DNA of 40,621 bases from a virus: positions 1 to 40,621 of IMG/VR virus record IMGVR_UViG_3300031839_001552. One strand, written 5' to 3'. The notes under the pieces are model-generated. The model did no database searches. It saw only the letters and a program-made list of their open reading frames with translations, and was not told the origin of the DNA. Within the stretch, counting starts at the first letter, position 1, and every line of letters starts with the position of its first letter. This document shows, piece by piece, positions 1 to 40,621 of the stretch. The position numbers and the translations under genes are program-made.

Positions 1-95
1 TCGTTCCGGTACACCTGCACATCGGCGCCCAACTCGGCCAGATACTGCACCACGTTGTAGGTGAAGGAATCGTAGTTATCGATCATCAGCAGCAT
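1..95 (-). CDS. trpG: TrpG, anthranilate synthase glutamine amidotransferase subunit (5' end only)
   Basis: The minus strand encodes 31 codons from ATG at 95-93, beginning [19 protein letters not shown], the typical start of the class I glutamine amidotransferase subunit of anthranilate synthase (TrpG/PabA). The enzyme supplies ammonia from glutamine to TrpE in the first committed step of tryptophan synthesis in the cytoplasm. The gene runs off the left edge. The first seven codons and everything upstream come from the prophage: the bacterial sequence resumes after the 16-bp att core at 76-91. A phage-borne GGGAGG (plus 107-112) serves as Shine-Dalgarno. TrpE lies about 40 kb away on the other side of the prophage, so the two subunits are no longer adjacent. 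Confidence 0.93.
76..91. other. attL core (16-bp direct repeat with attR)
   Basis: TTATCGATCATCAGCA occurs here and again at 40212-40227. Past the core the two copies share a further CATA after one mismatch (G here, A at the right end). The core lies within codons 2-7 of trpG. The distance between the copies gives an excised phage of about 40,136 bp. The core is small and coding, not a tRNA 3' end as is common for this integrase class. Confidence 0.88.
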
Positions 96-106
96 AGCGG
101 CTTTAA

Positions 107-122
107 CCTCCCGTTATAACGG
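107..122 (-). promoter_or_regulatory. Phage-supplied ribosome binding site for trpG, overlapping a palindrome
   Basis: On the minus strand GGGAGG (plus 107-112) lies 11 nt upstream of the trpG ATG. It overlaps a perfect 12-bp palindrome, CCGTTATAACGG, at 111-122. The native trpG leader left at the right end uses a different site (GGAGGAACGG, close to 40232-40245). The prophage therefore carries its own translation signal for the gene it enters. Confidence 0.6.
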
Positions 123-147
123 TAAAAAGTGTCGCCATGCTGTCGAG

Positions 148-172
148 GTTACTCACAATGTTACTCACAGTG
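148..172. repeat. Integrase arm-type site pair, left arm
   Basis: Two GTTACTCACA decamers (148-157 and 160-169) sit in direct orientation inside a 25-bp sequence that is repeated exactly at 40076-40100 beside the integrase gene. Paired decamers flanking a core are the arrangement of arm-type sites for tyrosine integrases. Assignment as integrase arms is inferred from position and repetition. Confidence 0.75.
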
Positions 173-207
173 GCTTTCGCTTGAACGTGTGCGTTTAGAG
201 GCGAACG

Positions 208-236
208 ATTATTGCAGCCGGCAGGCGGCGGTACAA
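208..236 (-). promoter_or_regulatory. Weak candidate promoter toward trpG
   Basis: The minus strand carries TTGTAC (plus 231-236) and AATAAT (plus 208-213) separated by 17 bp. The -10 matches consensus at five of six positions and the -35 at three. Transcription would start about 100 nt before trpG. It is the best candidate seen in the gene-free 96-354 stretch, but read-through from the 355-1383 unit could serve instead. Confidence 0.25.
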
Positions 237-354
237 TACTCAGATACTTGGGGTGCGCATCGACGTTTTGATTGGAGGGGGCTATTAAGTGCCAGGCAAC
301 AATGGCAGATCGTGAACTTGGTCCTTCCTAAATTCTATCACTCCCAGAGCGCAC

Positions 355-1152
355 TCACTGAGTTTCTGCTGGCTGCTCCTCAAACGCTGAGAAGGACAGC
401 TGCCGGCCGCTTGAGTTACTTGCAAGTGAGTCGAAAACTGACGGAGAGAAGAGAGAGCAGCTTATTATTTCGCGCCTCGGAATTACAACTCGGAAATAGT
501 TGAGTTTACTGAAATCTGGATTCTCTCCAAACAAACCTTCTTCTTCGTAAAGCCCTTCATAACTTCGGTTTATTTTCAGTTCGAGGTCTTCTGACTGGCG
601 ATATCCGCTATAAAACGGAACCAACGCTATCGAGTCGATCTGGCTGTCTTCGACGAACACGTCGAAAATGATTCCAATGTAGCACTTTCTGGAGTCCAGA
701 GTTATGGAGACAAACTCGAGCTCTAGAGCTCCCTGCAGGAAGAGGCTTTCCATCTCATCAGCTTTGCAAATGGCTGCGAGCTTTTGAAGTCGTCTAACAG
801 GATCTTTGTACTCTGAGCGCTCGCGTATCCCAAACAGGCTGGACAGGCCAAGTGCTATAAGCGCAATGCAGAGCTCTGCTTTGGATATTGAGTTGGAGCT
901 ATATTCGTTTATCTTGGAGCTAAGGGTTGCTAGGTCGAACCCAAACTTACTGAGTACGATCGAAGGCAAATCAAACGCGTCGAGAAAAACTGTAAATAGA
1001 ACCGCGCCCAGAACAGCGAAGAATCCGTGCTTTGCTACTTCAAAGTAGGAGTCCCAGCCAGTTGCTCTTTTTTGTCTATACCGAGCTGGTATGTGGAGAG
1101 AGGTGTAGATATAACCACAAACTAGTACGAAAGCGACATATAAAACACCCAT
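355..1152 (-). CDS. Predicted three-helix membrane protein of unknown function (cargo gene)
   Basis: This 265-residue protein is not recognised. Hydrophobic segments lie at about residues 1-20, 43-62 and 92-110. They are followed by a soluble domain of about 150 residues rich in Glu and Ser, presumably cytoplasmic. It starts 6 bp after the stop of the small upstream gene, so the two form one unit. No strong Shine-Dalgarno is seen at the ATG, which suggests translational coupling. The DNA is visibly less GC-rich than the late genes and sits at the attL end, a common place for acquired cargo. An effector in a defence or exclusion system is possible, but nothing in the sequence proves it. Confidence 0.7.
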   Translation of the reverse strand: MGVLYVAFVLVCGYIYTSLHIPARYRQKRATGWDSYFEVAKHGFFAVLGAVLFTVFLDAFDLPSIVLSKFGFDLATLSSKINEYSSNSISKAELCIALIALGLSSLFGIRERSEYKDPVRRLQKLAAICKADEMESLFLQGALELEFVSITLDSRKCYIGIIFDVFVEDSQIDSIALVPFYSGYRQSEDLELKINRSYEGLYEEEGLFGENPDFSKLNYFRVVIPRREIISCSLFSPSVFDSLASNSSGRQLSFSAFEEQPAETQ

Positions 1153-1158
1153 GCCGCA

Positions 1159-1383
1159 CTATGCGCTGCTATTTTTCAGCTTGTGCTGTCGCAGCGTATT
1201 CAGGCGATTTTTGAGAACGCGCTTAACCTGATCACTCTCAAAGTTCACTTGCACGTTTCCGTCGTCGTCTACTTTGTGTGACTCGGCTGAAATCTCGAGG
1301 GTATTCTGGAACGAATAGTCAGCCTCTGCAGCCACTCTACGCCTGCTAAGTGCATCTCTCAGCTCCAAAATTCTTAAGTCCAT
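1159..1383 (-). CDS. Small unknown protein upstream of the membrane protein
   Basis: It is a charged 74-residue protein, mostly helical in composition at both ends, with a basic C-terminus and no recognised family. ATG at 1383-1381 is preferred because GGGTGA lies 6 nt upstream. An in-frame GTG three codons earlier (1392) is possible. The stop is 6 bp before the membrane-protein gene, so it is probably the first gene of a two-gene operon. A small soluble protein followed by a membrane protein could be an antitoxin/toxin or sensor/effector pair. That is only a suggestion from arrangement. Confidence 0.55.
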   Translation of the reverse strand: MDLRILELRDALSRRRVAAEADYSFQNTLEISAESHKVDDDGNVQVNFESDQVKRVLKNRLNTLRQHKLKNSSA

Positions 1384-1392
1384 ACAAATCAC

Positions 1393-1749
1393 CCAACCGC
1401 GAAAGTGAGGAGGAAGTCTTTCTGATATATAACGCTAGCCCAATGCAATAGCATTGTCTGTAAGATATATCTCACAAAGCAATGGGCCTTTTGGCCAGCC
1501 CATAGGATGTTTTTCTGCGCAGTGGCATCAGAGAGAAAGCTGAAAACTGCTCGGCTTGGGGCAGGCGACCCCAGCATTATGAGTGCTACCAGCGATTATA
1601 ACTAGCTGATTTTAATAAGGTCGTGTCGGCCGCCCTCGCCCACATTATCCTATCAATGCACATCTACGTTCATGGTGTGGCCACAAAATGCCCACAGGGA
1701 TAAATAGAGCCTTGCGTTCAACTGAGCTTCAATCTGGAATTGGAGCTTC
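1393..1749. other. Gene-poor stretch between cargo units
   Basis: I see no convincing gene. A 62-codon minus-strand frame (1389-1577) lacks a ribosome site. On the minus strand a perfect TATAAT lies at plus 1595-1600 and may be the -10 of the 1159-1383 unit, although no good -35 is present. Near 1724-1752 an imperfect inverted repeat (AGCTTCAAT / ATTGGAGCT) could end transcription of the lipoprotein gene, but it lacks a strong T-run. Confidence 0.4.
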
Positions 1750-3111
1750 TTATTGGACTTGAACTGGTTGATACTCTTCAACACTGCTCAGACCATCAAT
1801 AGCGAAGTTTAAGTTCCAATTGTCTTCTGGATTGGACAAGAAGATCGTCGCTGCCACTGCGTAGAAATCGCCCAAAGACCCTTTCGATATGCAAAGGTGA
1901 CAATACATCTTCGCGGGCCCATTCCCTCCGCTTCCTGCCCAAAAATTCACGTTTTTGCCTGAGGACGGAGCAAGAGACTCTCTGACAGTAACACCAACAT
2001 TTAATGAATAGGAGCCTCCCGTATCAGGAATATTTGGGCCGTAGCTCCGAAAGTAGTCCCCATTTATTCTCGCAACAACCCCGCTGTCATGCATCGATGA
2101 CGCGTTCTTATTTGCGTCTAGCTCTTTGTTACCTGCATTCCCACTGGAAACGTTAATTTCTATTGCTAATGGTTGAATCAGTCCTGATGAATGGTAATTC
2201 AGATTGTCGAGACCGCTATGACCCAGTTCAACGTTTTTTAGGTATGTTTCAGCCCCATTGCTGTCGATACCAAAGTTGATTGCATGAAGAATCACTGAGT
2301 TCTGAATATAAAGCCGAGGAGCTACACCACCATCGGAGTTTGCCTGGAAACCATGATTGCCACCCTCGAGTTGAACACCCTCAATTAGCAAAGCGCGATC
2401 TCCGCTTATTGAATTAACGGAGGTGGTTAACAGGACGAGGTTAGAGCTTGGCGGAGCATCGTCAAATGTCCGGACGAAGAGCTCTTTGGTCTGTGTATCA
2501 TAGTACCAAGATCCAGGAGCTTCACCGACAGTTTGGGAGTCTGCGGCCCGAGACATCGTTCGGTAATCGTCAGAGAGGACCTTGCTGACTCGTCTATAGA
2601 TTGTAGTCGAGAAAGTTGATTCAAGGCCGGGTACTGGATCAAATGAGTATTCGGATGGGTCTTCACCCATCCGAATGATTGTTTTTTCTGTGGATGAAGC
2701 ACGGATCGCAATGTTTTGTTGGGGCTCGTATCCGTCAAGGCCATCGTAATGTATACCGGGAGCAAGCCAGATTGTTCCTGCATCTTGTCTTTGGGCTGCA
2801 GCCTTTATCGTTTTCAGCGGCTTATCCGAAGTTCCCGGATTTGAATCGTTACCCTCATCCCAGTCAACGAAATATTCGCCGGTGGGGCATTCCTCGCTGG
2901 AATTCCACAACTGATTCAGGTCCAAAGCAACGGATGCTCGGCCTTGTGAATCTATCGTATAGGTTGAGAAGGGTAGGCGCTCGAAGCCTTCCGGAACTTG
3001 GAATCTAACACCTTGGGTTTGGGGTTTTTCTTCCGTAGAAACCGGCGAGTCTGATCCGCCACCGCCGCAACCAGACAGGCCAAGAATTAAAAAACAAACG
3101 GCGCGCCACAT
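1750..3111 (-). CDS. Lipoprotein with tailspike-like beta-helix domain, paralogue of the adjacent tailspike
   Basis: The 453-residue product begins with a lipoprotein signal peptide: hydrophobic residues 3-12, then lipobox LSGC with the acylated Cys at 15. Gly at +2 predicts outer-membrane sorting. After a short linker, residues from about 35 to the end align along their whole length with residues from about 325 to the end of the neighbouring tailspike. Shared blocks include PGSWY, GLDN-NYH, SSMHDSG (identical) and a block starting RING-Y (11 of 17 identical). The region looks like a right-handed parallel beta-helix. It lacks the tailspike head-binding part, so it cannot be assembled on a virion in the usual way. 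It sits 86 bp downstream of the tailspike stop. The start has only a weak Shine-Dalgarno. Receptor masking or receptor modification on the lysogen surface is inferred. Confidence 0.85.
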   Translation of the reverse strand: MWRAVCFLILGLSGCGGGGSDSPVSTEEKPQTQGVRFQVPEGFERLPFSTYTIDSQGRASVALDLNQLWNSSEECPTGEYFVDWDEGNDSNPGTSDKPLKTIKAAAQRQDAGTIWLAPGIHYDGLDGYEPQQNIAIRASSTEKTIIRMGEDPSEYSFDPVPGLESTFSTTIYRRVSKVLSDDYRTMSRAADSQTVGEAPGSWYYDTQTKELFVRTFDDAPPSSNLVLLTTSVNSISGDRALLIEGVQLEGGNHGFQANSDGGVAPRLYIQNSVILHAINFGIDSNGAETYLKNVELGHSGLDNLNYHSSGLIQPLAIEINVSSGNAGNKELDANKNASSMHDSGVVARINGDYFRSYGPNIPDTGGSYSLNVGVTVRESLAPSSGKNVNFWAGSGGNGPAKMYCHLCISKGSLGDFYAVAATIFLSNPEDNWNLNFAIDGLSSVEEYQPVQVQ

Positions 3112-3197
3112 AAAAGATCCGAGTTCAGAGTTTTGTGGAACCCTACCTTAATACGCAGCATGGTCGCAATTGAGGGAATGCCTGTTTTTGAAAGTTA

Positions 3198-5444
3198 CTA
3201 TTTTGGCCAGTACTGAGTGACGTGATCTGACGGGTTTGCCTCTGTGATGGCATCGGAATCGACTGATTCACAAACATTTAAAGTTGAACCATCACCGTCA
3301 GCGTAGTAGTCATGGACTGACCGCTTCGAAACGGTTTTATGGCAGAACATGGTGCCAACGAAGCCCGGGGCGCCAATGGCAAAGTTCCTGTTTTGCCCAT
3401 CGCTTGGCGCGATGCTGTCCTCGGCAAGCGTGCAAACATTGAGCGAAACTCCGTTAGTCGTGTCTATAACATTTGGTCCATAGTTACCGTAGTATTCTCC
3501 GTTAATTCGGATGATGTTTCCGGAGTCGTGCATTGAAGACCCATTTTTATTTTCTGCGCCCCCTTTCTTAATACTTCCTGAGCCATAGCTTTTGACGTTT
3601 ATTTCAATAGCGTTGCAGTTAAGAGAGCCTGTTGAGTCCTCGTGGTAATTAAAGTTATCCAGGCCACATCCGTAGGCCACGACGTTTTCTACAAACGAGT
3701 CAGCACCGTCTGCGTCGAGCCCGAAGTTCAACGCGTATGATAGTTCCCCGCCATACATGTAAAAGCGAGGCTTGTTGCCATTTGCAGCGTAGGCTTTGAC
3801 TGGATCACCGCTTTGCCATTTAACGTTTTCCAGGAGAAGAGCTTTATTATCTTCAACACGAATACCTCCATTGGACTGCACAAGAAGATCCTGACCGGGC
3901 GCTGAATCAGTGTATCTCCTAACGTAAAGTGTGCTCGTCCCTGAATCGAAGTACCAACTGCCCGGATTGTTGTTCACCTCTGTTGCGCTAGAGCGTTCTG
4001 TTAAGCCTTTGTAGCGACCGTCTTCGTCAACTATTGTCGTGTCGAAAACGCCAAACGCTGAGCTTACCCCGGTTTCGTAGGTTGCAGAAAACCCACCAGA
4101 AACAGTCCACGATAGGTCAGAAGGATCAGGCCCATTCCAAATCGTTACAGGTTTTCCTGACCAACTTTTGATTTGCAGAAATGGTTTCGAATAAGAGGAA
4201 TCTACAACCATGCTTGCGCTGTTGTAGTTGGTTGCCGACTTTATCCAAATGATGCCCGCCGAGCCCAGTGCCAGAGCTGCGCTGATGGTCTTCTTTGGCA
4301 ATCGAACGTTTCCTTGGTTGCTGTCGTCGCCATTTTCATAGTCGACAAATACATCGACTATCGAAACGGCCTCATTGCTCAATGCGAAGTCTTTCACATT
4401 GAACGCGACCTCAGCTTTTCCACTGGCGCTAATGAAATAGTTAGCGAATGGAGCCCATGAAAAACCGGTAGGAAGGATATACTTTGGTCTTCCTCGAGAA
4501 ACTTTGGCGCCCACTCGTTGGGTCATTCCTGAAAAAATGGCCCCTTCCCCAATGAATTGGACATTCTGGAGGTTGCTCAGCAGGCCGCAAGAATAACTCC
4601 CTGGGGATAGCTCGATGTGATCGAGGTTATTGGAGCTGGCATAGTCAACGAGAGCCTGAAAAAGACTGGTGTCAGTGTCTCCAGTGCCTGGGAGGATGCC
4701 GGCACAGGCGCCCTTATTTCTGTTCCCAATAGCGACGAAACAACCTGTCCCGGTCGGATCAGCCTCACCAACTGCGCTCAAAAAATCTGCTAGCGTCGAC
4801 TTCTCACCTGACCAGGATACCGTTGGTGAAATGACGCTAATTCCGTTGTGATCCGATTTTGAGCGGCCTGAATCAAAGATGAAGGTACCTCCACCTTCAA
4901 TTGAACCTGAATAATAACCCTGCACAGCGTACTGAAATCCGTTGACGAGAGGCTGATTGGTCAGATCATCAATTCCAGAAACTTTAATTACGCGGCTGTT
5001 GACCGCAACTTCAACACTGGTGCCATCTTCCATTGTGACAATTGCAGCACCCTTTCCGCTCGCAGCAGTTGCGAGATCTTGACGCAGAACAGCATCCCCG
5101 CGGGCAACAAACGCTCCGCTCTCATTCATGCCGGCGCCGGTCGTGGTGTACGGCAAAACTGTTCCTGATGCAGCCGACCAGAATTGGCCTGCGTCGCGAA
5201 TGATCTGATTGTAGGCAGTTACCTCAATTCCCGCGGCGTAGTCACCGAGGAACTCATAGCCACTTGCAGCCAGGAAATCATTAAACGCTTTCTCCATGCC
5301 GGCGCGGCTCTTGCGTGGTTTCCCCAATCGATCGCGATACGTTTCTGCTGTGCCATTCTCCAGGTAATCTGCGTTCTTCGCGTTATCGAGCAGATCGCGG
5401 GGATCAGATGAGCCAACAGGGTTGCCGGTGTTGTACTTGGTCAT
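3198..5444 (-). CDS. Tailspike / receptor-binding tail protein with beta-helix domain
   Basis: This 748-residue protein starts at ATG 5444, with GGAG upstream. A TTG four codons earlier is less likely. Residues 1-90 resemble the N-terminal virion-attachment region of phage tail proteins (SSDPRDLLDNA, then a GTAE--RDRLGK stretch). The middle, about residues 205-310, is a Gly-rich beta-helix-like part like those of tailspikes. The C-terminal half (about 325-748) is the domain shared with the lipoprotein, including GLDN-NYH and SSMHDSG. Its expected job is binding, and perhaps enzymatically processing, a surface glycan at adsorption. It is the last gene of the late operon and lies after an intrinsic terminator. 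Its GC is lower than that of the tail genes, consistent with modular exchange of host-range genes. Confidence 0.85.
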   Translation of the reverse strand: MTKYNTGNPVGSSDPRDLLDNAKNADYLENGTAETYRDRLGKPRKSRAGMEKAFNDFLAASGYEFLGDYAAGIEVTAYNQIIRDAGQFWSAASGTVLPYTTTGAGMNESGAFVARGDAVLRQDLATAASGKGAAIVTMEDGTSVEVAVNSRVIKVSGIDDLTNQPLVNGFQYAVQGYYSGSIEGGGTFIFDSGRSKSDHNGISVISPTVSWSGEKSTLADFLSAVGEADPTGTGCFVAIGNRNKGACAGILPGTGDTDTSLFQALVDYASSNNLDHIELSPGSYSCGLLSNLQNVQFIGEGAIFSGMTQRVGAKVSRGRPKYILPTGFSWAPFANYFISASGKAEVAFNVKDFALSNEAVSIVDVFVDYENGDDSNQGNVRLPKKTISAALALGSAGIIWIKSATNYNSASMVVDSSYSKPFLQIKSWSGKPVTIWNGPDPSDLSWTVSGGFSATYETGVSSAFGVFDTTIVDEDGRYKGLTERSSATEVNNNPGSWYFDSGTSTLYVRRYTDSAPGQDLLVQSNGGIRVEDNKALLLENVKWQSGDPVKAYAANGNKPRFYMYGGELSYALNFGLDADGADSFVENVVAYGCGLDNFNYHEDSTGSLNCNAIEINVKSYGSGSIKKGGAENKNGSSMHDSGNIIRINGEYYGNYGPNVIDTTNGVSLNVCTLAEDSIAPSDGQNRNFAIGAPGFVGTMFCHKTVSKRSVHDYYADGDGSTLNVCESVDSDAITEANPSDHVTQYWPK

Positions 5445-5461
5445 GCGTTTCTCCAAGGCTT

Positions 5462-5487
5462 AAAAAAACCCGCTCAGGGCGGGTCGT
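5462..5487 (-). terminator. Intrinsic terminator between J-like gene and tailspike
   Basis: On the minus strand a CCCGCC/GCGGG stem is followed by an uninterrupted T-run (plus poly-A 5462-5468). It lies 17 bp past the J-like stop and ahead of the tailspike, so tailspike expression must tolerate or bypass it. Confidence 0.8.
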
Positions 5488-5504
5488 TTGTATCTTAGGT
5501 AGCT

Positions 5505-8162
5505 TTAAGCTGGGGTGTTGTCGTCATCGGCATACACGCGCTCATCGTAGTTGGTCGCCGTAACGCCAACAGAGAGCGGTCCGCTCGGACTGATTTCGGT
5601 AACCAAGGCCGGAAAGCTCCAGCGATCGGTTGTGCCAAAGTAAATATGGGTCGGCTCTCTGTCCGAAGGGGTGACGGCCGGCCATGGCTGAGGGATTGAG
5701 ACAAGCGCTGTGTATTTGTCAGGCCCTGGCGTTGCCGGAAACGGCCCGACAACTTCACCAGATTCGGAGCGGTAAGCAACCACGTGCGTTTTGCCTGCCT
5801 CGAACTCAAGCGGCTCAGAAACAACAATGCGATCAGCGCCGATGGATTGCAGAATGGAGGCCTTGCCGTAGCCGGGTATATCGTCCAAAAGCGGAACATA
5901 GGACAGATACTGGCTGTTCAGCGCGTCCAGCTCCGTTTCAAAGGAGTACGCCCAGCGGCGATAACGCTGTGCTCTTCTTCGTCTCATGCCGATTCGCCAG
6001 GCCCGAGTCTGGTCTGTGACGCCTTTGAGGTTTACTTTATCGAGCTTGACCGCCTGGTCTCCTGGAAGCAGACACTGGATTGTTTCCGTGGTCCAGGTGC
6101 CGGCCTTGGTGAACTCAACCTCTACGCCATCGGGCTCATCCACTTTCTTGCCCTGGAACTGCCGACGCAGCGGAGTCGTCATGTTCTCCGGGCTGTAGCC
6201 GTCCTCGAATTTTTCGCGCGGTTGGTCGCGGACTGGGGTGATGACGCCATTTTCCAGGGTCATTTCGGCAAATCCCGCCCTCAGAATAGTGTCGATCGCA
6301 TCCTTGGCGGTTCCATCTGAGAACACATAGTCAAAGGTGTCACCGCGAGGCGTCCAGATTGCCTCGTATCGCTCCATCTCATCCAGGTTGATCCGGTCGT
6401 CTGCGTATCCGAGGGACTTGGCGACGTAGCACGCAGCTGCGCTGATGCTCCTGGTTGCCGTGTTGGCCGTGAATTCGCCGTTGCTTATTGTGGGTAACTT
6501 GCGTGTGAATTCCAGGTTGATCTTGTTGTTGGAGCTGCTGGCAATCTCATCAGAACCGACAATATCCACGGCCATCGTGGTTATGCCTTCGTAACTCGTT
6601 ACCGTTGGCAATTTGCAGCGCAACGCCGTGAAGTCGAGCCGGTCCAATGAAGTGACTGAGACATCCTCTGCCCCCAGGCGGCTCACCCGGACCTCGGGCC
6701 GGATCGCCGAGGGCAGGTTGACGGTAAAGGTCCAGCCGAGCTGATCGCGGGTGCTACCGCTGACCGTCTCAATCTGTTCCTGCCAGGTGACAGAGCCGAC
6801 TTCGCGGTATTCGATTCGAATGTCCCGGCTTCTGCCGTTGATAGATTCGCCATCAACCACGCCCAAACCAGACGAAGCGAAAATGTCGACCTCAATTGTA
6901 TCGGTGGTTTCGCCATCCGGGCACACAACGAATGGCCCGGCTCTGTTGCCGGTGAATTCATCGGCGCTCCAAACAATCTCCAGGGTGACAGAAGCTGACG
7001 GCAGGTTTCCATCCCAGTCCGGATCAGGTGAACCGTCCGCTAGCTGACGCTCAACCTGAACCTCTGTGTCGCTGGGAATTGAGATAAGTGCGTACTCAGT
7101 GCCCGCTTTGTCGATGGACATGGCCCCGGACAGACCCGAGGAATCCGTTACAGGATCTCCGCCGGTTGTCTCCAGCTCAACCTCATCCTTGGTCGCGTTG
7201 ATCGTTGATACGACGTAGGTGCCATTCACGTCGACATTGGATTCGATGTTGACGGTCATGCCAGCGGTCAAGTGCTGGAAGTTACCATTGAAAACAAGTG
7301 TTGAACCAATGCCCGGGTCGGTGATGGTTATCGACTGAGTCATTTTAATAGAGCCATCGACCCCGGGCTCCCATAACTCGCCTACTGAAATGCCGGTTAT
7401 CGCATCGCCCGAAGCGGTGCCGGATCCGAAATACGTTCGCTCGTCATAGGTGACGCCCTTTAGGCGAAGGCCTGCACTGCCTTGCGTTCCACCAACTTCG
7501 GGCGATTGAAACCAGTTCTCGCAATTCGGGACACTCGAGAGGTCCGCGCCAGGCTCATAAATGGTGAAGTCCGCGTTGTTCAGCTCATCGATCGGCGTCT
7601 CACCGATTTTCACGGAGTCCGGATCAATCTCGTATTCGCCCACACCAATAGAAAGCAGCAAGCGAATCACCTGTGTTTTCCGGTCCTGGTAAAAGGTGCG
7701 GGGCTGATTCAGGTAATCCGGGTAACGAATGTAATAACCGAAACCTTCGGGGATTCCTTGGCCAAGCCTGGCGATATTGGCCCGAGCGTCAGCCGGATTT
7801 AACTGGCTACCCTGAGATCCCTGGCCGCCTTGCTGGCCGGGAATGTCGATCAGTGCCTCGATCGCCAGCTGAGGGCCCGCAATCGGTCCGAATACCGTCG
7901 GGAAAACAACGGCCAGGGCGTCGACCACATCGCCATAGGGAACCGGTCGAAACTCCACAACATCGCTTTGACTGATAACAACATCGGCCCAGTCCATCGG
8001 CTTAACGATAGAGCCGTTAATCATGCAGGAAATCGGCTGAGAATCACCGCGCCGGTAATTCGGCGTGAAGGATTTAACGAAGGCTTCAACGGTTAAGCCC
8101 GAACGATCGTAAGTCTCTGCCGGATCACCCGGCATGATGCTGCTGTAGACTTTAATCGTCAT
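5505..8162 (-). CDS. Tail tip attachment protein, lambda J-like host specificity protein
   Basis: The product has 885 residues from ATG 8162; an in-frame TTG at 8171 is the alternative. It is the largest virion protein here. It follows the NlpC-like and two small tail-tip genes in the order seen in lambda-like siphophages, where J forms the central hub of the tail tip and contacts the receptor. Visible features are an N-terminal domain with a beta-grasp-like start, a hydrophobic Ala/Val/Pro patch near residues 80-105, and fibronectin-like beta-rich segments in the middle (TVTLEIVW, VTWQEQIETVSG). Its start overlaps the end of the NlpC-like gene by 11 bp. Identity as J-like is supported by size, composition and synteny more than by a single motif. 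Confidence 0.82.
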   Translation of the reverse strand: MTIKVYSSIMPGDPAETYDRSGLTVEAFVKSFTPNYRRGDSQPISCMINGSIVKPMDWADVVISQSDVVEFRPVPYGDVVDALAVVFPTVFGPIAGPQLAIEALIDIPGQQGGQGSQGSQLNPADARANIARLGQGIPEGFGYYIRYPDYLNQPRTFYQDRKTQVIRLLLSIGVGEYEIDPDSVKIGETPIDELNNADFTIYEPGADLSSVPNCENWFQSPEVGGTQGSAGLRLKGVTYDERTYFGSGTASGDAITGISVGELWEPGVDGSIKMTQSITITDPGIGSTLVFNGNFQHLTAGMTVNIESNVDVNGTYVVSTINATKDEVELETTGGDPVTDSSGLSGAMSIDKAGTEYALISIPSDTEVQVERQLADGSPDPDWDGNLPSASVTLEIVWSADEFTGNRAGPFVVCPDGETTDTIEVDIFASSGLGVVDGESINGRSRDIRIEYREVGSVTWQEQIETVSGSTRDQLGWTFTVNLPSAIRPEVRVSRLGAEDVSVTSLDRLDFTALRCKLPTVTSYEGITTMAVDIVGSDEIASSSNNKINLEFTRKLPTISNGEFTANTATRSISAAACYVAKSLGYADDRINLDEMERYEAIWTPRGDTFDYVFSDGTAKDAIDTILRAGFAEMTLENGVITPVRDQPREKFEDGYSPENMTTPLRRQFQGKKVDEPDGVEVEFTKAGTWTTETIQCLLPGDQAVKLDKVNLKGVTDQTRAWRIGMRRRRAQRYRRWAYSFETELDALNSQYLSYVPLLDDIPGYGKASILQSIGADRIVVSEPLEFEAGKTHVVAYRSESGEVVGPFPATPGPDKYTALVSIPQPWPAVTPSDREPTHIYFGTTDRWSFPALVTEISPSGPLSVGVTATNYDERVYADDDNTPA

Positions 8163-8550
8163 AGTAAACAACCTTCAGAAACCGCTGCTCGAAATACCGC
8201 AAGTTGACCAGCCGCGGGCCATGTCCGCCTCGTCCGGGTTCATCGGTTTCCAGAATCATCCGCTTGCCGTCTACATCAACCACGATAGCGATGTGAGTGC
8301 AGAGGGATCCACGAAAGGCGCAAGCAATTGCTCCTGGTTGCGGTCTAACTTCACGGTAGTTTGGCGCCTCCGCTCGGACGGCCTCAGTGAGCGCTCGTTT
8401 GTCACTGCCCTCAACACCGCCATGAACCGCCATCCAGGGCTTGTTGAACAGATAAACGCGGGCCATCCGAACAATGCCGTAGCAGTCAGCGCCAGACTGG
8501 GAGCGCCCATTCGGCTCGTATGGAATCGCCAGGATTTCATCAAGGGTCAT
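8152..8550 (-). CDS. NlpC/P60-type tail assembly peptidase
   Basis: This 132-residue protein starts at ATG 8550, preferred over an upstream start at 8604 because GAGG lies just before it and a TAATG junction links it to the previous gene. The catalytic Cys is in SGADCYG (Cys23) and the His in CTHIAIV (His86), the layout of NlpC/P60 cysteine peptidases. In lambda-like phages the corresponding tail-tip protein may open peptidoglycan during DNA entry or act in tail-tip assembly. The third polar catalytic residue is not obvious. Confidence 0.85.
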   Translation of the reverse strand: MTLDEILAIPYEPNGRSQSGADCYGIVRMARVYLFNKPWMAVHGGVEGSDKRALTEAVRAEAPNYREVRPQPGAIACAFRGSLCTHIAIVVDVDGKRMILETDEPGRGGHGPRLVNLRYFEQRFLKVVYYDD

Positions 8551-9035
8551 TAAATGTACCTCAGCCCGGGGGCGAATTCGGACGTGTAGCGCTTTCGGGG
8601 CCACGCGGCATTCAGAAGGTCGTAGTACCCGGCCTCGATCTGCACCATCATGCCCTCGAACGTCCCGCCTCTGAGTGTCATCTTGTAGGGCTTGTTGGCA
8701 GGCGCTGAGAGATCGCTGGATAGGAAAACTCGGTAATTTACGGGCACTTCCTCGGCAGACTCTAGTGCGGCCTCCACAGCTTTCTGGGCCTTGCCGGTGA
8801 CGTTAGCGATGGAGAAATTCAGGGTTTGGTTTCCCTGGGTGTTCTTGGACGGCTCTTTGTATTCAAACGGGCCTGCGTTGAAGGTTACGGTTTCGCCAGT
8901 CTCAAGCGTTGCCGTCAGATCCTCGAAGGACGCCACAACTCGGATGGGCTCGAAGTTCGGCACCAGGATCTCGAGCGTTGGATGAATCACATGCTCAGAT
9001 GGCGCAGAAGCATAGACCGTTTCAATAATGCTCAT
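8550..9035 (-). CDS. Minor tail protein, DUF1833-like
   Basis: A 161-residue protein starts at ATG 9035, which overlaps the previous stop as ATGA. It is beta-rich, with a block around LEILVPNFEPIRVV and a C-terminal MTLRGGTFEGM, resembling the small DUF1833 tail-tip proteins placed between the tape measure and the NlpC-like protein. Its role is probably structural in the baseplate hub region. The family call is from memory of the pattern and is moderately certain; virion location is well supported by synteny. Confidence 0.65.
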   Translation of the reverse strand: MSIIETVYASAPSEHVIHPTLEILVPNFEPIRVVASFEDLTATLETGETVTFNAGPFEYKEPSKNTQGNQTLNFSIANVTGKAQKAVEAALESAEEVPVNYRVFLSSDLSAPANKPYKMTLRGGTFEGMMVQIEAGYYDLLNAAWPRKRYTSEFAPGLRYI

Positions 9036-9496
9036 GGTTGAGGCCACAGGCTGTTCAGAGCTACGTCGATAATGCTCTGGTTTTGGACAAATGACTGACC
9101 ATAGAGCCAGTATTCCTCATTCAGGACGGGGCGCTCTCGGATCTCGAACTCCGCTCTGTATTCCCAGTGCCTCAATCCGCGAAACTTCGGGCCTTCGTAC
9201 ATGCCGGTGAATCGACACTCGTAAGGGCGGAGCCCCATAGGAGAATCCAGCTGGCAGTTAAACCATTCGGTCCCATAGCTGATTTCATAGTTGAACCATG
9301 CTTCGAAGAGTTGCGCCTGCTCCTGGGTAAGAAGGAACGCCACAGGAACCATTGTTGGCACAGTGGTGTTGACCGGGCGTTGTTTGGCACGACCGCTGGC
9401 CATACTGGTCCTGGCAAACGTGGGCGCCGGCTTAAGCCCGTAACCGTTACGAAGTGGCGTTGGCAGGTACTCGGGAAACTCTTTCTCGGTCGCCAT
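9032..9496 (-). CDS. Conserved siphophage minor tail protein
   Basis: This 154-residue protein lies directly after the tape measure, with its ATG overlapping the tape-measure stop (TGATG at 9494-9498). It is rich in aromatic residues (EAWFNYEI, GTEWFNCQL, REYWLYG-like segments). It carries no catalytic motif I can name. Position matches the small distal-tail proteins that follow the tape measure in lambda-like and D3-like phages, so a structural tail-tip role is likely. Confidence 0.65.
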   Translation of the reverse strand: MATEKEFPEYLPTPLRNGYGLKPAPTFARTSMASGRAKQRPVNTTVPTMVPVAFLLTQEQAQLFEAWFNYEISYGTEWFNCQLDSPMGLRPYECRFTGMYEGPKFRGLRHWEYRAEFEIRERPVLNEEYWLYGQSFVQNQSIIDVALNSLWPQP

Positions 9497-11550
9497 CAGT
9501 ATCCCTGCCTCCTGAGTCCAAATGCGGTTTGCATGGCTTTTGCTCTAGGTCCGCCGCCCATAATGTCAGCGACAAAAACATTAACCTCTTCTTGGCCGTC
9601 GCTCCCTCTTTTGGTTTCTGTTTCTCCGGCCCGGGAATTGTCTTCGATGACGTTGACCACAGTTCCGGATCCTCCGCCAGCTTGCTGCCTGGCAAGGAAC
9701 GCATCGAGGTTGTCAGCTTGAGGGGAGGTGAGGACTCGCTCCCCTTTATCCAGAAGCCAGGTGCCCTCCTTTGGCACGCTGTCGATGCCGTCGTGGGCCA
9801 TGCCGGCAATTGATACCGCCTGAATGTTGCTAACAATTCCAGCGGTAGCGGCGGCCACTGATGCCATGGCGGCAAGGTTGGCGGGAAATGGAACGGCAGA
9901 CGCCTGTGCAATGCCGGTGTTAATTGCGACGATAGACTGAGCAATGGCCGCGGCCTTCTGAACCGCGAACATGGTTTTGTATAGTGCGGTCTGCTCTCCG
10001 GCAAACTGACCGGTGATGTCGGCCAATGAACCAAAGAGCTGTTCTGAGCCAGCCAGAATAAGGGCTTGGCGCTGCTGCTGAAGTCGTGCTTCCTCATCAG
10101 CCGCGTTTTGCCGGATCTGCTTAAGTTGATCCTGCATTTCCTGTTCAGACTGGATCTTAAGATGGTCGGCTTCCATCTTGCTGATCACGTCAGCCTGATA
10201 TAGCTCGTTGATTTCTTCGTTGCGCTCCCCGTACAGGCGCAAAGCTATCTGTTTTTCCGTTTCAAAGGCCTGGCGAAGAGCTTGCACTCGCTGAAGATAG
10301 TCTGTGTCGCCATTGCCGGTTTCGTCGGAAGAGCCGCCAGTGCCTGTCGATCCACCACCGGATGAAATGCCGGCGCCCAAGCCAGATGTATCGATTGTGT
10401 CAACGCCAGTGCCATCACCGGCGCCTGCTTGAGCGCTTTGATTTTTCCGGGCGTTTTCTATCAATTCAGAGACGGCGTCATACTCTGCCCTGAGGCGTCT
10501 CAGCCGCTCTTCCTCGGTAGCAATAACCTCTTTTGGAATCAGGTTCGGTGTCTGCCGAAGTGATTTAAGTCTTTCCTCCTGTCCTTCAACCGCATCCCCC
10601 AAATCATTCAGCTTTTCCGTCAGCCGAGGAATGTCGTCAAAGGCAGGGCCATGAATGAATGCCGCCAGCTCTTCCGCCAGAAATTGAGTAACCTTAACGG
10701 CGCCGTCTATCGCCTCGATAACGAAGTTCATAGAGGTGACAATGGCAGAGCCCAGCGCCTGAGCCGATTCCATCGTGCTCTCATCACTCAATAGGTCAAC
10801 CAGGTCCTCGATGGCCGGAAGTGCCGCCATGACAACTTCATTTTTCATTCCGGTGGCGGCGCCGCTAAGCTCATCCATGCTGCGGCGTATGGACTCCAGC
10901 TGCTCAAAGTCCATGTCGGAGAACACATTACCGGTTCGTTCGGCTTCGTCGCCAAGGTTTTTCAGCTCTCTGCCATTATCACGTAACAGCGGAATAAGGG
11001 CTGTTGCGTCAGAAGCTATGGCCTCCATGTAGAAGGTCATGTCTTTCTGGCTGACACCAGCTTCCTCCAGGCTTTGAACATAGAGCTGTAAGGCCTCAGG
11101 GCCGGACAGGCGAGCGAACTCGTCAGCCGTCACCCCAACCTTGGGCGCGATATTCTCAAAAAAGTCAGCCATCGGCCCGCCACCGGTCTGGATGAAATCA
11201 CCGATGCGGTCGTTAGTGTCCTTCAGGATATCTGAGATTTTTTCCTGCTCTATGCCGTACCGATTTGCCGCATAGGTCAGCTTCTGAAATTGCTGCGGGC
11301 TTGCTCCCGCCAGCTCAGAAAGATTCTTTATTTCTCGGGCGCTGTTCGCCGTGGACGCAACGAGGGCGGTCATCCCAGTTAATGCAGCAGCCGTGCCTGC
11401 AGTGATGGCCGCCCCGATCTGCTTCGAGTAGCGCTGGATTTGCTTGGCGGTTTTCTGAGACTTTCGCTCGGCTTTATCCATGCCCTGTTCAAAACCTGAC
11501 ACCTTTGCGATGAGATCCAGCGTTAACGTGCCAAGGGATTTTCGGGACAT
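9496..11550 (-). CDS. Tail length tape measure protein
   Basis: The 684-residue product begins at ATG 11550 behind GGAGAAAAGC. The N-terminus has the LIAKVSGFEQGMDKAE pattern common to tape measure proteins. It is followed by Ala/Gly-rich hydrophobic stretches (about residues 45-70) and long charged helices (about 320-370 and 430-500). A second hydrophobic Ala-rich block lies near 545-590. The C-terminus carries the HDGIDSVPKEGTWLLDKGE motif widespread at the ends of these proteins. It sets tail length inside the tube and is ejected on infection. It follows the G/GT chaperone genes, as usual. It is short for the class, suggesting a short tail. Confidence 0.93.
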   Translation of the reverse strand: MSRKSLGTLTLDLIAKVSGFEQGMDKAERKSQKTAKQIQRYSKQIGAAITAGTAAALTGMTALVASTANSAREIKNLSELAGASPQQFQKLTYAANRYGIEQEKISDILKDTNDRIGDFIQTGGGPMADFFENIAPKVGVTADEFARLSGPEALQLYVQSLEEAGVSQKDMTFYMEAIASDATALIPLLRDNGRELKNLGDEAERTGNVFSDMDFEQLESIRRSMDELSGAATGMKNEVVMAALPAIEDLVDLLSDESTMESAQALGSAIVTSMNFVIEAIDGAVKVTQFLAEELAAFIHGPAFDDIPRLTEKLNDLGDAVEGQEERLKSLRQTPNLIPKEVIATEEERLRRLRAEYDAVSELIENARKNQSAQAGAGDGTGVDTIDTSGLGAGISSGGGSTGTGGSSDETGNGDTDYLQRVQALRQAFETEKQIALRLYGERNEEINELYQADVISKMEADHLKIQSEQEMQDQLKQIRQNAADEEARLQQQRQALILAGSEQLFGSLADITGQFAGEQTALYKTMFAVQKAAAIAQSIVAINTGIAQASAVPFPANLAAMASVAAATAGIVSNIQAVSIAGMAHDGIDSVPKEGTWLLDKGERVLTSPQADNLDAFLARQQAGGGSGTVVNVIEDNSRAGETETKRGSDGQEEVNVFVADIMGGGPRAKAMQTAFGLRRQGY

Positions 11551-11565
11551 GCTTTTCTCCGATCA

Positions 11566-11590
11566 ATAAAAAACCCGCGTAGAGGCGGGT
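11566..11590 (-). terminator. Intrinsic terminator between gpGT and tape measure genes
   Basis: Minus-strand stem ACCCGC/GCGGGT with a 6-nt loop is followed by a T-run (plus poly-A 11566-11572). It is nearly identical to those at 13005-13028 and 24226-24249. Confidence 0.78.
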
Positions 11591-11613
11591 CATGCATGAT
11601 TCGTTTGTGGCTT

Positions 11614-12260
11614 TTATCTCCAGGCTTCCATGGCCTGCTCCAAAGACATCTGCGGCTCGTCGTGGTGAGGGGCGAAGTTGTAAAAGCTGACCGGCTGGCT
11701 GTCTTTTTTGCGGTTCACATTGGCCACGATGGCAGCAACCAATGCCCCGGCACGCTCTATTCGCATTCCAGGGTGGAGGCTTCCCCGCTTGCGCCGGTAT
11801 TCGGCCCATTCCAGAAACTCGACATAGCTCATCGTATGTTTGGCTATCGCGATCGTCGGACCGCCAATGCCGCACATCACTAGCTCATGCCAGAGCTCAT
11901 CCTCGTCGGTCAGCTCTCCGTCTTTTTTCCATTCACCTCGCCGATCACGCGCAGCAGTTCCAGGGTGATCTCGCTGCTCAGGGGGCCGCGCTCTGGGTCC
12001 GCCTCGCCAGTAATATCACCAGGCGTAAACACAGGCTTGCCCTCCTTGTCGCAGATGGCAGAGGCAATGCGGCCAGCTACTGCATCAGATTTGGCGTTGA
12101 TGGATTTAATGTCCGAAACCGCGCTGTAGTAGGAAAGCTTGCGAACGTAGACCGTGGCAGTCTTTTCGTCATTGCCGTCTTTCTTCAGGACAATTTCTTT
12201 CTGGACAGGGGCGCCGGTGAAGGCGCCCATGTCTTTCAGTGCATCAAGGGTCAAATCCAT
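11614..12260 (-). CDS. gpGT-like tail assembly chaperone made by programmed -1 frameshift
   Basis: The 116-codon upstream frame (12260-11910) can pass into the downstream frame at the heptamer A AAA AAG (11928-11922), giving a fusion of about 215 residues. After slippage the reading continues GAC GGA GAG CTG ACC and stays open through the downstream frame to its stop at 11614. In lambda, gpG and the less abundant gpGT coat the tape measure and recruit tail tube subunits. The downstream frame has no good start of its own. Gene order (tail tube, G/GT, tape measure) fits exactly. Confidence 0.85.
11910..12260 (-). CDS. gpG-like tail assembly chaperone (unshifted product)
   Basis: A 116-residue protein starts at ATG 12260, 2 bp after the tail tube stop. 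It contains a beta-rich start (EIVLKKDG, ATVYVRKLSYY) and a helical C-terminus (LSSEITLELLRVIGEV), typical of tail assembly chaperones. It ends at TGA 11912-11910, four codons past the slippery site, so most ribosomes should make this form and a minority the GT fusion. It acts during tail assembly and is not expected in the mature virion. Confidence 0.85.
   Translation of the reverse strand: MDLTLDALKDMGAFTGAPVQKEIVLKKDGNDEKTATVYVRKLSYYSAVSDIKSINAKSDAVAGRIASAICDKEGKPVFTPGDITGEADPERGPLSSEITLELLRVIGEVNGKKTES
11922..11928 (-). promoter_or_regulatory. Slippery heptamer for -1 frameshift
   Basis: On the minus strand A AAA AAG is in phase with the upstream frame (GGA AAA AAG). This is the same heptamer used by E. 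coli dnaX and is efficient in enterobacteria. It lies at the end of the upstream frame, just before its stop. Confidence 0.85.
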
Positions 12261-12262
12261 GG

Positions 12263-12979
12263 TTACGCGGCCTTCTTGATCCAGCGGGCACCACCGGTGC
12301 GACGAATGCTGACCTCCGATTCAACCAGGGCGTTGGTCTGGAAGTCGAACGGGAAGTCGGAAATGTAACCGCCCATGGTGAACCAGGTCCTGGAGTTCGG
12401 GAGCACAAAGCTGTAATTGCCCAATGTCGCGGTCGCAGTTGCACCAGTACCATCACCGCCGATGGTTACCGTTGGCGCCGCGGTGTAGCCGGTGCCCGGG
12501 TCGGTAACGGTGATGTCGGTAACAGCTCCGCCAACTACCGTTGCGATACCCGTTGCAGTTCGGCCATCAGCATCCTCAGGGTCAGAGAATGTGACCGTAG
12601 TTGTGCCGCTGGAGTAGCCAGATCCGCCAGCATCAACAGCCACAGAGCCAACGCCCTGAGCAATGCCTGGCGTTGCTTTGCCGTCAGACCAGCCAACAGC
12701 CCAGTCCATCGCCGGCGATGGGTTCATTCGAGAAAGATTCCACATGGTCATGTGGCTGTCGTACTCACCATCCGGGCGAATACCCAGAGACGCGGTGCCT
12801 GGATTACGCATGCCGGCAACATATTCCATTTCGTTGCTATCCAGACAGGTGTCGTCCAGCTCGCCTGCGGGATCGCCGCCAGGGTTGAAGCTGGTCGCGC
12901 AATCGACCTTGACGACTTCGGGAGTCTGGCCGGTGGTGTTCAGAAAGAAAATATGGGTGCCCTGTGTCAGCTTGCTCAT
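12263..12979 (-). CDS. Major tail tube protein with an inserted GxGY repeat domain
   Basis: This 238-residue protein starts at ATG 12979 (GAGG 8 nt upstream). Residues 1-105 and 190-238 form a tail-tube-like body (MEYVAGMRNPG, GYISDFPFDFQTNALVES). Between them lies a Gly/Thr/Ala-rich insertion holding two related units, one with GGSGY---TTTVTFS and one with PGTGYTAAPTVTIGG. Such units recur in phage structural proteins and probably project from the outer face of the tube. The protein is expected to polymerise as stacked hexamers forming the non-contractile tail. It is the gene before the G/GT chaperones, as expected. Confidence 0.85.
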   Translation of the reverse strand: MSKLTQGTHIFFLNTTGQTPEVVKVDCATSFNPGGDPAGELDDTCLDSNEMEYVAGMRNPGTASLGIRPDGEYDSHMTMWNLSRMNPSPAMDWAVGWSDGKATPGIAQGVGSVAVDAGGSGYSSGTTTVTFSDPEDADGRTATGIATVVGGAVTDITVTDPGTGYTAAPTVTIGGDGTGATATATLGNYSFVLPNSRTWFTMGGYISDFPFDFQTNALVESEVSIRRTGGARWIKKAA

Positions 12980-13004
12980 GGTTCAATCCTCTCGCGGGTT
13001 TCAA

Positions 13005-13028
13005 TAAAAAACCCGCTCGGCGGCGGGT
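13005..13028 (-). terminator. Intrinsic terminator upstream of the tail tube gene
   Basis: Minus-strand ACCCGC/GCGGGT stem with a 6-nt loop is followed by a T-run (plus poly-A 13005-13010). It lies between the tail completion gene and the tail tube gene. Confidence 0.78.
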
Positions 13029-13051
13029 TGTTCGGGTGGTTGGTGTTTTCT

Positions 13052-13417
13052 TTATCGAGGGACGTGCCACTCGATATCGAATCCATATCGTTTGTGCCCG
13101 GTGTCGGGATCAGTGCTCTCCCCATTCCAGCCGACCACGTGAGCATGTGGTTCGATCGCATCGCGCAGCGCAGCGACTACCTGCCGCGCTTCACTGCCTC
13201 GCCCGGCGTACACATCGATCTGGATGGTGTAACTGTCGATGTCCGGGGTTTGCCCCAGGTAATTCTCTGGTAGGCCGCTGATCGTTTGCCAAACGGCGTA
13301 GGGCAGGGTGACGCCTTGGGGAGCCTGGCCGAATGGGAACAGGCGAGTCGGGCCGGTGCCGAGCAGGGCGGTGACATTCGTGTCCGAGGCGCATACCTGG
13401 AAGATTGGCGGATTCAT
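13052..13417 (-). CDS. Tail completion/terminator protein, DUF3168-like
   Basis: A 121-residue protein with a start overlapping the previous stop (TGATG). The pattern LPYAVWQTISG near residues 38-48, followed by SYTIQIDVYAG, is characteristic of DUF3168 proteins related to lambda gpU, which cap the tail and join it to the head. It lies directly before the tail tube gene, as in HK97-like phages. Confidence 0.82.
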   Translation of the reverse strand: MNPPIFQVCASDTNVTALLGTGPTRLFPFGQAPQGVTLPYAVWQTISGLPENYLGQTPDIDSYTIQIDVYAGRGSEARQVVAALRDAIEPHAHVVGWNGESTDPDTGHKRYGFDIEWHVPR

Positions 13418-13632
13418 CAGGCTCGCTCCATGGGCTCAACGGTTACTTTACCGCGCAGTGTCCGGCTGTAAACCTGGTCACGCTCCGGTTTCTTGATTCG
13501 AGGAGGCTGCGGGTAGAACTGGACTATCCCGCGCTCCGTATCTGCATAGTAAGCACCGTCAACTTGATTGCCGTTTACGAATACCTTGATTGGCTTACCC
13601 ATCATGACGGTGTTTGCGACGGTGTAGATCAT
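13417..13632 (-). CDS. Small phage protein in head-tail cluster
   Basis: A 71-residue protein of unknown function lies between the HK97 gp10-like and DUF3168-like genes and is linked to both by overlaps (ATGA upstream, TGATG downstream). The centre reads as a short beta-strand domain (PIKVFVNGNQVDG). No family is recognised. The tight overlaps argue that it is translated. Confidence 0.6.
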   Translation of the reverse strand: MIYTVANTVMMGKPIKVFVNGNQVDGAYYADTERGIVQFYPQPPRIKKPERDQVYSRTLRGKVTVEPMERA

Positions 13633-14171
13633 TTCACGCCAGCCTTTTTCTTGGCCCGTTTCAGAGCTCGGTCTATCTTTTTGGAATACTCATTCGCGAA
13701 TACGGAAACCGCTTGCTGGCCTGCCTGCTGTGGCACCGGCCGGAATATTGGCTGCGCGGGCGCATCCTCTGTACCAAATTCGAGGAAACGCCAATAGAAG
13801 GTGTCACCGCCGGGATTCCCGGAGCTGCCGTCCGTCCGGTATGTCTGTCCAGCCCTACCCTTCCGGACATTCTCCCTGGTGTTGGCATACTGGCGGGCAC
13901 CGCCAAGAACACCCACTCGGAACATCATGTTGCCGGTCTTTCTGAAAGTTCGACCCGACCAGCGCTCGACGATATTCGCTGCAATGTTCTCTGACGTTCG
14001 CGGGTCATCCACGCGCTCAGCATTGGCTCGCGCCTGATCCCGGAGAACTTGGGCAGCCCGGCGAAGTGCGAAACGTCCGCCCTTGCGCTTGAGGTCGTAT
14101 TCGAGGCCGTCCAACTTGCCGAGGAGCTCCGGCAGACCGTTGAACTTATAGTTCACCCCATCAGCTGCCAT
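13629..14171 (-). CDS. HK97 gp10-like head-tail connector/minor structural protein
   Basis: The 180-residue product has the family pattern: an N-terminal helix with GLPELLGKLDGLE, a middle with FRKTGNMMFRVGV, and the hallmark FYWRFLEFGTEDAPAQPIFRP near residues 125-145. In HK97-like phages this protein lies between the head-tail adaptor and the tail terminator and helps complete the connection. The start at 14171 overlaps the adaptor gene by 11 bp. Confidence 0.88.
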   Translation of the reverse strand: MAADGVNYKFNGLPELLGKLDGLEYDLKRKGGRFALRRAAQVLRDQARANAERVDDPRTSENIAANIVERWSGRTFRKTGNMMFRVGVLGGARQYANTRENVRKGRAGQTYRTDGSSGNPGGDTFYWRFLEFGTEDAPAQPIFRPVPQQAGQQAVSVFANEYSKKIDRALKRAKKKAGVK

Positions 14172-14502
14172 CGTTAACGCCTTCGCTGTAGGGTAGGGTC
14201 AGCCACTCCTGGCCGCTCTCGTTGTCCTCCAGCACGCCTTCGATGTTATAGATCTTGCCCATGTGGACAATGCGCATGGTGGCGTCCAAATCGGAGCGGT
14301 AACGGATCACAAATTCGCCGCTGATCTCGGATTGGCCAGCCTGGGATTGCTTGAACTCTCGGGCGCTGGAGGCGCGCTTTTGAGCCCAGACGGTGGCCAC
14401 GGTTGCCCAGCCTGGGACCATTTCGCCCGTTGTCGGGTCTTGAACGGTGTCCGGCTTCTCAATGGTGACGCGGTGGCGGAGCTTCCCGGGATACAGCGGC
14501 AT
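14161..14502 (-). CDS. Head closure / head-tail adaptor protein (Phage_H_T_join family)
   Basis: This 113-residue protein starts at ATG 14502, overlapping the previous stop as TGATG. The opening LRHRVTIEKPDTVQDPTTGE and the middle WAQKRASSAREF are classic for this family (SPP1 gp16-like), which plugs the portal after packaging and provides the docking surface for the tail. An upstream in-frame start (14514) would overlap the previous gene further and is less likely. Confidence 0.9.
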   Translation of the reverse strand: MPLYPGKLRHRVTIEKPDTVQDPTTGEMVPGWATVATVWAQKRASSAREFKQSQAGQSEISGEFVIRYRSDLDATMRIVHMGKIYNIEGVLEDNESGQEWLTLPYSEGVNDGS

Positions 14503-15101
14503 CAGTAGACCCAACCCTTGCGGTTGAGAGAGATTAGCGATTCGGCAGCCATCGGGATCTCAGTTGCGATTGTTCCTAGGTTCACGGCTGAGCGGTTGGT
14601 ATACCAATGCGTGACGATCAGGCGGACAATCTGCCGGATTGTCTCTGGCACATCGGTTTCCGAAGATCCAAAGCCGGCCTTAAAGGTGATTGTCAGCGCG
14701 TCCAGCCGATCGAACAGTTCCGGCCATTCAATGTCGTCCTTGGGAATGAGATAGGCCCAGTTCTCGTCTCCGTAGAGATGGAAGTCAGAGATAGTGAGGG
14801 TCTGCTCAACATTGTCCGAATCGAAGTAGCTGATAGCTTCAATAGACTGGACTGGAGTGACCGGAATATAGATCCTGCAATCGGAATCCGGCCCCCGCGT
14901 TGAAAGCTTCCAGGTCTGAGTGAGGAACGCTTTACCAAGAACTCCAGACGGTGCCTCGAGATACTCGGTCGCAGCCTGGATGAGAGGCTGAATCAGCGTG
15001 TCTTCGAAGTCGTGGTCCACGCGCAGATCAAGCTTTACATCACTCAGCGTTACAACAGGCTTTGAGGGCGGCACTGTCCTCGTCAGGATTTCGTCCTGCA
15101 T
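14502..15101 (-). CDS. Head-tail connector protein, HK97 gp6-like
   Basis: This 199-residue protein begins with a PVVTLSDVKLDLRVDH segment followed by DDT-like LIQPLIQAATEYLE, the mark of the gp6-like connector family. These form a ring under the portal and bridge to the head closure protein. Its start at 15101 has CGAGAAA upstream. The gene sits between the head genes and the adaptor, as expected. Confidence 0.88.
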   Translation of the reverse strand: MQDEILTRTVPPSKPVVTLSDVKLDLRVDHDFEDTLIQPLIQAATEYLEAPSGVLGKAFLTQTWKLSTRGPDSDCRIYIPVTPVQSIEAISYFDSDNVEQTLTISDFHLYGDENWAYLIPKDDIEWPELFDRLDALTITFKAGFGSSETDVPETIRQIVRLIVTHWYTNRSAVNLGTIATEIPMAAESLISLNRKGWVY

Positions 15102-15142
15102 TTTCTCGACCCTCTACCGCTGATTGATAGTTGCCGCGCCTA

Positions 15143-15379
15143 TCACGACGCGGTGCGCTTGGACTGTTTTCGACGTGCTGGCTTTGCCGGCTGCTCGATT
15201 TTTTCTTCCGTTTCGGGCGGTTCCGACTTGTGCTGTCCGGCCTCCACGTATACCGCTACGTTTCGGCTTACAAAGTGATCTTCGGACGCGGGGGAGAGGT
15301 CATCCCTGACCTCATCCTTGGCGTAGGTGGTACGCTCCCGGTCCTGCACGGTGTAATCACGCAGGAATCGGATAGCCAT
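15143..15379 (-). CDS. Small phage protein after the decoration-like gene
   Basis: The 78-residue product starts one base before the upstream stop. The N-terminal half (MAIRFLRDYTVQDRE, then SPASEDHFVSRNVA) matches a common small phage protein pattern found beside connector genes. The C-terminus is a Lys/Pro/Glu-rich disordered tail. Role unknown; a minor head or assembly protein is likely from position. Confidence 0.65.
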   Translation of the reverse strand: MAIRFLRDYTVQDRERTTYAKDEVRDDLSPASEDHFVSRNVAVYVEAGQHKSEPPETEEKIEQPAKPARRKQSKRTAS

Positions 15380-15808
15380 TTACACCACCTCGTCAGCCTG
15401 GTTGTTGTCCGGCTTTTCGTAGCGCGCGTACGCGCCGATCACGGTGGCAGCTGTGTCACAGGCAGCGGTGCCGACAGTGATGGTCAACCGGATGTGAGTA
15501 AACCCGTTGGTCACATCGATATCATTCTGATTGATATCGATTGCGGCGGTTTTGTTGCTGGCAACGATCTGGGTGATTGCTTTGCCGGCGACGTCTTTGG
15601 CTCCGGTACCGGAGCTGTCCTGGGCTTGCTCAATCTTGGCGTCGACAGTGCCGGACGCGCCCAGCGCGCCAACGTTTACCAGCGCCATGAAGTTGAAATA
15701 ATCCGCCACAGAGATCCAGCCGGTGGACTGAGCGCCCGCGGCCTGGTTGGACGGAGCGATGGCGACCACCAGCGGATTGCGGGTGGTCATCGGTACGTTT
15801 GAGTTCAT
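15380..15808 (-). CDS. Putative head decoration protein
   Basis: The 142-residue protein starts at ATG 15808, chosen because AGGAG precedes it; an upstream start at 15859 lacks a site. It is Ala/Thr/Val-rich with no charged clusters, beta-strand-like (STGWISVADYFNFMALV), and lies immediately after the capsid gene. Size, composition and place fit a capsid decoration or head fibre-like protein, but no diagnostic motif is visible. Confidence 0.6.
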   Translation of the reverse strand: MNSNVPMTTRNPLVVAIAPSNQAAGAQSTGWISVADYFNFMALVNVGALGASGTVDAKIEQAQDSSGTGAKDVAGKAITQIVASNKTAAIDINQNDIDVTNGFTHIRLTITVGTAACDTAATVIGAYARYEKPDNNQADEVV

Positions 15809-15836
15809 GTCGAAACTCCTGCTTGGCAATGGGGAG

Positions 15837-15895
15837 TGCGGGGACCGCTGGCCCCGCAATGGTTAACGGTTAGTACGGGGCCTCAGCCCCGTCAC
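15837..15895 (-). other. Two GC-rich hairpins between capsid and decoration genes
   Basis: GCGGGG...CCCCGC (about 15839-15857) and ACGGGGC-CTCA-GCCCCGT (about 15876-15894) are perfect or near-perfect stems with no following T-run. They lie directly behind the capsid stop. They may slow RNA decay or set the ratio of capsid to downstream products. Confidence 0.5.
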
Positions 15896-15909
15896 TTAGA
15901 GCCAGAGCC

Positions 15910-17223
15910 TTACGCCCGCTCATCCAGAACGACGAAGTGAGACTTGCTGTTCGTGCCTTTCGCCGGGCTCACCGGTGCAGACAGGTAAGTCTGACCACCA
16001 CAGCGGAAAGTCCAGCGGAACGCCTGGATGCCATAGTCGAAGTACAGGTGGATCGAGCTGTCGAACTTCACGCCGCCCTGCTTGGTCGGCATGTAGTAGC
16101 CCATCGGATCGATGAACTGCAGATCGCCCTTGTCACCCAGCGTGCTGGCGTGCTCGCTGAAGATGATCGGACGGCCCAGCAAGAAACCACCCGGGGCGTT
16201 CTGGAAGCCAGAGCTGGGCGGAGTCCATACGAGGTTGTCGCCGATCTTCAGCGTCATCAGTTGGGGCAGGATGTCGCTGTTGGCAATCCAGACGGCCCGG
16301 GGCAGGGAGGAGGGCAGCATGCGGCTGTACATCTTGGCCACGTTCTCAGCCAGGATGGTATCAGCAGCCTGAGAGCCTTCCTTCGCAACCGACACCAGGG
16401 CGCCACTGTTCATGTAGCCCAGGGGCTGGCCGCTACCGGAGCCGGTCATGATCGCTTCACTGCGCTTCCACTGGATGGCGCGGGCAGCGCCACGGGTTAC
16501 CCGCTGGTTGAGACGTGGTGCGTCCTCGAGCAGCTCATCGGAAGCCAGAACAAACGCGTACAGCTTGTGCAGCTTCACGGCCCGGCCATCAGTTTCCAGT
16601 CGAGAAGGATCCATCTTCTGACCTTCCGCGGCCCAGCTGGCCTGGATGCCCTGGGCACCCCACGGAGTGCTTTCGTCCGCCAGCAGGTTTACCTGGTTGC
16701 TGGCAGTTGGCTCGTTGTCGACCATGCTGGCCAAGTCGTCCGTCTGAGACATCACCTCGATGATCTCATTGCGGAACTGAGGCGGAACCTCGTAACCGTC
16801 GGAACTGCCGTTCTCCTGATGGAAGTTGGACGGAGCGCCAAGGATATTCAGACGCTGGTCACGGTCACCGCCAGGCATGCAGGCACCCTGAACCGCCAGG
16901 GCAAAATCACCCAGACCGGAGAAGCCGGCGGTGGGGTCATCTTCGCGGTTGTCCCGTACGCGGGCCTGAGAGCCTGCAGCGTTCGGCTGAGACTGGCGGC
17001 CGGCGCTTGCCTCGAGATCGTCTACGGTATCGCCCACAGCGTTCAGCTTCTTCAGCCGATCGATGGAGGCGTTTACCTTTTCGATCTCGGTCATCTTGGC
17101 GTCGTACTGAGCCTCTTGCTCCTCGGTCAGATCGCCGCCGTTGTTTTTGTCCGCCTCGTCCAGGATGGCGGTCGCCTCTGTTTTGAGCGCCTTAAGACGC
17201 GCAATCAGTTCTTTGAGATTCAT
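15910..17223 (-). CDS. Major capsid protein, HK97 family, with delta (scaffold) domain
   Basis: The 437-residue protein begins with a charged helical delta domain of about 100 residues (LIARLKALKTEATAILDEAD), which in HK97 acts as an internal scaffold and is removed by the prohead protease. The capsid fold follows: YEVPPQFRNEIIEVM, then LYAFVLASDELLEDA, and near the end FRWTFRCGGQTYL. ATG 17223 has GGAGAAT upstream. It lies behind portal and S49 protease genes. Cleavage near residue 100-110 is expected but the exact site cannot be read from sequence alone. Confidence 0.95.
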   Translation of the reverse strand: MNLKELIARLKALKTEATAILDEADKNNGGDLTEEQEAQYDAKMTEIEKVNASIDRLKKLNAVGDTVDDLEASAGRQSQPNAAGSQARVRDNREDDPTAGFSGLGDFALAVQGACMPGGDRDQRLNILGAPSNFHQENGSSDGYEVPPQFRNEIIEVMSQTDDLASMVDNEPTASNQVNLLADESTPWGAQGIQASWAAEGQKMDPSRLETDGRAVKLHKLYAFVLASDELLEDAPRLNQRVTRGAARAIQWKRSEAIMTGSGSGQPLGYMNSGALVSVAKEGSQAADTILAENVAKMYSRMLPSSLPRAVWIANSDILPQLMTLKIGDNLVWTPPSSGFQNAPGGFLLGRPIIFSEHASTLGDKGDLQFIDPMGYYMPTKQGGVKFDSSIHLYFDYGIQAFRWTFRCGGQTYLSAPVSPAKGTNSKSHFVVLDERA

Positions 17224-17276
17224 AATGATTCTCCAGATATCTACTCAGTTTCAGGTGAGGTAACCGTCTCGGCGGT

Positions 17277-18146
17277 TCAGCAGATCTGACTCGGCAGGTC
17301 TGCGGTTTCTGCTGCAAGTCGGCGGCGGGCATTGCTGGTTCTGCGCCCTGGCCGCACTTGAATCAAGCTTGAAAGGGTGGTTTCGCTGTTCTGGATCCCG
17401 TCGATAAGACCGAGCTCTACTGCCTCAGTGGCAAAGAACATCCGGCCATCGGCAACGGCATCAAACTGCTTTTGGCTCAGGCCCCGGCCGTTCATAACGG
17501 CTTGACGGAAATCATCAAAGTAGCCGTCCACAATCTTTTGGAACTCGGCAATTTGTGCTTCGGTGATCTCCGTACCCATCTCTCCGGCGCTCTTGAACTC
17601 ACCGGTGTCGATCGGGATCGCTTTGATGCCCGCAGATTCGAAGGCCTTGCTGTAGTCGTAAAGGGTCATCCGGACACCGATGGATCCAACCAGATCCATG
17701 CGGCCGGCGTAGATCTTCGTCGTCTGCGCAGCCACGTAATACGCCGCGGATGCGGCCATGCTGTCGACCTGGGAAATGATTGGCTTCTGCTCCTTGGCGA
17801 GGGCCACAGTGTCACCCAGTTCGGACAGTGCTGCGGTCGAGCCTCCCGGGGAATCAATCAACAGGACGATGTTTTCAACGCTGTCGTCTGCGACAGCTGC
17901 ATTGATCGCCGCCCGGATGGCCAGAGTCGAGCTCATTCCAAGCCAGCGGGTAAACCAGTTTTCGGCTTTTACCATCGGGCCCGTAATCGGAATGATGGCC
18001 GTGTTACCACGTCGAGTGACCGGAAGACCTTCCCGCTCGGCATCGTCAGCCGGGCCCGCGCCGACGCGGATGGCCATCTGGATTTTGGCCTGCAGTTGGG
18101 CTACGGCCTGGGGGTGCATCAGCCAGAGCATGTCTGAGTTAAACAT
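17277..18146 (-). CDS. Prohead protease, S49 (SppA/ClpP-fold) family
   Basis: The 289-residue protein starts at ATG 18146 (GGGAG upstream), 8 bp inside the portal gene; longer upstream frames have no site. Motifs of the ClpP-fold S49 group are visible: VLLIDSPGG at about 94-102, the nucleophile in MAASAAYY (Ser133), and GEFKS with the likely general base Lys185. It should cleave the capsid delta domain during head maturation. The order portal, protease, capsid is the HK97 order with a lambda gpC-type protease. Confidence 0.9.
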   Translation of the reverse strand: MFNSDMLWLMHPQAVAQLQAKIQMAIRVGAGPADDAEREGLPVTRRGNTAIIPITGPMVKAENWFTRWLGMSSTLAIRAAINAAVADDSVENIVLLIDSPGGSTAALSELGDTVALAKEQKPIISQVDSMAASAAYYVAAQTTKIYAGRMDLVGSIGVRMTLYDYSKAFESAGIKAIPIDTGEFKSAGEMGTEITEAQIAEFQKIVDGYFDDFRQAVMNGRGLSQKQFDAVADGRMFFATEAVELGLIDGIQNSETTLSSLIQVRPGRRTSNARRRLAAETADLPSQIC

Positions 18147-19701
18147 TGGGGTCTCCCATGAATTCGCGGAGGGTTGCGGATCGAGAGAGTCGCCACTCTG
18201 CCAGCAGATCCATTGTGTCCTGGTAGTCGTTGATCGCTTTGCAGGAGTCGAGGATATAGGCGCGAGCCTTTGCCTCGAGATCCTGAATGCCGTCAAAGCT
18301 GGCCACACCGCTGAATGCTTCCACCAGGTGCTGAGCATGGGCGTCGTAAAAGTCCGCCAGCTTTGAGGCGTCAATGCCTTTGTCGGCCATCCTGGAAAGG
18401 GCGTTGATCTCTTTTCGCACCATCCGACTGGCGGGATCTTCCCAGAGCGCAGAGGTTGCACGACGATCCGAAGCCCGGGCGTTCGCCTCAGTGCCGCCTT
18501 CCTCGATAGCGCGGTCTACGCTCATCATGTTGGCCTGCACGAGGCGAAGCTTGCCGTGGCCATCCGGCAGGGGGTTCATGTCCTCGCGGGAGCGGACCTC
18601 GTCAATATCGAAAACACCGCGGTCCAGCATCGCGGTGTAGAACTCTTTTCGGGCAGCGGTATCGCCACGAAGCAGGGCATTGAGGTTGATCTTCGTGAAT
18701 AGCTGGACTTCATCCTCTTCGAACAACTTGAAGTCTGCTTCCTGCTCAAGCCGGGTCGACCAGGGCACAACCACATCAGTAACAAACTCGATGTTTTGAG
18801 ACTCGATGTTGTTGTGAGTGGCCCGGTCAAGCTCCGCCAGCTTATGGGGCGGAACACGAAACCAGCGGCACATGTCCAAAGTCTGGAATCGCCGTGTCTC
18901 GAGGAATTGGGCATCCTCGGGAGGAATACCAATCTCCTGGTACTTCAGGCCCGCGTCCAGGTAGTGGACCTTGTGGCTGTTGGCGGCGCCCCGGTGCTTC
19001 TTGTTAAACGAGGAAAGCAGGTTCTTAACGGCTGGGCCGCTGAGATCCCCGCTTCCCGCTTCCTTGGTGATGACACCGCCCGGGACCGCGCCGTTACCGA
19101 AGAAAGCGGAGCCGAATTGTTCAGTGGCGATACCCAGGCTAATGGCCTGCTTGGCCTGACTGACTACGGAGTAGCCTTTAAGCCCATCGAAGGCGAGGCC
19201 GGGCAGGTGAAACATATCCCGGGCAGCAATTTCGCTGTCATCTGCCTGGTCGTTTGTGACCTTGTAAATAATCCGGCCACGCTCATCTCGATCAGGTGTC
19301 ACACGATCGGGCGTGATGATCCAAAGAGCGATAGGCTCGCCGATGCGGTTGCGCTCGATTTCGGCGTAACCATTGCCCCAGGTCAACGCATGGGCAATGA
19401 TTGTTTCCTTGAACCGAAACGGAGGCGTTTCCGGGTTGGGGCGACGATGAAGAAGGCGGTAGACCGGATGATCAATAACCCTTTCGCGCATTTCTCCGTT
19501 GCGCTCGTAGACGCCCCAGGGCAAGGAAGCGATGGTCTCGGAGATAACCCGGACGCAGGCCCATAAGGGGCCGTAGGTCATGGCCTCATGTTCGTCGACA
19601 CGAACGCCCGCAACCGGTGGCCGGAACAGAGACAAGGCGCCACCGGACTGTCCGGGCATGGCCGGGGCCGTCTGGCGCTTTGCGAAAACGTCAAAGATCA
19701 T
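18139..19701 (-). CDS. Portal protein, HK97 family
   Basis: This 520-residue protein shows the HK97-type portal pattern: ACVRVISETIASLPWGVYER (about 48-67), HPVYRLLHRRPNP, the ETRRFQTLDMCRWFRVPPHKL block (about 267-287), and NNIESQNIEFVTDVVVPW. The C-terminal 100 residues form an extension. A dodecameric ring forms the DNA entry pore at one capsid vertex. Its ATG overlaps the stop of the small membrane protein gene (ATGA). Confidence 0.93.
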   Translation of the reverse strand: MIFDVFAKRQTAPAMPGQSGGALSLFRPPVAGVRVDEHEAMTYGPLWACVRVISETIASLPWGVYERNGEMRERVIDHPVYRLLHRRPNPETPPFRFKETIIAHALTWGNGYAEIERNRIGEPIALWIITPDRVTPDRDERGRIIYKVTNDQADDSEIAARDMFHLPGLAFDGLKGYSVVSQAKQAISLGIATEQFGSAFFGNGAVPGGVITKEAGSGDLSGPAVKNLLSSFNKKHRGAANSHKVHYLDAGLKYQEIGIPPEDAQFLETRRFQTLDMCRWFRVPPHKLAELDRATHNNIESQNIEFVTDVVVPWSTRLEQEADFKLFEEDEVQLFTKINLNALLRGDTAARKEFYTAMLDRGVFDIDEVRSREDMNPLPDGHGKLRLVQANMMSVDRAIEEGGTEANARASDRRATSALWEDPASRMVRKEINALSRMADKGIDASKLADFYDAHAQHLVEAFSGVASFDGIQDLEAKARAYILDSCKAINDYQDTMDLLAEWRLSRSATLREFMGDPNV

Positions 19702-19847
19702 GCGCTACGAACCACGCTGATTCCGGTGAACACAAAGGCAACGCCAATAGCGATAAGGCCCCATTCCGCTCCGAATTTGAGCCACACACCCGCGGTGCCG
19801 GAGCCGATACCGGCCAGGATGAATGCATCGCCGATGAGTGCCCTCAT
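19698..19847 (-). CDS. Small membrane protein between terminase and portal genes
   Basis: A 49-residue protein begins [17 protein letters not shown] at ATG 19847, overlapping the terminase stop (ATGA), and ends overlapping the portal start (ATGA). It has two hydrophobic helices, about residues 5-20 and 28-45. The chained overlaps make translation likely. Small membrane proteins at this spot occur in related phages, with function unknown. Confidence 0.7.
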
Positions 19848-21550
19848 AGCTCGGTTTCCTCGTAGATGGATTTCACTTGTTTGGCGCCGCTCAGGGCCTG
19901 ACCAATAGCCATGATTAACGCCACGGCTCCGTCGATCTTGTTCTCTTCGCCTTCCTTGATCGGTCGCACCACATCGTCGTTGCCAGGGATATATTTCCCA
20001 ACGACGTTGCTGATACACCAGGTCATGATCGGGTTCCCGTCATGGTGAAAGCGGCCGGACTCGATGGCGGCCTCGAGCTCGATCATCGGATCGCTCAGGT
20101 TGGTGTAGTTTTGCTGGATCGTGATCGGGTTCAGTCCCTCGTCATCCAGCTGGTGAGAGAGGTTTGTCGCACCGTGCGGATCCAATGGTGAGCAGATAAC
20201 CGGGCTGACGTGGTTCGCCTGGATGGCTTCACTCAGGATTTCCCGGTAATCGACTTCGGCGCCATGGGTGGCGAATAGGTGACCGCTGTTTACAAACTTC
20301 TGGTACCGCTCAGCACGGCGCTTGTTGTCTTCGTCGTACACCGTGTCTTCCGGAACCCAGAACCTCGGGGAAACGCAGTAGTAATGGCGCTTCCCTTCAA
20401 CTTCCCTGCAATAGAGTCGGGCCATGGCGTTGAGGTCGAGCTTCCGGGCCAGATCGAGCCCGAGAATGCACTCCTGATCCTCGAACTGTTCCAGGGAGAG
20501 CGTTGAGTCCTCGCACTTCCGCCAGCTTTCCATGTTGAAAAAGGCGGATTTTGCCGATACCCAAACGTTCAGGTGCTTGGTTTTGAACGTGTTGGTGAAC
20601 CGCGGATTGTTGATTGCGCGGCGCTGCTGGCTTTCCAGGTAGTCCCGATAGACCGAAACTCCGATATTCGGGTTGGCCTTGGCAAGGACCGCCGGGTCGG
20701 TCCAGTCGTCTTTCTCGTCGATGGTGTAGATGATCCCGAAAAGCTCTTCGTCCGGGGTCACTCCCTCGAGCATTTCGATCACCTGCCGGCGCTTGTCGTA
20801 GCAAGGGCCTTCGATATTCTTGCCAGCCGTGGTGATGATGAACATCAGCGGCTGCTTTCGGGCGCCCATGCCGGTCATCATCGTTTCGTACAGCGACTCT
20901 GTCGGGTGTTCGTGGTATTCGTCGACAATGGCCAGTGACGGGCTTGCACCATCCCCTGGGTTACCGATGATCGGCTCAAAGCGAGAGCCATCAGCCGGGC
21001 GGTTCAGGTTCGATGCGTTGATCTCGATGCCAGCGGCATCCACCAGCATCGGTGAACGCTTGACCATCAACCGGGCCGGTCGGAATACCTCCCAGGCCTG
21101 CTTTTCTGTCGTCGCACCGCTGTAAACTTCTGCGCCGTATTCTCGGTCACCGCAGAAGCCGACCACGCCAACGCCGGCGCCAATCACCGATTTCCCGTTT
21201 TTCCTGGGAATCTCCCAATAGGACTCCCGGAATCGGCGGGTCTTGTCCTTCTTCCGGAGCCAGCCGAAAGTGCACATCAGGCCGAATATCTGCCATGGCT
21301 CGAGGGTAATCAGCTGTCGCTTGAAGCCCCATTCGCCCTTCGTGTGCGGCAGCTGCTGGATCAGCGCTATGCGGCGCTCGGCCTCTGCCTGGTCAAAATT
21401 GAACGGGTAGGTCTTCTTCCGGCTTTCGGCCAGGTCATCGAGGTGTCTTTGACACGCCAGCTGCACATATCGGCAGGCGATCGCCTTGCCTTTCACCACG
21501 TCCCGAGCCCACTTGAGACCTTTGGCACAGTTCGGAAACTTGGCGGTCAT
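19844..21550 (-). CDS. Terminase large subunit (Terminase_1 type)
   Basis: The 568-residue protein has an ATPase domain with a Walker A-like IPRKNGKS (about 114-121) and a Walker B LAIVDE (about 206-211). The nuclease domain carries [15 protein letters not shown] with the first metal-binding Asp and a later DDVVRP / KIDGAVAL segment. It packages DNA into the prohead and cuts concatemers. The start overlaps the small subunit stop (ATGA). Together with the P27 small subunit and a nearby HNH it suggests cos-type packaging as in HK97. Confidence 0.95.
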
Positions 21551-22032
21551 AACAGAGAGCTGTACGGGTTCGACTTGGGTGTTCCGGATCCGCCAGTGAG
21601 GCGCGATCGGCTGGCCGGATCCAGGCCAAGCAGCGAGCCAAAGGTGGCCATCTGCCGGGACGCTTCGTTGATGATCGTGGCTGCCGGGTTCTTGACCGGG
21701 CCGCCTGTTGCACCTTCAACCACCAGTCCCTGGGTATTCAGCTCTACTCGAGCACGGCGCCAACGACCGTAGGCATCACAGAACAATTCCAGATTGTGGA
21801 GGTCCCCCATGGTCAACACTTTCTGCTGACACAGCAGCGGAGCAACCCGCTCCCACATCTGCGCTGCATGCTCGTCGTCGTGGAAGTATTCCGGTGGCTC
21901 GATGTTCGTCGGTTCATCGAACTCCGGCTCGCTCTTATTGAGCTGTCGTTTGCCTGGGTTTCCGGCCGCCTTCTTTCTGGCCGTGGGTTTTGGCTTGCGG
22001 CCGCGGCCCGGTGCTACCGCCTTGCCGCTCAT
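21547..22032 (-). CDS. Terminase small subunit, P27 family
   Basis: A 161-residue protein with a basic N-terminal tail ([20 protein letters not shown]), then a helical core including [16 protein letters not shown] and [15 protein letters not shown], and the C-terminal [20 protein letters not shown]. These are the hallmarks of P27-type small terminase subunits, which recognise the packaging site. It lies just upstream of the large subunit. Confidence 0.92.
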
Positions 22033-22134
22033 CCATTTTCCTCTCGCTGATCGATATCCTGTTTCGCCCGGATTTAATTTTTAAATTCGCGGGCATAAAA
22101 AAACGATTGAGGGCGCGGTCTAGGAGCGAAAAGC
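22033..22134. other. Gap upstream of terminase with AT-rich palindrome; possible cos region
   Basis: This 102-bp gap between HNH and small terminase genes contains a perfect palindrome, ATTTAATTTTTAAAT (22072-22086), and a run of seven A's. In HK97-like phages cos lies near the terminase and HNH genes, so this is a candidate. No cohesive-end sequence can be recognised by eye. Confidence 0.35.
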
Positions 22135-22542
22135 TCAGAAATAATCGACCCGCCCTGGGTGTGTGTGCGTGCCGTTGCCGAAGCCTGAGTCCTCGCTGGC
22201 AGTCTTTTCGGAGTGACACGAGTGGCACAGTGCCTGCCAGTTTGATTCGTCCCAGAACAGGGCTCTATCGCCTCTGTGTGGCACGATGTGATCCACGTCT
22301 GTAGCGGCCTTTACTCGCCCACCTTTCTCACATTTGACGCACAATGGATGCGCCTGAAGGAATCTTTCACGGGCTTTCTGCCACTTATACCCATAGCCAC
22401 GCTTGGCACTCGATCCGCGTCGTTGGTCGTGACCGCGCTTACGCTGCTCTGCAAGGTGGCTGTGTTGGTCACAGTATCGTTTCCCGCGCACCAGCTCCCG
22501 GCAGGCAGGTGCAGGGCATGGCTTCAATGGGCGTGCAGGCAT
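22135..22542 (-). CDS. HNH endonuclease beside terminase
   Basis: The 135-residue protein has paired zinc-binding Cys (CVKC near 69-72, CHSC near 107-110) around the catalytic VDHIVPHRGD and a later ESNWQALCHSCHSEKT, the standard HNH layout. An additional N-terminal C-x-C/H cluster (CPAPACREL) may bind another zinc. HNH proteins adjacent to terminase genes stimulate cos cleavage in HK97-like phages. That role is inferred from position. Confidence 0.9.
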   Translation of the reverse strand: MPARPLKPCPAPACRELVRGKRYCDQHSHLAEQRKRGHDQRRGSSAKRGYGYKWQKARERFLQAHPLCVKCEKGGRVKAATDVDHIVPHRGDRALFWDESNWQALCHSCHSEKTASEDSGFGNGTHTHPGRVDYF

Positions 22543-22715
22543 CAGCGGGCTAATGAGCCGTCAAGGTAAGTGGTCGGCTCCCTGTCCTCGTCATCCATGC
22601 CCTCGGCCTCAGCCATCGCCTGCACCAGTGCGGCATTGCTATTGGCCAGGCGATTGATCGCATCAGTCTGCTGGCGGATAGCCTCAATGAGTTCGGCAAT
22701 CTGGTCTTCGTTCAC
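22542..22715 (-). CDS. Small coiled-coil phage protein (57 residues)
   Basis: Starting at GTG 22715 inside the Rz1 stop (GTGA overlap) and ending in a TGATG overlap with the HNH gene, this frame begins MNEDQIAELIEAIRQQTDA. It has a heptad-like helix through INRLANSNAALVQAM and an acidic tail. Short proteins of this pattern are common in phage genomes near terminase genes, with unknown function. The overlaps on both sides support it. Confidence 0.7.
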   Translation of the reverse strand: MNEDQIAELIEAIRQQTDAINRLANSNAALVQAMAEAEGMDDEDREPTTYLDGSLAR

Positions 22716-22981
22716 TTCGCTCTCTCTTCAATTGGCCGGTCGTTCCATGCCCTGACGTCATCCTTGTCGCCCTCGCATGCGGTAGCCACCTTCTTCAATT
22801 GCTCCGCCCACACCGGGCACCAGTCAATTCGCCGAGGTGGCGCCGGAAGTGTTCTCGGCACCAGATAGTCCTGAGGAACCTGCTCCTTCACGTACTCGGT
22901 TCGGGTCAGCCACTGTGCCGGCCCGCATCCGCTCATAAACAGCGTCAGGCCACACATACTCAGGACCAGAGCAAGGCGCAT
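22712..22981 (-). CDS. Rz1-like o-spanin lipoprotein
   Basis: This 89-residue protein starts inside the Rz gene in another frame and runs past its end. It has a lipoprotein signal (hydrophobic residues 3-16, lipobox FMSGC with Cys19) and a Pro-rich segment (VPRTLPAPPRR). It should sit in the outer membrane and pair with Rz to fuse the inner and outer membranes at lysis. The overlapped rather than fully embedded arrangement is one of the known classes. Confidence 0.85.
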   Translation of the reverse strand: MRLALVLSMCGLTLFMSGCGPAQWLTRTEYVKEQVPQDYLVPRTLPAPPRRIDWCPVWAEQLKKVATACEGDKDDVRAWNDRPIEERAK

Positions 22982-23294
22982 CTTTGACCAACTCCTTCAG
23001 CTCGGCCTCGGTCTGGGCCAGCTGTTCGTTAAGGTTTCGCTCTCGCTCTGAACGGATCAGGGCTTGCTGATCCCTCCAACGGATATCCGCCTGGAGTTGA
23101 GCGATCTGGGAAAGATTCTGTTCGTTGGTGACCTTCGCCTGAGCCATCGCCTGCGAGAGGTGTGCGTTCTCTTCAAGCAGCTGCTGGCGGTCGGACCACA
23201 GCCACCAGAAGGAGAGCCCAGCAACGCCCAACAGTGAGATGATCACTGGAATCGCGTAAGCAGAGAGCTTGGCTTTCAATGTGTCCAGAATCAT
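22824..23294 (-). CDS. Rz-like i-spanin
   Basis: This 156-residue protein has a single N-terminal membrane helix (about residues 13-33, AIPVIISLLGVAGLSFWWLW), then a long charged coiled coil (about 34-100). That is the topology of the inner-membrane spanin. It overlaps the Rz1 gene in a second frame. The tail beyond residue 105 is low-complexity Ser/Gly/Ala and may be partly dictated by the overlapping Rz1 frame. Its ATG overlaps the upstream stop (ATGA). Confidence 0.85.
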   Translation of the reverse strand: MILDTLKAKLSAYAIPVIISLLGVAGLSFWWLWSDRQQLLEENAHLSQAMAQAKVTNEQNLSQIAQLQADIRWRDQQALIRSERERNLNEQLAQTEAELKELVKDAPCSGPEYVWPDAVYERMRAGTVADPNRVREGAGSSGLSGAENTSGATSAN

Positions 23295-23539
23295 TGCTTC
23301 ACCTTGCCTGCCCAGGCGTCAGTGATGTTGTTTCCGAAGTAGCTGATGATCAGGGTCGCGCTGATGCCGTAGGACCAGCCGATAACCACGCCCATCGTCT
23401 CGATGATCCCGGGCCGGTTGTACTCAAGGGCAATCCATAGACCGGTCTGGATCAAAGCCCACCACATCCCGGCGTAGTAGCCGCGCCGGCGGTGCTTCCA
23501 CCAGCGATTCGGATCTGGGTGGTTGTCAGTTGCGTCCAT
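23291..23539 (-). CDS. Putative holin-like membrane protein
   Basis: From ATG 23539 this 82-residue protein has a charged start (PNRWWKHRRRGYYAG), then two hydrophobic helices (about 22-40 and 46-66) and the end SYFGNNITDAWAGK. Size, two membrane helices and place in the lysis cassette between lysozyme and spanins suggest a holin. Holins are too diverse to confirm by motif. A start further upstream at 23572 would overlap the neighbouring gene more. Confidence 0.6.
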   Translation of the reverse strand: MDATDNHPDPNRWWKHRRRGYYAGMWWALIQTGLWIALEYNRPGIIETMGVVIGWSYGISATLIISYFGNNITDAWAGKVKQ

Positions 23540-23795
23540 ATTGGCTTTCAAGGAGGCGGTCGAGCTTCTCATTCATGCGGCGGATATCGACTCTGAGCTC
23601 GTCATAAGTCTTCTGGGTTCGGGCCTGATCGTTGACTCGCGCCTCTTGAAGCATGCGCACAGAGCTCTCAACCAAGGCGATCCGTTCATCCTGCTTGGAT
23701 TGGTCCCGAGAGATAGAAACCGCCAGCCCGACAACCGTGATTAGTACGGCTATGGGGATACCCTTGTCGATATGCCATCCTCTACGATCGCTCAC
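23526..23795 (-). CDS. Membrane protein with coiled-coil tail in lysis cassette
   Basis: This 89-residue protein most likely starts at GTG 23795, just after the lysozyme stop. It has one hydrophobic helix (about 12-28, IPIAVLITVVGLAVSIS), then a long charged helix through LVESSVRMLQEA and IRRMNEKLDRLLESQ. It could be a second holin-like or antiholin-like protein, or a lysis accessory factor. The exact start is uncertain. Confidence 0.55.
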   Translation of the reverse strand: MSDRRGWHIDKGIPIAVLITVVGLAVSISRDQSKQDERIALVESSVRMLQEARVNDQARTQKTYDELRVDIRRMNEKLDRLLESQYGRN

Positions 23796-23796
23796 T

Positions 23797-24225
23797 TCAG
23801 CCACCGACAACCTCGCCAGTCCGCATGATTTCCGACAACTCAACGGCTCTCACGCCTACCTGGCGGGCCCACTTCGAATTCAGCATTTCCTCGGATGCGG
23901 ACTCCCAGTCACGACGCCCAATGGCAGCCCACATATTTTTGAAGCCCATGAGCCCGGCAAAGCCCAGATTGAAAGCCATGTTCGCGATCACTGCCTGGCG
24001 GACAGCGTCAAGATCACGGTATTCGTCGACCGTCTCCAGCTGGCGCTCGACCTGGTCAATATCATTGTCGAGCATGAACTCAGCCTCATCACGGCTGATG
24101 CCCACGTCTTCCAGGTTGCGACCATAGCCGATAGTCAGCTTGCCCACGGTGTCGTGATAGGGCTTCAGGCGGAGGCCTTCGTGGCGCTCCAACTGTGATC
24201 TGAGTAGTTGGCGATTCATAGGCAT
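23797..24225 (-). CDS. Endolysin, T4-type lysozyme (GH24)
   Basis: The 142-residue protein carries the lysozyme triad in LERHEGLRLKPYHDTVGKLTIGYG-like order: Glu16, Asp25 and Thr31. It cleaves the MurNAc-GlcNAc linkage. There is no signal peptide, so holin-dependent release is expected. The start (ATG 24225, or ATG 24219) lies directly after the T-run of a terminator and has no Shine-Dalgarno. Confidence 0.92.
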   Translation of the reverse strand: MPMNRQLLRSQLERHEGLRLKPYHDTVGKLTIGYGRNLEDVGISRDEAEFMLDNDIDQVERQLETVDEYRDLDAVRQAVIANMAFNLGFAGLMGFKNMWAAIGRRDWESASEEMLNSKWARQVGVRAVELSEIMRTGEVVGG

Positions 24226-24249
24226 AAAAAAACCCGCTCATTGGCGGGT
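24226..24249 (-). terminator. Intrinsic terminator immediately upstream of endolysin
   Basis: Minus-strand ACCCGC/GCGGGT stem (plus 24232-24249) with a 6-nt loop is followed by seven T's that touch the endolysin start codon. Endolysin transcription therefore needs read-through or antitermination. Confidence 0.82.
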
Positions 24250-24268
24250 GGATTTTGTCAGTTGGTGG

Positions 24269-24379
24269 TCAGGCTCGCTTTTTCGCCCACTTACAACTTG
24301 GGTTGATGCGGCCTTTCTGCTGGCGCCGCTCCATCTTGCGATGTTTGCGGAGGTTGCGCTTATCATTCGGGTGAAGCAT
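24269..24379 (-). CDS. 36-residue basic protein between two terminators
   Basis: ATG 24379, with TGGAG 6 nt upstream, opens a frame beginning MLHPNDKRNLRKHRKMERRQ and ending KWAKKRA. About 40 percent of residues are Lys, Arg or His. It sits alone between the terminators at 24395-24428 and 24226-24249. A nucleic-acid-binding peptide is plausible, for instance an antitermination or RNA-binding factor at the late-gene entry, but no family is recognised. Confidence 0.55.
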   Translation of the reverse strand: MLHPNDKRNLRKHRKMERRQQKGRINPSCKWAKKRA

Positions 24380-24394
24380 TGCGTTCTCCAGGCA

Positions 24395-24428
24395 CAAAAA
24401 AACCGCCAGCTCCAAGAGGAGGGCGGTT
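24395..24428 (-). terminator. Intrinsic terminator at entry to the late region
   Basis: Minus-strand AACCGCC/GGCGGTT stem with a 14-nt loop is followed by a run of T (plus poly-A 24395-24400). It lies below the 24491-25213 gene and above the small basic gene and lysis cassette, a position typical of the Q-controlled terminator. Confidence 0.8.
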
Positions 24429-24490
24429 CTGATGGGGGTGTTTTCCCAAACTAGGGTCAGAGTACCAAAACCACCCCAAAACGCAACACC

Positions 24491-25213
24491 TTATGCCGCT
24501 CCCTCCTGCTCCTCCGACATCAGGCCAATTTCATTGGCAACAGGTGCAAGGGCTTTTCGCTCCATTACGTCGAGGATTCCCAGCATCTTGTCCCAATCAG
24601 CCGCCCAGTGCTCAGCCCAGTTTTGAACGCTCGGAAGCCTCTCGCCATATAGATGGTAGAGAAATCTTGATATGGCAGCTGGCCCGCCAAGCGTAGACCC
24701 TCCACCAAACACCACATCACGGTGATGACGCATTGCGGCATACATAAGGAGCTTCAAACGAACGATGCGCTTGCCCTGCATGGCGAGCAGCCGGTCTTTG
24801 TCCAAGGCCTTGAAAAACTCATTCTGAAGGTATTCGTGAACGCGCTCGCAGTCTTCCGCGCTGAATTCTGTTGCGGGCGCATACATTATCGCACCGAACG
24901 ATCTCAGAGGCTTTGGCAGCGTCTTTATCGCCGCCTGGATGCGAGACCTCCACATGGCATCCCATCGCTCGAAAAAGTCATAACCGCCTTTTAACGAATC
25001 CGAAGCTGTCACTAGAGGCTTCCGACCAGAAAGCACACGACCCTTCTCTGTTTCCTCATATAGGTTTCGGTACCATCCCTGAGAGTAAACCTGACCCGGC
25101 TCCTTGGGCCCTTTCTCCTCTGCTTTTTTCTTCGGGGTGCGCGCTCGAGCGAGGGCGTCATCCTTCGGAATGTAAAAAGCATCGTGCCAAGCCTTTCGCG
25201 CAGATAATCTCAT
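24491..25213 (-). CDS. Unknown protein at the antiterminator (Q) position
   Basis: The 240-residue protein starts at ATG 25213 (GGGGGA upstream). The N-terminus is basic (MRLSARKAWHDAFYIPKDDAL, then KKKAEEKGPKEP); the remainder is helical, with a conserved-looking TLPKPLRSFGAIMYAP segment. I do not recognise the family with certainty. It is the last gene before the late-region terminator and lysis genes, exactly where lambdoid phages keep Q. The presence of several terminators downstream makes an antiterminator role plausible. Confidence 0.6.
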   Translation of the reverse strand: MRLSARKAWHDAFYIPKDDALARARTPKKKAEEKGPKEPGQVYSQGWYRNLYEETEKGRVLSGRKPLVTASDSLKGGYDFFERWDAMWRSRIQAAIKTLPKPLRSFGAIMYAPATEFSAEDCERVHEYLQNEFFKALDKDRLLAMQGKRIVRLKLLMYAAMRHHRDVVFGGGSTLGGPAAISRFLYHLYGERLPSVQNWAEHWAADWDKMLGILDVMERKALAPVANEIGLMSEEQEGAA

Positions 25214-25221
25214 GAGTCCCC

Positions 25222-25518
25222 CTATACAACCATGTAGGTGTCGCGATCCAGGTCATGGGCATCTACACCCCACTGAACCCAATTTTCTTGAAGCTCCTTC
25301 AGCGGCCTCCATCCATCAGCCGTAACCTCAACCGGTCGGCATTCGAAGTCACACTCTGGTAGCCAATCTTTTTGATGACGCAAATGTGCGGGAACGGAGG
25401 GAGTCTTGAAAGATCCGGGCTTAACAGGCCGAATCATTATGAAGAAGCCCATTTTGACCGGTATTAGAAGCTTGCTACCGCCCTGGGACATGATTTCCAA
25501 AGCTTCATTCAGTTTCAT
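25222..25518 (-). CDS. Small unknown early protein
   Basis: A 98-residue protein from ATG 25518 with no recognised domain. It contains MSQGGSKLLIPVKMGFFIMI near the start and a C-terminal WVQWGVDAHDLDRDTYMV. The stop is close to the next gene. Similar small proteins accompany ninG-type genes in related phages. The predicted product is soluble. Confidence 0.6.
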   Translation of the reverse strand: MKLNEALEIMSQGGSKLLIPVKMGFFIMIRPVKPGSFKTPSVPAHLRHQKDWLPECDFECRPVEVTADGWRPLKELQENWVQWGVDAHDLDRDTYMVV

Positions 25519-25520
25519 GA

Positions 25521-25853
25521 TCAAGCAGCTCCTTTAATCGAGAAAACGTCTTCCTGGAAGAGAACCCGCCAGGTGCGAATCTGGGCCCGGCGGAAATACC
25601 AGTCTTTGTGCTCCAGCTCCATCGGCGGCCACTTCATTCGGCCATCGATCACGCTATGGCATGAATCACAGGCGAAGCAGGCGGACAGGTCGTCACTCTT
25701 TCGGGCGATGCCGTGACTTTCATCCGGAAGGTGAGCGAGGACGGTTGTCGACCAGTCGCCATTGCACACGCCAACGATCTGCAAGGTGCAGGGCTGATTC
25801 CGGGCCGCGTCCCTGATCTTCTTCGAGTGTATCGGTGTCGTCTTCTGCAGCAT
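25521..25853 (-). CDS. DUF1364 / NinG-region Cys-rich nuclease-domain protein
   Basis: The 110-residue protein starts at ATG 25853. It carries the DUF1364 pattern: KIRDAARNQPCTLQIVGVCNG at 12-32, VLAHLPDESHG, then FACDSCHSVIDGR with the C-x2-C-H zinc ligands. These proteins sit among nin-type recombination genes of lambdoid phages and are thought to be HNH-like nucleases. The gene begins just beyond the preceding stop. Confidence 0.8.
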   Translation of the reverse strand: MLQKTTPIHSKKIRDAARNQPCTLQIVGVCNGDWSTTVLAHLPDESHGIARKSDDLSACFACDSCHSVIDGRMKWPPMELEHKDWYFRRAQIRTWRVLFQEDVFSIKGAA

Positions 25854-25854
25854 G

Positions 25855-26166
25855 TCAGTCCCCGTGGTACCGTGATCCGCCAGCGCCGTAGCCCCGGCCA
25901 TTGCTCTCTGCTCTCATGGCAGCCATCTTCCTTTTGGCCTCGACCAGCTCCTGGTTGCGCTCGCTCAGTCGGATTCGAAGCTGAATAATCAGGTCCGGCA
26001 TTGCCAGGCTTTCGCCAGTCTCCTTACAAACGACACCAGACGCTTCGCAGCGATCGCAGGGCATCTCGTAGAACATCGGCTTCACGAAACCACCCCCATG
26101 GCATTTTGGACAGGGCTTGAGCGGTCGCTTCTCCTGGTTGAAAGCCGGGCCCGATCGCTTCCTCAT
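25855..26166 (-). CDS. Small zinc-ribbon protein
   Basis: This 103-residue protein from ATG 26166 has two CxxC pairs (CPKC and CDRC) flanking a Gly-rich strand, a DnaJ-like zinc ribbon, followed by a helix-rich part (LIIQLRIRLSERNQELVEAKRKM). Its role is probably nucleic acid or protein binding in the early operon. The start overlaps the preceding gene. Zinc-finger regions also occur in some phage antiterminators, so that is an alternative. Confidence 0.65.
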   Translation of the reverse strand: MRKRSGPAFNQEKRPLKPCPKCHGGGFVKPMFYEMPCDRCEASGVVCKETGESLAMPDLIIQLRIRLSERNQELVEAKRKMAAMRAESNGRGYGAGGSRYHGD

Positions 26167-26531
26167 GCAGCCCTCCGCTTCTTCCTCTGAATGCGTGGAT
26201 CCTCCCATCCGACAAGATCCAGCTCGATATCGATCGCCTCCGGGCTTACCTGGTAATGACGGGACAGATAGGACTTCGTCAGTTTCGGCAGCTGCTGATC
26301 AATACGGGCCTTCTCTGCGGCGCACTGACGGATCAGTGCTTGGTCTTCGTCATCGAGGGCAACAACGGGCATATGCTCCCGGACCTTCCTGATCGTAAAA
26401 GAGCTGCAGCCAAACTTGACCCCTAGAAGCTTGTCGGAGAGCTCCTCGGACTGGGCTCGCAGATCGGCGCCGTGCATGTAGTCTTTTGCCGCCTGGCGAG
26501 CTCTCATCTTGGTGAGGTGGTCTCTGCTCAA
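26163..26531 (-). CDS. Small helical protein with HTH-like region
   Basis: The 122-residue protein uses a TTG start that overlaps the helicase-loader stop (TTGA), with GGGGG upstream. A HTH-like segment (LLGVKFGCSSFTIRKVREH) occupies about residues 35-53 and a second (LTKSYLSRHYQVSPEAIDIEL) about 83-103. DNA binding is plausible. No named family is recognised. Confidence 0.6.
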   Translation of the reverse strand: MSRDHLTKMRARQAAKDYMHGADLRAQSEELSDKLLGVKFGCSSFTIRKVREHMPVVALDDEDQALIRQCAAEKARIDQQLPKLTKSYLSRHYQVSPEAIDIELDLVGWEDPRIQRKKRRAA

Positions 26532-27307
26532 AATTCACCCCCACGGTGGCTATCCCAGTCGAAGATAATGGCCCGGCCGCCACCTTCGCGTAGCCGATCG
26601 GTTGCTCTTTCGCCCAAGAATGACCTCACACCTTCAACGTCCAGGTTGCTGATCAGAATCATCGGGCGCATGTTCTCGTAGCGGGCATTGATGATCTCGA
26701 AAAGGATTTTCCGCTCGCTGTCGGTACCCATCTGGACGCCAACCTCATCGAGAATCAGAAGGTCAGGCTCGGCCAGCTGCTGGATGGCCTTCCGTTCGGT
26801 TTTCTCACCATTTCGGTAGGTTTCCCGCACCACCCGAATCGCGTTCATGGTTGTCATGAACATGGCGGTGTAGCCTTCCCGCATTGCCTGGTGGGCAATT
26901 CCAATTGCCAGGTGCGTCTTCCCGGTACCGGGCCTGCCGGTCATGATCAGATTTGCCCCGGTGTCCAGGGCGTCTTCAAAGCCGTCCGCGAACCGTTTTG
27001 CTGATGACAGAGCCCGCTTCTGGCCGGAGGTCTGAGCGTTGTAGGTGTCCAGGGTGCGAGTCCTGTACCGCTTGGGGATTGCGGCCTGCTCCATGGCCCG
27101 CTCAAGACGGACCTGTCCGCCGTGGTCGATAAGTTTCCGGTGCCGACGCTCTCTGGAACGCTCTATCCGTTCGACCTCGCAGTCAGGGCAGGGCGACCAG
27201 CGGGTTTTCTCCCCTACTGGGACGCCGGTTGCTTCGAACTCGCCATGCTTCTCGCAGACTTTGGTGTCCGTGAGGATTTTGCTCAGAAGGCTGGTGACGG
27301 TGCTCAT
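26528..27307 (-). CDS. DnaC-like helicase loader (lambda P functional analogue)
   Basis: The 259-residue AAA+ protein shows Walker A GRPGTGKT (124-131), Walker B LLILDE (183-188), sensor-like LISNLD (about 223-228) and a final arginine-rich part ATDRLREGGGRAI. The N-terminus holds a likely zinc site (Cys18, His21, Cys40, Cys43). It should load the host DnaB helicase at the phage origin together with the upstream replication protein. Confidence 0.9.
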   Translation of the reverse strand: MSTVTSLLSKILTDTKVCEKHGEFEATGVPVGEKTRWSPCPDCEVERIERSRERRHRKLIDHGGQVRLERAMEQAAIPKRYRTRTLDTYNAQTSGQKRALSSAKRFADGFEDALDTGANLIMTGRPGTGKTHLAIGIAHQAMREGYTAMFMTTMNAIRVVRETYRNGEKTERKAIQQLAEPDLLILDEVGVQMGTDSERKILFEIINARYENMRPMILISNLDVEGVRSFLGERATDRLREGGGRAIIFDWDSHRGGEF

Positions 27308-27309
27308 GA

Positions 27310-28338
27310 TTAAAATACCCCTTCAGCGGTCACGCCGCGGCTGTAGTCCACCTTGCTCCAGTCCTGCTCCTCGGTTCTGGGCCCAGAATCGTTTTCCGAA
27401 TCTCTCGTTTCGTACTCCTCGAGGAATTCGCAGTCCTTGCCGAAGAACCGAACGCCCTGCATGACGAGCTCCGTACCGGTTTTGTTCGTGGCGTCACAGA
27501 GTTTTCCGTAGCGGATCACGCCAGCGAGCATTTCAGCGGGGTCGTAGCCGTCTTTGAGGCGATCGTTCCAGCACTTGTAAGCCTTCCGCTTCGGGTTGCT
27601 GCCGAGTCGCTTCGGATACCTGGACCAGGCCAGCTCAAACTCATGGGGGTACTGGAAACCCTTAGGTGTTTTCTCCGTGTCGGAGTTTTCATCCTCCGAG
27701 GGCTCATCGCTTGCCGATGGGCCATTAGTCTTTTCCATGGATTCAGGATTCGGAGAATCAGGATTCAGAGAATCAGGGCGAGATCTACCGTTGCTGTTTT
27801 GTGGGTCTACGGCAGGTTTACCGTGAACCTCCCGTGAATCTACCGTAGGTTCACCGGTACTCTCTTGGTCGTTGCCGTGGTTAGGCTGTGGGTCTTCGGT
27901 TTTGGCCGGAGTTTCTCCGGTTTCCGTCTTGCTATCTCCGGTAGGTACACCGTCTTGACCCCCGCCTTTCTGTGTGGCCTGCTTTGCCTTCTTCGGCTGG
28001 GTCACCGGGTCATAACCGTTCTTTCCCGGTAACTCACTGCGCTTCTCCGAGTGGTGGGGTGACTGGTGCTCGGAAAACTTCGTAATCACGATGACTTTCA
28101 CGCCCTGGTAGTCGTAGCGCTCCAGTAAACCCATTGAGGTGAGGTCCTCGAGGCCCGCATCCACGTTCACGTTATCGCACGGGAACAGCTCCATCTTGAT
28201 CCGCTTAGGCCTGTCCTCCAGACGACCTTCACGATCGGCCAGCATCCAAAGGCCAACAAACAGGAGGCGATGCTCAAAGGGGAGCTCAACCAGGTCTTCG
28301 TTCTTCCAGAATCCCGGCTTGATGTTTCTTGCTCGCAT
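27310..28338 (-). CDS. Phage replication initiation protein, lambda O-like
   Basis: The 342-residue protein starts at ATG 28338 in a TAATG overlap. The N-terminal 95 residues look like a winged-helix replication domain (NIKPGFWKNEDLVELPFEHR and RLLFVGLWMLADREGRLEDR). A long low-complexity hydrophilic linker follows (about 100-225), then a conserved C-terminal domain (FELAWSRYPKRLGSNPKRKAY). This matches O-like initiators that bind origin repeats in their own gene. The linker DNA contains 15-bp tandem repeats. Confidence 0.85.
   Translation of the reverse strand: MRARNIKPGFWKNEDLVELPFEHRLLFVGLWMLADREGRLEDRPKRIKMELFPCDNVNVDAGLEDLTSMGLLERYDYQGVKVIVITKFSEHQSPHHSEKRSELPGKNGYDPVTQPKKAKQATQKGGGQDGVPTGDSKTETGETPAKTEDPQPNHGNDQESTGEPTVDSREVHGKPAVDPQNSNGRSRPDSLNPDSPNPESMEKTNGPSASDEPSEDENSDTEKTPKGFQYPHEFELAWSRYPKRLGSNPKRKAYKCWNDRLKDGYDPAEMLAGVIRYGKLCDATNKTGTELVMQGVRFFGKDCEFLEEYETRDSENDSGPRTEEQDWSKVDYSRGVTAEGVF
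27739..27776. repeat. Tandem 15-bp repeats inside the replication gene, candidate origin iterons
   Basis: GGATTCGGAGAATCA (27746-27760) is followed directly by GGATTCAGAGAATCA (27761-27775), one mismatch apart, preceded by a partial GGATTCA (27739-27745). Each unit is itself an inverted repeat (GATTC...GAATC). Lambda and relatives have origin iterons within the O gene. Confidence 0.6.
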
Positions 28339-29081
28339 TACGCGGCCTCCGAATCTTGTTCAAAAAGTAGGTGAGTGAATTGCCCATCCCAGTTGCGCCG
28401 CATTTGCAGATGGCCTTTTTCATATTCGGAGTAGAGCCACTTCGCTCCCTTCTGGGTGAGGACCACCTTCTCGCATGGGCGGTCGTCTCGGTTCAGGTAG
28501 CGACGTTCGGTGAAGAGCTTGTCTCGATAAGCAGCCGCACTTCTGTAGCCGTGAGGGGTTCTGAGGAGCCGCTTCCGTTCGACCAACAAGGGCTGCACGC
28601 GATTCAGATTGACGCCGTTGAGCATGCGGCAGAATTCGACAGGGGTGAGTCCAGCCTTCAGGTTTTCCGCAAGGTCATTGCACACGGCATTGAGGCGATC
28701 GGTTTCCTGCCTGTAATGGTTTACCTGGGAGTTCAGGTCCTCGATAACGACCCGAGCGTGAGGGCTGAGATTCTCGATCCATTGAGGCGCTGAGTGCTGC
28801 TGCTCCATTTCGTGCAGCCGTTTGATCACTCGGTGCCTTAGGGGGATGCTGTAACCGGTTACCAGGGTTTCCGTGAGCTCTTTGTCGAGGTGGATGCAAG
28901 CGGTGTAGCCGCGGCCATCTCGCTCTTCCCGGACATGACGCAAATCTGCGTCATCTTTCAGCGCGTCCAGCATGGTGCGGATATCCCGCAGAACGTCGCC
29001 GTGGCGCTTTCCAGTGAGCTCCGCAATCTCGCGACTGCTCATGGTTGGCGTGTTGTTGCCACTCAATATCAGATCAGCCAT
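28338..29081 (-). CDS. Rha-family phage regulatory protein with C-terminal antirepressor-like domain
   Basis: The 247-residue protein starts at ATG 29081 (GAGG 8 nt upstream). Residues about 10-105 show the Rha pattern: TMSSREIAELTGKRHGDVLR, then GRGYTACIHLDKELTETLVTGYS. The C-terminal part (TPVEFCRMLNGVNLNRVQP, then LNRDDRPCEKVVLTQKGAKW) resembles phage antirepressor domains. It probably regulates phage development. Confidence 0.85.
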   Translation of the reverse strand: MADLILSGNNTPTMSSREIAELTGKRHGDVLRDIRTMLDALKDDADLRHVREERDGRGYTACIHLDKELTETLVTGYSIPLRHRVIKRLHEMEQQHSAPQWIENLSPHARVVIEDLNSQVNHYRQETDRLNAVCNDLAENLKAGLTPVEFCRMLNGVNLNRVQPLLVERKRLLRTPHGYRSAAAYRDKLFTERRYLNRDDRPCEKVVLTQKGAKWLYSEYEKGHLQMRRNWDGQFTHLLFEQDSEAA

Positions 29082-29102
29082 AATCATTACCTCTTCAAGA
29101 TT

Positions 29103-29146
29103 ACCCGCCGAGGCTTTGCCGAGCCGTTTGAGGCGGGTGTTTTTTT
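29103..29146 (+). terminator. Plus-strand terminator-like structure between Rha and RusA genes
   Basis: ACCCGCC (29103-29109) pairs with GGCGGGT (29132-29138), enclosing a smaller GGCT/AGCC stem, and is followed by seven T's on the plus strand. No plus-strand gene precedes it, so it may stop antisense transcripts. Its minus-strand T-run is absent. Confidence 0.5.
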
Positions 29147-29556
29147 CAGGCCTCTGGCCCTTTCCCCGTAATCACCACCCGAATCTCTCCATCCGGCCTG
29201 ACGATCTCGTCGCGCTTCAGGAATGGATGTGTCCGGAAGTGGCAGTCATCGATCTTCAGTGCGTCCGCCAGCCCATCACGGCCTGACTTGAACGCGGCAA
29301 TAATGTTGTCGTCGTCCCGGGCCCGCCGATTGGGCGGATGGAAGTCCAGGAACACATGAATCTCCCCGCCAGCTTCTACCAGGTCCCGCAGGGGCGTCAG
29401 ATCCCACTTGCCCGCCTGGATGGTCTCCAGCGAAATCATCTTGCAGGTGTACCGGTACACTTCCGCAGCACGGGCCTTCTTCGCCCAATGACCCCGGGAG
29501 TTCGGACTCAGGGCCTTGTGCGGCCAGGGAAGTTTGATTTCGAGTTTCTCTGGCAT
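29146..29556 (-). CDS. RusA-family Holliday junction resolvase
   Basis: The 136-residue protein has the RusA layout: KLPWPHKALSPNSRGHW at the start, and the acidic cluster RRARDDDNIIAAFKSGRDGL, then ADALKIDD with catalytic Asp residues (about 76-99), ending EIRVVITG. It resolves branched DNA before packaging. ATG 29556 has GGAG upstream. Confidence 0.92.
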   Translation of the reverse strand: MPEKLEIKLPWPHKALSPNSRGHWAKKARAAEVYRYTCKMISLETIQAGKWDLTPLRDLVEAGGEIHVFLDFHPPNRRARDDDNIIAAFKSGRDGLADALKIDDCHFRTHPFLKRDEIVRPDGEIRVVITGKGPEA

Positions 29557-29729
29557 TGCCTGCTCCGTCTGCGTAATTCAAAAACTGTCTTAACGTGACA
29601 TGTCACGTTTTCTCGTAGTGACTCCGGGCATTCCGCCAGCCTGGCCTTTCTCTCTTCCCGATCGGCGCCGGCGGTCACGTATGAGTTCCACTCGCCGAGA
29701 CTTCCAGAAGCTGGTTTTTCCATTGCCAT
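29508..29729 (-). CDS. Small unknown early protein upstream of rusA
   Basis: This 73-residue protein starts MAMEKPASGSLGEWNSYVTA at ATG 29729 and ends in an Arg-rich tail overlapping rusA by 49 bp. The SLGEWNSYVT / ADREERKARLAECPE / CHVKTVFEL layout matches a family I have seen in Pseudomonas-type phages without a known role. A longer frame from 29798 is unlikely because it would run through the hairpin region. Confidence 0.6.
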   Translation of the reverse strand: MAMEKPASGSLGEWNSYVTAGADREERKARLAECPESLRENVTCHVKTVFELRRRSRQCQRNSKSNFPGRTRP

Positions 29730-29785
29730 AATCAGTAAACAGCTGGGGATGTCGTTTTTTTGGAAATTTCCATTCCGAATCCGAA

Positions 29786-29819
29786 GAAAGGGCCTCAATC
29801 AGAAGCCCTTTCCGGCTTC
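29786..29819. other. Two mutually exclusive hairpins between early genes
   Basis: GAAAGGGC/GCCCTTTC (29786-29812) and GAAGCC/GGCTTC (about 29803-29819) share bases, so only one can form. The larger stem may be a weak bidirectional terminator below the 29841-30170 gene. Attenuator-like switching is possible. Confidence 0.4.
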
Positions 29820-29840
29820 GTGCTCGTCAGAGCAATTCGA

Positions 29841-30170
29841 TCAACTGGTGGTAGGTCCGCGTATACCGATGCCGGCAACGCCAGCTGCACCCCCGGGCAG
29901 CACTTCCTTCTCGTTGTCAGTAACAGCAGTCGATACGGTTACCTTCGCGATCACCCCGCCGGGTGACTCTGGCAATCGATCTGGCGCGACCATGGCGGCA
30001 GTTACTTCTTCCAGGTCGTAAGCCGGAATTACAGCGATGGATTGCTCCATCGGATCGAGCTGCAGGGTGTCTTGATCGACAATTTCTGCAGCAGCTGGCA
30101 TGGAGGCCAGCGAGCACAACGCGAATACCGCGGACGCCGAAGCGAGAACAATGATTCTCTGTCGTGCCAT
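29841..30170 (-). CDS. Predicted secreted protein of unknown function
   Basis: From ATG 30170 (AGGA upstream) this 109-residue product has a typical signal peptide: basic start, hydrophobic residues about 6-23, and AxA cleavage near 26-28 (MPAAAEIV). The mature part is acidic, then Gly-rich at the end. No family is recognised. A periplasmic protein between cro and rusA is unusual; such a gene is more typical of cargo. Its reality rests on the signal peptide and start site. Confidence 0.6.
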   Translation of the reverse strand: MARQRIIVLASASAVFALCSLASMPAAAEIVDQDTLQLDPMEQSIAVIPAYDLEEVTAAMVAPDRLPESPGGVIAKVTVSTAVTDNEKEVLPGGAAGVAGIGIRGPTTS

Positions 30171-30621
30171 CCGGTGTTCCTCGTCGTTGGTTGCCGGGCT
30201 TCAAGGCGGGCCCGGAATCGCCTACAAGTTCGCAATGCCATTGCGGTTGATGCGTCGGCCGGGAAACTCCCAACCCCTTACGCATCCGAGGAGGGCTCTA
30301 CCTGACGCGGCAGACTGGGGACCTGCCAGGTCATCCTTGGTCGAGGGAGCAGAGCCCTCCCGAATACGGCCTGTCTTTCCAGGCTGTCAGCGCGATCAAC
30401 TGGGGCGGTGGTGGGTTACCTTTGCCTCGCGCTGCTGGCGTTCTATCGCCGGGACCCTGTCCCCGGCTGCAATGTCGGCACCTCGGCTTACGCCTGGCCA
30501 GCTTGTTTTACCGGCTGCTTCTGATAGCGCTGCAGCTCGCGCTTGCTTCAAACCCTGTACACATATCCACTACCGGAAAAATGGGTATTCCCGGTGTTCC
30601 GGAGTGGTTAAATGGAGAACA
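30171..30621. other. Gene-poor stretch between the secreted-protein gene and cro
   Basis: No convincing gene is seen over about 450 bp. It contains a long structured element (30290-30360, listed separately) and smaller hairpins at about 30369-30384 and 30449-30469. A minus-strand frame of about 50 codons near 30560-30410 lacks a start with a ribosome site. Confidence 0.5.
30290..30360. ncRNA. Candidate structured RNA, three-way junction
   Basis: A perfect 10-bp inverted repeat (GGAGGGCTCT at 30290-30299, AGAGCCCTCC at 30351-30360) encloses two further stems: ACCT...GGCAG / CTGCC-AGGT (about 30300-30331) and TCCT / AGGGA (about 30334-30348). The fold is a three-way junction on either strand. 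If transcribed leftward it would be in the cro-early transcript. It is not a tRNA: no anticodon arm or T-arm consensus fits. Function unknown. Confidence 0.45.
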
Positions 30622-30861
30622 TCAGGCAGCCTCCCCGGGGTTATCAGGGGGAGGCAGGCCGTCGGTGGAGTTTGGGTAAATGTCCGGTCGGGCCTCATGC
30701 GGAGTGACCTTCCAACCAGTGGCAGCACAGGTGGAAATTACATTCCAAGGGGCGATTCGCCGGATGCCATTCCGGTAGTGCTTTATTGCAGAAACCGAAA
30801 CGCCGAGGGTCTTCGCTGCGACTTCCGGCCCTACTTGCTGGATATAGGTCTGTATGTTCAT
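30622..30861 (-). CDS. Cro-like repressor, YdaS-type HTH protein
   Basis: The 79-residue protein from ATG 30861 has an HTH at about residues 9-29 (VGPEVAAKTLGVSVSAIKHYR), and the C-terminal G-KVTPHEARPDIYP pattern typical of YdaS/Cro-like proteins. It opens the leftward early operon, divergent from the CI-like repressor, the classic Cro position. No Shine-Dalgarno is present, and the promoter -10 ends 7 nt before the ATG, so the message is probably leaderless. Confidence 0.82.
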   Translation of the reverse strand: MNIQTYIQQVGPEVAAKTLGVSVSAIKHYRNGIRRIAPWNVISTCAATGWKVTPHEARPDIYPNSTDGLPPPDNPGEAA

Positions 30862-30865
30862 GAGG

Positions 30866-30948
30866 GATACGATATGTATACATCTGTATCGAGTCAAGCG
30901 GATTTGGATACAAAAAGTGTCGTTGCCAGAATGGATACAATGCGTACC
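30866..30948. promoter_or_regulatory. OR-like operator cluster with three GATAC-N5-GTATA sites
   Basis: Three 15-bp sites lie here: 30866-30880 (GATACGATATGTATA), 30907-30921 (GATACAAAAAGTGTC) and 30934-30948 (GATACAATGCGTACC). Two further sites are at 33801-33839. They cover the PR-like and PRM-like promoters between cro and the repressor. Spacing and dyad form resemble lambdoid operators. The repressor is the expected ligand. Confidence 0.7.
30869..30897 (-). promoter_or_regulatory. PR-like promoter for cro
   Basis: On the minus strand TTGACT (plus 30892-30897) and TATCGT (plus 30869-30874) are 17 bp apart. The -10 lies 7 nt before the cro ATG, so transcription should begin at or next to the start codon. 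Confidence 0.6.
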
Positions 30949-30950
30949 AT
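30923..30950 (+). promoter_or_regulatory. PRM-like promoter for the repressor
   Basis: TTGCCA (30923-30928) and TACCAT (30945-30950) are 16 bp apart and lie 7 nt before ATG 30958. Transcription beginning at the ATG would give a leaderless repressor message, as in lambda. The operator at 30934-30948 overlaps this promoter. Confidence 0.5.
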
Positions 30951-30957
30951 TCAAGCT

Positions 30958-31884
30958 ATGGAAACCTGGCAGGACCGCGTGCGGTCGGTAATGAAAGAGA
31001 ATAGGGTCACTCAAGATGCCCTCACTGACGTGCTTGGCGTATCAACGCGAGGCGCGGTCGGTCATTATTTGAGCGGAAGACGTGAACCTTCAGCCGCTCA
31101 ACTGCAATCCTTGGCAAAATTCCTGAAAGTTAACCTCAACTGGCTCCTAACTGGTGAAGGCTCCCGAAACCTCAACATATTTGAAGATGTTGTGAGGATA
31201 GTAGCGGAGAGAAATCGAAAGCCGGGTGAAGAACACCTGAGCGATCAAGAAGTCTACGAGCGTGTAGAAGCTGAGCTGGAGCGAATACAAGGTGACCAGG
31301 ACCATGCGCTTGCTCTCCAGTCTGGGCAGTATGAACAATATTTTGATCTGGCTCCTGAAGGCCGTCGAGCGTCCCAAGAACATGCCAAGAAAAGCAAGGA
31401 TGAACTTGAGTTTTTCGGGCACATGGATGCCTGGGATAGCAACACGCCATTGGATGAGGATGAAGTTGAATTGCCTCTGTTCAGGGAAGTCGAGCTGGCC
31501 GCCGGCGCGGGCCAGACTCAGGTAGTCGAGAATCATGGCGCCAAACTCCGCTTTGCAAAATCAACGTTATCCAGGGCAGGGGTGGTCGAAGAGAACGCGG
31601 CCTGTGCCTTTGTCCGGGGCAACAGCATGGAACCGGTTATGCCTGATGGCACCTGTGTTGGGGTAAATACAGGTGACACCGCCGTCCGGGATGGCGAGAT
31701 CTACGCGATCGACCACGATGGCATGCTCAGAGTTAAGTACCTGCACCGCCGACCAGGTGGCGGAATTAAAATTGTGAGCCAGAATGCATCAGAGCATCCG
31801 ACTGAGGAATACACTGCAGATCAGGTAGCTGAAAACAACATCAGAATCATCGGGCGTGTCTTCTGGTGGTCTGTGCTAAGATAA
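30958..31884 (+). CDS. CI/LexA-like prophage repressor (S24 self-cleaving)
   Basis: From ATG 30958 the 308-residue protein has an N-terminal XRE-type HTH (about 5-60, METWQDRVRSVMKENRVTQ at the start, SGRREPSAAQL at the end). A linker follows, then an S24 peptidase domain with candidate cleavage bond Ala182-Gly183 (LAAGAG), nucleophile Ser223 (GNSMEP) and Lys260 (RVKYL). It should repress lytic promoters and be inactivated in SOS. In-frame ATGs at 30931 and 30940 are possible earlier starts; 30958 is favoured by promoter spacing. A much longer upstream open frame is not real. Confidence 0.93.
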   Translation: METWQDRVRSVMKENRVTQDALTDVLGVSTRGAVGHYLSGRREPSAAQLQSLAKFLKVNLNWLLTGEGSRNLNIFEDVVRIVAERNRKPGEEHLSDQEVYERVEAELERIQGDQDHALALQSGQYEQYFDLAPEGRRASQEHAKKSKDELEFFGHMDAWDSNTPLDEDEVELPLFREVELAAGAGQTQVVENHGAKLRFAKSTLSRAGVVEENAACAFVRGNSMEPVMPDGTCVGVNTGDTAVRDGEIYAIDHDGMLRVKYLHRRPGGGIKIVSQNASEHPTEEYTADQVAENNIRIIGRVFWWSVLR

Positions 31885-31900
31885 ACAAGGAGGGTCGAAG

Positions 31901-32893
31901 GTGGCCGAGGAAGATAAGGCAGAATTTGGAGTAACCGATTACATTCTTTACGCGGGTGAAATCAGTCGCGTCGGATATGATCAGATTTGCGAGGTTCACA
32001 ACGGCGACCTTCCAGAGAAAGGTAACCAAAAGGCCGTTCTAATCCTTGCAACACTGGGAGGGGATCCGGATGCTGCGTTTAGAATTTGTCGATCGCTGCA
32101 CCACCATTACCCGGAAGGGCTGACGGTTTTCATTCCCGGCCTGTGCAAGTCGGCGGGCACGCTTATAGCGATCGGCTCCAGCGAAGTCTGGATGTGTGAC
32201 CGAGGAGAGCTGGGACCTCTTGATGTCCAACTTGCAAAACCCGACGAGTTATTCGGAAGGAGCTCTGGATTAGATCTTCCCCAAGCGATCGAAAATCTGC
32301 AGGCTCAAGCCATACGTACATTCCGTGAAAGTTTGCTCGATATTCGTATGGGTGGGAAACTTTCGACGAGTATGGCTGCCAAAATATCTACTGAGCTTAC
32401 TACAGGGTTGTTCCAGCCGATTTTCGGTCAGATAGACCCAACTAAGGTCGGAGAGACTCAGCGTGCAATGCTGATAGGGTATGATTACGGCGAACGCTTA
32501 AATAACAAGTTCAAAAATCTAAAGCCCGGAGCACTTCAGAAGCTTACTACCGGTTACCCTTCGCATAGCTTCGTCATAGACAGGAAAGAGGCGAGGGATC
32601 TATTTAAGAACGTGGCCAGGCCACCTGCTTGGTTACAAAATGTTGCGGACAACATATCGAAGGCGATTGAGAATGCGACTTTTGGTATGGATAATCCGCT
32701 TGTAACAAAATTAGACGATATCGAACCAACTATTGAAGAAAACACCAAGGACGAAAATCCTAAACAAGGGGCTCATGATGACAAATCTGCAGGATCTTCA
32801 GGAGACAAAGACTCAGACGGCTCGCCGAAGCGATCGTCTTCAAGAGGAAAAGCTGGCTCACGAAAGGCTAAGGGTGACGAAGAGCCTGATTGA
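31901..32893 (+). CDS. ClpP-fold serine protease of the SDH proteinase type, repressor-linked cargo
   Basis: The 330-residue protein starts at GTG 31901 with AAGGAGGG upstream, 16 nt past the repressor stop, so both are in one transcript. Motifs of the serine dehydrogenase proteinase group are clear: VLILATLGGDPDAAFRI (about 46-62, oxyanion strand), GLCKSAGTLIAIGSSE (about 80-95, Ser84 nucleophile) and ELGPLDVQL (103-111). The last 65 residues are Lys/Asp/Ser-rich and look disordered. It occupies the rexAB position of lambda. A lysogen-expressed proteolytic function, maybe against other phages or host factors, is inferred; targets unknown. Confidence 0.85.
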   Translation: MAEEDKAEFGVTDYILYAGEISRVGYDQICEVHNGDLPEKGNQKAVLILATLGGDPDAAFRICRSLHHHYPEGLTVFIPGLCKSAGTLIAIGSSEVWMCDRGELGPLDVQLAKPDELFGRSSGLDLPQAIENLQAQAIRTFRESLLDIRMGGKLSTSMAAKISTELTTGLFQPIFGQIDPTKVGETQRAMLIGYDYGERLNNKFKNLKPGALQKLTTGYPSHSFVIDRKEARDLFKNVARPPAWLQNVADNISKAIENATFGMDNPLVTKLDDIEPTIEENTKDENPKQGAHDDKSAGSSGDKDSDGSPKRSSSRGKAGSRKAKGDEEPD

Positions 32894-32942
32894 GGGAATG
32901 TCTAGAATGCCAGCAACCTCAATGAAAAGAAGTATTGCCTAA
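32778..32942 (+). CDS. Possible 54-residue overlapping gene at the end of the protease gene
   Basis: In another frame of the disordered protease tail, ATG 32778 (AAGGGG 6 nt upstream) opens a frame starting MTNLQDLQETKTQTARRSDR and ending 49 bp past the protease stop, next to the terminator. It is highly charged and helical. The terminator beginning 20 bp after its stop fits a genuine gene end. Codon constraint cannot be judged by eye, so this is tentative. Confidence 0.4.
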   Translation: MTNLQDLQETKTQTARRSDRLQEEKLAHERLRVTKSLIEGMSRMPATSMKRSIA

Positions 32943-32961
32943 TTTGTCGCCGCCTTGTGAC

Positions 32962-32988
32962 AAGCCCGCCATTGAGCGGGCTTTTTAT
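32962..32988 (+). terminator. Intrinsic terminator of the repressor-protease operon
   Basis: AAGCCCGC (32962-32969) and GCGGGCTT (32976-32983) form a perfect 8-bp stem with a 6-nt loop, continuing into TTTATT. It separates the plus-strand repressor operon from the convergent HNH gene and overlaps the latter's stop. Confidence 0.85.
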
Positions 32989-33722
32989 TGTCCGCAATAA
33001 TCCGCCAGCTGCTGCTTGTATCGCTTCGCCTGTCCAGGCGACAAGGTTATATCGTATAACTTCACTATCCGAATGAACCTGCTCACGTACTGACAGCGTC
33101 CGGCTGGCGGAAGCCAGTCCTCGGGCCCCTGGGCGCCTTTCTGGCGGTTCAGGGATAGCTCCACACTCCACAGATTCACTGGGTCGTTTGCAAACTTCTC
33201 CCGCTTTTCCCTGGACCAATTATTGGCTCCGTGATCCCAAGCCCACTTCAGTGGTACCACATGATCAATATCGATCTCTGAAGCATTCTGAATGACCTGT
33301 CCTGTGAAGGGACTTATCCAGCGCCCTGTCACTACCCGGCACCCACGTTCGTCAGCAAACCGCACGTTGGTGCTGGACTGAGCGATCAGGGCCTCAGCGC
33401 GGCTGTTCTGGCAGTCTCCGTCCGCATCATCCCATCCATGCCCAAACTTGCTTCTCTCATAGCCTGAATCTGCTTTCGCTAGTGTCCTGCTGGCGGACTC
33501 ACCGTTGTCTCGATATCCGCTCACGCCCTTCGGGAGACGACCGCCGGAATCCAGGCATGACTCAACTGTATCGAACGGCCGGTAGTTGTTTGTCCGCTCG
33601 TAGTATGAGCTGGCTGGCGGGTGACAGATGCCTGAACTGGTTTTCTTGACTAGGTCGGCGATGGCATGGGATGGAGCAGACAAAACCAGGAAAACTAAAA
33701 CTGGGGTGAGCTTTCTTTGCAC
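32985..33722 (-). CDS. Secreted HNH nuclease, DUF1524-like
   Basis: From GTG 33722, with AAGGAGG ideally placed, the 245-residue protein starts with a signal peptide (MQRKLTPVLVFLVLSAPSHA, cleavage near residue 20). The mature part has the secreted DUF1524/GmrSD C-terminal pattern: GRWISPFTG (133-141), EIDIDHVVPLKWAWDHGA (about 149-166, His154) and LWSVELSLNRQKG (about 184-196, Asn192, Lys195), ending with YDITLSPG. Six Cys suit a periplasmic protein. It lies in the immunity region, a cargo spot. It may degrade incoming DNA in the periplasm or outside the cell; this is inference. Confidence 0.85.
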   Translation of the reverse strand: MQRKLTPVLVFLVLSAPSHAIADLVKKTSSGICHPPASSYYERTNNYRPFDTVESCLDSGGRLPKGVSGYRDNGESASRTLAKADSGYERSKFGHGWDDADGDCQNSRAEALIAQSSTNVRFADERGCRVVTGRWISPFTGQVIQNASEIDIDHVVPLKWAWDHGANNWSREKREKFANDPVNLWSVELSLNRQKGAQGPEDWLPPAGRCQYVSRFIRIVKLYDITLSPGQAKRYKQQLADYCGQ

Positions 33723-33800
33723 AAATGCCTCCTTGTAGGTGGCGGCAAACATACCGAACTTCGAATCCAGATTCACCCTTCCGATACAATCCACAAAAAA

Positions 33801-33849
33801 GATACAAATTGTATTGACCCTATGGATACATAACGTATACATTGTATCC
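33801..33849. promoter_or_regulatory. OL-like operators
   Basis: Sites GATACAAATTGTATT (33801-33815) and GATACATAACGTATA (33825-33839) share the GATAC-N5-GTATA form of the 30866-30948 cluster. The second is within a 26-bp imperfect palindrome from GGATACA to TGTATCC (33824-33849). They overlap the -35 and -10 of the early plus-strand promoter. Confidence 0.72.
33814..33841 (+). promoter_or_regulatory. PL-like early promoter
   Basis: TTGACC (33814-33819) and TATACA (33836-33841) are 16 bp apart. Start near 33848 would give a leader of about 28 nt to the ATG at 33876, which has GGGAGA upstream. Both operators overlap the promoter. Confidence 0.68.
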
Positions 33850-33875
33850 ATAACGTTGATCAGGGAGACAACACC

Positions 33876-34265
33876 ATGGGTCGCAGAGCAAAGATCATTT
33901 TCCCCCGAATGGATGTCGAGCTGGCGGACGAGAACCGCCTGCCGCCGCGCCGAGGTCAGGTGATGAGACTCACCGCTCAGGGGCTTTCCTCAAAAGACAT
34001 TGCCGATCGCCTCGGCATCTCAGTTCAAACCGTTGAATGGCATCTGGGCGAGCTGAAAGACCAGTTCTGCGCTTTCAGCCGAGTCGACCTGATTTCCCAG
34101 GGCTGGATGCAGGGGCTGTTCCGGGCCCGGATGCTTGCCTGGATGCTCATGGCTTTTTCAACGATGCCTGCATTGCGCAGCAGGCCTACACCAATGACTG
34201 GTACCCGTCCGCCAGCCGTGCGCAGCGTGATTGGCCGTACCGCGATCCGCGAATTCCGTGCCTAA
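33876..34265 (+). CDS. LuxR-type HTH DNA-binding protein, first gene of PL-like operon
   Basis: The 129-residue protein has a GerE/LuxR-type HTH at about residues 26-60 (RGQVMRLTAQGLSSKDIADR, then LGISVQTVEWHLGELK). The C-terminal half includes a hydrophobic stretch (ARMLAWMLMAFSTM) and an Arg/Pro-rich tail. It lacks a receiver domain. The site matches the N gene of lambda, but the domain suggests a transcription regulator. Start ATG 33876. Confidence 0.75.
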   Translation: MGRRAKIIFPRMDVELADENRLPPRRGQVMRLTAQGLSSKDIADRLGISVQTVEWHLGELKDQFCAFSRVDLISQGWMQGLFRARMLAWMLMAFSTMPALRSRPTPMTGTRPPAVRSVIGRTAIREFRA

Positions 34266-34278
34266 CCAGGAGATCACC

Positions 34279-34476
34279 ATGGCAACTCTGACGATTGAAC
34301 TGCCGGAGAAAGTTACCCAGGGCCAGATGATGGAAGCGCTCGCCTCTCTGGGCTGTGAGCTTCGGCTTTCCAGCGACGGAAAGAACTACAAAGCGGTACC
34401 GAGAGAGCAGGGCAACGTGGTCCGGATGCCGGCCAGGGTACGGGAGATCCGCCAGCCAGGGCCCGGGGTTGCCTGA
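34279..34476 (+). CDS. Small unknown early protein
   Basis: A 65-residue protein from ATG 34279 with AGGAGA upstream. It begins MATLTIELPEKVTQGQMMEA and ends in an Arg/Pro-rich tail. The N-terminal half resembles a small alpha/beta domain. No family is recognised. Confidence 0.65.
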   Translation: MATLTIELPEKVTQGQMMEALASLGCELRLSSDGKNYKAVPREQGNVVRMPARVREIRQPGPGVA

Positions 34477-34478
34477 GC

Positions 34479-34721
34479 ATGGAAGGCGCAGCCCCAGAGC
34501 CGTTCGCAGTGGCTGCGGCCGCGATCGCGATCTGGGCCCTGGTCCTGATTATCGAAACGACCAAAGCAAGAGGGAAAAAGGATGTTGATTCTAACGAGGC
34601 GCACCGGAGAGACGATCGTCATCGAGACCCCGAGCGGGGAAGTGGTGGAGGTCACCGTTCTGGGAAACAACGGCCCGCAAATTCGCATGGGCGTTACCGC
34701 GCCAATGCACACAAGCATTGA
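34479..34721 (+). CDS. Possible small membrane protein overlapping csrA
   Basis: ATG 34479 opens an 80-codon frame with a hydrophobic helix at about residues 8-26 ([18 protein letters not shown]) and a basic segment. From codon 35 it overlaps csrA in another frame. The gap before csrA would otherwise be empty and the start follows the prior stop by 2 bp. The C-terminal half is Arg/His/Gly-rich and may be meaningless, so the call is tentative. Confidence 0.4.
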
Positions 34722-34770
34722 TCGCGAGGAGATCTACAAGCGCAAGAAGGCGGAGGCCAGTCATGGCTGA
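34582..34770 (+). CDS. csrA: CsrA/RsmA-family RNA-binding regulator
   Basis: The 62-residue protein begins [16 protein letters not shown] and contains [20 protein letters not shown] and DREEIYKRK, the defining pattern of CsrA/RsmA. Residues Leu4, Arg6 and Arg48 match the RNA-contact positions. It has a short SGE insertion in the first loop. CsrA dimers bind GGA motifs in mRNA leaders. A phage copy in the early operon could regulate phage messages or take over host post-transcriptional control at induction. Confidence 0.92.
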
Positions 34771-35089
34771 GTGTTACGCGCACGAGGTTTTCGGGAACCT
34801 GTCCTGCTTTGCAGGAACCCCGGACCAGGTGAAAGCGGCGCTGGCAATGCAGGTAGGTGACGACATGGTCGACTGGGGCAGGGTGGTACCGCTCCAGGTG
34901 CAGACCGCTAAGTCCCGACACGCTGAAGAGCTCTACCAGGTGCTCCGGGATCTCACCGCCATGGCAAAGCTGGGTGTTCCGATTTCCGGCATCAACACAT
35001 ACCTGGCAGCGATCCGGAACGCGGAGCAGCTGCTGGAGAAAATCGATGAAGAACTAGAGAAGGACTCTGACCATGACCAGCAAGCGTGA
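34763..35089 (+). CDS. Small unknown early protein after csrA
   Basis: The 108-residue protein starts at ATG 34763, overlapping the csrA stop by 8 bp. It begins [20 protein letters not shown] and has a charged helical C-terminus ([12 protein letters not shown]). No family is recognised. Overlaps with both neighbours indicate translational coupling. Confidence 0.65.
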
Positions 35090-35561
35090 GCATTTCATTC
35101 TTATAAAGCATCCCTCTGAACTCAACGATTGCACTTCTGTGACTGCAACTGAGGCGTCCAAGGCTCTCCTCGATGCGGGTTTCTGGCCGCTGTTCGAGGG
35201 GACGAGGTGCCGGCTGATGGTTCGTGCTGGCAACAAAGTGCTGATTTACACCGCTGGTCAGGGAAAGGACTCAAAGCAATTCATTGCATTCGCAACAGTT
35301 TATGAGGTGAGAGCTTGGGATCGGAAGCTGGCCGCAAGATGCCCGATCTTCCTGGAAGGCATTCCGGTAAGCGCATTGATACTTGGAGATATTCAGTATT
35401 TTGATTCTCCGCGACCAATTCTCGACGTTCTGGATGACCTTTCGTTTATTCCCGCCAATCGCCAGAAGTGGGGCGTGGCAATGATGGGCGGCATGCGCTC
35501 TATCGATACCCAGGATTACGAGATTCTGACTGGCGGCCATAGTATCCGGCCCGCGGCATAG
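35073..35561 (+). CDS. PUA/EVE-like domain protein
   Basis: The 162-residue protein starts ATG 35073. [20 protein letters not shown] at the start, VRAGNKVLIYTAG near 50-62, and AFATVYEVRAWD near 71-82 resemble the EVE/ASCH/PUA-like beta-barrel. Such domains bind modified bases or RNA. The family assignment is moderate; sequence similarity would need an alignment. It overlaps the previous gene by 17 bp. Confidence 0.55.
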   Translation: MTSKREHFILIKHPSELNDCTSVTATEASKALLDAGFWPLFEGTRCRLMVRAGNKVLIYTAGQGKDSKQFIAFATVYEVRAWDRKLAARCPIFLEGIPVSALILGDIQYFDSPRPILDVLDDLSFIPANRQKWGVAMMGGMRSIDTQDYEILTGGHSIRPAA

Positions 35562-35568
35562 GAGGCTG

Positions 35569-35806
35569 ATGGCAATGAGCGGCTATACCCCCCCCCCAGA
35601 TCAAGGTTTTGCAGCACATGCGCGACACCGGACAAAGCATCAATGTCGACGCGTCGGGCAGGGCTTACATGGTCGACGGGACGCAAGTTAACCAGCTGAC
35701 ACTCCGGGCCCTGGTGAAGAAGCAGGCTTTGACCCCGTGCGGAGAGGATCTGTTCGGGGAGCGGGTGACGGCATACAGGATTTCAGAAGAGGCGAAGGCG
35801 GCATGA
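35569..35806 (+). pseudogene. Small early gene with a C10 homopolymer that breaks its frame
   Basis: ATG 35569 or 35575 behind AGGAGG opens a frame reading MSGYTPP into a run of ten C's (35588-35597). With ten C's the frame shifts and ends early. With nine or twelve it would continue QIKVLQHMRDTGQSINVDAS and run to the stop at 35806, giving about 75-80 residues. The downstream frame has no ribosome site of its own. Either a sequencing indel, a phase-variable tract or a slippage site explains this. It might also be decaying. Confidence 0.65.
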
Positions 35807-36063
35807 ACGGAATAGATGCGAGGACGATCCTCAGCCTGGATGAGCGGCGGGAAAAGGCCGAAGCCGGAAAGCGGGAAGCGCTCCTGGAGCTGGCCGAAAT
35901 GAAGCACGAGCTCCAGGTACTGCGGCACATGAAGCGGGAAATCCTCGTCTGCCTGCTCGATCGGCGCTTGCCGCACTACCAGCGGGACGGATCATCACCC
36001 AGCTGCCACCACACCGTGAGCCGGATAGCGAGGATTGTACGCAGTGCACACGCAGGTAACTGA
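35803..36063 (+). CDS. Small coiled-coil early protein
   Basis: The 86-residue protein from ATG 35803 overlaps the previous stop (ATGA). It is a charged helix, ERREKAEAGKREALLELAEM followed by KHELQVLRHMKREILVCLL, suggesting a coiled coil over about residues 12-50, with a His/Ser-rich tail. No family recognised. Confidence 0.65.
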   Translation: MNGIDARTILSLDERREKAEAGKREALLELAEMKHELQVLRHMKREILVCLLDRRLPHYQRDGSSPSCHHTVSRIARIVRSAHAGN

Positions 36064-36235
36064 TCTGAGCCACGAGGATCGCGCTGAGTCGATTATCGAG
36101 CTCATCGAGAGCACCGGCATGGCCTACGCCCATTCCAGCGGCTGTGTGGTGCTGAAGGACGGAACATGGCTCCAGCCTGAGCAATGGCAAGTCTGGGTGG
36201 AGCATCTGAAAAGTGAGGAGAGGGAAGCATGCTGA
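36044..36235 (+). CDS. Small unknown early protein
   Basis: This 63-residue frame most likely starts at GTG 36044 with GAGG upstream at a longer spacing. A TTG at 36035 is an alternative. It contains LSHEDRAESIIELIESTG and a Trp-rich end (WLQPEQWQVWVEHLKSEE). It overlaps both neighbours. Function unknown. Confidence 0.5.
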   Translation: MHTQVTDLSHEDRAESIIELIESTGMAYAHSSGCVVLKDGTWLQPEQWQVWVEHLKSEEREAC

Positions 36236-36456
36236 CACAAGAGCAACGAGATGAGGCGGTCAAGCTCCTGGGAACGTCCGCAGACGACTGCGAGCAGAAC
36301 ATCATGCGCAGTGTCGAGATCAATCCGTATTCGGGGCTGATGACGGTAGCCAGCACGTTGGTGCATGCCAATCAGACGAATCGACTGAACAAGTCTCATC
36401 GCCAGGCGTTGATGAAAGCCGGCCGGAAAGCTCTGAAAGAGCTGGGAGACCTCTGA
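36229..36456 (+). CDS. Small unknown early protein
   Basis: A 75-residue protein from ATG 36229, overlapping the previous gene. It begins MLTQEQRDEAVKLLGTSADD and is helical and basic at the end (ALMKAGRKALKELGDL). Its stop overlaps the next ATG (TGATG). No family recognised. Confidence 0.65.
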   Translation: MLTQEQRDEAVKLLGTSADDCEQNIMRSVEINPYSGLMTVASTLVHANQTNRLNKSHRQALMKAGRKALKELGDL

Positions 36457-37187
36457 TGGAACGGCCGATCATTTTCAAAGACGACATGGTCCGAGCAATT
36501 CTCGAGGGCCGGAAAACTCAGACTCGCCGAATCATGAAGCCGCAGCCGGTGATCGGCGACGATGGTTGGTTTCGCTGGGATGGGCACAAGCCAAACTCGA
36601 AATACGGTGCCTACGCCTCGAACCAGGTCGATCTGAAATCGATCAGTATTTTTGTAGGGTTGTCGTGCCCCTATGGTCGGCCAGGTGACCGACTGTGGGT
36701 GCGAGAAACTTTCTACCAGCCAGTATCCACCTGCCTTATGCCTTGGGGTGAATACGAGACAAGCTGGAGAGGGTGGAAGGAAGACATTGAGTACGCTGCT
36801 GATGGCAAAGCCGCACCAACCCTAGTCACCTCGAGGGAAACAAAGGTCAAGCGCCCCTCTATCCACATGCCCAGATTTGCCAGTCGCATTACCTTGGAGA
36901 TCTCAGGTGTTCGGGTGGAGCGGTTGCAGGATATCAGCGAGGAAGACGCCATTGCTGAAGGCGCCCGACACTTTCCAGATCTCCCAGGCACCAGCCCATA
37001 TGGACAAGACGATCGATGGTCCATGGAAACACCGGACAGCTGTGACAAGTGCCTCGGCAATGCTCGCATGGCTTTCGCCAATTACTTCTGCAAGATCACC
37101 GGGAATGCACCAAAGGGCTTGCACGATCCAAGGCCATGGGATGCCAACCCCTGGGTATGGGTGATCGAGTTCCGGAGGGTTGATTGA
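36456..37187 (+). CDS. ASCH/PUA-like phage protein
   Basis: The 243-residue protein starts ATG 36456 in a TGATG overlap. It shows MVRAILEGRKTQTRRIMKP (about 11-29), then PGDRLWVRETFYQP (about 75-88), and a C-terminal PWVWVIEFRRV, the layout of ASCH-like proteins common in phages. A substrate-pocket Arg/Glu and RITLEISGVRVERLQDIS further support it. These domains are thought to bind RNA or nucleotides. Two Cys pairs (DSCDKC) suggest a metal site. Confidence 0.75.
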   Translation: MERPIIFKDDMVRAILEGRKTQTRRIMKPQPVIGDDGWFRWDGHKPNSKYGAYASNQVDLKSISIFVGLSCPYGRPGDRLWVRETFYQPVSTCLMPWGEYETSWRGWKEDIEYAADGKAAPTLVTSRETKVKRPSIHMPRFASRITLEISGVRVERLQDISEEDAIAEGARHFPDLPGTSPYGQDDRWSMETPDSCDKCLGNARMAFANYFCKITGNAPKGLHDPRPWDANPWVWVIEFRRVD

Positions 37188-37495
37188 TGGCCATGACAGC
37201 TGCAGAGCGAAAGCGCCGCCAGCGCGAAAGGCTAAAGGCCTTGGACATCAGGAACTACACCATGGAGCTGGCAGCCACTGAGCGGGAAGCGATCGCAGAG
37301 GCCGCAAAGCTCCGGGAGTTCGAAGACCAGACCGAGTACATCCTTGCTCTGGTTTACAAAGATCGTGACATGTCACGAAAAGAAAATGTGTGCAGCTATC
37401 CCGAATGCCGGTGCCCGTTTGATATGGGACCAGATGGTAAATGCCTGGCTGGGAAGCCGAGAGCGGAGGAGGTCGACAATGGCGCTGCCATATGA
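37187..37495 (+). CDS. Small RHH/basic-helix protein with Cys-rich tail
   Basis: The 102-residue protein starts at ATG 37187 in a TGATG overlap. The N-terminus MTAAERKRRQRERLKALD followed by IRNYTMELAATEREAIAEAA resembles small phage proteins with a ribbon-helix-helix-like end. The C-terminus has three Cys (CSYPECRCPFD) that may bind zinc. A DNA-binding role is plausible. Confidence 0.65.
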   Translation: MAMTAAERKRRQRERLKALDIRNYTMELAATEREAIAEAAKLREFEDQTEYILALVYKDRDMSRKENVCSYPECRCPFDMGPDGKCLAGKPRAEEVDNGAAI

Positions 37496-37928
37496 AAAGG
37501 CCACCAGCGGTGACAAAGCCTTGGGCGAGATCCAGAAGATCCTGCGCGGCTTCGGCTGCCAGAAGTTCGGAAGTATGGTCGACGACCAGGAACAGAGCCT
37601 GACGGTCCAGTTCCAGTACCGCGGAAAGATGGTGAGCGTGAAGGCCAGCTTTGCCGGGTACGCACAGGCCTGGCTGCGAGAGCACCCCCACACGAGCCGG
37701 ATGCACAAAACCAAAGCAGAACACGAACGCCAGGCATACGACAAGGCCAGTATCGCTGTCTATTCGATCCTCCGTGACTGGATCAAAGGCCAGGTGACAG
37801 CCATCGAAACGGGGATCCTGTCTTTTGAGGGCGCGTTCCTTGGCCAGATGATGCTCGAGCACGGAGAGACGGTTCTGGATTACGCACAGCGGCAGAAGCT
37901 TTTGCCGGAGCCTGGAGGGAACGAGTGA
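37479..37928 (+). CDS. Conserved phage protein of unknown function
   Basis: This 149-residue protein starts ATG 37479 behind GGAGGAGG. It contains a small strand region (SLTVQFQYRGKMVSVKASFA) and helices. WLREHPHT, then HERQAYDKASIAVYSILRDW near residues 66-106, resembles a widespread phage early protein. Function unknown. Confidence 0.7.
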   Translation: MALPYEKATSGDKALGEIQKILRGFGCQKFGSMVDDQEQSLTVQFQYRGKMVSVKASFAGYAQAWLREHPHTSRMHKTKAEHERQAYDKASIAVYSILRDWIKGQVTAIETGILSFEGAFLGQMMLEHGETVLDYAQRQKLLPEPGGNE

Positions 37929-38224
37929 TGCCTCGATACCTGGTTCATATGGAAGGCGGCGGGACAATATCGATTCGCGGTGATCTTGGTCCGCACTGCG
38001 GCGATTCCAGATGCGCGGACGTTGGTGTCAATCTCTGCGACTTCCCGGTCAGCGATGGGAAAACTTGCGACATGCCGCTTTGCCCAGGTCATTCGTTTGA
38101 GGTTGCTCCAGATCTCCACTATTGCCCAGCCCACACGACAATGTGGAGGGAGTTCAAGGAAAGCGGTGGTGTGAAGCGGGAGCTGGAGAACGTTGTTCCC
38201 TACCGGAAAGGAGGTGAAGAGTGA
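37928..38224 (+). CDS. Cys/His-rich small protein
   Basis: A 98-residue protein begins at ATG 37928 (TGATG overlap). Cys and His residues lie at about 25, 30, 38, 48, 52, 54, 65, 67 and 70. The second cluster (CDMPLCPGHSF, then HYCPAHT) looks like a zinc-binding fold. No family is recognised. Confidence 0.65.
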   Translation: MPRYLVHMEGGGTISIRGDLGPHCGDSRCADVGVNLCDFPVSDGKTCDMPLCPGHSFEVAPDLHYCPAHTTMWREFKESGGVKRELENVVPYRKGGEE

Positions 38225-38616
38225 GTCAGCTAGAAATGTTTGCCGCTGAACCGCCAGCTCCAGCCGTCGAGCATGGCGGTTACATGCCGCCAGCAACTCG
38301 GACCTATCGAGTCGAGGAGTTTCCGGACCGATACAAAGATGTGCATGGCCTGATCACCGTGGAAGTCCCAACCCTGTTCTGGCTGATGGATCGCGTGATG
38401 GAGGTTCTGAAAGGCGGATCGGTTCACTGGTACGACATGAGCAAGGCCGTCGGCTTACCGATTGAGACCTACACGCTGTCCTGGCATCTGAGCCTGATGG
38501 TCAGTCGGGGGCTTATCCATGCTGAGGAGGTTTATCTCGGCGGAAAAAGACCAGGGGATAAGGACTATGCCGGCTTTCAGTATCAATATTCACTGCCAGA
38601 AGAGGTGGATCAATGA
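38221..38616 (+). CDS. Unknown early protein with winged-helix-like region
   Basis: GTG 38221 follows a strong AAAGGAGG site and opens a 131-residue frame. About residues 55-105 (VMEVLKGGSVHWYDMSKAVG then LPIETYTLSWHLSLMVSRG) could be a winged helix. It overlaps the excisionase start (ATGA). Role unknown. Confidence 0.65.
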   Translation: MSQLEMFAAEPPAPAVEHGGYMPPATRTYRVEEFPDRYKDVHGLITVEVPTLFWLMDRVMEVLKGGSVHWYDMSKAVGLPIETYTLSWHLSLMVSRGLIHAEEVYLGGKRPGDKDYAGFQYQYSLPEEVDQ

Positions 38617-38873
38617 CCGAGGTGAAGCGTCGCAAAAGAGCCCCGGAAGTGACCCCGGAATTGATGACCGCTCAGCAGGCCGCGGACTTCTGCGGCATGG
38701 GCCGAACCACGCTGTTCAAGCTGATCAGTGAAGGGCTTTTCCCGGACGGTCGTCAGATGCCGTGGGGTAAGCGCTGGCATCGGGATGTCCTTCGGCAATG
38801 GCTCGACGCACAATGGCAGGCAGCGGAGGCACCGAAGGACGAGAAGGACGAGAAGTCGCGGGATGCAGCCTGA
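38613..38873 (+). CDS. xis: Excisionase / AlpA-type HTH protein
   Basis: The 86-residue protein has an AlpA/MerR-like HTH at about residues 15-60: ELMTAQQAADFCGMGRTTLF, KLISEGLFPDGRQMPWGKRW, then HRDVLRQWL. It is the last plus-strand gene and next to the integrase, the usual place for the directionality factor. Its last 149 bp overlap the convergent integrase. Confidence 0.75.
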   Translation: MTEVKRRKRAPEVTPELMTAQQAADFCGMGRTTLFKLISEGLFPDGRQMPWGKRWHRDVLRQWLDAQWQAAEAPKDEKDEKSRDAA

Positions 38874-40047
38874 GCGTGTCTACCAGGTCCGCCCACCACT
38901 GCAGCATTATCCGGCGTTGTTCCAGGTATTGAGCATGGTTGTAGGAGGCCCGCACTTTGTTGCCCGGGGAGTGGGCCAGCTGGCGCTCAATCCAGTCAGC
39001 ATCAAAACCGTAGGTGTTCAGGAGAGTGGAGGCGGTCGTCCGGAATGCGTGGCCGCTGAACAAGCCGCTGTATCCCAACCTATCCAGTACGCGGTTGATC
39101 GTCGTCGCTGACATGGGCTCTGTCGGCTGGCGAAGGTTCGGGAAACAGTAGAGCCGATTACCTGTCAATCCCTGCAGTTCCCGCATGAGCTCCACCGCCT
39201 GGGTGGACAGCGGAACGACATGCGTCACACCCCGCTTCATATTCTCACCTGGTATCGTCCAGGTTGGCTCCGCTGATTCCAGATCGAACTGTTCCCACTG
39301 GGCCTTACGAATCTCCACTGTCCGGACCATGGTCAGGGCCAGCATCCGGATCGCTATCTCCGTAATCCGGTATGCGATCGCATCCTCTTTCGGCCAGATA
39401 GCCCGACAAAGCTTACCGAATTCTTCCAGGTTGTAGGACGGCTTGTGTTTCGGTTTGGGCTTCTTTATGGCTCCCCGAAGTGGTGCGGTTGGATCATTGT
39501 CCGCCCGGAGCGTGGCGATCGCGTGCCGGTAGATGGCCGCCAGCCACTGCTTCAGGTTCACGGCAATCGTCGGGGCCCGCTTCTCCACCTTCTGCAGCTC
39601 GGCCAATATTTGGGCCGGAGTGATATCACGGATGCCCTTGTGACCCAGGGTAGGCCAGATATCGGCCTCAAGCATACGCACCACCTGGCGATGATAGTAG
39701 GGGCTCCACTCAGATTTGTTCTTGGCGATCCATTCCTTGCCGACTTCTTCCAGGGTATTCGCCTGCTGAGCCTGCTTCTCCGCCAGCTCTCGGCGCTTCA
39801 CGTCGGCAGGGGCTTCGCCATTGGCAACGCACTTCTTGGCCCAGTCACGAGTTGCCCGGGCTTCTGAGATCGTAATGGTGGGGTATTCGCCGACTGTGAA
39901 CATGCCGGCCTTACCATGCAGCCGGTACCGATACCGCCAGAACTTCGAGCCACTGGGACGGATCTCGAGGGCGAGGCCTCCAGAGTCAGCGATGCGATAA
40001 GTCTTGTCCTGGGCTTTCGCCTTTCTGGCCTTGGTATCAGTGATCAT
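38725..40047 (-). CDS. int: Tyrosine integrase, P4/DUF4102 family
   Basis: The 440-residue protein has the N-terminal DUF4102 domain (KAQDKTYRIADSGGLALEIR), a core-binding domain (about 95-190), and a catalytic domain with Arg242 (TMVRTVEIR), His333-x2-Arg336 (SGHAFRTT), His359 (LAHSPGN) and a Tyr at 369 or 374 before YLEQRRIMLQWW. The start lies 29 bp from the right-arm repeats. The C-terminus beyond about residue 395 is a Pro/Ser/Arg-rich tail lying opposite the excisionase gene. Int is on the trp strand, so trpE read-through could reach it. Confidence 0.94.
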   Translation of the reverse strand: MITDTKARKAKAQDKTYRIADSGGLALEIRPSGSKFWRYRYRLHGKAGMFTVGEYPTITISEARATRDWAKKCVANGEAPADVKRRELAEKQAQQANTLEEVGKEWIAKNKSEWSPYYHRQVVRMLEADIWPTLGHKGIRDITPAQILAELQKVEKRAPTIAVNLKQWLAAIYRHAIATLRADNDPTAPLRGAIKKPKPKHKPSYNLEEFGKLCRAIWPKEDAIAYRITEIAIRMLALTMVRTVEIRKAQWEQFDLESAEPTWTIPGENMKRGVTHVVPLSTQAVELMRELQGLTGNRLYCFPNLRQPTEPMSATTINRVLDRLGYSGLFSGHAFRTTASTLLNTYGFDADWIERQLAHSPGNKVRASYNHAQYLEQRRIMLQWWADLVDTLRLHPATSRPSRPSVPPLPAIVRRAIAEGHPDASAYPTASDDRPGKALH

Positions 40048-40057
40048 AGGCAGCTTC

Positions 40058-40067
40058 TGTGAGTAAC
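40058..40067 (-). repeat. Inverted copy of the arm-site decamer
   Basis: TGTGAGTAAC is the reverse complement of GTTACTCACA. It lies 9 bp before the right-arm pair and directly upstream of the int start, so integrase binding could repress int. Confidence 0.65.
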
Positions 40068-40075
40068 GGGCAAGC

Positions 40076-40100
40076 GTTACTCACAATGTTACTCACAGTG
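40076..40100. repeat. Integrase arm-type site pair, right arm
   Basis: The 25-bp GTTACTCACA-AT-GTTACTCACA-GTG sequence is identical to that at 148-172. It lies between int and attR. Confidence 0.75.
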
Positions 40101-40162
40101 AGCGTGGCTTGCCAAAAATTCAGTTGAACTCATATGAACGCAAGCTGAAAGAAAACAACCGC

Positions 40163-40231
40163 TTAACGGAAACCCGCGAACCCGTTTGAACAGCCATGGA
40201 CCCCGTGCTGATTATCGATCATCAGCAACAT
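40163..40231 (-). pseudogene. trpG': Stub of the native trpG start left at attR
   Basis: Native GGAGGAACGG precedes ATG 40231, then MLLMIDN reads through the att core into phage DNA, giving a 22-codon frame ending TAA at 40165-40163. It is behind trpE in the original place of trpG. Confidence 0.85.
40212..40227. other. attR core (16-bp direct repeat)
   Basis: TTATCGATCATCAGCA is identical to 76-91. The native trpG start lies on the trpE side of it. Integration here is between codons of trpG. Confidence 0.88.
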
Positions 40232-40247
40232 AATCCGTTCCTCCGCC

Positions 40248-40621
40248 TCAGTGGTCGAAATCGTTGTAGGTCATGGCCACTGCCCGGAAAATGGCGCGGC
40301 CCTTGTTCATGGTTTCCTTCCATTCGAGGCGGGGCACCGAATCGGCCACTACGCCGGCGCCGGCCTGGATATGCAGGGTGTTGTCCTTGATTACGGCGGT
40401 ACGGATGGCGATAGCCGTATCCATGTTGCCGTTGAACGACAGATAACCCACGGCGCCACCGTAGACCCCACGCTTCACCGGCTCCAGTTCATCGATGATT
40501 TCCATGGCGCGGATCTTGGGCGCGCCACTGAGGGTGCCGGCGGGCAGGGTGGCCCGAAGCACGTCCAGGCAGCTGGTGTTGTCTTTCAGCCGGCCGGTGA
40601 CGTTCGAAACAATGTGCATCA
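40248..40621 (-). CDS. trpE: TrpE, anthranilate synthase component I (C-terminal part)
   Basis: The minus-strand frame runs from the right edge to its stop at 40248. It carries the chorismate-binding-domain signatures [35 protein letters not shown] and [17 protein letters not shown], which hold catalytic and chorismate-contact residues. Only about the last 123 residues are in the window; the N-terminus is beyond the edge. It makes anthranilate from chorismate together with TrpG, and its stop is 16 bp before the native trpG start. Confidence 0.96.

Follow-up and report, generated by a model that had tools for sequence, protein, structure and literature searches.

Several phages encode proteins that act on the host receptor beside the gene for the receptor-binding protein (RBP). 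In T5, llp directly neighbours the RBP gene pb5 on its downstream side; for small siphophages, it has been proposed that RBP genes are accompanied by genes for cognate exclusion proteins, directly downstream of gpJ (PMC9586334, PMC8594841, PMC12685063). T5 Llp, Cor and Rtp45 are all phage lipoproteins whose genes adjoin the RBP gene, as in the locus described here (PMC9586334, PMC12685063). These proteins are small, unrelated to the RBP and act from the periplasm on protein receptors (FhuA, LptD). In the Pseudomonas phage D3, iap, the O-acetylase gene and wzy-beta, which are responsible for O-antigen seroconversion, fill the slot between the tailspike gene and attP. P22-like phages combine a spike with a conserved N-terminus and an exchangeable C-terminus with conversion genes in the same phages (PMC2629481); their gtrABC genes are glucosyltransferase systems and not spike homologues. 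The locus described here resembles both arrangements in position: a lipoprotein gene lies directly downstream of a tailspike gene, and the lipoprotein is itself homologous to the receptor domain of the tailspike. Searches of the open-licence literature turned up no description of a lipoprotein made from a tailspike domain.

The stretch of DNA analysed (the window), a virus record 40,621 bases long, contains the whole prophage. Its gene content includes an integrase (38725-40047), a CI-type repressor, terminase, portal, capsid, tape measure, a J-like tail-tip protein (5505-8171) and the tailspike, among others. The two ends of the prophage are:

76..91, no strand assigned: attachment-site core (TTATCGATCATCAGCA), at the start of host trpG
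40212..40227, no strand assigned: second copy of the core, beside the 3' end of host trpE

This 16-bp att repeat marks both prophage ends, and translations place it right where host trpG begins, after trpE. Because a sister record, L079, carries both att ends joined, the 16-bp core is a real attachment site. The lipoprotein gene lies between the two cores and is therefore phage DNA, which rules out a host gene swept into the window. The host trp operon is split by the prophage between trpE and trpG, and as the core lies in the first trpG codons, integration restores the start of trpG on that gene's side. Other genes of the prophage were noted in passing: (i) a 594-aa CI-type repressor (HTH and S24 peptidase) with an N-terminal extension of ~270 aa, directly followed by a protein with a ClpP-like SDH-type serine protease domain (30100-32893); (ii) a possible phage-carried defence gene (32985-33851), whose 288-aa product has a GmrSD C-terminal (type IV restriction) domain (E 8.5e-12); and (iii) a 265-aa PHROG 3630 protein (355-1152) with a near-identical copy adjoining the attachment site in L079 and distant relatives in Salmonella phages SEN4/SEN5 and a Klebsiella phage.

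The features of the tailspike-lipoprotein locus are as follows:

5467..5485, minus strand: hairpin resembling an intrinsic terminator, located between the J-like and tailspike genes and also present in seven close sister records
3198..5444, minus strand: tailspike gene, 748 aa from the ATG at 5444, with an N-terminal virion-attachment part and a C-terminal beta-helix receptor domain
3300..4484, minus strand: tailspike portion covered by the BLASTP alignment to the lipoprotein
1750..3111, minus strand: lipoprotein gene, 453 aa (open reading frame with a lipobox and a domain of a tail-protein family)
3067..3111, minus strand: signal peptide and lipobox, residues 1-15 (MWRAVCFLILGLSG followed by C), from the sequence, a PROSITE-type rule and the disorder of residues 1-30 in the model
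1753..3006, minus strand: right-handed beta-helix domain, residues 36-453, tailspike-homologous over 36-418 (BLASTP, profile and model)
2023..2208, minus strand: conserved polar patch, residues 302-363 (D302, N305, Y306, H307, E318, N336, H341, R348, Y353, D363)
1566..1697, minus strand: 130-bp element that is conserved immediately downstream of the tailspike gene in sister phages and here bounds the lipoprotein slot on the far side

The lipoprotein N-terminus reads MWRAVCFLILGLSGCGGGGSDS and conforms to the PROSITE-type lipobox rule, with Cys15 and Arg3. In the window, this rule selects 7 of the 933 possible starts of open reading frames of at least 60 aa, and only two of the seven look real: the lipoprotein and a spanin-like Rz1 (22981, minus strand). 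Residue +2 is a glycine and not an aspartate; by the Lol rule, Gly at +2 is no inner-membrane retention signal. By default, most Lol-sorted lipoproteins face the periplasm. The N-terminal virion-attachment part typical of tailspikes is absent, and a signal peptide and linker stand in its place; the earlier note had likewise named a lipobox there. The ribosome-binding site is weak, and no defence-system match was found for the protein. Within its coding sequence lies a 13-bp perfect inverted repeat (2648-2677) followed by ATTGTTTTTT on the plus strand; the arrangement resembles an intrinsic terminator in antisense orientation to the gene (folding z-score -5.6).

The tailspike open reading frame was called as 5456..3198 (minus strand); translation very likely starts at the ATG at 5444, which is preceded by the Shine-Dalgarno sequence GGAG and opens MTKYNTGN. 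Lipoprotein residues 36-418 align with residues 325-719 of this frame, with 142 of 397 positions identical (36%, E 7e-75). The local alignment score of 633 lies 88 sd above that of shuffled sequences (n=200; mean 46, sd 6.6, max 71). Both the E value and the shuffles rule out chance similarity. The alignment contains the two blocks singled out in the earlier note: SSMHDSG is identical in the two proteins, and GLDNLNYH in one is GLDNFNYH in the other, one residue apart. The description of the lipoprotein as a full-length paralogue from about residue 35 holds as far as residue 418, the last ~35 residues having no alignment to the tailspike. The presence of a lipobox-bearing paralogue of the tailspike domain beside the tailspike is thus confirmed. 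At the level of sequence, these data show an intact gene of tailspike-domain ancestry, with a predicted lipobox, directly after the tailspike and inside the prophage.

The two genes have almost nothing in common at the DNA level (best match 19 bp, E 0.03). In a tree of 27 domains, those of the lipoprotein and the tailspike are sisters (support 97/94), each on a branch of about one change per site, and the phage tailspike L009 is the next relative of the pair (100/100). The absent DNA similarity and the long branches rule out a recent duplication of the tailspike domain; the divergence of the two is old. The GC content of both genes is 0.48, against 0.55-0.61 in other phage genes, which fits a joint acquisition without proving it. 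The tailspike N-terminus matches phage tail proteins, including the solved 9occ (E 3e-18), as well as the N-termini of D3 orf27 and PS-1 gp77.

Profile searches placed the lipoprotein in a family of phage tail domains, with matches to PHROG 16653 ("hydrolase"; E 5.9e-33, positions 39-462 of 482) and PHROG 32409 ("tail fiber"; E 4.2e-23). Relatives of the domain occur in tail proteins of Vibrio, Staphylococcus, Klebsiella, Gordonia, Shewanella and other phages. Virion tail proteins and stand-alone domains make up the remaining members found, and, unlike the protein described here, they have no lipobox. A first alignment of seven sequences gave no stretch conserved enough for scans. Among 27 divergent members, G286, D302, N305, H307, E318, G327, N336, H341, R348, G351, Y353 and D363 are invariant; the pattern by which most members were collected fixed N336, G337, H341, R348, G351 and Y353 and left G286, D302, N305, H307, E318, G327 and D363 free. 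In a set of seven members, five of which came from tblastn, N336, H341 and R348 likewise do not vary. The lipoprotein keeps all family-invariant residues; D302, N305, H307, E318, G327 and D363 are kept in both it and the tailspike, and of these D302, N305, H307, E318 and D363 bear out the conserved polar motifs reported earlier for the two copies. For this exact domain family we found no activity on record and no solved structure, and a PDB profile search with it matched a short N-terminal repeat motif and nothing else.

AlphaFold2 gave confident right-handed beta-helix models for the lipoprotein and tailspike domains (pLDDT 88 and 87.5; pTM 0.87), in line with the common fold anticipated in the earlier note. 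Residues 1-30 of the lipoprotein are disordered in the model, as expected of a signal and tether. Its DSSP string contains two sets of equivalent strands on successive coils, 304-307, 338-340 and 361-363 on the one hand and 315-319, 345-349 and 368-372 on the other, from which the polar residues probably stack as one patch on three successive coils. For both domains, the best solved fold matches were GH120 XylC, BT_1002 and PL9 lyases, followed by the tailspikes of LKA1 and P22, all of them carbohydrate-active beta-helices; in these model comparisons TM-scores of at most about 0.5 show a common fold and no family assignment. The beta-helix epimerases AlgG and AlgE4 were among the weaker matches (TM 0.2-0.35), and the strongest viral structure matches were phage tail proteins.

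How the slot after the tailspike is filled in related phages was examined in 13 loci gathered by J-like proteins 54-95% identical. Their spikes have only the N-terminus in common with the window spike, except in L008, which has the same spike (95%) and whose contig ends inside the spike gene. The distance from the spike stop to the 130-bp element is 48-146 bp in L015, L016 and L017-L019 and 711 bp in L079; here it is 1,500 bp, filled by the lipoprotein gene, which begins 86 bp after the tailspike. The lipoprotein is absent from the sister phages with other tailspikes that are readable past the tailspike. In L015, L016 and L017 the element runs, by eye, into a tRNA-Met (CAT)-like 3' half ending in CCA, which is probably their attachment site. 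In the window phage and L079 the match (1546-1697) stops at GGGGTCG, and the element of the window phage is probably a relic att region, as if the old tRNA attachment site had been replaced by a trpG-targeting integration module. In the related contigs L081, L083 and L084, the slot element comes straight after the J-like gene, and a tailspike gene seems to be missing.

The position of the lipoprotein gene can be compared with that of the systems described above. D3 encodes a homologous J-like protein (34% identical), and the N-terminus of its tailspike is homologous to that of the window spike (32% over 170 aa). Both the seroconversion genes of the D3/P22 type and the lipoprotein gene lie between tailspike and attachment site. 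However, D3 alters the O-antigen through membrane or biosynthetic proteins, whereas the window phage has a single lipoprotein of spike-domain build, a beta-helix with no glycosyltransferase, acetylase or polymerase domain. The comparison with T5 Llp drawn in the earlier note holds for gene position and lipidation and fails for structure: unlike Llp, Cor and Rtp45, the window lipoprotein has 453 aa and is homologous to an RBP domain, and no Llp/Cor-type family appears among its Pfam, PHROG and NCBIfam matches. The slot position matches that of D3, T5 and the small siphophages and therefore speaks for a receptor-linked function.

The hairpin upstream of the tailspike gene may place both genes behind a putative attenuator. 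No promoter, terminator or special structure was detected in the 86-bp gap between them; the promoter scan was for sigma-70, which is a weak test here. This makes late co-expression likelier than the display by the lysogen proposed in the earlier note; the gap offers no support for strong display in the quiescent lysogen. The simplest reading is that spike and lipoprotein are made from one transcript late in infection; a lysogenic promoter for the lipoprotein is possible.

With a probability of about one half, we propose that the anchored receptor-handling domain prevents adsorption or re-adsorption by occupying or trimming the receptor glycan. The lipoprotein would be made together with the tailspike, late in infection and with some read-through in the lysogen, and would then be exported, lipidated and sorted to the outer membrane. 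Having the fold and the polar residues of the tailspike, the anchored domain would bind, and probably cleave or trim, the same or a related surface glycan. Removal or occupation of the receptor on the cell that makes the protein, and on the debris of that cell, would be expected to keep sister virions and progeny from adsorbing there, resulting in exclusion or in lytic or lysogenic conversion. Several points count against this reading: the domains are only 36% identical, and their ligands may differ; no activity is on record for the family, no promoter was detected in the gap, and no second phage with such a pair was found; and, given the usual periplasmic orientation of Lol-sorted lipoproteins, outward exposure is putative. 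Overall, the interpretation given in the earlier note is partly supported.

The same domain could instead serve the host, as an outer-membrane glycan-degrading or -binding lipoprotein that aids the lysogen's use of polysaccharide or biofilm, its detachment or its adhesion, with no anti-phage role. Such cargo would be consistent with the fold matches to glycosidases and polysaccharide lyases, with the old divergence from the tailspike and with the location close to the end of the prophage, a common site of cargo genes; however, the domain descends from phage tails, as the sister of the adjacent tailspike domain with L009 next, and its gene sits in a receptor-linked slot, so that we regard this as unlikely. 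A related reading differs in the side of the membrane: a periplasm-facing lipoprotein would modify or retain the glycan during export and alter the surface polymer from inside. Enzymes of the AlgG or AlgL type act on alginate during its export. The default Lol orientation agrees with this reading, as do AlgG and AlgE4 among the fold matches and the periplasmic action of T5 Llp and Rtp45 (PMC9586334, PMC12685063), but these fold matches are weak and nothing shows this domain family acting on export intermediates; we consider it distinctly unlikely.

Two further explanations were weighed. A former tailspike domain that gained a start and a signal-like N-terminus and is now decaying would agree with the single occurrence and the weak ribosome-binding site, but is hard to reconcile with an intact frame of 453 codons, a confident fold, a lipobox with a proper linker and the retention of every invariant residue despite the long branches, and is thus very improbable. 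That the second copy is an accessory spike or a decoy subunit that co-assembles with the tailspike is suggested by the same domain in a neighbouring gene and by the fact that tailspikes are usually trimers; as it carries an export signal where the virion-attachment part (tailspike residues 1-320) would be, we give this hardly any credence.

Further examples were sought in several collections. Exact-peptide and degenerate-pattern scans of IMG/VR, which overlook distant lipoproteins and possibly omit records near the window's own genome, gave no lipobox-bearing member of the family. None was found in one genome per GTDB species, in phage and plasmid collections, or in sister phages gathered via the J-like protein and the slot element. 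The spike and lipobox-bearing paralogue pair, for which the earlier note had proposed a search in other prophages, did not occur in the readable sister phages or in 50,697 phage records, which speaks against its generality. The lipoprotein is the only lipobox-bearing member found of its tail-protein domain family, and so a single example. A tail-fibre open reading frame of the same family (L045:1437-3107) has, in frame and upstream of where it probably starts, a stretch resembling a signal peptide; it was dropped as a second member since, in our reading, translation likely begins inside the frame at MANKYCNL, a beginning typical of tail fibres. Another candidate, L088, was a false match.

We tentatively suggest, as a possibility that we hold with some doubt, that an outer membrane-anchored copy of a tailspike domain may be a matched exclusion factor that destroys or masks the receptor and is exchanged with the spike, the RBP itself supplying the exclusion protein. 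A search rule follows from this suggestion: lipobox-bearing homologues of tailspike domains beside tailspike genes. If the suggestion is true, the pairing of an RBP with an exclusion lipoprotein, known for protein receptors, would reach glycan receptors, and exclusion specificity would come free with receptor specificity, the exclusion protein being a copy of the receptor-binding domain.
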